A DNA stretch of 42,473 bases from SAR202 cluster bacterium Io17-Chloro-G2 (GTDB taxonomy: Bacteria > Chloroflexota > Dehalococcoidia > Lucifugimonadales > UBA3495), in the NCBI GenBank assembly GCA_002816875.1, contig MUCP01000044.1:1-42473 (forward strand), written 5' to 3'. Below are positions 1 through 42,473 of the stretch, in pieces (position 1 is the first letter of the stretch; the number at the start of each line of letters is the position of its first letter). A program made the translations under genes and the position numbers. Below the pieces are notes generated by a model. The model searched no databases and was not told where the DNA came from. It was given only the letters and a program-made list of their open reading frames with translations.

Positions 1-413
1 AAAAGAACAAGTTGTACTTCAAGCGCTGCCGCCCGGTCATGGCCCGCTACCTAGGCTGCGGCATCTGCATGAAGACCTGCCCCATCCAGAAGTACGGACT
101 ACAGTCCGTCATGGAGCACTATGCCGAGACCGGCCAGGTGCTGGGTAAAGGCACCCACGACCTGGAAGGCTACGAAATAGAAGGCAAGGGCTACTTCGGC
201 CCCGGTGAGCTCCCCGTTTTCGACCGCGGCTTCTTCGACATGCCCCACGGCGACACCGAAGAGTGGGCGTTCGAGAACTTAAAGGAGAAGGCCAGAGCTG
301 CTGGCGGCGTCATCACCGATGACCTGCTGCAGGAGTTCCGAGACCAGGTGGCATTGGGCTTGTCCCAGAGCCGGGATAACCTGGAAATGATGGAAGAGGT
401 AGACTACATCTAA
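1..413 (+). CDS. C-terminal part of a 4Fe-4S cluster protein (truncated by window start)
   Basis: The reading frame is open from the first bases (phase starts at base 3), so only the last 136 or so codons of a longer gene are present. Visible is CGICMKTCP, a CX2CX3CP half of a ferredoxin-type 4Fe-4S motif, with another Cys (KRC) about 15 residues before it that may belong to the same or a second cluster. The tail after the cluster is about 110 residues, acidic, and ends EEVDYI. Such a late ferredoxin motif is known from reductive-dehalogenase-like and epoxyqueuosine-reductase-like proteins. The N-terminal catalytic part is outside the window, so the enzyme cannot be named. A very strong hairpin terminator follows 31 bases after the stop. 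Confidence 0.6.
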   Translation, partial: KNKLYFKRCRPVMARYLGCGICMKTCPIQKYGLQSVMEHYAETGQVLGKGTHDLEGYEIEGKGYFGPGELPVFDRGFFDMPHGDTEEWAFENLKEKARAAGGVITDDLLQEFRDQVALGLSQSRDNLEMMEEVDYI

Positions 414-444
414 GCAGCCTCCCGCGCCCATCAAGAATGGACCC

Positions 445-481
445 AAAGAAAGAGGCCCCGCTGAGCGGGGCCTCTTTCTTT
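445..481 (+). terminator. Strong intrinsic terminator, probably bidirectional
   Basis: A perfect 17-bp stem (AAAGAAAGAGGCCCCGC, 445-461) closes on a TGA loop (462-464) and its exact complement (465-481). The stem base is GC-rich at the loop side and A/T-rich at the outer side, so a T-rich tail is present on either strand. It ends the upstream iron-sulfur gene. It lies 3' of the reverse gene at 747-2015, so it may stop that transcript too. Confidence 0.85.
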
Positions 482-746
482 GGCCGGCTGTTTGTTTGAG
501 GACATTCGGTCAACCCCATTGGCCAGGTGCTCAGGGTGACCCTGAGCAAAGCGAAGGGTCTATGTTCGTTCGGTTATCCCATTCAAGGGCAATAGCCCCC
601 GATGCGGGATTTGAAGAGCCGCGAAGATTCGCCTTCTTGCCTCTCTGCTACCATTTGAGTGGATTTGGTCGCGCGGCGACGCCTCGGGCGCCAGTTGTTT
701 CCTTATTGTGCAAAAGCATGATGATGTAGAGGAAGACCTGGGATAA
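482..746. other. Intergenic stretch with a degenerate palindromic repeat remnant
   Basis: No gene is supported here. At 531-545 there is a small palindrome, TCAGGG-TGA-CCCTGA, followed by GCGAAGGGTC and GTTCGTTCGG. These words resemble the arms of repeats found at 10.7, 24.9 and 38.4 kb (CCTTCGACAAGCTCAGG, CGTTCG). It is best read as a decayed copy. The rest shows nothing recognisable. Confidence 0.45.
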
Positions 747-2015
747 TCACAAACCCATGTCTTCAACCTTCGGAACGCCATCGGCAGCCGGTTCCGTTTG
801 CCGCAAGTGGGCAGCCAGATTGGCGATCTCATCTTGGTAATCGGCCGAATCCGTTCCACCCTCCGCCAAGTTAAATACGATGTGGGCAGAGCTCAGGCTT
901 CGGGCCAAGCGGTTCCTGCTCTGGGAAATTGCGCTGTTGGGCGCCACCAGGAACAGGGTCCACTGGTCCCTGTCCTGCTGTAACTCCTGGGCCTGCGTTA
1001 TGTCGTTGCGGACGGTCTCGCTATCTATCCCCCGTTCGGTGAAGACCAACATCAGTTTATCGTAGGTGCGCACCCAGCGCTCCACCTCTTCCTGGTCAGA
1101 TGTGCTATGGCGCTCCACCAGGGCATTTCCCCTGGCGTCTTCGGGAAACAACCAACACCGGACTCCATGGCCACGCAAATCGTTTTGCAATTGCCTGGCA
1201 TAGTCAACGTCGCCGGCGGAACAGGAGATGAAGCAATCGCCAGATTCGGGCGCAACCCCTGCCAATGCTTCTTGAAAATCGCACACCGCAACCGCCACTC
1301 CGGCGTCCCTTAAAAAGCCCCGGGGAATCTGCCCGCCGGAGCGGCACAGGGTGTCGATCCCAACGGTGCTAGGAGCATCGTGCCTCATGTGGTCCAGCCC
1401 CAAAACCTCGCTCAGGTCGCAATTTTGAAACACCGTGTAACCTGCTATTCCGTTGGTGAAATCGGCGCCGGTCAAGACAGGGCTATTGAGGACCGACTCG
1501 TACAGATCGGCCCCATCGAACTTGGCGTTGGTCAGGTTCGCCCGCACCAGTGACGCTCCATTCAAATTGGCGCCGCTGAAATCGGCGCCGGTGAGGTTGG
1601 CGCCCACCAAATTAGCCCTGGAAAGGTTAACCCCATTGAGCTTGGTGCCGGTCAGATTGGCGTCGGAAAGCACCGCCCGGTCCATGTCAGCGTCGGTGAG
1701 GTCGGCCCCAGAAAGGTTGGCGCCGCGCAGGTTCGCCCCGTTGAGCAATGCCCTGGTCAAGTCCGCCTCTATCAAGTTGGCCCGGTACATGTGAGAGGGG
1801 TTCAGGTGGCAACCCGAAAGGTTGGCCCGGTGCAACATGGCGCCCATCAGGTCCGAGTCGCGCATATCCGCGCCGCGCAGATCCACCTGGGGCATGCGGG
1901 TATGGCTCATATAGGCGGCATTCAGGTCAAGAGTTTCCCCCGGGTTCTCTTCCCGCCAGCGAGCCACCGCATCGCGGCCCCTTTTCGCCAATTGGACGTG
2001 TTCCATGTTCGCCAT
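747..2015 (-). CDS. Pentapeptide-repeat protein with C-terminal TIR domain
   Basis: 422 residues. I start at ATG 2015 because GGGAG lies about 9 bases upstream; a TTG five codons earlier contains that GGGAG itself. Roughly residues 45-200 are A(D/N)LXX pentapeptide repeats forming a right-handed quadrilateral beta-helix. A linker with a CRSGGQIPRGFLRDAGV-like stretch follows, then a TIR domain (about 255-400) beginning DCFISCSAGD, with GVRCWLFPED and KLMLVFTERG. In NADase TIR domains a Trp and a catalytic Glu sit in a WVxxE segment. Here the equivalent reads TVRND, so Trp is Thr and Glu is Asp. NAD-cleaving activity is therefore doubtful and a protein-interaction role is possible. It is cytoplasmic (no signal peptide), monocistronic and divergent from argF. 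No known defence partner lies beside it. Confidence 0.85.
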   Translation of the reverse strand: MANMEHVQLAKRGRDAVARWREENPGETLDLNAAYMSHTRMPQVDLRGADMRDSDLMGAMLHRANLSGCHLNPSHMYRANLIEADLTRALLNGANLRGANLSGADLTDADMDRAVLSDANLTGTKLNGVNLSRANLVGANLTGADFSGANLNGASLVRANLTNAKFDGADLYESVLNSPVLTGADFTNGIAGYTVFQNCDLSEVLGLDHMRHDAPSTVGIDTLCRSGGQIPRGFLRDAGVAVAVCDFQEALAGVAPESGDCFISCSAGDVDYARQLQNDLRGHGVRCWLFPEDARGNALVERHSTSDQEEVERWVRTYDKLMLVFTERGIDSETVRNDITQAQELQQDRDQWTLFLVAPNSAISQSRNRLARSLSSAHIVFNLAEGGTDSADYQDEIANLAAHLRQTEPAADGVPKVEDMGL

Positions 2016-2139
2016 AATGGTCGCTCCCAAAATTTCAGCCTGTTGATTTGGGTGGTGGGCAGATAACGGTCACCGCCAGCCGAAACCTCACCATCGCCCG
2101 CGAAGATCCTCATCTGCCAGGGCGGAGCGCGGCAGGACG

Positions 2140-2148
2140 ATTTTAGCA
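2140..2148 (-). promoter_or_regulatory. Candidate extended -10 promoter of the pentapeptide/TIR gene
   Basis: Read on the reverse strand this is TGC-TAAAAT, an extended -10 element. It would start a transcript near 2133 with a leader of about 115 bases. No clear -35 is visible, which is common for extended -10 promoters. Confidence 0.4.
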
Positions 2149-2290
2149 TACCGAATGAACGGGGTGCGAACCTGGAGCCGAGGTTTGGATAGATTGGGAT
2201 ATCAACGGGGAATGGGCTGCGATACGCCGTCCGTTCCCGGCACGTTAACTTGACCGGCGCCTTAGCTTGAATGGAAGAATCGCTTGAGAT

Positions 2291-3268
2291 ATGATGCAAG
2301 CCTTCAAGAACCCTGTTGGATTGGTAAATATGGCCGAAAAACGAGACCTAGTCTCCATAGCCGACCTCACCGCCGCGGAGAATCGCCTGATCATCCAGCG
2401 GGCTCGAGAGATGAAGTCGGATTCCAGCCCAAGACCCCTGGCGGGAAAAAGCGTGGCACTCCTCTTCGAAAAACCTTCTCTACGCACGCGGGTCAGCTTT
2501 GACGTAGCCATACATGAGCTTGGTGGACATCCCATCTACCTTGGGCCGGAGGAAGTTGGGCTCGGCACTAGGGAAACGGCCTACGACGTTGCCAAGGTCC
2601 TCTCAGGCTACGTTGACTGCATCATCGCCAGGGTATATTCACATGACCAGTTGCAGGAACTTGCAGCCTACGCATCCGTGCCGGTGATCAACGCCCTGTC
2701 GGACCGGGAGCACCCGTGCCAGATAATGGCCGACATGGTCACAATCCAGGAACATAAAGGCGGTCTGGAAGGCCTAAAATTGAGCTTCATCGGCGACGGA
2801 AACAACGTAGCCCGCAGCCTATGCCTCGGTCTGCCCGCCCTGGGCGCCAGTTTCACCATCGCCACGCCAAGGAAATATGAGAGATACGACCTGGACGAAG
2901 AGTCGTTAAACCTATCCCGCCAGAGGGTAAAGCAGGAAGAATTCGACTCGGTAGACGTGGTGGCCGTGGAAGATCCGGTGGAAGCCGTCCACCAGGCAGA
3001 CGTGGTCTACACCGACACTTGGATCAGCATGGGAGAGGAGTCAGAAGCCGAAACCAGGAGGCGGCACTTCCTCGGTTACACGGTGAATCCCGCGCTCATG
3101 GCCAAAGCAAATCCCGGAGCTCTTTTCATGCATGATATGCCGGTCCACTACGGCGAGGAAGTGGAAGAGGGCATGCTGGACCACCCTCAATCGGTGGCCT
3201 ACGACCAGGCCCACAACCGTCTTCACGCCCAAAAAGCCATATTGGAATTTTTGCTTGCGGGGAATTGA
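2291..3268 (+). CDS. argF: Ornithine carbamoyltransferase
   Basis: 325 residues, the usual family length. The enzyme makes citrulline from ornithine and carbamoyl phosphate in arginine synthesis. The carbamoyl-phosphate site is SLRTRVSFD (canonical STRTR), followed by HPCQIMADM and the ornithine-loop motif DTWISMGEE. The C-terminal HCLPxHRGxEV motif reads HDMPVHYGEEV, so the ornithine-contacting Cys is Asp and the Arg is Tyr. The overall fit, with NRLHAQKAIL at the end, still points to OTC, but another carbamoyltransferase of the same fold cannot be excluded. There are two adjacent ATGs (2291, 2294). A third at 2330 (MAEKRDL) is closer to the usual family start. It is followed at once by der; the two frames may be co-transcribed. 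Confidence 0.85.
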   Translation: MMQAFKNPVGLVNMAEKRDLVSIADLTAAENRLIIQRAREMKSDSSPRPLAGKSVALLFEKPSLRTRVSFDVAIHELGGHPIYLGPEEVGLGTRETAYDVAKVLSGYVDCIIARVYSHDQLQELAAYASVPVINALSDREHPCQIMADMVTIQEHKGGLEGLKLSFIGDGNNVARSLCLGLPALGASFTIATPRKYERYDLDEESLNLSRQRVKQEEFDSVDVVAVEDPVEAVHQADVVYTDTWISMGEESEAETRRRHFLGYTVNPALMAKANPGALFMHDMPVHYGEEVEEGMLDHPQSVAYDQAHNRLHAQKAILEFLLAGN

Positions 3269-3324
3269 CGCCGGTCCATCGGTCCTTCAGTTGGCAACCA
3301 ATAAATTTCCCCGGTCATATTGAG

Positions 3325-4830
3325 ATGGTTGAGCCGCGAGAAACCCAGGGTCCTTCCTCCGTCAGAGCCGAAGACCACGGCGCCGAGGCCGAAGACCACG
3401 GCGCCAGGTCCGGATTGCAGCCGGAGCAGGTTACACCCCAATTCAGCGATCCACAGGCGCACGATCTACAGGCCCACGATCCAATAGTAGCCATCGTTGG
3501 AAGGCCCAACGTGGGCAAGTCTTCCTTATTCAACCGCATCATGGGGCGCCGCCAGGCCATCGTGTCCGAGATTGCCGGGACCACCCGGGATAGGCTGGTC
3601 GCCGAAGCCGATTGGGAGGACCACCGGTTCATCTTGGTGGACACGGGAGGATTGGAGCCGAACCCCGAGGGGCAGATCAGGGAGAAGGTCCAAGAGCAGG
3701 CAGACATGGCTATGGGAGACGCCGATATCATCGTCTTCGTGGCCGATGTCGACGAAGGGGTCACCCCCATAGACCATCTGCTGGCAGACCGGCTGCGGAG
3801 GACCGACAAGCCGGTGGTGCTGGCGGTGAACAAAGTGGACAACGACACCAGGGAACTGGCGGGGTCCGAGTTCTATCAACTGGGCATTGCCGATCCCATA
3901 TTCATCAGCGCCTACCACAACTTCGGCATCCACGACTTGATGGAGGAAGTGGTCAGCCACTTTCCCTCAGCCCCCCAAGGGCCCGTCGCTAGTCTGATAC
4001 GGTCCGATGGCCCAAGCCTTTCGCATCCCTCGCAGATAAAGCTTTCCATCGTCGGACGGACCAACGTGGGCAAGTCCCTGCTGGTCAACACCATCTTAGG
4101 TCAGGATAGGTCCATAGTGAGCGAGGTGGCGGGCACCACCAGGGACGCAATAGACACCTTCTTCACCTACGAAGGTAATGACATGGCGCTGATCGACACG
4201 GCCGGCATCCGGCGGCCGGGGAAGGTGCAACGGGGGATAGAACAATACAGCGTGATTCGGGCGGTGACCGCGGTCAACCGGTCGGACATCGCGCTTCTGG
4301 TCACCGACGCGTCGGAATTGGCCGCCGCCCAGGACTCCCACATAGCCGGACTTGCGTGGGAACTGTGCCGTGGTTTGATAGTGGTGGTGAATAAGTGGGA
4401 CCTGGACCCCGACGGGAGCCGCCGGGCAATGGAACGCGCGGCGAACCGGGTACGGCAACGGTTCCACTTCATGACCTACGTGCCAATATTCTTCACCTCT
4501 GCCCTGCACCGCCGGGGCATCACCGAGTTGATGAGGGGAGTCGTAAGGCTTTCCCAAGAAAGGCTTCGGCGCGTGCCCCAAAGGGAGTTGCAATACGCCC
4601 TGGCATCGGCGCTGGCGGACCATATGCCGGCAACGGTCAAGGGGAGCCGGGGCAGGCGGGTCCGGTTCAACCGGGTGGAGCAAGTTGGCGTGAATCCGCC
4701 AACCTTCCAATTCATCGTGGATAATCCAAACCTGGTACACTTCTCTTATCAAAGGTTCTTGGAAAACAGGCTACGCTCAAAATTCGGGTTCGATCATACC
4801 CATTTGAAGTTGGTGTTCACATCAAAGTAA
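3325..4830 (+). CDS. der: Ribosome-assembly GTPase Der (EngA)
   Basis: 501 residues from ATG 3325 (a TTG at 3265 is in frame but unlikely). Two tandem GTPase domains are clear: GRPNVGKS near residue 59 with DTGG and NKVD, and GRTNVGKS near 244 with DTAG and NKWD. The C-terminal KH-like domain ends in FGFDHTHLKLVF. Der binds the 50S precursor and is needed for large-subunit maturation. Odd point: about 50 residues precede the first G domain, against 5-10 in most Der proteins. This extension is low-complexity, with a repeated AEDHGA coded by an 18-base duplication (about 3367-3408) and a QAHD duplication. An internal TTG at about 3412 could shorten it. It is followed by plsY and gpsA on the same strand. 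Confidence 0.93.
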   Translation: MVEPRETQGPSSVRAEDHGAEAEDHGARSGLQPEQVTPQFSDPQAHDLQAHDPIVAIVGRPNVGKSSLFNRIMGRRQAIVSEIAGTTRDRLVAEADWEDHRFILVDTGGLEPNPEGQIREKVQEQADMAMGDADIIVFVADVDEGVTPIDHLLADRLRRTDKPVVLAVNKVDNDTRELAGSEFYQLGIADPIFISAYHNFGIHDLMEEVVSHFPSAPQGPVASLIRSDGPSLSHPSQIKLSIVGRTNVGKSLLVNTILGQDRSIVSEVAGTTRDAIDTFFTYEGNDMALIDTAGIRRPGKVQRGIEQYSVIRAVTAVNRSDIALLVTDASELAAAQDSHIAGLAWELCRGLIVVVNKWDLDPDGSRRAMERAANRVRQRFHFMTYVPIFFTSALHRRGITELMRGVVRLSQERLRRVPQRELQYALASALADHMPATVKGSRGRRVRFNRVEQVGVNPPTFQFIVDNPNLVHFSYQRFLENRLRSKFGFDHTHLKLVFTSK

Positions 4831-4856
4831 ACGCTCCTACATTACTGAGCGGAGCA

Positions 4857-5561
4857 TTGCCGATCGGGGCACTGGTGGCGGTATTGCCGTTATTGGCCGC
4901 CGCCGTGGCGGGGGCATTCCTTTTCCTGGGAGACTTGCCCAGGCCTATTCAGTATGCCGTGGTGGCCGCACTTTCATACTTACTGGGCTCGGTTCCTTGG
5001 GGATATATGCTACTGCGGCTTCAAACCGGCGAGGACGTGCGGGATTACGGCAGCGGCCGTACCGGCATGACCAACGTCTTGCGCACCGGCGGAGGCAAGA
5101 TCGCAGTCACCACCATGGCCTTGGACGTGGCCAAAGCGGTGCTGGCGGTTTTATTGGCCAGATCGGTCATAGGCTCCACTGAAGCCGACGTGGCGGCGGG
5201 GCTTCTGGTGCTGGTGGGTCACAATTGGCCCGTGTTCCTCCAATTTCGGGGAGGGAGGGGCATCCTCACCGGGCTGGGCGGGATTCTGATCATGGCGCCG
5301 GTCGCCGCGGCCATCGCCACCGTTACTTTCCTGATAATAACTTTCGTCAGCCGTTACGTATCCTTGGGCTCGGTGATAGGCGTGACCATCGGCTGCCTCT
5401 CCTTGGTGGCCCTGACGCTGGTGGGGATGTATTCCAGCGTGTACGCCCTGTACGCTTTCATCGGCGGCGCAATCATCATCTGGCAGCACCGGGACAACAT
5501 CCAGCGGATTCGTCAGGGCAACGAAAGAAGGTTGGGCCACCCGGCCCAGAAAGTGGGATAG
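4857..5561 (+). CDS. plsY: Acyl-phosphate:glycerol-3-phosphate acyltransferase PlsY
   Basis: About 234 residues and a polytopic membrane protein. PlsY transfers the acyl group from acyl-phosphate to sn-glycerol-3-phosphate, the first step of phospholipid synthesis. Family signatures are SYLLGSVPWGYMLLR, GSGRTGMTNVLRTGG (canonical GSGNPGATN) and GHNWPVFLQFRGGRGILTG (canonical GHxFPvFlkFkGGKGvAT). The C-terminal IIIWQHRDNIQRIRQGNE fits the family. The start is uncertain. TTG 4857 has GGAG only two bases upstream, whereas GTG at 4878 has a GGGG five bases before it. An extra hydrophobic segment (about 5-25) precedes the usual first helix. It sits 26 bases after der and before gpsA, whose product is its co-substrate. 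Confidence 0.9.
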   Translation: MPIGALVAVLPLLAAAVAGAFLFLGDLPRPIQYAVVAALSYLLGSVPWGYMLLRLQTGEDVRDYGSGRTGMTNVLRTGGGKIAVTTMALDVAKAVLAVLLARSVIGSTEADVAAGLLVLVGHNWPVFLQFRGGRGILTGLGGILIMAPVAAAIATVTFLIITFVSRYVSLGSVIGVTIGCLSLVALTLVGMYSSVYALYAFIGGAIIIWQHRDNIQRIRQGNERRLGHPAQKVG

Positions 5562-5696
5562 CCGGATACCCGGTGGTGGACGTCTTTGATCCCAGGCAGA
5601 TTCTATGAATCCTTGCTCCACGGCCAGACCGATATTTCGCGTAGATAACCAGTTCTCCCCGGAGAGGTCCTGAATCCGCCGGCGTTAAAATCCAAC

Positions 5697-6689
5697 GTGG
5701 CCATCGTCGGCGCCACCACCTGGGGGACCACCCTGGCGGTGATCTTGGCGGCCAGAGACCGCCCGGTGACCCTGTTGGCCCGCACCGAGACCGAAGCCCA
5801 AGAGCTAAATGCCCAACGGCAGCACGCCCGGTTCCTTCCGGGGGTACCCTTCCCCGAATCCCTCACGGTAAGCAGCGACTCAGACCAGGGCGTTTCCACG
5901 GCCGACCTGATCATCCTGGCCGTCCCGTCGGAACACCTGCGGTCTAACCTCGGTCTCGTGAGCCACGCGATCTCTTCCGGCGCCACAATTTTGAGTGTGG
6001 CCAAAGGCCTGGAGTTGCCCCAGGGCAAACGCATGAGCCAGGTCATGCATGAGGTGTTGCCCGGCCATCTCCATCCCGGCATTTGCGTGCTGTCGGGGCC
6101 AAACCTGGCCAAAGAAATCATACGGGGCAAGCTTTCATCGACAGTGGTGGCCGGGCAAGACCCGGATCATTGCCGGGTGGCCCAGGACATACTCATGTCC
6201 AACACCTTCCGCGTGTATACCAGCGACGACGTGATCGGTGTGGAACTGGGCGGCGCACTGAAAAACATCATAGCCTTGGGCGCGGGCATTGCCGACGGCT
6301 TGGACGCCGGCGACAACGCCAAGGCAGCATTCATCACCCGGGGACTGGCCGAGATCACCCGGTTGGGGGTAGCCGCCGGAGCCAAACCGCTGACCTTCGC
6401 CGGCCTGGCAGGGCTGGGCGATCTGGTGGCCACCTGCGCCAGCCGGCTCAGCCGGAACCATAGCGTGGGACGGCAACTGGCCCAAGGCCTCAGCTGGCCT
6501 GAGATACGCCGCACCATGGACAACGTTGCGGAAGGCGTGAACACGACCAATGCCGCCCTGACCATGGCAAGATCTCTAGACGTGGAAATGCCCATCGCCC
6601 AGACCACCTACCAGGTGCTCTTCGAGGGGCTGTCCCCCCAAGACGCCGTGGCCCAACTGATGGAACGGCCTCCCAGGTCCGAGTGGTAG
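5697..6689 (+). CDS. gpsA: NAD(P)-dependent glycerol-3-phosphate dehydrogenase
   Basis: 330 residues. It reduces dihydroxyacetone phosphate to sn-glycerol-3-phosphate, the acceptor used by PlsY next door. Motifs are LSGPNLAKEI, then GVELGGALKNIIALGAGI with the catalytic Lys, DNAKAAFITRGLAEITRLG, and FAGLAGLGDLVATC. The Rossmann loop reads GATTWG instead of GxGxxG. I recall this variant from Dehalococcoidia GpsA, so it is probably a lineage trait. GTG 5697 puts the initiator almost on the first beta strand; the only other candidate is a CTG at 5670, since an in-frame stop lies at 5646. It converges with the DUF488 gene, leaving only 23 bases between the stops. Confidence 0.93.
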   Translation: MAIVGATTWGTTLAVILAARDRPVTLLARTETEAQELNAQRQHARFLPGVPFPESLTVSSDSDQGVSTADLIILAVPSEHLRSNLGLVSHAISSGATILSVAKGLELPQGKRMSQVMHEVLPGHLHPGICVLSGPNLAKEIIRGKLSSTVVAGQDPDHCRVAQDILMSNTFRVYTSDDVIGVELGGALKNIIALGAGIADGLDAGDNAKAAFITRGLAEITRLGVAAGAKPLTFAGLAGLGDLVATCASRLSRNHSVGRQLAQGLSWPEIRRTMDNVAEGVNTTNAALTMARSLDVEMPIAQTTYQVLFEGLSPQDAVAQLMERPPRSEW

Positions 6690-6712
6690 AGGCATCCCGC
6701 CGGGCGGCAGAA

Positions 6713-7084
6713 TTACCTCAACTCTCCCGCCTCCAACGATGGGACCGTTTCCAATAACCACTGGGCGAGGATCATGCGGTGGCAAGGCTGTTCCGCCCTC
6801 TCAAAGCAGAGCAGGGTGAAATCCCCTTGGGACGGCACCCCATCCAGCCACGCCTGAAACTCCGGTAGCTTCTCACGGCTCGAGGCTAACTCCACGCGGT
6901 ACTCTATTTCTAATCCGGCAAAATCCAGCGCCCCGGACTGGTACGTTTGGAGCAGACCCCGCGAAGGATACAGAAATGGTAAAGTCTCCCACAAAGTTTT
7001 CCGGCCGCGGGGATGTCCGCGGGAAACCCGGTACGCCTGACCTAGCCAGTCTTCCGGCACGTAATAGCTGGCGGTGTAAAGCAT
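6713..7084 (-). CDS. DUF488-family protein
   Basis: 123 residues from ATG 7084, chosen because GGAG lies six bases upstream (a TTG at 7096 overlaps it). It begins MLYTASYY, like the subset of DUF488 proteins starting with a YTSYY-type strand. It ends with LLCFERAEQPCHRMILAQWL, the family's hallmark C-E-x(n)-CHR-x(3)-A-x-WL motif. The molecular function of DUF488 is not established. It is the last gene of a reverse group behind the flippase-like gene (72 bases between). Confidence 0.75.
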   Translation of the reverse strand: MLYTASYYVPEDWLGQAYRVSRGHPRGRKTLWETLPFLYPSRGLLQTYQSGALDFAGLEIEYRVELASSREKLPEFQAWLDGVPSQGDFTLLCFERAEQPCHRMILAQWLLETVPSLEAGELR

Positions 7085-7156
7085 CACACGCTCCAAATCC
7101 GGTGGTTTGCCGGTTCCAATACCGTCCCAGCGGCAACGGCATCGGTCACTGAGTTT

Positions 7157-8245
7157 TCATAGGTTATCGTTCGGAAGCGGACCCGGCGCCGTGGTTGCCC
7201 CCTTGGCCGGATTGACCACCAGGCGCACCAAAAACAGGGCCGCGCCCAGCAAGATAACGCTCACGTAACTGATAGCCCGGTCCACCACTACCACGGCGGC
7301 GGCAGCGTCTAAGGAGAGACCGGACAGCCGCACCACCAACCCAACGACCCCTGACTCCACCACGCCCACTCCACCTGGAGTGGGCGCCAGGGTGAGCAAC
7401 GAGCTGGCCAGCGCCACAAAGGTCACCATGGGTAAACTCAGGTCCACCCCCAGAGCCGTTCCAACCAGGTATAGGCGAAAGACCTCGGCCAGCCACCCCA
7501 GCAGGCCCAAAAACGTCAATAACGGCACTCTCTGAAAGCTGCCCAGAGTGCCATCCCGAAACCTGCGGTAACGGACGGCCAACCAATCGGGAAGGACCCG
7601 GTCCGCCAGAGACTTGGCCCAAACCAGCGCCAATAAAGCAGACCCCAGAATCGCAACCAGCGCGACTCCCATGGCCGCCACAACCCACGAGGCGTTATCT
7701 CCGCCCACCAGAAATGGTGTGACCGCCAGCAACAACGCCGCCACCAGCACGGCATCCAAGATCCGCTCGGCTAGAAGGGTGCCAATCGTCCGGGAGAAAG
7801 ACGCGGCTTGCTCCACCCGGTATAGGTACGCCCGGTAGACATCCCCCAGGCGGAACCAGCCCACAGAGTTGACGAACCAGCCCAGCAGCACCAACTGGCT
7901 GCAATAGACGATTGAAGGCACGGGGGGCGAAGGCACGGGAGGCGACGGCACCGGCGACCCCGTTGCATCCGTGGCCTGGTCTTGCCCGCTGACATTTCGC
8001 AGCAGCCTCTGCCACCTGGCGCCACGGAAAGGAAAAGTGGTGTAGTGCACCAGGAAAGCCGCCGCCACCAGCCACGGATCGCTGCCACGGATGTGAGACC
8101 AGGTGGCGCGAAAGTCCAGATCGAACCGGGTGACCAGAAATATCAGAAACGCGGCGGCAAGGGCCAGGGAAACCAAGGTGGGTAACGAGAGGATCCTCCG
8201 CCGGATGGACAGCGGCCCGTCAGGTTCCTGCCCGGTGCGGAACAT
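7157..8245 (-). CDS. Lysylphosphatidylglycerol-synthase TM-domain (flippase-like) membrane protein
   Basis: 362 residues with about eight hydrophobic segments, starting LVSLALAAAFLIFLVTRF, and the family words FRGARWQRLL, LGWFVNSVGWFRLGDVYRAYL and TPGGVGVVESG. This is the UPF0104/LPG_synthase_TM fold found in MprF flippase halves and in lipid-carrier-linked membrane proteins; no synthetase domain is attached. Between helices 2 and 3 there is an inserted proline-rich repeat (PVPSPPVPSPPVPS), coded by near-identical 15-base units at about 7915-7952. No Shine-Dalgarno is visible. Instead an inverted repeat abuts the ATG. Confidence 0.8.
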   Translation of the reverse strand: MFRTGQEPDGPLSIRRRILSLPTLVSLALAAAFLIFLVTRFDLDFRATWSHIRGSDPWLVAAAFLVHYTTFPFRGARWQRLLRNVSGQDQATDATGSPVPSPPVPSPPVPSIVYCSQLVLLGWFVNSVGWFRLGDVYRAYLYRVEQAASFSRTIGTLLAERILDAVLVAALLLAVTPFLVGGDNASWVVAAMGVALVAILGSALLALVWAKSLADRVLPDWLAVRYRRFRDGTLGSFQRVPLLTFLGLLGWLAEVFRLYLVGTALGVDLSLPMVTFVALASSLLTLAPTPGGVGVVESGVVGLVVRLSGLSLDAAAAVVVVDRAISYVSVILLGAALFLVRLVVNPAKGATTAPGPLPNDNL

Positions 8246-8279
8246 TATCTGTTAGGTGGGCCCCACGTTCCAACAGATA
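8246..8279 (-). promoter_or_regulatory. Inverted repeat directly against the start codon of the flippase-like gene
   Basis: TATCTGTT (8246-8253) and AACAGATA (8272-8279) are perfect 8-base inverted repeats enclosing the self-complementary GTGGGGCCCAC-type core. On the coding strand the hairpin ends at the base before ATG. A second 14-base palindrome, CCGGCCTAGGCCGG, begins right beside it (8280-8293). This could control translation or bind a regulator; the function is only inferred. Confidence 0.35.
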
Positions 8280-8339
8280 CCGGCCTAGGCCGGAAGGACA
8301 TGGGCAGCTCGGCTCCCATCGATAGGGCAGGTCCCATTG

Positions 8340-9239
8340 TCAGCGAAGCTCTCTGGGAAGTGTAAACGAAACGTCTTCATCCGCTCCATTCAATAAGGTC
8401 ACCTTTTCCGGCGCCAAAGCTTCAATCACCTGCTCCACCAACACCTCCGGCGTGGATGCTCCGGAAGTGATCCCCACCTTAACTTTGCCTGTCAGCCACC
8501 GCTGATCGATCTCCTCGGGGCCGTTGATCAGATAGGAGGGCACGCCATGGGCTTCGGCCACCTCCCGCAGGCGGTTGCAGTTGGAACTGTTCTGAGCGCC
8601 GATCACCAGCACCATGTCAACCAGAGCGGCCATTTTGGTCACCGCTTCCTGGCGGTTGGTGGTGGCATAGCAAATGTCATTGCGCACCACAGCGCCGGAG
8701 TAGCGTTCCTTGATCGCTTTGATAGCCTCGGCCGTGTCGCCCACCGACAGGGTGGTTTGGGTCAGGACGGCGACCTCCACGTTATCGGGCCATTCCGGCA
8801 ATTGTGAGCCGGCGGCGTCATCGACCAGGGTCATTTCCACCTGGCCCATGGTTCCCTGGACCTCTTGATGCCCTTCGTGCCCAACCAAGAGGACCTTCTT
8901 GCCCTCTTCGTGGTACTTCTTAGCCTCGTTGTGAACCCTGGTCACCAACGGGCAGACGGCGTCTATGACCCTTAAGCCCCGCATTTTCGCCTTCTCAAAA
9001 TCCTCAGGAGGAGACCCGTGGGCCGAAAATACCACCGTGGAACCCGGCGGGACCTCCTCAACAGTCTCCACGGTTATGGCGCCCTTTAGCTCCAGATCGT
9101 TGACCACGTGAGGGTTGTGGACGATCTGGTGTTTGACGTATACCGGCGGCCCAAATTTCTCCAGGCAAATCTCAACCACTTCCACAGCCCGGACCACACC
9201 GGCACAAAAACCCCGGGGGGAGCTAAGAATCACTTCCAA
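8340..9239 (-). CDS. ispH: 4-hydroxy-3-methylbut-2-enyl diphosphate reductase
   Basis: 299 residues. The last MEP-pathway enzyme, it converts HMBPP to IPP and DMAPP with a [4Fe-4S] cluster. The three cluster Cys are in GFCAGVVRAV, DAVCPLVTRVH and NDICYATTNRQEA. Substrate-site motifs IVHNPHVV, SAHGSPP, GHEGHQEVQGTMGQ, NSSNCNRL and GITSGASTPEVLV are all present. I use TTG 9239: GGAGG lies seven bases upstream. That GGAGG is half of a perfect 12-base palindrome, GGAGGTACCTCC (9240-9251), which might fold back on the ribosome site. A GTG two codons later is the alternative. Confidence 0.95.
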   Translation of the reverse strand: MEVILSSPRGFCAGVVRAVEVVEICLEKFGPPVYVKHQIVHNPHVVNDLELKGAITVETVEEVPPGSTVVFSAHGSPPEDFEKAKMRGLRVIDAVCPLVTRVHNEAKKYHEEGKKVLLVGHEGHQEVQGTMGQVEMTLVDDAAGSQLPEWPDNVEVAVLTQTTLSVGDTAEAIKAIKERYSGAVVRNDICYATTNRQEAVTKMAALVDMVLVIGAQNSSNCNRLREVAEAHGVPSYLINGPEEIDQRWLTGKVKVGITSGASTPEVLVEQVIEALAPEKVTLLNGADEDVSFTLPRELR

Positions 9240-9325
9240 GGAGGTACCTCCAGGGGAGTTTCCTCACGATCGGCCCGTGCAACGTGCTTAGAATACATCT
9301 CGACGCCGTCTACCCAATATGAACC

Positions 9326-9441
9326 ATCCTTCGACAGGTCCGCCTTTGCCGAGACTCGCGACCCCGCGTCGAAGCTCAGGACGAACGGTGGGAAGAGCCC
9401 TTTCCGTTCGTGGTGACCCCGATGCAATCGGGGCGAACCAT
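9326..9441. repeat. Palindromic intergenic repeat, copy with CCCCGAT/ATCGGGG core
   Basis: The stretch holds CCTTCGACAGG, a remnant CGAAGCTCAGGACGAACGG, then TTCCGTTCGTGGTGA followed by the hairpin CCCCGAT-gca-ATCGGGG (9417-9433) and CGAACCATGG. The same modules in other arrangements occur at 10.7, 24.9 and 38.4 kb. It fills most of the 210 bases between ispH and thrC. Confidence 0.7.
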
Positions 9442-9449
9442 GGTTTGAA

Positions 9450-10628
9450 TCAAACCCTATCTTGAATCAGGTGCAGGTACTTGTAACCCGAACCGGTGTT
9501 GAGTAGCACGATGGTCTCCTCTGGCCCCAGAAAACCGTCGTTAACCAGCCGTTTCAATGCCACAAAGGTGGCGGCGCCTTCGGGGCAAGCGATGATGCCT
9601 TCCGCAGTCGCGATATCGTACATCGCCTCCACCATCTCGGAGTCCTCCACGGCCAACGCGGTGCCGCCGGTCTCGCGGATGGCTGCCAATATCAGGTAAT
9701 CGGCAAATGGTGATGGCACGCGGAGCCCGTCGGCCAGCGTGGCGGCGTTTTGCGCGGGTTCGGATACGTCTTTACCCTGTTGGAACGCCTGGACGATAGG
9801 CTGGCAACCGCTGGCTTGCACCGCGATGAATTTGGGCTCGGGACCCTCTATCCATCCCAGCTCCCGCAACTCTTGAAAGCCCTTGTGCATACCGATGATG
9901 CCCGTGCCGCCGCCGGTGGGATACACGATGGCGCTGGGAAGCTTCCACCCCAATTGCATGGCGATCTCCAGGCCCATGGTCTTCTTCCCTTCGGCCCGGT
10001 ATGGTTCCTTCAGCGTGGACAGATCGAATAGGTTCTGCTCCTGTGCCACCGCCACAGCCGCCCGTCCAGCGTCGCTGATAAGGCCCTCCACCAGGTTCAC
10101 GTCAGACCCGGCCAGGATACATTCTTTCTTATTGGCGTCGGGGGCGTCCTGGGGCATGAAGACCTTCGCTTGCAAGCCTGCCCTGGCGCAGTAGGCGGCC
10201 GCTGCTCCCGCCGCGTTCCCAGCAGAGGGCATGGTGAATCCCGGCGCGCCCAATTCAACGGCCCTGGCCACCGCGGCGGAGATGCCGCGGGCCTTGAACG
10301 TTCCCGTCGGATTCAGCCCTTCCTCTTTGATGTAAAGATGCCCCAATCCCAGCCTACGGCCTAATTCCGAAGCCTCCAACAAGGGAGTGCCGCCCTCGCC
10401 AAGGGTGACTATCCGGTCCGGGTCTTCCACCGGCAACAGTTCCTCGAACTGCCACATGTTGGCGGGGCGGCCCGCCAACGCATCCCGGTCTACCTCCCGG
10501 CCCATCTTGGCCAGATCGTAGCGGGCAAACAGCACCTTGCCGCAACAAGGACTTACGCCGATGAGCTGGCGGCTGGGGTAGGACTTCCCGCATTGGGTGC
10601 ATTCCAGGTGGTCCAGATAACTAGCCAC
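9450..10628 (-). CDS. thrC: Threonine synthase
   Basis: 392 residues. PLP-dependent conversion of O-phosphohomoserine to threonine. The N-terminus carries a small rubredoxin-like zinc ribbon, CTQCGKSY plus SPCCGK, typical of one threonine-synthase branch. The PLP-binding Lys lies in NPTGTFKARG, preceded by GEGGTPLLEASELG. PSAGNAAGAAAAYCARAG and YPTGGGTGIIGMHKG form the cofactor phosphate cradle, and NTGSGYKYL closes the protein. The start is GTG 10628, with GGAGG ten bases upstream. Other fold-type II enzymes are possible, but the zinc ribbon and length favour ThrC. It reads toward ispH but is separated from it by a repeat, so the two may be transcribed separately. Confidence 0.9.
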   Translation of the reverse strand: MASYLDHLECTQCGKSYPSRQLIGVSPCCGKVLFARYDLAKMGREVDRDALAGRPANMWQFEELLPVEDPDRIVTLGEGGTPLLEASELGRRLGLGHLYIKEEGLNPTGTFKARGISAAVARAVELGAPGFTMPSAGNAAGAAAAYCARAGLQAKVFMPQDAPDANKKECILAGSDVNLVEGLISDAGRAAVAVAQEQNLFDLSTLKEPYRAEGKKTMGLEIAMQLGWKLPSAIVYPTGGGTGIIGMHKGFQELRELGWIEGPEPKFIAVQASGCQPIVQAFQQGKDVSEPAQNAATLADGLRVPSPFADYLILAAIRETGGTALAVEDSEMVEAMYDIATAEGIIACPEGAATFVALKRLVNDGFLGPEETIVLLNTGSGYKYLHLIQDRV

Positions 10629-10703
10629 GGGGCGGCAACCTCCACATTGATGGCGTTGACCGTATTAACCTAGTACCAAGTTTCACAAATCCCCGTTAGA
10701 ACT

Positions 10704-10784
10704 TTCCGTTCGTGGTGACCCCGATGCAATCGGGGGAACCATCCTTCCGGCAAAGGCGCCTTCGACAAGCTCAGGGCGAACGGG
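10704..10784. repeat. Palindromic intergenic repeat, full-length-looking copy
   Basis: The order is TTTCCGTTCGTGGTGA, hairpin CCCCGAT-gca-ATCGGGG (10719-10735), GAACCATCC, then CCTTCGACAAGCTCAGG and GCGAACGGGG. The outer words CCGTTCG and CGAACGG are complementary, so the whole unit can fold. It lies in the 358-base space between thrC (reverse) and the enoyl-CoA hydratase gene (forward); the remainder of that space holds only the promoter at 10944. Confidence 0.75.
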
Positions 10785-10943
10785 GTTGATGACGCTGATT
10801 CCTGCAAGGAGATACTAGGCCGGCCAAGGGTGACGATCCACCGCCGAATATCATACCTTACAACGGCATTGCTTGTAAGCGCAGCCCCCGTTTCTACCCT
10901 GGGAGCGGCTATCGGGATTTGGTTTTTTTGCCTGCCACCCCTA

Positions 10944-10952
10944 TGCTATAAT
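10944..10952 (+). promoter_or_regulatory. Extended -10 promoter (TGC-TATAAT) before enoyl-CoA hydratase
   Basis: A perfect TATAAT at 10947-10952 is preceded by TGC, an extended -10. The -35 region is a T-run with no good hexamer. The predicted start near 10959 gives a leader of about 28 bases, which fits the GAGGA ribosome site before ATG 10987. Confidence 0.65.
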
Positions 10953-10986
10953 CCCATCTGCCCAGAAGCCAGCGCCGAGGACATAC

Positions 10987-11805
10987 ATGCCCGGATACCA
11001 GCACATCCTCCTGGAAAAAGACCCGGACACCCACATCGCCAGGTTGACCCTGAACCGGCCGGACAAGCGCAACGCTCTGAATGACCAAACCATGGATGAA
11101 CTTGGCGATGCCCTGGAGAATGTTGATGCCGACGACTCGGTCCGGGTTTTGATACTCACCGGCGCCGGCCGAAGTTTTTGCGCCGGCGGTGATCTGGAAG
11201 CCCTGCCGGGGGGCAGTGAGCCAGGGGCTTGGGCCTCGGAAAACGTCGACGATATCCGCCGCAGTTTTAGTAGAGTACAGCGGTTCATGCTGTGCCTCCA
11301 GCGCATGGAAAAACCGGTCATCGCCATGGTCAACGGCACAGCCGTAGGCGCCGGATTCGACATCGCCTGCGCCTGCGACATCCGCATAGGCTCGCCCCAG
11401 GCCCGCTTCATGGTGGCCTACGTCCGCATCGGCCTGTTCCCCGGCTTCGGCGGAACCTGGCTATATCCCCGGATGCTGGGCAGTATCGGCAAAGCGGCCG
11501 AACTGTTGTTCACCGGCGATTTCCTGGAAGCGGAAGAGGCCTATCGGCTGGGTTTCCTGAATAAGCTGGTCCCCCAGGAAGACCTGGAGAAAGTCACGTT
11601 GAAAATGGCCGAGAAGATCGCGTCGGGCCCGCCAATCGCCATCCGTCTATCCAAGTTGATGTTATATAAGGGACTGGAATTTGACTTGGACACGGCCATG
11701 CGGATGGCCGCCGCCGCGGAGACCATAACCTTGACCTCCAAAGACCACTTGGAGGGAACGGCAGCAATTCGAGAGTCACGGAAACCGGTGTATGGGGGTG
11801 GATGA
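10987..11805 (+). CDS. Enoyl-CoA hydratase/isomerase family protein
   Basis: 272 residues of the crotonase fold. The N-terminus reads ARLTLNRPDKRNALND. The oxyanion-hole segments are AGRSFCAGGDLEALPG (about residues 58-75) and VNGTAVGAGFDIACACDIRIGS. In hydratases two Glu catalyse water addition. Here the stretch after the second oxyanion segment is FPGFGGTWLYPRMLG, with Gly at the position where E164 (FPGxGGTxRL type) would be expected just beyond. I therefore name only the superfamily. The start codon has GAGGA ten bases upstream. The stop overlaps the next gene's start (ATGA), showing translational coupling with prs. Confidence 0.88.
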   Translation: MPGYQHILLEKDPDTHIARLTLNRPDKRNALNDQTMDELGDALENVDADDSVRVLILTGAGRSFCAGGDLEALPGGSEPGAWASENVDDIRRSFSRVQRFMLCLQRMEKPVIAMVNGTAVGAGFDIACACDIRIGSPQARFMVAYVRIGLFPGFGGTWLYPRMLGSIGKAAELLFTGDFLEAEEAYRLGFLNKLVPQEDLEKVTLKMAEKIASGPPIAIRLSKLMLYKGLEFDLDTAMRMAAAAETITLTSKDHLEGTAAIRESRKPVYGGG

Positions 11806-12758
11806 TGAATCCCGTTCTCGATGAGTTAAAGATATTCACCGGCAATGGCCATCCCGATCTGGCCAGGTCGGTATGTGAGTACCTGGAAATTCCCCTTGGG
11901 GAAGCGGAAGTGTTCAAATTCGCCAACGACAACACATTTGTCCGCATCAAGGAGAACATACGCCAGAGGGACGTGTTCATCGTCCAGCCCACCTGCTACC
12001 CCGTCAATGACAACCTGATGGAATTGTTGATCATGATCGACGCCTGCAAACGGGCGTCGGCCGGCCGCATCACAGCGGTGATCCCCTACTATGGGTACGG
12101 ACGCACCGATAAGAAGGACCAACCCCGGGTGCCCATAACCGCCCGGTTGGTGGCCGACCTGCTGACGGCCGCCGGGGCCGACCGGATGCTTACGGTGGAC
12201 CTGCACGCAGGCCAGATACAGGGTTTCTTCAACATTCCGGTGGACGAACTGACTGCCCTTCCCATTCTCACCGATTACTTCAAGGCCAAAGAGATAGACG
12301 ACCTGGTGGTGGTGGCAGTGGACATCGGCATCAGTAAAAAAGCCCGCGACGTGGCCGACCGGCTGCACGCCCCCTTGGCCATCATCGAAAAACGGCGCAT
12401 CGGCAACGACGAAAAGACCGAGATGATGAACGTCATCGGTGATGTCGAGGGCAAAGTGGCCTTGACCTTCGACGACGAGATCGCCACCGGGGGGACCATC
12501 GTGAACGCTGCCCAGTCCCTGGCCGACCACGGCGTAAAAGAGGTTTATTGCTGCGTGACCCACCCCATCCTGTCGGGAAACGCTCCACAATTGATGGCCG
12601 CAAGCAATTTCACTGAGGTGGTGGTGTCGGACACCATCCCAGTGACTCCGGAGAAACGCAACGGCAAGATCACCGTCCTTTCGGTGGCCCCTCTGCTGGG
12701 AGAAGCCATCTACCGCATCCACAAAGGCCTTTCGGTGGGGGACATGTTCAACACCTAG
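11802..12758 (+). CDS. prs: Ribose-phosphate pyrophosphokinase
   Basis: 318 residues, the normal length. It makes PRPP from ribose-5-phosphate and ATP for nucleotide, His and Trp synthesis. Visible are KIFTGNGHPDLA, the N-terminal FANDNTFVRIKENIR (canonical F.dGE), QPTCYPVNDNLMELLIM, the flexible loop PYYGYGRTDKKDQPR, the metal site VDLHAGQIQGFF, and the PRPP loop FDDEIATGGTIVNAA. Canonical PRPP loops read DDmidTGGT, so Asp at the centre is Ala. The start overlaps the stop of the enoyl-CoA hydratase gene by four bases. Two ATGs in a row (11802, 11805) are possible. Confidence 0.93.
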   Translation: MMNPVLDELKIFTGNGHPDLARSVCEYLEIPLGEAEVFKFANDNTFVRIKENIRQRDVFIVQPTCYPVNDNLMELLIMIDACKRASAGRITAVIPYYGYGRTDKKDQPRVPITARLVADLLTAAGADRMLTVDLHAGQIQGFFNIPVDELTALPILTDYFKAKEIDDLVVVAVDIGISKKARDVADRLHAPLAIIEKRRIGNDEKTEMMNVIGDVEGKVALTFDDEIATGGTIVNAAQSLADHGVKEVYCCVTHPILSGNAPQLMAASNFTEVVVSDTIPVTPEKRNGKITVLSVAPLLGEAIYRIHKGLSVGDMFNT

Positions 12759-12830
12759 CCCGCTGAAATAGCCGGCCATCGGACCGCGAGCGCAAGAACG
12801 GTTTCCCTGAACGATTTTGAGGTAAATGCC

Positions 12831-14006
12831 ATGTACGACCTGCTACTAACCGGCGGGACGGTTCTCGATCCCTCCCAAGGGCTCAACGGCATCAACGACG
12901 TGGCGGTGGAGGACGGAAAGATCGCCCGCATCGCTCCCTCCATTCCCGCGGAAGAAGCCAAACAGGTCATTGAAGTCAAAGAGAAGATCGTGTGCCCCGG
13001 CCTGATCGACCTGCACACCCACATCTACAGCGGCGTGAACGGCAATGGCGTCGTGCCCGACCTAGGCGGCGTCCGAGCCGGGGTCACCACCCTGGTGGAC
13101 GCGGGAAGCGCCGGTTGCGACACCTTTGGCGGTTTCCCGGAACATATCGTTCCCAACAGTGAGACTGAGGTCATCTGCTTCCTCCACATCTGCCGCACCG
13201 GCCTGGCCACAACGCCGGATATTTTCAGCCCCTCCAGCATCGATCTTGACCGCACGATACAGGTAGCGTTAGATCACCCCAACCTGATCGCCGGCATCAA
13301 AGCCAGAATGGTCTCCCCCGCCTTGGAGATCATGGGTATGGAGATGCCCCAGATGGCCAAGAAAGCAGCCAGGGAAGCGGGCATCAAATTGATGGTCCAC
13401 ATCGGCGATACTGAAAAGAGATACGATGCCAACGTCATCAGGGAACTGCTGCCCATCATGGAACCCGGAGACATCGTGACCCATTTCTTCACCGCCAACC
13501 CCGGCGGGGTCCTGGATTCCCAAGGGAAACTGGTTCCCGAGGCCAGAGACGCCAACGACCGAGGGGTTTGGCTGGACACTGCCCACGGCCGCGGAAATTT
13601 CAGTTTCGACACCGGACAACGGATTCTGGACCAGGGCATTCCTCCCCACTGCATCAGCACCGACCTCACCGTTCCCGGGCGGGCCAGGACCGTCCACAGC
13701 ATGACGGAGATGATGACCCGCTTCCTGGGCATGGACTTCACCCTGGATCAGGTGGTCACCATGTGCACGTTGAATCCGGCCAAAGCCGTGGGCGTGGATG
13801 ACCGTCTGGGGACCCTGGGAGTGGGACGCCAAGCCGACATCTCGGTGTTGGAAGTGAAAGACGGGGATTGGGTCGTCTACGACGTGCTGGCCAGCCCTAA
13901 GAAAGTAAACAAGGCCGTGATTCCTGTTTTGACGGTAAAGAAAGGCAAGGTCTTTGAAGCGGGTTGGGGGCCCAGGCCTTGGGGCTGGGAGCCTGATCCG
14001 GCCTAA
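12831..14006 (+). CDS. Amidohydrolase/deacetylase family metallohydrolase
   Basis: 391 residues. The cyclic-amidohydrolase layout is plain: N-terminal beta-sandwich start DLLLTGGTVLDP, metal pair PGLIDLHTH (about residues 57-65), Lys of GIKARM as the probable carboxylated bridging lysine, VHIGD, THFFT and a catalytic Asp in CISTDLT. The C-terminus has GTLGVGRQADISVLE, usual for this superfamily. It resembles the dihydroorotase-like deacetylase subgroup. The substrate cannot be read from sequence. Start ATG has GAGG eight bases upstream. It lies 72 bases after prs on the same strand, and its stop faces that of the IMPase-like gene. Confidence 0.85.
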   Translation: MYDLLLTGGTVLDPSQGLNGINDVAVEDGKIARIAPSIPAEEAKQVIEVKEKIVCPGLIDLHTHIYSGVNGNGVVPDLGGVRAGVTTLVDAGSAGCDTFGGFPEHIVPNSETEVICFLHICRTGLATTPDIFSPSSIDLDRTIQVALDHPNLIAGIKARMVSPALEIMGMEMPQMAKKAAREAGIKLMVHIGDTEKRYDANVIRELLPIMEPGDIVTHFFTANPGGVLDSQGKLVPEARDANDRGVWLDTAHGRGNFSFDTGQRILDQGIPPHCISTDLTVPGRARTVHSMTEMMTRFLGMDFTLDQVVTMCTLNPAKAVGVDDRLGTLGVGRQADISVLEVKDGDWVVYDVLASPKKVNKAVIPVLTVKKGKVFEAGWGPRPWGWEPDPA

Positions 14007-14018
14007 CCAGGCCATTTT

Positions 14019-15017
14019 TTAATGGCCGGAGCGCCCACTGGAACCCTGGCGTGGAAGAGCCTTTCTGACCAGTCTTTTCAGGCTAGCCACCGGGCGGGAT
14101 CGGGAGCGCAGATTCGCCGCCAGCAACGGCGCCACTTGTTTGTTTCCCGCCACCAACGGCGCGGCCCACCGGCGTAGTTCCTTCATCGTCGGCGGCTTGT
14201 CTTCCCAAGACGGGACCAAGCGGTCCAGGGGCTGCCAACGCCTCACGCCCGGCAACCGGGCCATCACGGTCCCTCCGGCTTCGTGGACCGCCAACGCCCC
14301 CCCGGCCATGTCCCACATTCGTGGCGCTCCAAAAATAGAGTATTGCATCACCCCGCAGGCCGTCATGGCCAACTCGTAGGCGATGCTGCCGGTGGTGCGG
14401 GGTTCTCCGGAGCGGCCCTTCAATCCAGGACCGAACCTCATGCCCTGAGAAAATGAGCCGGGAATGCCGGCCAACCTATTGCCCACTGGCTTGTCGGATT
14501 GATATACCGACACCGGCTCTCCATCCGCGAAGCAACCGCCACCCAGGCGGCAATGCAAAACAAATCCGCCTTCCAGATTGGGGCCCGGCCACGGGATGTA
14601 CAGGGCCCCTGCCACCAGCCGGCCCAGGCGCAACACGCCGATTGAGCAGGCGTAAACAGGTAGTCCGTTTAGATAATTGGTGGTGCCGTCCAAGGGGTCC
14701 AATACCCAAACGAAGTCGGGCAGAGGGGCATCGGCCACGCCGGCATTGGGGGAATCGCCCGCATCGTCACTCTCTTTGGATTCTCCCAACTCCTCTTCAC
14801 CCAATATGGCGTGGGAAGGAAATAACCGTGTGATCTCTCCCTCCAGGTAGGTCTGGCATGCCTTATCCACCTCGGTGACCGGGTCCACTTGGTTCTTGTC
14901 TTTGTATTCAATGGAGATCGGGCGGCCAAATTTGGCCCGAAGGATCTTTCCGGCTCCTCGGGCCATCTCCGCCGCCGATGTTTCCAATTCTTTTAGTAGC
15001 TGTATCTCGTCGGCCAT
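14019..15017 (-). CDS. Inositol monophosphatase family protein
   Basis: 332 residues. The Mg-dependent phosphatase signatures are ILGEEE (metal Glu), WVLDPLDGTTNYLNG (about residues 102-117; Asp ligands) and MWDMAGGALAVHEAGG (third metal Asp). Members act on inositol phosphates, fructose-1,6-bisphosphate, PAP or histidinol phosphate; the sequence does not decide among these. It is about 60 residues longer than typical IMPases because of a basic C-terminal tail rich in Arg and Lys after residue 270. An acidic insert, ESDDAGDSPNAG, precedes the DPLDGT motif. Convergent with the amidohydrolase; a 7-bp hairpin, GGCCATT/AATGGCC (14010-14027), overlaps its stop. Confidence 0.88.
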   Translation of the reverse strand: MADEIQLLKELETSAAEMARGAGKILRAKFGRPISIEYKDKNQVDPVTEVDKACQTYLEGEITRLFPSHAILGEEELGESKESDDAGDSPNAGVADAPLPDFVWVLDPLDGTTNYLNGLPVYACSIGVLRLGRLVAGALYIPWPGPNLEGGFVLHCRLGGGCFADGEPVSVYQSDKPVGNRLAGIPGSFSQGMRFGPGLKGRSGEPRTTGSIAYELAMTACGVMQYSIFGAPRMWDMAGGALAVHEAGGTVMARLPGVRRWQPLDRLVPSWEDKPPTMKELRRWAAPLVAGNKQVAPLLAANLRSRSRPVASLKRLVRKALPRQGSSGRSGH

Positions 15018-15142
15018 GTCGTCCGCGGGTCAAGTATATCATCGGGCAACGGGGCTATAGCCGTCGGCTGGCAACGTGGCTGGGCAATCGTTTCTTAATC
15101 CATACCTGAACCCAACGTATACCTGGAGGACCGCGTCCCCTG

Positions 15143-15260
15143 CGTCGTCCCAGCGACAGCCGGGACCCAGAGTCGTAGATTCTGTCACGACGTTCTCAAT
15201 CACGTTCCCCATGGGGAGAGGAGACACACCTGGATTCCGGCCTGCGCCGGAAAGACGAGA
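15143..15260. repeat. Second family of intergenic palindromic repeat (diverged copy)
   Basis: It starts GTCGTCCCAGCGACAGCCGGG-like and continues ACCCAGA; it ends CTGGATTCCGGCCTGCG followed by CCGGAAAGACGAG. These two blocks closely match the ends of the repeat at 26912-26987, with a different and longer middle. It may be an old mobile-palindrome copy. Confidence 0.6.
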
Positions 15261-15488
15261 CTGTGCAAGCGGGCAGCCTTTCTCGCCAGATTAGGATCTT
15301 CCAAGGAAAGGTTGCCTGCATTTAAGACCCGAATACGCTGGGCAACGTGGGACTCGGCAAACAATCGTATACCACGGGGTATGTGGGTTTAACATCCTTC
15401 GAATATCCGTAATATTTGTATTATATTAATATTTATTACGATTTCTAGCAGTAATTATGTCAACTAAGTGGCAAAAAGGTAGTATTCA
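15261..15488. other. AT-rich leader region before the response regulator
   Basis: No gene is supported. At about 15400-15450 base composition turns sharply AT-rich (TATTATATTAATATTTATTA), unlike anything else in this GC-rich window. It lies 40-90 bases upstream of a consensus promoter, so an upstream promoter element or regulator site is plausible. Confidence 0.4.
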
Positions 15489-15517
15489 TTGACAGCAAGC
15501 TCGTGGAGTAATACATT
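15489..15517 (+). promoter_or_regulatory. Consensus-like sigma-70 promoter of the response-regulator gene
   Basis: A perfect -35 TTGACA (15489-15494), a 17-base spacer and -10 TACATT (15512-15517). The start would be near 15524. Confidence 0.7.
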
Positions 15518-15597
15518 CTTACTGTGGCTACAAAGCGCAGATCGTGGATCCTGCCCACCTCGCAAGTCGCGGTCATCCTCGACCGCAGAGCGCGGAT

Positions 15598-16311
15598 ATG
15601 ACTCAAGCCGCCACCAACGATGACCTCATATATGTGGTTGACGACGATCGCTCGATTTCCAAGCTGGTTGCCATCAACTTAACGGCCCGGGGTTATCAGG
15701 TAAAGCAGTTCGACAAGGGCAACGAGATCCTGGACCGGTTGAACTCCGATGGACCGTCCCTGATCATAATGGACATCTTGATGCCCGGCGCCAATGGGTT
15801 GGAAGTGACCCGGAAGGTGCGCCAAGTTTCCACGGTCCCCATAATGATCCTCAGTGTCCGTGACGAGACGTCATCCAAGCTGGCGGCTTTGGATCTGGGC
15901 GCCGACGACTATGTAACCAAACCGTTCCGGGTCGAAGAGTTGCTGGCCCGGGTACGGGCCATCCTGCGGCGATCGGCTTGGCCCGCGGATTCCTCCGGCG
16001 CGGAATCCCAGTATCAGTGCGGCGAATTGTCCATAGACCTGGAATGCCGGGAGGTTTCCAGTCACGAAGAGTCGGTTCATTTGACTCAGCAGGAGTGGGC
16101 CATCTTAAAAGTCCTGGTTAACCATGCCGGCAGCGTCGTTACGCCGAGGCACATATTACAAAGAGCCTGGGGAGAGGAATACGGGGACGAAGACGACTAC
16201 GTGCGCACCTACATCACCCGGTTGAGGAAAAAACTGGAACGCGAACCTCGGAACCCCCGCTTCATACTTTTGGAGCGAGGTTTGGGTTACCGTTTGATCA
16301 AAGGCGAATGA
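15598..16311 (+). CDS. OmpR/PhoB-family response regulator (orphan)
   Basis: 237 residues from ATG 15598; GTG 15544 would add 18 residues, and neither has a clear ribosome site. Receiver domain: acidic pocket VVDDDRS, phospho-acceptor Asp in IIMDILMPGANG, the switch Ser in MILSVRD and conserved Lys in DDYVTKPF. The C-terminal winged helix (about 140-235) has LTQQEWAILKVLVNHAGSVV, a recognition region DDYVRTYITRLRKKLE and GLGYRLIKGE. Such proteins bind DNA as dimers when phosphorylated by a histidine kinase. None is encoded nearby, so its signal comes from elsewhere. The strong promoter and AT-rich upstream region suggest tight control of its own gene. Confidence 0.9.
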   Translation: MTQAATNDDLIYVVDDDRSISKLVAINLTARGYQVKQFDKGNEILDRLNSDGPSLIIMDILMPGANGLEVTRKVRQVSTVPIMILSVRDETSSKLAALDLGADDYVTKPFRVEELLARVRAILRRSAWPADSSGAESQYQCGELSIDLECREVSSHEESVHLTQQEWAILKVLVNHAGSVVTPRHILQRAWGEEYGDEDDYVRTYITRLRKKLEREPRNPRFILLERGLGYRLIKGE

Positions 16312-16339
16312 TCCCTGCCGGTGCCCCCGTCCAAGGCGT

Positions 16340-16750
16340 TTACGCAGCCGGTTTGAAATACGGGATGGACACCTGCTGGTTGGCCTGGACGAAGGTGACC
16401 TCCACGGCCATGCCTATCTTCACTTCCTTGGGGTCGCACTCGATGATGTTGGTAAACATCTTGACGCCCTCCTCCAGTTCCACCAATGCCAACACGTACG
16501 GGATCTCTTCTTCAAAACCAGGCGTGCGGTTCTGACGGGTTTCGGTGAAGGTCCAAACGGTCCCTCTGCCGCTGGCGGTCACCCACTGGATATCTTCGCA
16601 CCAACAGTTGGCGCAAATCCCCCTGGGATAGAACTGATACTCCTGGCAGCTGCCGCATCTCTGAATTAACAGGTTCCCCTGTCGGCAGGCGTCCCAAAAG
16701 GGTTTGGTTTCGCCCGAAATCGTGGGCAGGGGCTTCTTCCATTCGGGCAT
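16340..16750 (-). CDS. DUF35 zinc-ribbon/OB-fold protein, partner of the adjacent thiolase
   Basis: 136 residues. The N-terminal helix FWDACRQGNLLIQRC leads into a rubredoxin-like zinc ribbon with Cys in CGSC and CANCWC. An OB-fold follows (GRGTVWTFTETRQ, VPYVLALVELEEGVKMFTNI). This is the DUF35/ChsH2 type of acyl-CoA-associated protein. In steroid side-chain degradation a DUF35 domain forms a complex with the thiolase-like aldolase Ltp2; in other cases it pairs with thiolases or HMG-CoA synthase. Its ATG lies three bases after the thiolase stop, so the two are translationally coupled, supporting a 1:1 complex. Confidence 0.88.
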   Translation of the reverse strand: MPEWKKPLPTISGETKPFWDACRQGNLLIQRCGSCQEYQFYPRGICANCWCEDIQWVTASGRGTVWTFTETRQNRTPGFEEEIPYVLALVELEEGVKMFTNIIECDPKEVKIGMAVEVTFVQANQQVSIPYFKPAA

Positions 16751-16753
16751 TAT

Positions 16754-17938
16754 CTAATCTTTCCCCAAGATAACGGTGCCGCCGCTGTGGCGTGATCCCA
16801 GCGCGCCTCCGGTGCCGTGGCACAACGCCACCTGGCAATCGGGCACCTGGCGGGGTGTGCCTTCAAACTGGCCCCTGAGCTGGCGAGTGGCTTCTAGGAG
16901 CAGGAAGATGCCCCTCATTCCCGGGTGGTTGGAAGACAGGCCGCCGCCGTCGGTGTTTATGGGAAGTTCGCCGCCGACTTGGAGCCGGCCTCCCGACACG
17001 AAGTCTCCGCCCTCACCCTTTTTGCAAAACCCCAGGTCTTCCAGGGTTTCCAGCACGGTGATGGTGAACGAGTCGTAGATCATAGCCATGTCTATGTCGT
17101 CTTGCGTTACCCCCGCCATGGCGAAGGCCGGTTCATGGCTTTGCTTGGCAGCGATGAATTGCAGGTCCCGCTTGCCGGCGCCCTGATGGGCCACTGCCTC
17201 ACCCGCGCCCAGCACCCACACCGGGTCGTGGCGGCAGTTGCGCGCCATCTCCGCCGATGCCACCACCACCGCGCCGCCGCCGTCGGTTATGACGCAGCAG
17301 TCGGGAAGATGCAGCGGCGTGGATATGATCCGGCTATTCACCACGTCCTGCACGGTGATGGGGTCCCTAAACAACGCCTCTGGGTTCATGGAGGCGTGTT
17401 TCCGCATTGCGACGGCCACCTCGGCCAGTTGCTCCGAGGTGGTCCCGTAAAGGTGCATATGCCGTTGGGCGATCATGGCGTACAAGCCCACGGTGGTTAA
17501 GCCATACAGCTCTTCAAAGCTATCGGGAGAGGGGTCCAGCCTGGGATGGCCAAACCTGGCTACCCCGCCGGTGCCCACGGATATTCCTCCCGAGCGGGCC
17601 AGGCTGCTGTAGGTAATGACAGCACAGTTGATCCGGCCGGCCGCGATGGCGTTGAGCGCGTGGGAAAGGTGGAACTCGAAGGAGCCGCCACCCACGGTGG
17701 TATTGTCCACCATCTTGGGGTACATATTCAGGTAGTCCGCTAGGTTCAGCCCGCTGTTGCGGATGTTCCCGGCGGTTAGCAGGCCGTCCACGTCGTCCTT
17801 GGTCAGGCCGGCATCCTCCACGGCTTTGATGACGCTCTCGCCCTGGATCTGCAGCTCGCTTTTGTCGGGAGCGTAGCGCGTGACATGCTCGTGGATGCCA
17901 ACAATGGCCGCCGCCTTTGTCAGATCGACCGTAGACAT
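16754..17938 (-). CDS. SCP2-type thiolase-like protein lacking the nucleophilic cysteine (Ltp2-like)
   Basis: 394 residues from ATG 17938, with GGAGG about ten bases upstream; a GTG at 17956 lies on that ribosome site. It has the thiolase fold, but the segment carrying the active CxS/CAS Cys in true thiolases reads TTVGGGSFEFHLSHAL, with no Cys. The signature MIYDSFTITVLETLEDLGFC is typical of the SCP-x/Ltp branch, and NTDGGGLSSNHPGMRG keeps the His of the GHP motif. A thiolase without nucleophile but paired with DUF35 is the pattern of Ltp2, a retro-aldolase that cleaves CoA-linked steroid side chains. That activity is an inference; the substrate here is unknown. Middle gene of a three-gene reverse operon. 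Confidence 0.87.
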   Translation of the reverse strand: MSTVDLTKAAAIVGIHEHVTRYAPDKSELQIQGESVIKAVEDAGLTKDDVDGLLTAGNIRNSGLNLADYLNMYPKMVDNTTVGGGSFEFHLSHALNAIAAGRINCAVITYSSLARSGGISVGTGGVARFGHPRLDPSPDSFEELYGLTTVGLYAMIAQRHMHLYGTTSEQLAEVAVAMRKHASMNPEALFRDPITVQDVVNSRIISTPLHLPDCCVITDGGGAVVVASAEMARNCRHDPVWVLGAGEAVAHQGAGKRDLQFIAAKQSHEPAFAMAGVTQDDIDMAMIYDSFTITVLETLEDLGFCKKGEGGDFVSGGRLQVGGELPINTDGGGLSSNHPGMRGIFLLLEATRQLRGQFEGTPRQVPDCQVALCHGTGGALGSRHSGGTVILGKD

Positions 17939-17973
17939 GGATCTAGCTCCTCCCACGGGTTTGCCTCACCTCT

Positions 17974-18459
17974 TCAGCCACCGTAGTTGAGGTTGTGGTC
18001 CCGCATCAGTATGGTCTGGTCTTCGGTTCTGACCCCGGCTTCCACCACCTCGCCCACGAACAGGGTGTGGTCGCCCTGGCCAACCTCGCCCACCACTTTG
18101 CATTCCCACCAGGCCGGAGAGTTGGTGAATAAGGCACAGCCGGTCTGCGGGCCTTCCTCGAAGCTCTCGCCGCCGATGGAGTCGCCTTCCCGCTCGTTGG
18201 ACTTGAAAAAGGTGAAGGCGGTGTTGATCTGGTCTTTTCCGATGACGTTGATGGCAAAATTTCCGGTGTCTTTTATGTGTTGATGGGCTCCGGAATCCGC
18301 CTTTACCCCCACGGCGATCAGTGGCGGGGCAAATGATGCCTGGGTGATCCAATTGACCGTGGCCGCGCTTATGTCTTGGCCCTGCTTGGCTTTAGCCGTC
18401 AAGATGAACATACCGTAGGGAATCATCCTTAGCGCTGTCTTCTTTGCGTCCTCGTCCAT
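17974..18459 (-). CDS. Flavin reductase-like FMN-binding domain protein
   Basis: 161 residues. The split-barrel starts with ALRMIPYGMFILTAK and AATVNWITQASFAPPLIAVGV, the FMN-phosphate-binding region, then SGAHQHIKDTGNFAINVI. Relatives (HpaC, flavoredoxins) reduce FMN or FAD with NAD(P)H and pass it to oxygenases, or bind FMN firmly. The ribosome site GAGAGGTG precedes ATG 18459. It lies 35 bases before the thiolase, so it is probably first in the operon. It could serve the HpaB-like (32.3 kb) or DszC-like (25.5 kb) oxygenases, which need a reductase and have none beside them. This link is inference. Confidence 0.85.
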   Translation of the reverse strand: MDEDAKKTALRMIPYGMFILTAKAKQGQDISAATVNWITQASFAPPLIAVGVKADSGAHQHIKDTGNFAINVIGKDQINTAFTFFKSNEREGDSIGGESFEEGPQTGCALFTNSPAWWECKVVGEVGQGDHTLFVGEVVEAGVRTEDQTILMRDHNLNYGG

Positions 18460-18498
18460 ATCGGCACCTCTCTCAGGATTGTTTGATTGGGAATCAAT

Positions 18499-18528
18499 CC
18501 AAGACCGGCCCTCCGGGCCGGGTTTTGG
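18499..18528. promoter_or_regulatory. GC-rich inverted repeat upstream of the flavin-reductase operon
   Basis: CCGGCCC-tcc-GGGCCGG (18505-18521), extended by CCAA and TTGG on the outside with one bulge. It lies about 40 bases upstream of the reverse operon's first ATG. On the forward strand it is followed only by GTTTTGG, a poor terminator tail. It may be a leader hairpin or operator. Confidence 0.3.
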
Positions 18529-18694
18529 CTATTATGGCGCACGGCTGTAGGGATGACAAGACGACAAACGCCGGAGGGGCTGGTCACCCTTTCTAAGAGG
18601 CCGTTTTCCGGCTATAGTAGGGCAGACACAGCCGGGCCGGTGGGCCACTCTACGGTAGACCAATTGACAAACCAGAGGGTTCGGGAGGAGACGC

Positions 18695-19342
18695 ATGCTG
18701 GCATTTCTGGGTGGCACCGGTCCCGAGGGACGCGGGCTGGCCCTGCGGTTGGCGCTGGCCGGAGAAGAGGTCATAATCGGCTCCCGGGACGCATCCAGGG
18801 CAGCAACCGCAGCCCAAGAGCTTCTTCAGGCAGCGCCCGGCGCCCGTATTCAGGGCGCCGCAAATGGCGAGGCAGCAGCCACCGCTCAGGTGACGTTCCT
18901 CACGTTTCCTTACGAAGGTCAACGCCCCACCCTGGAGTCTTTGGGCGATGCATTGGATGGAAAGGTCGTGGTGAACGTCATAGCTCCCATGGTTTTCCAA
19001 CGGGGCCGAGGAGCTAGCGCCTTGGAAGTAGAGGCTGGGTCCGCCGCCCAGGAAGCCCAAGAGCTGTTGCCAAACTCCCAGGTGGTCGCTGCATTTCAAA
19101 ACGTCAGCGCCGAGGAGTTGCAGGAGCCGGGCACGGTGATGGATGGCGACGTGGTGGTCTGTTCCGACCACGGCGAAGCCAAGGCCCTGGTGATGGACCT
19201 GGTGCGAAAGATACCGGACCTACGCCCGGTGGACGGAGGCGGGTTGGCCAACGCGAAATACGTGGAGCAGATCACGCCCCTTCTGGTCAACATCAACCGC
19301 ATCCACAAAATACACGCCGGCATCAGGATCGTCGGCGTCTGA
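18695..19342 (+). CDS. npdG: Coenzyme F420:NADP oxidoreductase (NADPH-dependent F420 reductase)
   Basis: 215 residues. It transfers hydride between NADP(H) and coenzyme F420. The N-terminal Rossmann motif GGTGPEGRGLALRLALAGEEVIIGSRD, with GSRD/A for the NADP phosphate, is diagnostic. It continues with VTFLTFPYEGQ and VVNVIAPMVF, and the C-terminus GGLANAKYVEQITPLLVNINRIHK forms the dimer and F420 pocket. GGAG lies four bases before ATG 18695. Its presence implies that the organism makes or uses F420, giving a reductant for LLM-type enzymes such as those at 34.7 and 37.1 kb. Confidence 0.9.
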   Translation: MLAFLGGTGPEGRGLALRLALAGEEVIIGSRDASRAATAAQELLQAAPGARIQGAANGEAAATAQVTFLTFPYEGQRPTLESLGDALDGKVVVNVIAPMVFQRGRGASALEVEAGSAAQEAQELLPNSQVVAAFQNVSAEELQEPGTVMDGDVVVCSDHGEAKALVMDLVRKIPDLRPVDGGGLANAKYVEQITPLLVNINRIHKIHAGIRIVGV

Positions 19343-19410
19343 CCCGGTCTCACCCTAATAGTTGGGCCGATCAGATATAAGATTCTACGATTTGCAAAGG
19401 GGGTAACCAA

Positions 19411-19935
19411 ATGCCCAGAGAGATAATCCGGTTGGAAGTCCCAGCGGGTTTGAGGTTGGTGCAGGGCCAATGGCGCTTCGGTCCAGGGTTGGTGCCCGGA
19501 GAGTCCAACGAGGGGATGGTTTCCCAGTTGGCCGGCAGTCCCGCCCGCCTGCCCGATTACGACGATTCGGCCTGGCAGGTGAGCGATGACATCGCCAAAT
19601 GGCACTCCAAGGGCCTGACCTTCGCCTGGTACCGCACCAAGGTGACCTTGCCGGCGTCGATCGAAGGGCGCGACATCCAGGGCGCCCGATGCTTGTTTGA
19701 AACCTGCATCGACGATTACGGCGAGATTTGGATCGACGGTGAGTGCAACCGGGACAGGGGCGCGGTACAGGGATTCAACGTTCCCCAGCGGGTGGTGGTC
19801 AGCGCCGAGCCCAAGGCGGGCGACCAGCACACCATCGCGCTTCTGGCAGCCAACGGACCTCTCGCAGCTCCCGGCGGCGCGGTGTTCGTCCGCTTCGCCA
19901 CCCTGGCCTTCGAGTGGCGCGAGCCGGGATATTGA
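19411..19935 (+). CDS. Stand-alone galactose-binding-like (jelly-roll) domain protein
   Basis: 174 residues, no signal peptide and no catalytic domain. The pattern PDYDDSAWQVSDDI, SKGLTFAWYRTKVTLP and FETCIDDYGEIWIDGE matches the N-terminal beta-sandwich of family 2 glycosidases and related carbohydrate-binding jelly rolls, here without the rest of an enzyme. Several proteins in Chloroflexota keep this domain near sugar-acid lactonases, but none is adjacent. A purine-rich AAAGGGGG precedes ATG 19411. The molecular role is unknown; sugar binding is only inferred. Confidence 0.6.
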   Translation: MPREIIRLEVPAGLRLVQGQWRFGPGLVPGESNEGMVSQLAGSPARLPDYDDSAWQVSDDIAKWHSKGLTFAWYRTKVTLPASIEGRDIQGARCLFETCIDDYGEIWIDGECNRDRGAVQGFNVPQRVVVSAEPKAGDQHTIALLAANGPLAAPGGAVFVRFATLAFEWREPGY

Positions 19936-19997
19936 GGCCCGACGACTCTGGCCAGGCATCCAACCCGTTGAATATCAGCGGATAGCCCCAAGCACCA

Positions 19998-20126
19998 AAA
20001 ACCGCTCACCATGAGCGGGGGTTGGCCGAGCCGGTTGATTCCGGTCCACCCGCGGCTGCATTATCATTGACGGTCAGGGCCCTAGGCACCACAACCGCTC
20101 ATCCTGAGCCTGCCGAAGGAGAGGCC
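19998..20126. repeat. Repeat remnants between the jelly-roll gene and the LuxR-type regulator
   Basis: Two related hairpin words occur: CCGCTCA-cca-TGAGCGG (20002-20018) and ACCGCTCATCCTGAGCCTGCCG with GAAGGAG (20094-20120). The second resembles the reverse of the CTTCGACAGGCTCAGG arm seen elsewhere; CCGCTCATGGTGA recurs at 38.39 kb. There is no gene in the 293-base space. Confidence 0.5.
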
Positions 20127-20228
20127 AATATGGCATACTCAGGCTGTTAACCTTGATTGAACCACCAGGCTATATCCTGCGATGAACCTTGCCTGTTGTA
20201 ATTTGCGCCCAACGAGGAACAGAAGTGG

Positions 20229-23210
20229 GTGAGTTTGACTAGCCGCGAATCTAGGGCATTCGATCTCATCGGCCGCCAGCAAGAGTTGGCCGTACTGGCC
20301 GGCGCGCTAGACGGCGCGCTGTCTGGCAAGGGGCAGATGGTAATGCTGGCCGGGGAGCCGGGTATCGGAAAAACCCGCCTGGCCCGTGAGTTGACCGATT
20401 TGGCAGACGCCCAAGGCGCCATGGTGCTATGGGGATGGTGCCACGAGCGCCGGGGCGCGCCTCCCCTTTGGCCCTGGCTACAGTCCATTCGCACCTACGT
20501 GGAAACAGCAGATGCCAGCCTGCTGCGCCAGGACATGGGGCCGGGAGCGGCGGACATTTTCGAGATTCTCCCGGAGCTCACCTTCAAATTAGAAGGGTTG
20601 GAAAAACCGCCGCCCCTGGATCAAGAGCAAGGCCGGTTCCGCCTATATTTCTCCATCACCACGTTCTTTAAGAATGTTAGCCGCCGCCACCCGTTGATGC
20701 TGATCCTCGATGACCTGCACTGGGCTGATGAATCGTCACTTTTGCTTTTGGAGTTTCTAGCGCGGGAGATTTCGGGTGACTCATTGATGGTCGTGGGCAC
20801 TTACCGGGATAACGAGGTAACGGGAAGCCATCCCTTGGCCCAGACCCTGGGGAGTCTGGTACGTGAAGATAATTTCCAACGGGTACGACTGGCGGGCCTT
20901 AGCCGGCGGGAGGTGGGTGAATTCGTCGAAGCCAGAGTGGGGGTTGCCGTATCGGATGCCGCGGTCGAAACCTTGCACCGGCGCACCGAGGGCAACCCCT
21001 TGTTCGTCGGGGAAGTGGTTAGTTCGGTCAGCCCAGAGGAACTGGTCCATGACCAGACATGGATTACCGGCATTCCAGACGCCGTACGTGAATCGATCTT
21101 GCGACGCATCAGCCGATTGCCAGACACCTGCAACGAGATCTTGCGAACTGCCTCCGTGATTGGCAGGGACTTCGATCTACCGCTGCTTCGGGCCCTGAGC
21201 CCAGAGATTGACGAAGGCGAATTGTTGGAAGCTCTGGACGACGCCTTGGGCATCCGCATCGTCGAATCGCTATCTGACGGGTCGGGCCGGTACCGGTTCG
21301 GTCACGCGCTGATCCAACAGGCCGTGTACGAAGAGATACCGCCCATGCGCAGGGCGCAATCGCACGCGGCGGTTGGAGAGACGCTGGAAGTGCTGCACCA
21401 ACACGATTTGGATCAGCATGCCGGAGTATTGGCTCATCACTTCGGCGAGGCCCAGCCATTGGTCGGGCCTGAGAAACTGACGCGTTACTCCTTGATGGCC
21501 GGGGATCAGGCGTTGGCAGCCTACGCCCATGAGGTATCAGAGGGATTCTTCACCCAGGGGTTGCACGCCAAAGGATTGGAGATCCATGGTCAAAAGATCC
21601 CTGAAGACGCGGAAGGCGCGGCTCTGCTGTTCGGCCTGGCACAATCCCATTATGCCAGTGGATCCGAACATCACCTGATACGGGCGTTCGCCGCTCTAAG
21701 CCGCGCTTTTGAGTACTTCGCCCAAACGGGGGATGTCGCCCTGGCGGTAGCCGCGGCATCGTTCCCCATCGCGCCCCCGACAGGCGGTATCCCAGGCGTA
21801 GCAGAGCTGTTGGCCCGTGCCTTGACGATGGTTCCAGGCGACTCCCACGAGGCGGGCCGCTTGCTATCCCGATACGGTGGGTTCCTCGGCCTGGCGGACG
21901 CTGACTACGAAGGCGCTCAACAATCTTTAAGCCGGGCAATCGCCATCGCCAGGCGGGAGGAAGACACAGCATTGGAGGTGCAAACCCTGGCTTATGCCGC
22001 CGATGTGAGCGGGAACCACCTGCGGTGGCAAGAAAGCGTGGAAAACGGTCTACGAGCTCTAGGATTGGCCACCGGCGAAGAAAACACCTATTCTCAAGTG
22101 CTTCCTCGGTGGTGGACCGTAGTGAGCCTGCTTCACATGGGTGATCTTGAAACTGCCCGCGCCCATGCCTCAGGCCTTCGTGAACTGACCGAGCGGCGAA
22201 GCACCCCCCGATTCCTTGCTTTCTTGAGCGCCGTACCAATCAGTTTCCTGTCGTGTGTCGAGGGTGATTGGCAATCAGGCCGCGAATATACGGGGCCCGG
22301 CATGGGGATCGCCCAGCTGAATCAGCAACTCGTAGGGATCCGGGCTCTATTAGAGTATGAGACGGGGGAATTTGATCGGGGTGAAGAATATCTACAACGG
22401 CTGGTTGAGGCGCAACGACTCTCATTAGACCGAAATTTCTCGACTGGAAGAACGTCTATGGCGATTGCCGCGATCGCCCGCATCACCGGCGTTCCCATTT
22501 ACTTAGAAATAGCCGAAGCTGCGGCCGAGGGGGTTATCTCATCCCGATCGGTCACTCCTACTTTGGCCCTGTACGCCAAGGCTGCCCTCGCCATGGTGGC
22601 CGTCCAGACCGGTAACCAGGCTGCGGCAGCCGACCATTATTCATATATTCAGGGGCAGCGCGGCACCATGCTGTGGACCGTGACAACCGTTGATCGCCTT
22701 CTCGGACTCCTGTCTCAGACCATGGGGGTCATCGAGCAGGCTATGAGACACCTCGAGGATGCTTTATCGTTCTGTAGGAAGGCAAGCTACAGGCCAGAAT
22801 TGGCCTGGACCTGCTACGACTACGCCAGTGCCCTTTTTGAACGTAACGGTGAGAATGACCTAACCGATGGCCTGGCGCTGCTCGACGAATCATTGGCCAT
22901 TTCCAGCGAACTCGGCATGGGGCCGCTAATCGTGCGGGTGACTGCCCTTCAGGGACTAGCCGGATCCAAACCGGTCCGCACGCCCGCTTATCCTGACGGG
23001 ATCACCCAACGGGAAGCCGAAGTATTGCGTCTTATCACCGCAGGCAAGACCGACCGGGAGATAGCAGCGGAATTGATCATCAGCGTCAACACGGTGGGCA
23101 ACCACGTGAGAAGTATTCTCAACAAGACTGACGCCGCCAACCGCACCGAAGCCGCGGCTTACGCCGCCCGGCACGGGCTAGCGCCTGATGAAAAAACCCC
23201 CGGCCAATAA
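20229..23210 (+). CDS. Large ATP-binding LuxR-type transcriptional regulator (AAA/STAND-TPR-HTH)
   Basis: 993 residues. An N-terminal AAA/STAND ATPase has Walker A GEPGIGKT (about 42-49) and Walker B LMLILDDLHWAD (about 156-167), with RYRFGHALIQQAVYEEI near 355, typical of the family. A long helical TPR-like region (about 400-900) ends in RPELAWTCYDYASAL. A GerE/LuxR helix-turn-helix (about 924-980) reads ITQREAEVLRLITAGKTDREIA and VNTVGNHVRSIL. Such LAL/MalT-like proteins bind a ligand or partner through the repeats, hydrolyse ATP and activate transcription. Residues 12 to about 915 are homologous to the second half of the kinase protein at 28194-31991. The start is GTG 20229; no strong ribosome site is seen. 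Target genes are unknown. Confidence 0.9.
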   Translation: MSLTSRESRAFDLIGRQQELAVLAGALDGALSGKGQMVMLAGEPGIGKTRLARELTDLADAQGAMVLWGWCHERRGAPPLWPWLQSIRTYVETADASLLRQDMGPGAADIFEILPELTFKLEGLEKPPPLDQEQGRFRLYFSITTFFKNVSRRHPLMLILDDLHWADESSLLLLEFLAREISGDSLMVVGTYRDNEVTGSHPLAQTLGSLVREDNFQRVRLAGLSRREVGEFVEARVGVAVSDAAVETLHRRTEGNPLFVGEVVSSVSPEELVHDQTWITGIPDAVRESILRRISRLPDTCNEILRTASVIGRDFDLPLLRALSPEIDEGELLEALDDALGIRIVESLSDGSGRYRFGHALIQQAVYEEIPPMRRAQSHAAVGETLEVLHQHDLDQHAGVLAHHFGEAQPLVGPEKLTRYSLMAGDQALAAYAHEVSEGFFTQGLHAKGLEIHGQKIPEDAEGAALLFGLAQSHYASGSEHHLIRAFAALSRAFEYFAQTGDVALAVAAASFPIAPPTGGIPGVAELLARALTMVPGDSHEAGRLLSRYGGFLGLADADYEGAQQSLSRAIAIARREEDTALEVQTLAYAADVSGNHLRWQESVENGLRALGLATGEENTYSQVLPRWWTVVSLLHMGDLETARAHASGLRELTERRSTPRFLAFLSAVPISFLSCVEGDWQSGREYTGPGMGIAQLNQQLVGIRALLEYETGEFDRGEEYLQRLVEAQRLSLDRNFSTGRTSMAIAAIARITGVPIYLEIAEAAAEGVISSRSVTPTLALYAKAALAMVAVQTGNQAAAADHYSYIQGQRGTMLWTVTTVDRLLGLLSQTMGVIEQAMRHLEDALSFCRKASYRPELAWTCYDYASALFERNGENDLTDGLALLDESLAISSELGMGPLIVRVTALQGLAGSKPVRTPAYPDGITQREAEVLRLITAGKTDREIAAELIISVNTVGNHVRSILNKTDAANRTEAAAYAARHGLAPDEKTPGQ

Positions 23211-23252
23211 ACGCGCAGGGCCAACACCGAAGTTAACCGGGGCGGAAACGAC

Positions 23253-23519
23253 TCAAATCTCGCCTTCCTCGTCGTCATCTACAGGCTCGGAGGCCACGTA
23301 GCCCATGGCCTCCAGGGCCGTCCGCAATTCGGAGGCGAAATCCTGGGCGCTGCGGGTCTCGGGAACGGTTAACTCGATGATGCCGCCGCCGGTCCGGTTG
23401 ATGGAACCGGGGTCCTCCCTGGTCAATTCGACACTCACCGATTCCCGGTGAATCCCCATCACGTCGGTCACCGAGAAGATGGCGTTCATGTCGTCCATGT
23501 TGATGATCACATCGGGCAT
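23253..23519 (-). CDS. Small acidic hypothetical protein
   Basis: 88 residues from ATG 23519, preceded by AAGGA. A longer frame runs upstream to 23600, but its extra residues are translated from the palindromic repeat at 23550-23584, so I reject it. The protein starts MPDVIINMDDMNAIFSVTD. It has a middle strand-rich part and an SAQDFASELRTALEAMGY helix, ending in an acidic run (DDDEEGEI). I recognise no family. It follows the thioredoxin-like gene on the same strand; the repeat lies in the 93-base gap. Confidence 0.65.
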   Translation of the reverse strand: MPDVIINMDDMNAIFSVTDVMGIHRESVSVELTREDPGSINRTGGGIIELTVPETRSAQDFASELRTALEAMGYVASEPVDDDEEGEI

Positions 23520-23549
23520 GGTTGAATCCTTAAGGCGCATATTGGACAC

Positions 23550-23584
23550 GTAGGGGCGCCCCGATACAATCGGGGCGCCCCTAC
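23550..23584. repeat. Perfect 16-bp palindrome, GTAGGGGC-ended, with CCCCGAT core
   Basis: GTAGGGGCGCCCCGAT (23550-23565) and its exact complement (23569-23584) flank a three-base loop. The inner part is the same CCCCGAT/ATCGGGG core as at 9.4, 10.7, 37.0 and 38.4 kb. The outer GTAGGGGC/GCCCCTAC ends equal those of the palindrome inside the kinase gene at 30922. It sits between two same-strand genes, where it may also affect mRNA stability. Confidence 0.85.
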
Positions 23585-23612
23585 ATATGAATTCGGCCAA
23601 CGTCAGGTCCGG

Positions 23613-24239
23613 CTATTCCTCGGGCGGCCAGGTGGTGCCGTCCACCGCCGGCCTCTGGGTCTGAGGCAGAGACAGGCCTTTGGCGACGACACGTTGGAAA
23701 GCCCCCAGAATAACCTCTCCCCATTCTTCGGCGTGGGCCACCCTGAAGGCCGTCCGCCGGGCCCTTCCCGCGGCCCTGGCGTTTTCTTCGGGCTCTGAAG
23801 CTATCTCCTTGGCGATAGCCTCGTCCATGGCGTCGAGCACCGGGACCAACTCTCCGGCCGTCTCGATGAACCTGGCTATCTCGTTCATCGATCCGTCCAT
23901 CACTACGAAGACCGGAACCGTTCCAGCCCGGTTTTCCGCCAGGTAACTGTTGGTCAATTCCAGTTCTTCGTCCCGGTTGAACACCGTCACCGAGATCTTG
24001 GGCGAGTTCTCCGCCAGGTTGAGGATCACCGGCGTGGTGCTCATGGCGTCGCCGCACCAATCGGCGGTGAAAACGGCCAGCTTTACCGGCTCTGCCAGAC
24101 CGTCGAAGAACACTTTCGACGCCGCCGGGATCTTGACGGCATCGTAGATGTCCTGGAAGGGCTGTTTATTCACTTTGATTTGGTCTATATATTGCTGGGT
24201 GGACATCCCCTGGGATAACTTCTGCTCGGTCAAACTCAT
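23613..24239 (-). CDS. Thioredoxin-fold protein with a single active-site-region cysteine
   Basis: 208 residues from ATG 24239, with GGAGG nine bases upstream; an ATG two codons earlier is too close to it. The central thioredoxin-like segment is LAVFTADWCGDAMSTTPVIL, followed by a strand region with NRDEELELTNSYL and a cis-Pro turn TVPVFVVM. In thioredoxins the motif is WCxxC; here it is WCGDA, so the resolving Cys is lost and disulfide exchange of the usual kind is unlikely. A WCGD-type subgroup of uncharacterised thioredoxin-like proteins is known. A basic/acidic helical C-terminal extension (about 130-208) follows. It is upstream of the small acidic gene, possibly in an operon. Confidence 0.8.
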   Translation of the reverse strand: MSLTEQKLSQGMSTQQYIDQIKVNKQPFQDIYDAVKIPAASKVFFDGLAEPVKLAVFTADWCGDAMSTTPVILNLAENSPKISVTVFNRDEELELTNSYLAENRAGTVPVFVVMDGSMNEIARFIETAGELVPVLDAMDEAIAKEIASEPEENARAAGRARRTAFRVAHAEEWGEVILGAFQRVVAKGLSLPQTQRPAVDGTTWPPEE

Positions 24240-24369
24240 GGCCATCAACCTCCAAAAGCTCAAGTCTGGCCGGCGCCAGACCGCGTGGCTAGTTTCGCAG
24301 CAACGGCCGAAATTGGCAATGAGCTTCTTCTTGGTGGCGGCCTCCGCAGTTTTCGCTGCCTCCCGCCCA

Positions 24370-24378
24370 TGCTAGAAT
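24370..24378 (+). promoter_or_regulatory. Extended -10 promoter (TGC-TAGAAT)
   Basis: TGC followed by TAGAAT (24373-24378), matching the TGC-TATAAT at 10944. It predicts a start near 24385 and a leader of about 50 bases before the DUF6941-like gene. The -35 region is weak. Confidence 0.5.
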
Positions 24379-24436
24379 TGGCCAGAGCTAACCCAGCAAT
24401 CCATTAACCCGCCAGCCAGGAGGATGAATCCCGCCC

Positions 24437-24874
24437 TTGGCTTCCGAAACCGGCCAACCCTACCTGAAATACGCTCTTTTTTGCAAAGAAACCGAGGAAG
24501 AACCCGGCGGCCAACTGGTGCTGAAAGACCTGGTGGACCTGGTTCGGCTGCCGCCTCCCGCCACCGAATCTGATCCCGGCCAACCGGTCCTGGCCGAGGT
24601 CGACCTCAACCTGGTCTTCTGCATCGGCGGTGCATCGCCAGGGCCACACTACCTTCTGGTAGCCATCAAGGCGCCGGGTATACCCCTGGAACCACCGCCT
24701 CCCCAGCAGATAGATTGGGAGGAGGGGATACTTTTCCAGCGCTGGATCAAGGTTTTTCGCATCCCGGTGCAGCGGGAGGGCAACCACGTAGCCGCAATCC
24801 TTTTGGACGGAATGCCTCTGGGGGAAGCAAGCTTTCTGGTCCAGTTTCATGAAGACGCCGCCCCGCAGGTCTAA
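24437..24874 (+). CDS. DUF6941-like protein
   Basis: 145 residues. A stop codon at 24425-24427 limits the frame, so TTG 24437 is the only likely initiator; GGAGG lies 13 bases upstream. The opening LKYALFCKETEEEPGGQLVLKDLVDLV resembles the start of DUF6941 proteins, which read roughly as an alphabet of short beta strands after an ALFC-D-x-x-R-E pattern. The remainder alternates strands (AEVDLNLVFCIGG, HYLLVAIKAPG) with a Pro-rich loop (PLEPPPPQQIDWEEG) and ends in EASFLVQFHE. It is cytoplasmic. No function is established for the family. Confidence 0.6.
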   Translation: MASETGQPYLKYALFCKETEEEPGGQLVLKDLVDLVRLPPPATESDPGQPVLAEVDLNLVFCIGGASPGPHYLLVAIKAPGIPLEPPPPQQIDWEEGILFQRWIKVFRIPVQREGNHVAAILLDGMPLGEASFLVQFHEDAAPQV

Positions 24875-24904
24875 GCACTTGGTTGCCAGAATCGCCGCTA
24901 CAAA

Positions 24905-24982
24905 TTCCGTTCGTGGTGTCCGCCTGAGGCGGATCGAACCATCCGCCTCAGGCGGACCCTTCGACATGCTCATGGCGGACGG
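24905..24982. repeat. Palindromic repeat with a 16-bp CCGCCTGAGGCGG-type hairpin
   Basis: Outer words TTCCGTTCGTGGTG and GGCGGACGG match the other copies, but the inner hairpin is different. GTCCGCCTGAGGCGGA (24918-24933) pairs perfectly with 24942-24957 across an eight-base loop TCGAACCA. CCCTTCGACATGCTCA follows. So the same frame carries an exchanged hairpin. Confidence 0.75.
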
Positions 24983-25009
24983 ATGATTCCAAAGGCTAAG
25001 CCCGGCAAG

Positions 25010-25038
25010 TTGAACCCGCCGAGCCTGTTGTCTATAAT
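25010..25038 (+). promoter_or_regulatory. Promoter of the tandem desulforedoxin-like genes
   Basis: -35 TTGAAC (25010-25015), a 17-base spacer and -10 TATAAT (25033-25038). The start near 25045 leaves about 48 bases before the first small gene. Confidence 0.65.
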
Positions 25039-25092
25039 AATTTTGCGATCATCTCACCCTTATAGCTATACGTGAATCAGGGGGCCGTCCAA

Positions 25093-25212
25093 TTGGCTAA
25101 CCAAACGGGTAAACGCTATATCTGCGCGAAATGCGGTTCGGAGTTCATCGTCACCCGGGGCGGCGACGGGGCCATACAGTGCTGCCAGCAACCGATGGAG
25201 CTCAAAACATAG
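25093..25212 (+). CDS. Desulforedoxin-like mini-protein, first of a tandem pair
   Basis: 39 residues from TTG 25093, with AGGGGG eight bases upstream. This start makes it align residue for residue with its neighbour (MANQTGKRYIC against MANDLGKRYIC). GTG 25072 would add seven residues. Four Cys are arranged CX2C-X15-CC (C11, C14, C30, C31), the exact spacing of desulforedoxin, the tiny protein that binds Fe(Cys)4 as a homodimer. The domain also occurs at the N-terminus of desulfoferrodoxin (superoxide reductase). The metal could be Fe or Zn. The role, electron carrier or structural metal protein, is not decided. It is smaller than most gene finders accept. Confidence 0.75.
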   Translation: MANQTGKRYICAKCGSEFIVTRGGDGAIQCCQQPMELKT

Positions 25213-25290
25213 CAGGTTGCCGGTTGCCAGCTTCAATGCCTCAGTAGTCAAGTTAGAAAAACCAGCCTAGACATTCCGGAGGACGTTTTC

Positions 25291-25434
25291 ATGGCCAACG
25301 ACCTGGGAAAACGATACATCTGCCCCCATTGCGGCAGCAACGTGTTGTGCACCAAGGGGGGAGAGGGAGAGATCCAGTGTTGCGACACCGAGATGGAGTT
25401 GCAAGCGCCCCGCAAGCTTCCATCTTCGGACTAA
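25291..25434 (+). CDS. Desulforedoxin-like mini-protein, second of a tandem pair
   Basis: 47 residues from ATG 25291, with GGAGG nine bases upstream. It reads KRYICPHCGSNVLCTKGGEG and then EIQCCDTEMEL. The same CX2C-X15-CC pattern (C11, C14, C30, C31) is present, plus an extra Cys at 20. A short tail (QAPRKLPSSD) extends past its partner. The 78-base gap from the first copy has its own ribosome site, so both can be made from one mRNA. The pair is a recent-looking tandem duplication, and hetero- as well as homodimers are possible. Its stop codon lies inside a 14-base tandem repeat. Confidence 0.8.
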   Translation: MANDLGKRYICPHCGSNVLCTKGGEGEIQCCDTEMELQAPRKLPSSD

Positions 25435-25480
25435 CCCCTTCGGACTAACGGCTTCGGATTAACGGCTTCTGATCACCGGC
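25425..25480. repeat. Four tandem 14-base repeats
   Basis: Units at 25425, 25439, 25453 and 25467: TTCGGACTAACCCC, TTCGGACTAACGGC, TTCGGATTAACGGC and TTCTGATCACCGGC. The first overlaps the stop codon of the second desulforedoxin-like gene, and each of the first three contains a TAA. Similarity falls with distance from the gene, as expected from slippage expansion. Confidence 0.8.
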
Positions 25481-25528
25481 TTCGTGTCAATAATCACGCC
25501 CTGATTCCACCAATGGCTCCGCATCCCC

Positions 25529-26785
25529 CTAACCCCAACGGGGCTGCACGTCGGCGGGCACGCCAAACAGGCTCTTGCCCACCTGCTCCCTGGTCAGATT
25601 CGGCGAGGTGGCCGCGTGCAGCGTCCCAACCCGAACGTCCCGGTAGTAGCGCTCAAAGTTCCCCGTCTCAAATAGCCCGTTGGCGCCGCGGATGGTAAAT
25701 AATTTATCCACCGCTTTGATCGCGTTTTCCCGAGCCACCAGCCCGGCCATCTCCATGCGGGTGGCGTCCATGGCCTGGAATTCTATTCCGGCCTGGGCTT
25801 TGGCCATGATGGCCCGCACCTCCTGGTAAAGAAACGCCCTAGCGGATTCGATCTCCATGGCGGCGTCGGCCACGGCAAACTGGTTCCCCGGCATGTTGGT
25901 CCTGGGTTGACCTCCGATGGACATTTTGCGGCCCATGGCAAACTCAAGCGTGTCATCCAGGGCGGCCAAGGCGATTCCCAGCATCATGCCCGACATCCAA
26001 ACTCTGGCTCTCAACGGCACCCTCAGCGCCGCCGGGCCTTCGGGCAGCCATGGCCTATAGGGTGGCGGCCGGTTATCCACTGGCGACAGCTCTTCGAGCA
26101 CAAATACCTCATCCGCGACTACGTCGTTGCTCATTGACGCTCGAAGGGACATGGCCCGCCAGGTCTCCTCGATACGCAGGCCAGTGTTGTCTGGCGCCAC
26201 CAACAGCCACCGGTTGTGGGCGGCCGGCGGATCCGCGCTGTTTTTGGTGCCTCCGGCGGGTGGTTGCCAGCCGGGGGGCGGCCCCGGAACCATGGTGCTC
26301 AGGACGATCAAGCCCGCCACGTTGGCGCCGCTGACGAAGGGCCATCGCCCCCCGGTAACGAACCCGCCGTCAGCCTTTCTCGTCGTGCCGCCGGGCACCG
26401 CGGCGTGGGCAATTACCGAGCCGTTCTCCGCCACGTCCTTAATGTGAGGCTGGGCGCCGTCGCCCATCATGCCTTGGATCCTGGCACACAAGACCAGATG
26501 ATTGCCCAGTACCCAAGCGGTGGAGGCGCAGGCCCCGCCGATGATCTCGTACACTGCCAACTGGGTGTCCAGTTCCGCTTCCGTGCCTCCCTGGTCCAGA
26601 GGGATATTCATGGCCAGAAGGCCGGCCCGGTGCAGGTCCTGAACGGTTTCCACCGGCAGCCTACGCTCGGCCTCCGCCGTGGGGGCCCGTTCCGCCAATC
26701 GAGGGGCAAGCTCCCGGGCGTTTTCTATCAATTGGGACTGGGACGCGCCGGAAACGTGAGGACTGCTCTTTGTTTTTTCGGTCAT
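25529..26785 (-). CDS. Acyl-CoA-dehydrogenase-fold flavin-dependent monooxygenase (DszC/HsaA-like)
   Basis: 418 residues. The N-terminal helical domain begins RELAPRLAERAPTAEAERRLP and HRAGLLAMNIPLDQGGTEAEL. The middle beta domain has GGFVTGGRWPFVSGANVAGLIVL, and the C-terminal helical domain ends KLFTIRGANGLFETGNFERYYRDVRVGTLH. Group D two-component monooxygenases share exactly this arrangement, with RDxRVGTLH near the end; true acyl-CoA dehydrogenases have a catalytic Glu and a GGxG ending instead. They use reduced flavin from a separate reductase and O2 to hydroxylate aromatic or sulfur compounds. No reductase is adjacent; the one at 17974 is a candidate. A Pro-rich insert, PGPPPGWQPPAGG, lies in the middle domain. 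Confidence 0.85.
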   Translation of the reverse strand: MTEKTKSSPHVSGASQSQLIENARELAPRLAERAPTAEAERRLPVETVQDLHRAGLLAMNIPLDQGGTEAELDTQLAVYEIIGGACASTAWVLGNHLVLCARIQGMMGDGAQPHIKDVAENGSVIAHAAVPGGTTRKADGGFVTGGRWPFVSGANVAGLIVLSTMVPGPPPGWQPPAGGTKNSADPPAAHNRWLLVAPDNTGLRIEETWRAMSLRASMSNDVVADEVFVLEELSPVDNRPPPYRPWLPEGPAALRVPLRARVWMSGMMLGIALAALDDTLEFAMGRKMSIGGQPRTNMPGNQFAVADAAMEIESARAFLYQEVRAIMAKAQAGIEFQAMDATRMEMAGLVARENAIKAVDKLFTIRGANGLFETGNFERYYRDVRVGTLHAATSPNLTREQVGKSLFGVPADVQPRWG

Positions 26786-26911
26786 CCAAAAACACCTACT
26801 TACGCTAATCTATGCCGAGACTTAGAATCCCTAACAATATGCCTGGAAGCCGCAACTCGTCGTTCCGAATCTTGGCTGCAAGCCTCAGACAGGAAAAGAC
26901 TCGGCGTATGA

Positions 26912-26987
26912 CCCTCGTCGTTCCTGCGGAGGCAGGAACCCAGAATGGCTCCCCACTGGATTCCGGCTTGCGCCGGAAAGACGAGGG
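26912..26987. repeat. Palindromic repeat, compact copy of the CCCTCGTC family
   Basis: Outer ends CCCTCGTC (26912-26919) and GACGAGGG (26980-26987) are perfect inverted repeats. Inside are two small hairpins, TTCCTGC-gga-GGCAGGAA and TTCCGGC-ttg-CGCCGGAA, joined by CCCAGAATGG and CCACTGG. Its two end blocks match the copy at 15143-15260. It fills much of the 270-base space between the DszC-like and ADH genes. Confidence 0.75.
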
Positions 26988-27055
26988 TTATTTTGCTAGC
27001 GGCTCTTAGATGTTACCGGCCTGGCGAATATGGGTTCAGAAAATTACCCGAGAGT

Positions 27056-28156
27056 TTAAGGCACCAGCACCGCCCTGGTGATCTCTGTTTGGCGTTGGCT
27101 CCATTCGGCCTGGGGAAAGGCCTCGTTTACCTCGGCCAAGGGGAATTTATGGGAGATCAGTTTGTCGAAGGGAAGCTTGTTTCGGTTCTTCACTAGGAAA
27201 TTCAGCAGGGTGGGCAGCAGGTCGGGCCGATACATCAAGGAGCCCACGATGTTCTTGCCGCGCAGGAGTTTGGAGGGGTCGATGGACACCTCCCTTCCCG
27301 CCACGATGTCGCCGATCTCCACGAATGTGCCGCCGTTGCCCAGCATGTCGATACCCTCGGCCAAAAGCTCGGCCCGGCCCACCAGCTCCATCACCACGTC
27401 GGCGCCACGGCCATCGGTCAATTCCCACACCCGCTGCACCCTGGTCTCCGCCGTGTTGAACTCTTCGATATTAATGGTGTGGTCGGCGCCGAACTCCTCG
27501 GCGAGTTCCAACCGGTTGGTAAGCCGGTCCAGGATGATGACCCGGTCGGCGCCCATGTCCTTGGCCATGGCGGTGGCGTGGATGCCCAGCCCGCCGGCCC
27601 CCTGAATGACCACGTTCTGCCCTTCCCTGAGTCCCGCCCGCATCAGGCCGGTGGTCACGGTGCCCATGGCGCAGTTGACCGGGCCGAGAATGTCGTCGGA
27701 AAGCTCGCCGGGGACCAGGAAAAGGGGATGGCGCGGCGGCAGGTACAAAAAGTCTGAGTAGGTGCCGGTGAAATAAGGCCACACGCCGGCGGGGGCGTAC
27801 CCCCGGTTGACGCACCAGTTGGTATCGCCCCTAAGGCAAAGGTGGCAATGGTAGCAGGGAAACACGGCCGCGTATACGATGCGGTCTCCCTCTTTGATGG
27901 GCTGGCTCAGGGAATCGGTGGAAACGCCCTCGCCCAGGGCTTCCACCACGCCGGTGCCCTCGTGGCCCATGACCCTGCCGCCGGGTGGCAGTTGCACGTT
28001 CACCTGATCGCCCCGCCAAACGTGGAGGTCCGACCCGCAGATACCGGCCTGGGTCATCCTAAGCAGGACCGCGCCGGGCTCCGGGGTGGGAACTTCGTAT
28101 TCGTCAATCTCGAAGGGTTTGCCGTATTCTTTACAAGCTACGACTCGGCCTTTCAT
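27056..28156 (-). CDS. Zinc-dependent medium-chain alcohol dehydrogenase
   Basis: 366 residues. Catalytic zinc ligands lie in AGICGSDLHVWRG and GHEGTGVV. The structural zinc loop is CYHCHLCLRGDTNWC (four Cys). The Rossmann motif is GAGGLGIHATAMAKDMGADRVIILDR; Asp after the second strand suggests NAD rather than NADP. Relatives oxidise threonine, sorbitol or other alcohols; the substrate is undetermined. GGAG lies eight bases before ATG 28156. It starts 37 bases after the end of the giant kinase gene on the same strand, and a perfect 14-base palindrome lies in that gap. Confidence 0.9.
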   Translation of the reverse strand: MKGRVVACKEYGKPFEIDEYEVPTPEPGAVLLRMTQAGICGSDLHVWRGDQVNVQLPPGGRVMGHEGTGVVEALGEGVSTDSLSQPIKEGDRIVYAAVFPCYHCHLCLRGDTNWCVNRGYAPAGVWPYFTGTYSDFLYLPPRHPLFLVPGELSDDILGPVNCAMGTVTTGLMRAGLREGQNVVIQGAGGLGIHATAMAKDMGADRVIILDRLTNRLELAEEFGADHTINIEEFNTAETRVQRVWELTDGRGADVVMELVGRAELLAEGIDMLGNGGTFVEIGDIVAGREVSIDPSKLLRGKNIVGSLMYRPDLLPTLLNFLVKNRNKLPFDKLISHKFPLAEVNEAFPQAEWSQRQTEITRAVLVP

Positions 28157-28174
28157 CTGAAACTCTCCTTTTTG

Positions 28175-28188
28175 GCTAAAATTTTAGC
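28175..28188. promoter_or_regulatory. Perfect palindrome GCTAAAATTTTAGC between kinase and ADH genes
   Basis: A 14-base self-complementary word located just before the ADH ribosome site. On the reverse strand it contains CGC-TAAAAT, a possible -10. It may be a regulator-binding site overlapping an ADH promoter, rather than a terminator (no U-tract). Confidence 0.35.
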
Positions 28189-28193
28189 GCTCG

Positions 28194-31100
28194 CTACGCG
28201 TTCAGTATCTCCCGCCGGGATAGGACACGCTCGATCAAGGGGCGCATGCCCAACTCGTTGGATATGGCCAGCGACTCCTCCAGCAGTTGGACGGCTTTTG
28301 CCCGGTCTCCTTCGCCGTGTCGCTCTCGAAGGGCATCGGCGTAGTCGCAGCAGGTCCAAGCGAGCTCGGGACGGTAACCACCATTGCGGCAGAACGCCAA
28401 GGCATCTTCAAAATGGGTCTGGGCGGCGTCGAGGTCGCCCATGACCTCCGCAAGAAGACCAAGCATTCGGTCGCAGGAAACCCATAAATAACTTCCACGA
28501 ATTGTGGACAGGGATTCGTAAATTTCCCTGGCGGCGGCAATATCTGCTATCAACGCCAGCGATATCCTCCCGGATTCGCTGGCGGCGGGTGTGGGTGATA
28601 ACACGCTGGCTGCTGCTGCTTGCTTACCAGTTTCCAAGTACCGTGAAACGCCGAACTGGCGGGCAACAACGGCTATGACTATGGCGGCATACCCACGCGG
28701 AATACCAACGACAGGCCTTCCACTTTCTAGAATATTTACCAATGTGTCTAGAAGTGGCCCTGCCTCCTCGGGGTTGCCAACTTGGTACTCGTGCAAGATT
28801 CGTACGCACAGGTGTCCCAAACGCTGCTGCGCCAATTCCAACCCTCGAACACTAGAATCTCGCGCCTCGTTCCAATCACCCCGGGCGGCAGCCAAGATCC
28901 CATGCACAAGTAGAGCGTTGCCGAGGCTCTGTCGATGCCTCGATTTCTCAGCCACTTCAAGGCCCGAGTCGGCATATCTTTGAGACTCTGTCGGGTCCCC
29001 AAGATGCACGTAACCAAACGCGACGTATACATGCGCTAGAGCCTCTGCGTCCAGATCGTTGGCTTGCTGAGCAAGCTCGATTGCCTGCAATCCAATGTCC
29101 ACACTCTCCTGCGAGTTCCCATTGTAAAAAGCCACATCCGCAGCATACGCAAATGCCCGCATTTTGAGAGTGGAATCGGCCTCGCGCTCGGCTATGGCGA
29201 TAGCCCGATCAAACGCCTCTTTCGCACGATCGTATTCGCCCGCCTGACCTACTTGAATCCCAAGCTGGACCAGAAGACGCGCTGCCTCGTGGGAATCCTC
29301 AGGCACCAGACCAAGAGCGCGTTCGATAAATTCGACCACTTCCTCACCACCTGCACTAATACCCCGACGGCGCAGCGCGGCGATATCGACGGCGCGTGCC
29401 ACCACTCCGTTCTCGACGTAGTATTCGAACGCGCGTCTGAGGGTGTGAGCCGCCCGTGGACTTTCAAAGAGGCTCAATGTCGCCATCTGAGCTCGCCCCA
29501 GGCCCGCCAATATGTCTGCAGTCTCGGCATCCATCGAATCGCCCTTCGACGCCAACGCTCTCTCGAAGTGGGCTATTGCTTCCTCATAGGCGTAGTCATC
29601 GAGGGCACGTTTGCCTGCAAGCAAGGAGTACCGCACCAGCTTTTCGCTGCCTGTCGAGGCCTCGGCCTGGACGAAGTGGTAAGCGAGTCCAGGGGCGTGG
29701 GCCTCGGCGTCATCGCCGTATAATCCCTCCAACATCACGGCTACGCGCCCGTGCAGGCGCGCCCGCCGGATGAGCGACAGCTCGTCGCTGAGCGTTTTCT
29801 GTATCAGGGCATGGGTGAACTGATAGCGCCCCGCCGACAAAGGCAACTCCTCGATCACCCGAGCATTGAGGCCTTCCTCCAGCACGTCCAGCAGCATGTC
29901 CTCGGTCTGGTCGTCCACCAGCCTGTCGAGATGCCGTAGCTCAAACTCTCGACCAATTACCGAAGCTATCGTCAACGTGTCGTTGCAGCGTTGGGTTAGC
30001 TGGGTCAGCCGCCGCCCTATGACCTCCCGAACACCCTCTGGGATGCGTATCTCCCATGAGCCGCGGTCGCGCACGGTCTGAGCCGATAGGTCGCCTTCCT
30101 GCACCAGCAGCCGGACGACTTCTGTCACGAACAGAGGATTCCCTTCCGTCTGCGTATAGACCGCTTGACTCAGACTGCGAGGTGTGGCAACACCGGAGGA
30201 CATTTCGATGAATCGAGCGATGTCGTCCTCGGTCAGGCCCCGCAGCAACACTCGCTCGAATCCGCCTGCGGCGGACTCGCGGGTCAACTCCGCCAGGGCC
30301 GCCGCCAACGGGTGTCGTCGGCTGAGCTCCACGTCCCGGTATGTTCCTACCAGAAGGAGACGCGAACCGGACAGTTCCCTGGCGACGAACTGGAGCAGCA
30401 TCAGCGATGGCTGGTCAGACCAGTGGAGGTCGTCGAGAATCAACATAATCGGCCGAGTTCGGGACGCCGTTCTCAAGAACGTGGCGATGGAATCGAACAA
30501 CCTGAAGCGAGCCTGCTCAGGGTCGTCCAATTCAGATGGTTTTGCCAGCTCTGGGAGTTGGGTACGAACATCGGAGACTATCTCTGCGATGTCTACAGCG
30601 CCCGCGCCCATCTCGGAACGTAGGCGTTCGGGGTCCCTCTCACGAGCGTATGACCTGATCGCCTGCACCCAGGGCCAGTAAGATGGTACTCCCTGCTCCT
30701 CGTAGCACCGGCCCCACAACACCTGCGCGCCACGAAGAGTGGCATACGTAGAAAGCTCCTGGGATGTGCGGGTCTTGCCTATGCCAGGCTCTCCCACAAG
30801 CATCACCAGCCTTCCCTTACCTGAGAGGGCGTCTTCCAGAGCTGCCTTGAGTTCTCCCATCTCCCGCTGGCGGCCCACGAACACGCCGCCGGCCAGACTG
30901 TCTAGAGAGTGTTGATCATCGGTAGGGGCAGGTTTGAAACCTGCCCCTACGTCATCAGCCAGATCTATAGCTTCTAAAGCAGCCAACACATCCGCCGCCG
31001 CCTCCGGCCGCTCCGAAGGGTCCTTGGCCAGCAGCCGCAAAATCAGCGCGTCAAGTTGGCGAGGACATTCCCCGTTGTGCCACGTTGGCGCCACCGGCGG

Positions 31101-31991
31101 CGTGTTGATGTGTTGACCGATGATGGCTACCGAATCGTCGCCCTGGAAAGGAGGCCTGCCCGTGACCATCTCGTAGAGCATGGCGCCCAGGGAATAGAGG
31201 TCCGATCTGGGAGTCAACTCGCCGCCCATGGCCTGTTCGGGAGGCATGTAGGACACGGTGCCCACCATCATGCCTTCGGTGGTCAGCCGTGAACGGTCCA
31301 GGGCCACCGCCAATCCGAAGTCTCCTATCTTGGCGATGCCGTCCGAGGTTAGCCAGACATTACCTGGTTTCAAATCTCTGTGGACGATGCCCCGGCTGTG
31401 GGCAAATTCCAGTCCTCGGCAGGTTTCAACGGCGATTCCGATGGCCTGCTCCAGCGAAAGGCGGTGAGCCTCGGCATCCTCTATCAATCCTTCCAGGTCT
31501 CCGCCGCCCATCAACTCGGTAACCATGTAGGGTTGCTCTTGCTCCTGGCCCAGGTCGAAAACGGTGACGATGTGGGGATGAGAGCCCAACCGGCCCATGG
31601 CTTGGGCCTCACGGCGTATTCGAGTACGGGAAGTATCGTCCAAACCCTCGGTCTTGATCAGGGCGAAGGCCACATCACGGTCCAGCGTCGTGTCCTGGGC
31701 CAGGTAGACCTTCTTCTTGCCACCCTCGCCCAGAAAACGTTTGACCTGGTAGCGGCCATCGGCGAAGGACGAGGGTTGTTGGCTGGGACTAGGAGCGGGA
31801 GTTGAGATGGGCGGGGTGGCGGCGGGGGGCGGGGCATCTGCCGCCAGGCTGGCGCCACATCCGCGGCAGAACCGAGCTTCGGCCGAGGTATCGGAACCGC
31901 AAGCCGGACACAACGGCTCAAGCCTGCTCCCGCACTGTTCGCAGAAGGCAGAGCCGGGTGGATTTTCAAATTTGCAGGATGGGCAGATCAT
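28194..31991 (-). CDS. Zinc-ribbon Ser/Thr protein kinase fused to AAA/STAND ATPase and TPR region
   Basis: 1265 residues from ATG 31991; a TTG four codons earlier is the alternative. Two zinc ribbons (Cys pairs at 3/6, 17/20, 28/31, 42/45) are followed by a Pro-rich linker. A Hanks-type kinase (about 80-342) has K113, HRDLKPGN (D206), DFG (D224) and PPEQ; its Gly loop reads GEGGKKKV, with Lys for the third Gly. A linker (348-357, VGAGFKPAPT) is coded by an inserted palindrome. The AAA/STAND ATPase has Walker A GEPGIGKT (400-407) and Walker B MLILDDLHWSD. TPR-like repeats run to the end. There is no transmembrane segment, so it is a cytoplasmic kinase. The ATPase-TPR half is homologous to the LuxR-type protein at 20229-23210 and stops where that protein's HTH begins. 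Confidence 0.92.
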   Translation of the reverse strand: MICPSCKFENPPGSAFCEQCGSRLEPLCPACGSDTSAEARFCRGCGASLAADAPPPAATPPISTPAPSPSQQPSSFADGRYQVKRFLGEGGKKKVYLAQDTTLDRDVAFALIKTEGLDDTSRTRIRREAQAMGRLGSHPHIVTVFDLGQEQEQPYMVTELMGGGDLEGLIEDAEAHRLSLEQAIGIAVETCRGLEFAHSRGIVHRDLKPGNVWLTSDGIAKIGDFGLAVALDRSRLTTEGMMVGTVSYMPPEQAMGGELTPRSDLYSLGAMLYEMVTGRPPFQGDDSVAIIGQHINTPPVAPTWHNGECPRQLDALILRLLAKDPSERPEAAADVLAALEAIDLADDVGAGFKPAPTDDQHSLDSLAGGVFVGRQREMGELKAALEDALSGKGRLVMLVGEPGIGKTRTSQELSTYATLRGAQVLWGRCYEEQGVPSYWPWVQAIRSYARERDPERLRSEMGAGAVDIAEIVSDVRTQLPELAKPSELDDPEQARFRLFDSIATFLRTASRTRPIMLILDDLHWSDQPSLMLLQFVARELSGSRLLLVGTYRDVELSRRHPLAAALAELTRESAAGGFERVLLRGLTEDDIARFIEMSSGVATPRSLSQAVYTQTEGNPLFVTEVVRLLVQEGDLSAQTVRDRGSWEIRIPEGVREVIGRRLTQLTQRCNDTLTIASVIGREFELRHLDRLVDDQTEDMLLDVLEEGLNARVIEELPLSAGRYQFTHALIQKTLSDELSLIRRARLHGRVAVMLEGLYGDDAEAHAPGLAYHFVQAEASTGSEKLVRYSLLAGKRALDDYAYEEAIAHFERALASKGDSMDAETADILAGLGRAQMATLSLFESPRAAHTLRRAFEYYVENGVVARAVDIAALRRRGISAGGEEVVEFIERALGLVPEDSHEAARLLVQLGIQVGQAGEYDRAKEAFDRAIAIAEREADSTLKMRAFAYAADVAFYNGNSQESVDIGLQAIELAQQANDLDAEALAHVYVAFGYVHLGDPTESQRYADSGLEVAEKSRHRQSLGNALLVHGILAAARGDWNEARDSSVRGLELAQQRLGHLCVRILHEYQVGNPEEAGPLLDTLVNILESGRPVVGIPRGYAAIVIAVVARQFGVSRYLETGKQAAAASVLSPTPAASESGRISLALIADIAAAREIYESLSTIRGSYLWVSCDRMLGLLAEVMGDLDAAQTHFEDALAFCRNGGYRPELAWTCCDYADALRERHGEGDRAKAVQLLEESLAISNELGMRPLIERVLSRREILNA
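30922..30950. repeat. Palindromic repeat inserted in frame inside the kinase gene
   Basis: GTAGGGGCAGGTTT, one G, then the exact complement. That is a 14-bp stem with a one-base centre. On the coding strand it gives VGAGFKPAPT in the linker between kinase and ATPase domains. The outer GTAGGGGC/GCCCCTAC equals that of the intergenic repeat at 23550-23584. I recall GAGFKPAPT as a recurrent insert in predicted proteins of several phyla, which fits a mobile palindrome. Confidence 0.85.
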
Positions 31992-32179
31992 GGTTGGAAT
32001 CAACGCATGGATGAGATGAATAGATGCGGCCGCTATTCTAGGCTAAAGCTGCGTCTACGGCCTGATTGTAGCCTCGGTTGAAACAGTGTCAAGTCCGGTT
32101 CAGCGGCGCCCATTTGGTATAGGTTTCGCAGACTGTTCACCCGGCGCGACGGGCGAGATCCGAGGCCGAAACCGGCATT

Positions 32180-32208
32180 TTGACACGCCTGAAGGCCACT
32201 GCTACACT
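32180..32208 (+). promoter_or_regulatory. Strong promoter of the HpaB-like gene
   Basis: -35 TTGACA (32180-32185), a 17-base spacer ending in TGC, and -10 TACACT (32203-32208). The start near 32215 gives a leader of about 57 bases. Confidence 0.75.
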
Positions 32209-32271
32209 CGATTCCCGCGCCAGCCCAGACTCGCCTGAGTGATTCCAAGGCTGGCCCGGTGGAGGGAGACC

Positions 32272-33726
32272 ATGCCGGCGAAGACAGGCAAGCAATACAT
32301 CGCCGGGCTCAAGGACCGGCCCAGGGAGGTCTGGATCCGAGGCCAGCGTGTGGAAGACGTGACCAGCTACCCGGGTTTTCGCAACGGAGTCAACTCGGTG
32401 GCCGCCCTCTACGACCTGCAACACGACCCAAAGGTGGGCAAGGACATGACCTTCGCCTCGCCATCGACGGGAGACCAGGTCGGCCTATCATTCATGGCGC
32501 CAAAAAGCGAAGAGGACCTGAGGAAACGCAGGCAGATGATGGCCAATTGGGCATGGACCAGTTGTGGCATGATGGCCCGCACCCCGGATTTCCTCAACGT
32601 GGGCATCACCGCATGGGCTGCGGCTGCCGACTACTTTGCCCAGGACCGGCCGGAGTTCAAACAGAACGTCCTGAATTACCACGAGTTCCTCAGGGAGAAC
32701 GACGTAACGCTGACCCACACCCTGGTCAACCTGCAACGCAACCGCTCCCAGTCGGTGGTGGACATCTTGGACAACCAGGTGGCATTGACCGTCATGAAGG
32801 AGACCGACGCCGGCATCATAGTAAAGGGCAGCCGCATCTTGGCTACCCTGGGACCCATCTCCGACGAGATAGCCGTGTACCCAACCAGGACACATCTCAT
32901 CGGTGACGACGCCTGGCGCCAGGCCTTCTCCTTCTCCATCCCCTGCGACACGCCGGGCCTCAAGTTCTTGTGCCGGGAGAGCTTCGACAATAACCGCTCA
33001 CACTTCGACCATCCGTTGGGATCACGCTTCGAGGAGATGGACGCCGTGGTGTTTTTCGACGACGTTCTAGTGCCCTGGGAGCGGGTTTTCCTGCTGGGTG
33101 ACCCAGAGTTGTGCAACAACTATTCGTCCAACACCCACGCCCTGGCCCACACCGGCCACCAGGTGGTGACCCGCACGGTGGTCAAGACCGAATTCATGCT
33201 GGGCCTGCTCTCGATGATGGTGGACACACTGGGGTCGGGCGAGATTCCCCACGTTCAGGAGCGGATGGGCGATGTCATCGTTTACCTGCATGCGCTCAGG
33301 GCTTGCCTGAGGGCGGCGGAGGCCGACGCCCAGATGGACGAGTGGGGGGTGATGTGTCCCTCCCGGGAACCCCTGGTGGCGGCCCGCAACATGTTCGCCA
33401 AGACTATATACCCGCGCTTGGCCGAGATAGTCCAGCAGATGGGGTCCAGCAGCCTGATGGCTCTCCCCTCGGAAGCCGACTTCGACACGCCCATCGCGGC
33501 GGAAATGGAGAAGTACCTGTCCACGGAGACGGCCACCGCCAAGGACAGGTCCAGGCTGTTCCACCTGGCCTGGGACGTCGCCTGCAGCGCATTCGCCGGA
33601 CGCCAGGTGTTGTACGAGCGGTTCTTTGGCGGCGACCCGGTCCGCAACGCAATCCTCCTCTATGACAATTTCGACAAAGAGCCGGCCATGCAACGGATCC
33701 GGGATTTTTTGGAGCGGACGGACTAA
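32272..33726 (+). CDS. 4-hydroxyphenylacetate 3-monooxygenase (HpaB) family protein
   Basis: 484 residues from ATG 32272, with GGAGG six bases upstream (the frame extends back to 32239 without a ribosome site). Family words are GKQYIAGLKDRPREVWIRGQRVEDVTSYPGFR, the helical HDPKVGKDMTFASPSTGDQVGLSFM, and a flavin-site stretch VVFFDDVLVPWERVFLLGDPELC. The ending IRDFLERTD is near the usual length. HpaB enzymes take FADH2 from a reductase and ortho-hydroxylate phenols to catechols; the same fold is used by 4-hydroxybutyryl-CoA dehydratase, but the cluster Cys/His set of that enzyme is not evident. A VOC-family gene follows on the same strand, though with its own promoter. Confidence 0.88.
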   Translation: MPAKTGKQYIAGLKDRPREVWIRGQRVEDVTSYPGFRNGVNSVAALYDLQHDPKVGKDMTFASPSTGDQVGLSFMAPKSEEDLRKRRQMMANWAWTSCGMMARTPDFLNVGITAWAAAADYFAQDRPEFKQNVLNYHEFLRENDVTLTHTLVNLQRNRSQSVVDILDNQVALTVMKETDAGIIVKGSRILATLGPISDEIAVYPTRTHLIGDDAWRQAFSFSIPCDTPGLKFLCRESFDNNRSHFDHPLGSRFEEMDAVVFFDDVLVPWERVFLLGDPELCNNYSSNTHALAHTGHQVVTRTVVKTEFMLGLLSMMVDTLGSGEIPHVQERMGDVIVYLHALRACLRAAEADAQMDEWGVMCPSREPLVAARNMFAKTIYPRLAEIVQQMGSSSLMALPSEADFDTPIAAEMEKYLSTETATAKDRSRLFHLAWDVACSAFAGRQVLYERFFGGDPVRNAILLYDNFDKEPAMQRIRDFLERTD

Positions 33727-33794
33727 GATCCGGCCATGCCAGATAGCTGTCACCAAATGGCAGCCGTTTGCCTCGTGCCGCAGCCTGGATGCCC

Positions 33795-33823
33795 TTGGAT
33801 TTTGAATAAGTTCAGCGTATAGT
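33795..33823 (+). promoter_or_regulatory. Promoter of the VOC-family gene
   Basis: -35 TTGGAT (33795-33800), a 17-base spacer and -10 TATAGT (33818-33823). The start near 33830 leaves about 60 bases of leader. Confidence 0.6.
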
Positions 33824-33891
33824 ACAACTCAAGTTTGCGGGAACGGTCCTGCTGCGTAGCCAATCAGACGAACAAGACGGGAGGACACGAT

Positions 33892-34344
33892 ATGCCTAAT
33901 GTAAAGCGCGTCGGCCATCTGGTCATCAATGTTAAAGACTTGGACGCATCCACCAAGTTCTATACCGATATCATAGGTTTCGGGATTGCCGTGGAGCGCC
34001 CTGGTTTCGGCACCTTCCTTACCTGTGGAAAGATCCATCATGACCTGGCTCTTTTCCAGGCCAAGCCCGACGCCCAACCGGTGGCTGACGGCGGATTGGG
34101 ACTCAACCACATGGCCCTTCAGGTGGAGAACTGGGACATGCTCCAAGATTTCTACACACATCTGAACGCCAGCGGCGTGGAGATCGACCGCACCACCGAC
34201 CACAGCATGACCAAGAGCATCTATCTCAAGGACCCCGACGGCAACGGGATAGAGTTGTTCTGCAACAGTTTCGAGAAAGCCGAAGACGGCCTGGCCGAGA
34301 TGCGCCGCGAAGGCCGCAAGAACCAGGAGTTGGTTTTCGCTTAA
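33892..34344 (+). CDS. VOC-superfamily metalloenzyme (glyoxalase/extradiol dioxygenase type)
   Basis: 150 residues from ATG 33892, with GGAGG seven bases upstream. Two beta-alpha-beta-beta-beta modules are visible: KRVGHLVINVKDLDASTKFYTDIIGFGI, then GLNHMALQVENWDMLQDFYTHL. The last strand is SIYLKDPDGNGIELFC. The metal ligands are His in VGHLV, His in LNHMA and Glu in IELF, as in catechol 2,3-dioxygenase-like and glyoxalase proteins. Position after an HpaB-like hydroxylase favours a ring-cleavage role, but one-domain VOC proteins are very diverse. A terminator follows 18 bases after the stop. Confidence 0.85.
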   Translation: MPNVKRVGHLVINVKDLDASTKFYTDIIGFGIAVERPGFGTFLTCGKIHHDLALFQAKPDAQPVADGGLGLNHMALQVENWDMLQDFYTHLNASGVEIDRTTDHSMTKSIYLKDPDGNGIELFCNSFEKAEDGLAEMRREGRKNQELVFA

Positions 34345-34362
34345 GCAGCAGCAAACTGCAAC

Positions 34363-34400
34363 AAAAAGGTGGGACAGGCATTGGCCTGTCCCACCTTTTT
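34363..34400 (+). terminator. Intrinsic terminator after the VOC gene
   Basis: A perfect 17-bp stem, AAAAAGGTGGGACAGGC (34363-34379), a four-base loop and its complement ending in TTTTT. This is a clear end of the HpaB-VOC unit. Confidence 0.9.
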
Positions 34401-34447
34401 AATTCGGACAGTATCAGAAATCCACCGAGGTTTTCCTTGGCGCGCTA

Positions 34448-34514
34448 CCCTCACCCAGCCTCCGACTTCATCGGAGGCATCCCTCTCCCGCGGGAGAGGG
34501 AACGAGGGAGAGGG
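34448..34514. repeat. Intergenic double-hairpin repeat
   Basis: GCCTCCGA-cttca-TCGGAGGC (34458-34478) and the 20-base palindrome CCCTCTCCCGCGGGAGAGGG (34481-34500), flanked by CCCTCACCC and GAGGGAGAGGG. This CCCTC/GAGGG type recurs in many bacterial genomes. It lies in the 333-base gap before the first LLM gene; nothing else is recognisable there. Confidence 0.65.
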
Positions 34515-34677
34515 CCGTGCTTGGAAGACCAATCTCTCCCTTTGCGCCAGCGTCTCTTGGGATAACGGAAGGGGGCTAAGAAATCACCGTACCCTGCGAG
34601 CGGTTACCCACGTTTTGTGATATCGTCTCATCATCGATTCGGCGCCCGTTGTGGAATGAACGACGCCAGGGGGTGAC

Positions 34678-35748
34678 ATGGGAAAGCTAGAGTTTGGCAT
34701 TTGGGATTCCTTCCCCGCCCACGAAATGGGCACCTCGCCGGTGGCGGCGGATGTCTACGACCAGCACCTGTACGAAGTTCAAATGTGCGAGGAGCTGGGC
34801 TACGAGTCCTACTACATCATCGAGCACCAGAACTCCCACGTCGGCCAGTTAACGGCGCCCAGCGTATACCTGACCGCGGTAGCCCTAAAGACCACCACCA
34901 TGCGTTTCGGGGTTATGATCTATCAATTGCCCTTCTATAACCCCATACGATTGGCCGAGGAAGCCGCCATGCTGGACCACCTGTCCCACGGGCGTTTGGA
35001 GTTCGGCACCGGCATTGGCGTGGCCGAGCACGAGTTCATGCGCTGGAACCTGCCCTTCTTCGAGCGGCAGAAGATGTCCACGGAGGCGCTGGAGATCATC
35101 GTCAAAGCCTGGACCCAGGATGAGGTCACTTACGACGGCGATTACTGGAAGTTCGACGAAGCCCTGCCCGTGCCCAAGCCGTACCAGCAGCCCTATCCGC
35201 CCATCTGGGTGGGCGCCCACAGCCCGGCCTCGCTGGAATTCGCGGCCAAGAATAACTACCACGTATCGCAAAATATCGACATCGACACCACCATCGCCGA
35301 GAAATTCGACCTATACCGCAAGACCTGGAAGGAGTGCGAACACCCCGGCCCCATGCCCCGCACGTTCCTGACCAGGGCGGTGCACGTGGCCGAGACCGAC
35401 GAGAAGGCGCGGGAAGAGGCAGAACAGCCTATGCTTACGTCTCGGGGACTCGGCCGCACGGGCCTGGCCAACACCCGCATCGGATTCAAAGGCAACCAGG
35501 ACTCGCCAACCTCAAGGGAATTGGGCCGGGTCTTTGAGGGAATGAATACCTCATTCGAGTTCTGGATCGACAACGGTTTGGCCCTGGTCGGCAGCCCAGA
35601 GACCGTCACCAAGCAACTCAAAGCGCAATATGATCTCATCGGCTACGACATCTTTTGCGCCAGCCACAGATTTGGTCCCCTACCCAAGGAACAGGTCAGC
35701 AAATCCATGAAGCTCTTCGCCGAAGAGGTCATGCCGGCGTTCCGCTAG
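34678..35748 (+). CDS. LLM-class (luciferase-like) flavin/F420-dependent oxidoreductase 1
   Basis: 356 residues with the TIM-barrel luciferase-like fold. It starts LEFGIWDSFPAHEMG. Typical segments are YYIIEHQNSHVGQLTAPSVYLTAVA, the pattern NPIRLAEEAAMLDHLSHGRLEFGTGIG, and PVPKPYQQPYPPIWVGAHSP. The SRGRL-type loop reads SHGRLEFGTG. Such enzymes use FMNH2 and O2 as monooxygenases or F420 as hydride carrier; the sequence does not decide here. AGGGGGTGAC precedes ATG 34678. It has a paralogue at 37084. SAR202-type Chloroflexota are known for expanded families of these enzymes. Confidence 0.9.
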   Translation: MGKLEFGIWDSFPAHEMGTSPVAADVYDQHLYEVQMCEELGYESYYIIEHQNSHVGQLTAPSVYLTAVALKTTTMRFGVMIYQLPFYNPIRLAEEAAMLDHLSHGRLEFGTGIGVAEHEFMRWNLPFFERQKMSTEALEIIVKAWTQDEVTYDGDYWKFDEALPVPKPYQQPYPPIWVGAHSPASLEFAAKNNYHVSQNIDIDTTIAEKFDLYRKTWKECEHPGPMPRTFLTRAVHVAETDEKAREEAEQPMLTSRGLGRTGLANTRIGFKGNQDSPTSRELGRVFEGMNTSFEFWIDNGLALVGSPETVTKQLKAQYDLIGYDIFCASHRFGPLPKEQVSKSMKLFAEEVMPAFR

Positions 35749-35961
35749 ACCGGCGTTTTGGGGTCTAGGGTCGGTACGCCGGCATCTGCTCCAAGCCATT
35801 GTCTAGCTGAACCATCCCGCAGCTGGCGAACGAAGCTCCGACTTTTTTGTCGCGAATCCTCGACAAAGCCGGGACATTTGGGGGGGTGGTGTCCCCGGTC
35901 TATACACCCCCTTCGTAAGGGGGACGATTTGGGAAGGTTCCCCTTCGATTGATTGATGGCT
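35749..35961. other. Intergenic region with a short hairpin, no gene
   Basis: The 213 bases after LLM 1 hold a small hairpin, CCCCCTT-cgt-AAGGGGG (35907-35923), between GGGGTGGTGTCCCC and GGTTCCCC, which looks like a worn repeat copy. Nothing else is recognisable. Confidence 0.4.
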
Positions 35962-35990
35962 AAGGGGCAGCACCATAGCTGCCCTTTTTT
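35962..35990 (+). terminator. Intrinsic terminator before the HAD gene
   Basis: GGGCAGC-accata-GCTGCCC, with the stem extended by flanking AAG/CTT-type pairs and followed by a T6 run. It would stop transcripts from the LLM gene. Confidence 0.75.
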
Positions 35991-36013
35991 CTTCCGGGAG
36001 CGCAGACTAGATC

Positions 36014-36820
36014 ATGACCTTAAACCCGCCGAATACCGGTATGCCCAGCGGCAAGATACGGGCCGTCATCCTCGACTTGGACGGCACTTTGATCGGCCCC
36101 GGCGAAAGGATCACCCCGGCGGTGAAGGACGCCATGGACCGGTTGTCCCGCCGTTTGCCCGTGGCCATCGCCACCGGCCGTGAGGCGTCCGATGTAGCCC
36201 GGTACGCCTTAGATTTGGGGCTTTCTTCACCCCAGATATGCGACGGCGGCGCGACGATCCTGGACCCGGCCACACACGAGCACATCTGGCGCCGTCCCCT
36301 GAAGCCCCAAAACGCCCAGCTGGTGATTGCCCGCCTTCAGGAGATGGGCTCGGCCTTCATAGCCACCCATCTCACCGCCAGCGTGCGGGATTACGGCCGG
36401 TTGCCCCATTGGGACCTTACCCGGATTTCTGCCCTGGACCTCCAGGAAGAGACAGCAGACGAACTGGCGGCCAGCTTCCCTGGCCAATCTGGAGGCAAAT
36501 CAGATGGGGAGAACGGCATCCAATCGGTAAAGGTGTTCCTGCCCTACAACGGGCTGTGGGCGGTGGATTTCACCAGGCAGGGCGTGGATAAGGCGTTGGC
36601 CGCTAAGCAACTGGCCCGGATCTGGGCCATCTCCACATTGGAGATGGCTGCCGCCGGCGATAGCTACAACGACCTGCCCCTGCTGCATACCTGCGGGTGG
36701 CGGATCGCCATGGGCAACGCCGCTGAGGAGGTAAAGGCCATCGCCCATTACGTGGCGCCACCGGTGGAGGAAGACGGGTTGGCCGAGGCCATAGACCGCT
36801 ACTTGCTGCCGCGGGTGTAG
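36014..36820 (+). CDS. HAD-superfamily hydrolase, Cof type
   Basis: 268 residues. HAD motif I DLDGTLIGPGERITPAV (nucleophile Asp), motif II in VAIATGREASDV (Thr), motif III Lys in the DKALAAKQL region and motif IV AAAGDSYNDLPLL (metal Asp pair). The large C2-type cap between about 85 and 190 places it in the Cof/sugar-phosphatase group. An internal SFPGQSGGKSDGENG stretch looks like a flexible loop. Substrates in this group are sugar phosphates, FMN or PLP; none can be assigned. ATG 36014 has a GGGAG about 14 bases upstream. It stands alone between a terminator and a repeat. Confidence 0.88.
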   Translation: MTLNPPNTGMPSGKIRAVILDLDGTLIGPGERITPAVKDAMDRLSRRLPVAIATGREASDVARYALDLGLSSPQICDGGATILDPATHEHIWRRPLKPQNAQLVIARLQEMGSAFIATHLTASVRDYGRLPHWDLTRISALDLQEETADELAASFPGQSGGKSDGENGIQSVKVFLPYNGLWAVDFTRQGVDKALAAKQLARIWAISTLEMAAAGDSYNDLPLLHTCGWRIAMGNAAEEVKAIAHYVAPPVEEDGLAEAIDRYLLPRV

Positions 36821-36887
36821 AGCAGGGCGGGTTGGCGATTTAAACTGTCTGCCTCATCCACACTGCCTTTCTAAGGACCCACCAACC

Positions 36888-37000
36888 TGTCATTCTGAGC
36901 GAAGTGAAGAATCTAAAGTCGTTGGCGCGATTAATGTTTATCACGTCAACATTTTTAGATACTTCGCCCCGATCACAATCGGGGCTGGCTCAGCATGACA
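36888..37000. repeat. 113-base element with TGTCAT/ATGACA terminal inverted repeats
   Basis: The left end TGTCATTCTGAGC and right end GCTCAGCATGACA are complementary at 12 of 13 positions. Next inward, GAAGAATCTAAA and TTTTTAGATACTTC pair. The right arm also carries the CCCCGAT-caca-ATCGGGG hairpin (36967-36984), so the shared core sits in a different frame here. There is no coding capacity. It could be a MITE-like element. Confidence 0.75.
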
Positions 37001-37083
37001 TCGCAGAGGGCCGCAACCGGCTGAGGTTGACATGACAACGTAAAGCGACGCCTTGTGATCCAATGGGAGGAGACAGCCGTTCC

Positions 37084-38166
37084 CTACCTAAGTTGAGGGA
37101 CCACCTCTTCGGCGAACAAGCGGATGGAGTTCTTCACCCTATCAGGGGGAATCAAGCCACCCACGTTGGTCTCGGCGATGATGCCCGAAAGCTGCAACTC
37201 CTCGGCTATCTCCTTAAGTTGCTTGGCCACTGAGTCGGGTGTCCCATAGGCCAGACGGTCCCGAAGCAGGTCATCGTAGGTGATCTGAGAAAGCCGCTGG
37301 TAACGTTCGGTCCTTTCCTCGTCGGGAGTCGCGCCCCTGTCCGAAGCGGAATTCCCAAATGTTTCCGCCAGGCGCCGGTAGGCCCGCCAGGTGCTCTCTT
37401 CCGGCTCGGAGTGGGCCTTTTCCTCCGTCTCGGCCACGTAAATGGGAATCCGCAAGAACACGTCGCCCTTGCCCTCGTGTCCGGCCTCCTTCCACGCCCG
37501 TTGGTACTCCCTGAGGTTTTCCGCCAGGTCGGGCCGGTCGAGTCCTCTTAGTCCCACGAAGATGTGGTAACCCTGGGTCCCAGTCCTGGGGAACGTCTCC
37601 TTGGTGGTGGCGGCGATCCGCACCGGCGGGTAGGGCTGCTGGTAAGGCTTGGGCAATACGCAAACGTCGTTGTATTCGAAGAACTTCCCCTTGTGGGAAA
37701 AACGTTCGTGGGTCCAGGCATTGAGTATGACGTCCAAAGACTCCTGGAACCGCTCCCTGCTTTCGTCATAGGGGATGTTGTACCCTTGGTAGGACCTGGC
37801 GAACCCGCTGCGGCCGACACCGAAGTCGAACCGTCCCCGGCTGATCTGGTCGACGGTAGCCGCCTCTTCGGCCATGCGAATGGGATGCAACAGGGGCAGC
37901 ACCGCGACGGCGCAGCCGATGCGTATCCGCTCGGTTCGGGCGGCGATGGCGCTGGCCATGATCAAGGGCGCCGATACTATCGAGGGAATTCCCCCTCCCA
38001 TTGGGTCCAGGGGGTCCCTGGGGGCGGCAAAGTGGCGTTCCGCCAACCACACCCCGTCCAGCCCGCCGGATTCAGCCGCGTCCACCACGCTGAATGCCTC
38101 GTCGAAGGATTCTTGCAGCGTGTTGCCGTACCGGTAGTCGCACTCCATGATCAGACCGAAATGCAT
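37084..38166 (-). CDS. LLM-class (luciferase-like) flavin/F420-dependent oxidoreductase 2
   Basis: 360 residues. It starts MHFGLIMECDYRYG. VWLAERHFAAPRDPL gives a typical active-site His region, and HPIRMAEEAATVDQISRGRFDFGVGRSG is the flavin-phosphate segment (canonical SxGR). VLPKPYQQPYPPVRIAATTKETF follows. It resembles alkanal monooxygenase-like members. AGGAGG lies six bases before ATG 38166. Its paralogue 34678-35748 shares the same motif order but diverges clearly in sequence, so this is not a recent duplication. Stand-alone gene on the reverse strand. Confidence 0.9.
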   Translation of the reverse strand: MHFGLIMECDYRYGNTLQESFDEAFSVVDAAESGGLDGVWLAERHFAAPRDPLDPMGGGIPSIVSAPLIMASAIAARTERIRIGCAVAVLPLLHPIRMAEEAATVDQISRGRFDFGVGRSGFARSYQGYNIPYDESRERFQESLDVILNAWTHERFSHKGKFFEYNDVCVLPKPYQQPYPPVRIAATTKETFPRTGTQGYHIFVGLRGLDRPDLAENLREYQRAWKEAGHEGKGDVFLRIPIYVAETEEKAHSEPEESTWRAYRRLAETFGNSASDRGATPDEERTERYQRLSQITYDDLLRDRLAYGTPDSVAKQLKEIAEELQLSGIIAETNVGGLIPPDRVKNSIRLFAEEVVPQLR

Positions 38167-38334
38167 GTTTTTCCTCCTGAGTTGGTTACCCGGGGCGGGC
38201 CGTTTGGTTAGACGGCCGTTCGCTGCACGCCGGCGGGTTTATCCTAATTCATCAAGCCCCGGTGGGGGCTTTGATCCCTGACGCGAGGGTGGCCATTTGG
38301 CGCTTAGAAACCAATTCAGGCGCCTATCCAAAAT

Positions 38335-38456
38335 GGACCATCCTTCGTCCGCCGTAGGCGGATCAGGACGAACGGGTAAATAGAGCCCCCCGCTCATGGT
38401 GACCCCGATGTAATCGGGGCGAACTATCGTGGTATCCGCCTTTGGCGGATCGACCC
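38335..38456. repeat. Composite palindromic repeat, largest copy
   Basis: It contains CCTTCGTCCGCCGTAGGCGGA and TCAGGACGAACGGG, then GCTCATGGTGA, the hairpin CCCCGAT-gta-ATCGGGG (38403-38419), CGAAC and a further TCCGCC-ttt-GGCGGAT hairpin. It therefore joins the two hairpin types that occur separately at 10.7 and 24.9 kb. It occupies most of the 308-base gap before the LigB-type gene. Confidence 0.75.
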
Positions 38457-38474
38457 ATATTCCAAATTAAACTG

Positions 38475-39443
38475 CTAGTCCCACACGGCGGCGACCCGGA
38501 AGGCCAATTGGGTGTTGGAGTCGCGCACGTCGATTATCTCGGCAGGTCTGTCGCCCAAGACACCCAAGGCGATGATCCAGTTGAGTATCTCGTGGTCGCC
38601 GGATTGCTGCAGGTCTTCGGGTGCCACCTCAGCCAGCTTGCTTCCTTGGCCTTTCCGCACCCAGTCCAGGTATTTCCTGTCGGTTTCCGTGTCGATCTCC
38701 CGGCACTGGAATTTGTGGGCCAAAAAGCTGTGGGACCAACTGGAAGACGCCACCACCGCCACCTTTTCGCTACGGGTATCCAGGAAACGGCGAATTCCCT
38801 GGCCCAACTGATAACAACGGGCGGGCGTGGGCCGCGGCGGGTAGTCGGGGCCGGCCTCTTCGCCGTAGCAATTCACGAAGAGCGGGAGCAGGGGGAACTT
38901 CCCTTCGGGGTCTAGAAAGACCAGAGGATTGATGATCGCGTGGGCCAATCCCCACTCCCAACCCTTCAGCGCCGCCGACGAGGACATGTCGAATCCGTCG
39001 CGAATCAGGAAGTTCCGCATGTCCTGGGAAAACGCCTTGGGACAGTTGAAAGTGAACTTGGTCTCCGGCGCGGCATCCCAAAGGTTGGTTCTGGCGCTCC
39101 TTTGGAAGGGATATCCCTCGGCCTCCGACCCGGTGAACAGGCAGAAGGGAGGAAGATTGTCTTCCCGAAAGTTTTCAACCTGGTCGTCGCCGATGATCAT
39201 CACCACGTCGGGGTCCCATTCGTGCAGCCTGTCATGCATGACCTTGAAGGACTCAACGATGCGTTGGTGGTCTGCCTTGTCTTGGCTCAAGCCGTTGTCC
39301 TGGCCCAATTCTTCCAGCAACTGGGCTGGCTTCTCGTAGTTGGGAACCCGATTGTAGATCCGTTCCCTTCCCTGGTGCCAAACCTCCGGCGGGGTCAAGA
39401 TGATGGGTCCGTGGGAAACTCCCAGGCCTAGAATCTCTGCCAT
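38475..39443 (-). CDS. Class III extradiol dioxygenase (LigB superfamily) catalytic subunit-like protein
   Basis: 322 residues. LigB-type enzymes cleave catechols, protocatechuate or gallate next to the diol using Fe(II). GLGVSHGPII supplies the first iron His (residue 11, matching LigB H12), and VAVVASSSWSHSFL near residue 230 corresponds to the catalytic His region. The stretch DPDVVMIIGDDQVENF aligns with the strand before the second ligand, but I cannot fix that ligand by eye. There is no fused or adjacent small alpha subunit (LigA), so it may act alone like gallate dioxygenase-type members. GGGAGGG lies before ATG 39443 and a consensus promoter is upstream. Confidence 0.82.
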   Translation of the reverse strand: MAEILGLGVSHGPIILTPPEVWHQGRERIYNRVPNYEKPAQLLEELGQDNGLSQDKADHQRIVESFKVMHDRLHEWDPDVVMIIGDDQVENFREDNLPPFCLFTGSEAEGYPFQRSARTNLWDAAPETKFTFNCPKAFSQDMRNFLIRDGFDMSSSAALKGWEWGLAHAIINPLVFLDPEGKFPLLPLFVNCYGEEAGPDYPPRPTPARCYQLGQGIRRFLDTRSEKVAVVASSSWSHSFLAHKFQCREIDTETDRKYLDWVRKGQGSKLAEVAPEDLQQSGDHEILNWIIALGVLGDRPAEIIDVRDSNTQLAFRVAAVWD

Positions 39444-39508
39444 AACACCCTCCCGTTGACCATTGTCAGTCTTTAACCAGCGGTTACTGGCCCCGTGTAC
39501 CGGGCCGG

Positions 39509-39537
39509 ATTGTAGTGTCGGCGCTGGGCACTGTCAA
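39509..39537 (-). promoter_or_regulatory. Consensus-like promoter of the LigB-type gene
   Basis: On the reverse strand: -35 TTGACA (39537-39532), a 17-base spacer and -10 TACAAT (39514-39509). The start near 39502 gives a leader of about 58 bases. Confidence 0.75.
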
Positions 39538-39704
39538 CAAATCTATTATAAGCCACTGGGTGTCAATCCATTGTTCAGCCAGCAAGGGCGCCGGATTGGT
39601 CTCCGGCGCACCGTATTGACGCGGTTTGCCCGCCGTCCTAAACTGGCGCCCAGGCTGGGGCCGCCAATTGTTCCCGGCCGGGTAGCATCAACAGGAGAAT
39701 GACC

Positions 39705-40556
39705 GTGCCTGAACATCGCCTGCTGGCTTGTTTCGCCCATCCCGACGACGAAGCCTTCCCCGTGGGCGGCGCGCTGGCGGCCCATGCCTCGCGGGGGGTG
39801 CGGGTGCGGTTGGTGACGGCCACCCTGGGAGAAGAGGGAGAGATACGTCAGGAAGGAGCGGCCACCAAGGAGACCCTGGGAGAGGTTCGCCGGGTGGAGC
39901 TGGCCTGCGCTGTAAGCGCCCTGGGGTTGGCCGAGCACACGGTGTGGGACTACCGGGATTCGGGAATGGCGGGGACCTCGCCCAACAGCCACCCCCGGGC
40001 CCTGGTCAACGCCGATGGGGCACAGGTAGTGGAGCGGCTGGTCTTGGAGATACGCCGGTTCCAGCCCCAGGTCGTGTTGACCTTCGAACAGGGAGGCCTT
40101 TACGGACATCCCGACCACATCGCCATATCCCAGCATACCACCCATGCTTTCCACCAAGCGGCGGACCCCTCTGCCTTTCCGGAACAGCTATCGGGAAGCA
40201 TTGAGCCCCACGCCGCCGCCCGGCTGTTCTACAGCGCCCGGAAAAAAGGATTTCGGCGGATGTGGGCATTGAAGCTGCGGGAGGCGGGGATCGATGTCCC
40301 TCTGCCATCCACGGAACGGGCCCAGGAAGGCAACGACCCGGAAGAGATTCACCTGGACCTGGACGTGGAGGCCCACCTGGAGAACAAGATGGCCTGCATC
40401 CTATGCCACCGCACCCAGGTGGCCGCCGACTGGCCCTACCACCGGGTGCCACGGCAGGTGGCCGCCGACATCCTGGGACGGGAACAATACATCCGGCCGT
40501 TTCCGCCGGTCAGTCCGGGTGAAAGGGTGGAGCCGGACTTTTTCTCGGGGCTCTAA
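39705..40556 (+). CDS. PIG-L/LmbE-family zinc deacetylase
   Basis: 283 residues from GTG 39705, which has GGAG seven bases upstream; ATG 39699 is only one or two bases from it. The zinc motif HPDDE (LLACFAHPDDEAFPVGG) is near the N-terminus, and the third ligand lies in GGLYGHPDHIAIS. These enzymes de-N-acetylate GlcNAc conjugates, as in mycothiol or bacillithiol synthesis (MshB/BshB) or conjugate amidases (Mca). The longer C-terminal part (RLFYSARKKGF, ENKMACILCHRTQ) is more like Mca/MshB than BshB. The exact substrate is not determined. Convergent with the second VOC gene, 15 bases between stops. Confidence 0.88.
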   Translation: MPEHRLLACFAHPDDEAFPVGGALAAHASRGVRVRLVTATLGEEGEIRQEGAATKETLGEVRRVELACAVSALGLAEHTVWDYRDSGMAGTSPNSHPRALVNADGAQVVERLVLEIRRFQPQVVLTFEQGGLYGHPDHIAISQHTTHAFHQAADPSAFPEQLSGSIEPHAAARLFYSARKKGFRRMWALKLREAGIDVPLPSTERAQEGNDPEEIHLDLDVEAHLENKMACILCHRTQVAADWPYHRVPRQVAADILGREQYIRPFPPVSPGERVEPDFFSGL

Positions 40557-40571
40557 GCCAGTTGACTCACT

Positions 40572-40964
40572 TTAGGCCTTGGGCCGTTGAATGATCTCCA
40601 CGCTGACCTTGTCCGGTGCTTCGATGAAAGCTACCATTGATCCTGATGGCATGGTCCACGGCTCGCAGTTGAACTTCACTCCGTTGGACTTCAGGTTGGC
40701 GGCCATCTCTTCCATGTCGTCGACCTCGAACCCGAAGTGGTCCAGCCCGTAGCGAGGCTCGGTGGAGCCCGCCACCGGGTCTTCGCCCTCGGCCCGGCCG
40801 GAAATGGTCATCAGTGTTTGGCCGTTGAGCCCCAACGTGATCGACTTTGTCGTCGATAGGGGACGCTCTCCGGTGATCTCAGCCCCAAAATTATCGCAGT
40901 AGAATTTGGCGGCCGCGTCGGGGTCTTCGCTGCGAAAATGTAGATGGTTGCACGTGACTTTCAT
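40572..40964 (-). CDS. VOC-superfamily protein 2
   Basis: 130 residues. The pairs CNHLHFRSEDPDAAAKFYCDNFGAEI and YGLDHFGFEVDDMEEMAANLKSNGV mark the two VOC modules. The final strand MVAFIEAPDKVSVEIIQR carries the Glu ligand. Metal candidates are His of NHLHF, His of LDHFG and Glu of VEII. GGAGG precedes ATG 40964. It is unlike the first VOC protein beyond the fold. Its function may be lyase, isomerase or dioxygenase; it is not decided. Confidence 0.83.
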   Translation of the reverse strand: MKVTCNHLHFRSEDPDAAAKFYCDNFGAEITGERPLSTTKSITLGLNGQTLMTISGRAEGEDPVAGSTEPRYGLDHFGFEVDDMEEMAANLKSNGVKFNCEPWTMPSGSMVAFIEAPDKVSVEIIQRPKA

Positions 40965-41045
40965 GGCTTCGCTCCTCCGTCAGGATTCAGGATGAGATTT
41001 TTCGCCTGTCTTTAGTTCCTGTAAGATCGGGCCGGCTGGCCTTCT

Positions 41046-41906
41046 TTACCCCAAAAACTCCCGGGTCCACTTGTCGTAGTCCTGCTTGCGGGTGACCTGG
41101 GCCACGAGGTCGGCCGAGGCCTGGCCCGGCGCCAGGTCCGCCGGCATCACGCCGTCCCGCAGGGATTTCAGAGTATCGTAAACCGCCTTGATGGCCGCGT
41201 AGAATGGCAGGTGGCCTTGCAACGCCACCCGGACGCCGTTGGCCCCCAGAAATTCCTTGTCGGCTAGCTCGCCGCCGGCCCCGCCCAACAGCAAGGGTAT
41301 GTTGACTTCGGCATTCACCGCCTGGATCTCTTCCCTAGTCTGGGCCCCAGCCATGAAAAGGGCGTCCACTCCCGCCTGCTGGTAAGCCTTGGCCCGCTTT
41401 ATAGCTTCTGGCACGCCTCCCATGCGCAACGCGCTGGTCCGTCCGGCGACCACCAGGCTGGGGTCTTGGCGTCCGGCCAGGGCCGCTTTCATCTTGCCCA
41501 CGCCCTCTTCTACGGAAATAAGCTGATTGTCGCCTCCCTGGAAGCTCCGGGGCAACAGGGTGTCTTCGATGGTCAGCGCCGACACCCCAGCCGTCTCCAG
41601 TTCTTCCACCGTGCGCTTCACGTTCATGGCGTTGCCGTAACCGTGGTCGGCGTCCACCATCAGGCTGATATTTCCCGCCCGGCAGATGCGATGGATCTGC
41701 TGGGCAAATTCGCTCAAGGTCAGCACGATGATGTCCGGCGCTCCCAGGACCGTGCCAGAGGCGATGGAGCCGGCAAACATGCCCACCTCGAATCCCAGGT
41801 CCTCGGCGATGCGGGCCGAGATAGGGTCGAACACCGACGCCGGATGGACGCATTTGTCGCCGGCCAAGATGCCCCGGTAGTTTTCCCGCCGTTGGGTTAG
41901 GTTCAT
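41046..41906 (-). CDS. Isocitrate lyase/PEP mutase family enzyme, oxaloacetate-decarboxylase-like
   Basis: 286 residues, an alpha/beta barrel. The metal/substrate stretch is MVDADHGYGNAMNVKRTVEELETAGVSALTIEDTLLP, which matches the PA4872-type oxaloacetate decarboxylase branch rather than isocitrate lyase (no KKCGH) or PEP mutase (no EDKxxPK...NS loop). The opening is KCVHPASVFDPISARIAEDLGFEVGMFAGS, and a late LLLGGAGGELADKEFLGANGVRVALQGH positions the barrel end. GAGGG lies before ATG 41906. Oxaloacetate is an end-product of protocatechuate/gallate meta-cleavage, so a place in such a pathway is conceivable. Three 13-base repeats lie upstream. Confidence 0.85.
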   Translation of the reverse strand: MNLTQRRENYRGILAGDKCVHPASVFDPISARIAEDLGFEVGMFAGSIASGTVLGAPDIIVLTLSEFAQQIHRICRAGNISLMVDADHGYGNAMNVKRTVEELETAGVSALTIEDTLLPRSFQGGDNQLISVEEGVGKMKAALAGRQDPSLVVAGRTSALRMGGVPEAIKRAKAYQQAGVDALFMAGAQTREEIQAVNAEVNIPLLLGGAGGELADKEFLGANGVRVALQGHLPFYAAIKAVYDTLKSLRDGVMPADLAPGQASADLVAQVTRKQDYDKWTREFLG

Positions 41907-41976
41907 GCCATTCCCTCGCTTATCTGAATAGATTTAGTCTGCTTCACGTGTATCGCCCGCTGCTGGACCATTCGAT

Positions 41977-42015
41977 TGACTTATTCTGGTGACTTATACT
42001 AGTGACGTATTCTGG
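41977..42015. repeat. Three tandem 13-base repeats between divergent genes
   Basis: TGACTTATTCTGG, TGACTTATACTAG and TGACGTATTCTGG, contiguous and head-to-tail. They lie 71 bases upstream of the reverse decarboxylase-like gene and 112 bases upstream of the forward DUF429 gene. This is where an operator would be expected. Confidence 0.8.
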
Positions 42016-42126
42016 GCCGGGTTCGGGCGCAGGGCCGGCAGATTGGATCGGCCTGCCCCGGCGACGGGGCCAATTCTACCACACTGCTAGTCTGAACCAA
42101 GCCTGTTTCGGAAAGGAGCAAACCCG

Positions 42127-42473
42127 GTGGAAGACTCTATAAAAATCCTGGGCGTCGACTTCAGCGGCGCCGCGCCCGACAACAACACCTGGGTGGCCCA
42201 AGGCTGGTTAAGCGGCGCCGGGCTAGAACTGGAGGTCTGCCACAAACTGGGCCGCGGGGAGTTGGCCGATGAGCTAGAAAGTTCGCCCGCCGGGACCGTG
42301 GCGTCCCTGGACTTCCCCTTCTCGGTCCCCAAGGAATTCGCCGGGTACTGGATGCCCGAAGCCCGGTCCATGCCCAAACTTTGGAACGCCGCCGCCCAGA
42401 TGGATTACCCAGCTTTCTTGGCGCTGCGGGATTCTTTTGTTGCGGTCCACGGCGAGTCCAAGCGCCTCTGCGA
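42127..42473 (+). CDS. DUF429-type protein (truncated by window end)
   Basis: The frame is open from GTG 42127 to the end of the window (about 115 residues) with no stop. AAGGAG lies eight bases before the GTG. It starts IKILGVDFSGAAPDNNTWVAQGWL, the RNase H-like first strand with an Asp that opens DUF429 proteins, and continues TVASLDFPFSVPKEF, a second conserved Asp region. The family is predicted to be nuclease-like but uncharacterised. The catalytic C-terminal part is missing from this window. Confidence 0.7.
   Translation, partial: MEDSIKILGVDFSGAAPDNNTWVAQGWLSGAGLELEVCHKLGRGELADELESSPAGTVASLDFPFSVPKEFAGYWMPEARSMPKLWNAAAQMDYPAFLALRDSFVAVHGESKRLC

Follow-up and report, generated by a model that had tools for sequence, protein, structure and literature searches.

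A conserved tandem pair of desulforedoxin-fold small proteins of Dehalococcoidia and its link to one clade of acyl-CoA ligases

The desulforedoxin of Desulfovibrio gigas (PDB 1dxg), a homodimer, and the N-terminal domain of desulfoferrodoxin (PF06397) are the described proteins closest to the products of two small adjacent genes, A and B, which we analyzed in a contig of SAR202 cluster bacterium Io17-Chloro-G2 (MUCP01000044.1, 42,473 nucleotides; this whole stretch of DNA is hereafter called the window). Fold, sequence ancestry and the CX2C-X15-CC cysteine spacing are common to all of them, and the desulforedoxin homodimer offers an analogy for the pairing of A with B. Unlike desulforedoxin, however, A and B belong to two paralogous families that occur in tandem or fused and often without metal ligands, B adds an LPSSD tail and an extra cysteine (Cys20), and the genes are linked to an acyl-CoA ligase and not to superoxide reductase. 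Loss of cysteine ligands has an earlier case in the 'Atypical-SOR' superoxide reductases, which have a degenerate desulforedoxin domain (SORGOdb, PMC3116461), whereas A and B lack a superoxide reductase domain and lose their ligands recurrently within a free-standing conserved family. MbtH-like proteins are likewise small and encoded in the cluster of an adenylate-forming enzyme; they favour solubility and are able to bind their adenylation domain in a stable complex (PMC7539972). Homologues of A and B lie beside an adenylate-forming enzyme in 12 of 13 partly related plasmid contexts, as MbtH-like proteins do in peptide synthetase clusters, but the analogy is one of role only: the fold of A and B is desulforedoxin-like, their partner is a stand-alone acyl-CoA ligase, and the MbtH family was absent from the Pfam matches of the window and of the fused forms. 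The amino-group carriers LysW and ArgW offer another analogy, as small proteins with Zn-binding cysteines and a conserved acidic C-terminal residue, which in LysW is the Glu of an EDWGE motif (PMC10433800). By contrast, the tail of B reads LPSSD without the EDWGE motif, the metal site appears dispensable and the partner enzyme is of another superfamily. No family model or paper describing the A/B family, and no assigned name or function, was found in the databases and open literature searched, and a search of openly licensed papers gave none on desulforedoxin in Chloroflexi or SAR202. A and B are a variant of the desulforedoxin kind with a probable new role.

A preliminary description, made from the letters of the window alone, had proposed these two genes as a tandem pair of desulforedoxin-type proteins that share one promoter and have separate ribosome-binding sites, and each of these signals was located (Table 1). 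Gene A encodes LANQTGKRYICAKCGSEFIVTRGGDGAIQCCQQPMELKT and gene B, 78 nt downstream, encodes MANDLGKRYICPHCGSNVLCTKGGEGEIQCCDTEMELQAPRKLPSSD. The two proteins both show the proposed cysteine spacing and, as described, can be aligned from residue 1, with 56% identity over 39 aa. An alternative in-frame start of A, the GTG at 25072, would give a protein of 46 aa; cross-genome conservation begins at the TTG and not at this upstream GTG, and TTG is the commonest start of A, found at the same place in 48 of 92 tandem loci. Near-consensus promoters precede A or the fused gene described below in 75 of 106 distinct loci across the class, where the mean best score is 9.43 of 12, against 5.65 in shuffled sequences, indicating that the promoter before A is not a chance match. 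Between the promoter and a 145-aa gene upstream lies an inverted repeat, tccgcctgaggcgga...tccgcctcaggcgga (window about 24921-24958), possibly a terminator or a small repeat element, and imperfect repeats of about 14 nt (cttcggactaac / cttcggattaac; about 25424-25485) run downstream from the stop codon of B.

Table 1. Coordinates of the A/B locus in the window.
Feature	Position	Strand	Description
Gene A	25093..25212, including stop	+	TTG start; 39 aa; desulforedoxin-fold half with full Cys4 motif CX2C-X15-CC; PF06397 31.5 bits
Gene B	25291..25434	+	ATG start; 47 aa; desulforedoxin-fold half with Cys4 motif, extra Cys20 and C-terminal tail
Sigma-70-type promoter	25010..25038	+	TTGAAC (25010-25015), 17 nt, TATAAT (25033-25038); read from the sequence
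Ribosome-binding site of A, GGGGG	25080..25084	+	Read from the sequence
Ribosome-binding site of B, GGAGG	25278..25282	+	Read from the sequence; SD-like site before B in 89 of 92 tandem loci
Codon of extra Cys20 of B	25348..25350	+	Cys20 in 101 of 112 distinct 47-aa B proteins; Val in 4 B proteins read of genome G065
Codons of C-terminal LPSSD tail of B	25417..25431	+	PSSD in all B proteins of the first whole-protein search; LPSSD or LPASD in plasmid homologues

Conservation of the pair in related genomes, which the preliminary description had suggested examining, was extensive. A homology search of 59 genomes (the window's own and its relatives) gave a match in 43, mostly as two adjacent matches, and some 30 genera of the window's family and order carry the tandem. 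A Ka/Ks near one, named beforehand as the sign of a spurious pair, was not seen: between the window and its nearest relative pN/pS was about 0.2 (A, 0.14/0.63; B, 0.11/0.58; synonymous sites near saturation), and A and B are under purifying selection. Since the tandem is conserved in about 30 genera and pN/pS is low, chance could be excluded; the analysis thus confirmed that A and B are genuine genes, conserved across the class Dehalococcoidia. The two form distinct orthologous families, A ending in ..PMELK and B having Cys20 and ending in PRKLPSSD. Class-wide, 230 of 294 genomes had a match, some of these being desulforedoxins of the ordinary kind that lack the tail, for example in the Dehalococcoides-like family f44; outside the class, B was found in 6 genomes of a phylum sample. 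One record titled Dehalococcoides mccartyi (L146) has the pair with the tail, in contrast to the searched genomes of the Dehalococcoides-like kind, and is probably a misnamed assembly.

A search with the desulforedoxin family profile, also suggested beforehand, placed both proteins above the gathering score of 23 of PF06397 (Desulfoferrod_N), A with 31.5 bits and B with 23.9 bits. Neither reached the NCBIfam cut-off of 36.05 bits for TIGR00319 (desulf_FeS4; A 21.1, B 14.9), and both scored below the cut-off of TIGR00320. The AlphaFold2 model of B (pLDDT 90.9) is predicted to be a desulforedoxin fold, its best PDB match being 1dxg (rmsd 0.7 over 36 columns; TM-score 0.92 by target length). Several families have, in place of the tandem, a single gene of 83-100 aa that corresponds to A plus B, in which most or all of the metal cysteines are usually gone while the fold motif and tail are retained. 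The model of one such Cys-poor natural fusion (L064; pLDDT 94.1, pTM 0.82) matches 1dxg in its C half, with an rmsd of 1.5 over 36, despite having no metal site; searched with Foldseek as a whole chain, the fused model gave a weak result (best E 2.7), so that the desulforedoxin match comes from the C half only. An alignment combining fused, A and B rows set A against the B half, and folding was done without it. The Cys-less and fused forms have no Pfam or NCBIfam name, and some Cys-less forms lack a PF06397 match. The natural A-B fusions, together with the homodimeric state of desulforedoxin, suggest that A and B function as a single unit.

All four metal ligands are present in 61 of 112 distinct 47-aa B proteins, one or more being lost in the other 51, and intermediates occur in which A has its cysteines and B does not, or in which a fusion keeps part of the set. 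Loss of ligands with retention of the fold points to a metal site that is structural and dispensable, as far as these sequences indicate. Cys20 is likewise frequent (101 of 112); it is replaced in one class genome (G065) and in fusions, and a role as catalytic thiol was rejected. The 112 proteins were selected by a pattern requiring a PS(S/A)D tail, so the constancy of the tail among them is partly built in, but every B read from the first set, obtained by whole-protein search, ends in PSSD, and the plasmid homologues, obtained with whole-protein queries, end in LPSSD or LPASD. In the L064 model the last residues have lower confidence, as for a flexible tail. A C-terminus that is conserved beyond the fold and modelled with low confidence suggests a docking peptide.

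It would be in keeping with the cysteine motif and PF06397 matches of the window's proteins, and with the Cys4 sites retained in many relatives, if A and B were FeS4 desulforedoxins passing electrons in a pathway in which the usual partner has been replaced. We regard this as improbable, because 51 of the 112 B proteins and most fusions have lost ligands without losing the fold motif and tail, because neighbour genes differ among families, and because the superoxide reductase domain is missing. PF01880 had no match in the window's own genome, an assembly of 1.56 Mb that is 56% complete, or in its 58 relatives, in agreement with the proposal that the pair is free-standing with no such enzyme next to it, and class-wide it was anti-correlated with B (odds ratio 0.22); a superoxide reductase partnership was therefore rejected. 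Oxygen respiration was also discarded as an explanation: COX1 correlated more weakly with B (odds ratio 5.6) and was present in all genomes of the order in the class sample, with and without B. The term desulforedoxin-type thus holds for sequence homology and predicted fold, but A and B are not simply two copies of the desulforedoxin redox protein, given their distinct orthologous families, the tail and Cys20 of B, the loss of ligands and the association with an acyl-CoA ligase instead of redox enzymes.

That association emerged outside the window. In Dehalococcoidia the genes around the pair vary between families, suggesting that the pair works in trans. The 145-aa protein encoded upstream on the same strand (24437-24874, +), which has no Pfam match, accompanies the pair at 16 loci, all in the window's own family, and was not found near it outside that family, and an operon with the window's neighbours was rejected on this ground. 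With B as query, a fused homologue was retrieved from Rhodococcus plasmids, and the fused protein in turn retrieved 18 records from Rhodococcus, Sphingobium, Sphingomonas, Streptomyces and Mycobacterium, labelled 'hypothetical protein' on the annotated plasmids. In 12 of 13 annotated megaplasmid contexts, which are partly related plasmids and not 13 independent events, and counted without a null of operon composition, the fused gene adjoins a class I adenylate-forming (AMP-binding) acyl-CoA ligase on the same strand, in either order and with gaps of 2-60 bp; the sole exception (L195) has no ligase neighbour. These 12 ligases show 45-78% mutual identity and score under every NCBIfam equivalog cut-off shown, and they are surrounded by genes for CoA transferases, acyl-CoA dehydrogenases, thiolases and enoyl-CoA hydratases. 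Ligases of this clade also have tandem pairs of the Cys type next to them in other Chloroflexota, as in G065 (four contigs read) and in a further locus that runs ligase-A-B (L138), and in two loci labelled Myxococcota by the tree tool (L136 and L141) a lone B is followed by an enoyl-CoA hydratase and then by the ligase. In a maximum-likelihood tree the 35 linked ligases grouped as one clade (support 98/95) to the exclusion of 10 next-best paralogues. A viral or phage origin of the pair was rejected, no relative having been found in viral contigs or phages.

In genomes that carry the pair, a ligase-profile search mostly showed a single stand-out match of about 400-457 bits, the next best usually being far lower; the Dehalococcoides-like genomes had no such match. 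In the order to which the window belongs, with the window's family left aside, 24 genomes had both B and the ligase, 2 had B only, none had the ligase only and 18 had neither (p 1.8e-10, uncorrected for phylogeny). Class-wide the corresponding numbers were 165, 38, 18 and 73 (odds ratio 17.6), a comparison uncorrected for shared ancestry in which the ligase is under-detected, since only five candidates per genome were scored; 'B only' here means B without a strong ligase hit, and class-wide B was assigned partly by E-value and family. The window's own genome had no ligase match, which its 56% completeness can explain, and a genome of the same genus (G001) had a ligase match at a contig edge and no B match by single-sequence search. 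The link between A/B and the ligase is well supported, and in those Dehalococcoidia in which the two are not adjacent (all except G065) it is based on co-occurrence. Were the link limited to the plasmid and Myxococcota branch, the pair might instead be a housekeeping zinc ribbon that attaches to an abundant complex such as RNA polymerase or the ribosome. Such a protein would suit the strong conserved promoter, the near class-wide presence and the weak similarity to profiles of RNA polymerase subunit P and of ribosomal zinc ribbons; these profile scores lie far under the cut-offs, however, and the joint absence of pair and ligase from 18 genomes of the order is not what one expects of a core component, so we give this explanation little credence.

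Taking together the homology, the fold prediction, the natural fusions, the repeated ligand loss, the adjacency to ligases in other phyla and the co-occurrence in the window's order, we lean towards the reading that A and B are a desulforedoxin-fold heterodimer serving as accessory subunit of one acyl-CoA ligase clade. The heterodimer would bind the class I adenylate-forming ligase by docking its C-terminal LP(S/A)(S/A)D tail onto the enzyme, its Cys4 site would be structural and dispensable, and binding may activate or stabilise the ligase. The same small Cys-rich domain with an invariant acidic C-terminus beside an acyl-activating enzyme also recalls LysW, and the tail does lie outside the folded core in a region of lower model confidence. 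A and B could accordingly be acyl or amino carriers, with the ligase-activated carboxylate ending on the small protein, likely at the C-terminal Asp, as on the Glu of LysW. We consider this unlikely, if less so than an electron-transfer or zinc-ribbon role: LysX is not a class I adenylate-forming enzyme, no enzyme for a bound intermediate is linked except enoyl-CoA hydratase, and, with the tail serines varying (LPSSD, LPSAD, LPASD) and Cys20 replaced in several lineages, the terminal Asp is the only constant side chain for attachment. Among the mechanisms of activating, stabilising, regulating or carrying, we would rank the accessory subunit first, the carrier second and redox third.

More broadly, and more tentatively, we propose that a two-part, desulforedoxin-derived subunit able to do without metal is required by a distinct ligase clade of Dehalococcoidia, actinobacteria, sphingomonads and Myxococcota, that it works via a short peptide at its C-terminus, and that it may be a protein-bound carrier system. 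If the accessory-subunit reading is right, one clade of the stand-alone acyl-CoA ligases, enzymes thought to be helper-free, would have a protein partner of its own, comparable to the MbtH-like proteins of peptide synthetases. A function would also be assigned to a family whose halves have fewer than 50 residues each and which is present nearly throughout Dehalococcoidia, SAR202-type marine bacteria included, and a metalloprotein fold would have been reused as a metal-free docking module. Homologues occur in cultured, tractable organisms suited to testing this, namely Rhodococcus, Mycobacterium and Sphingobium.

The surroundings of the ligase in Dehalococcoidia were also examined. Two enoyl-CoA hydratase genes precede it in most loci read, and the ligase-adjacent hydratase is 44-56% identical to those of L136, L138 and L141. 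In 7 loci (L230-L235, L237) two genes for GroES-like and GroEL-like proteins form a pair on the opposite strand, upstream of the ligase and its hydratases. One class genome, G065 (L246-L249, L151), shows an expansion, with about seven A/B pairs and 19 ligase-like matches. In the window itself, at 16340-17956 (-), an OB-fold/DUF35-like protein is encoded beside a thiolase-like lipid-transfer protein, as judged by eye, and the same couple is annotated in the plasmid ligase clusters.
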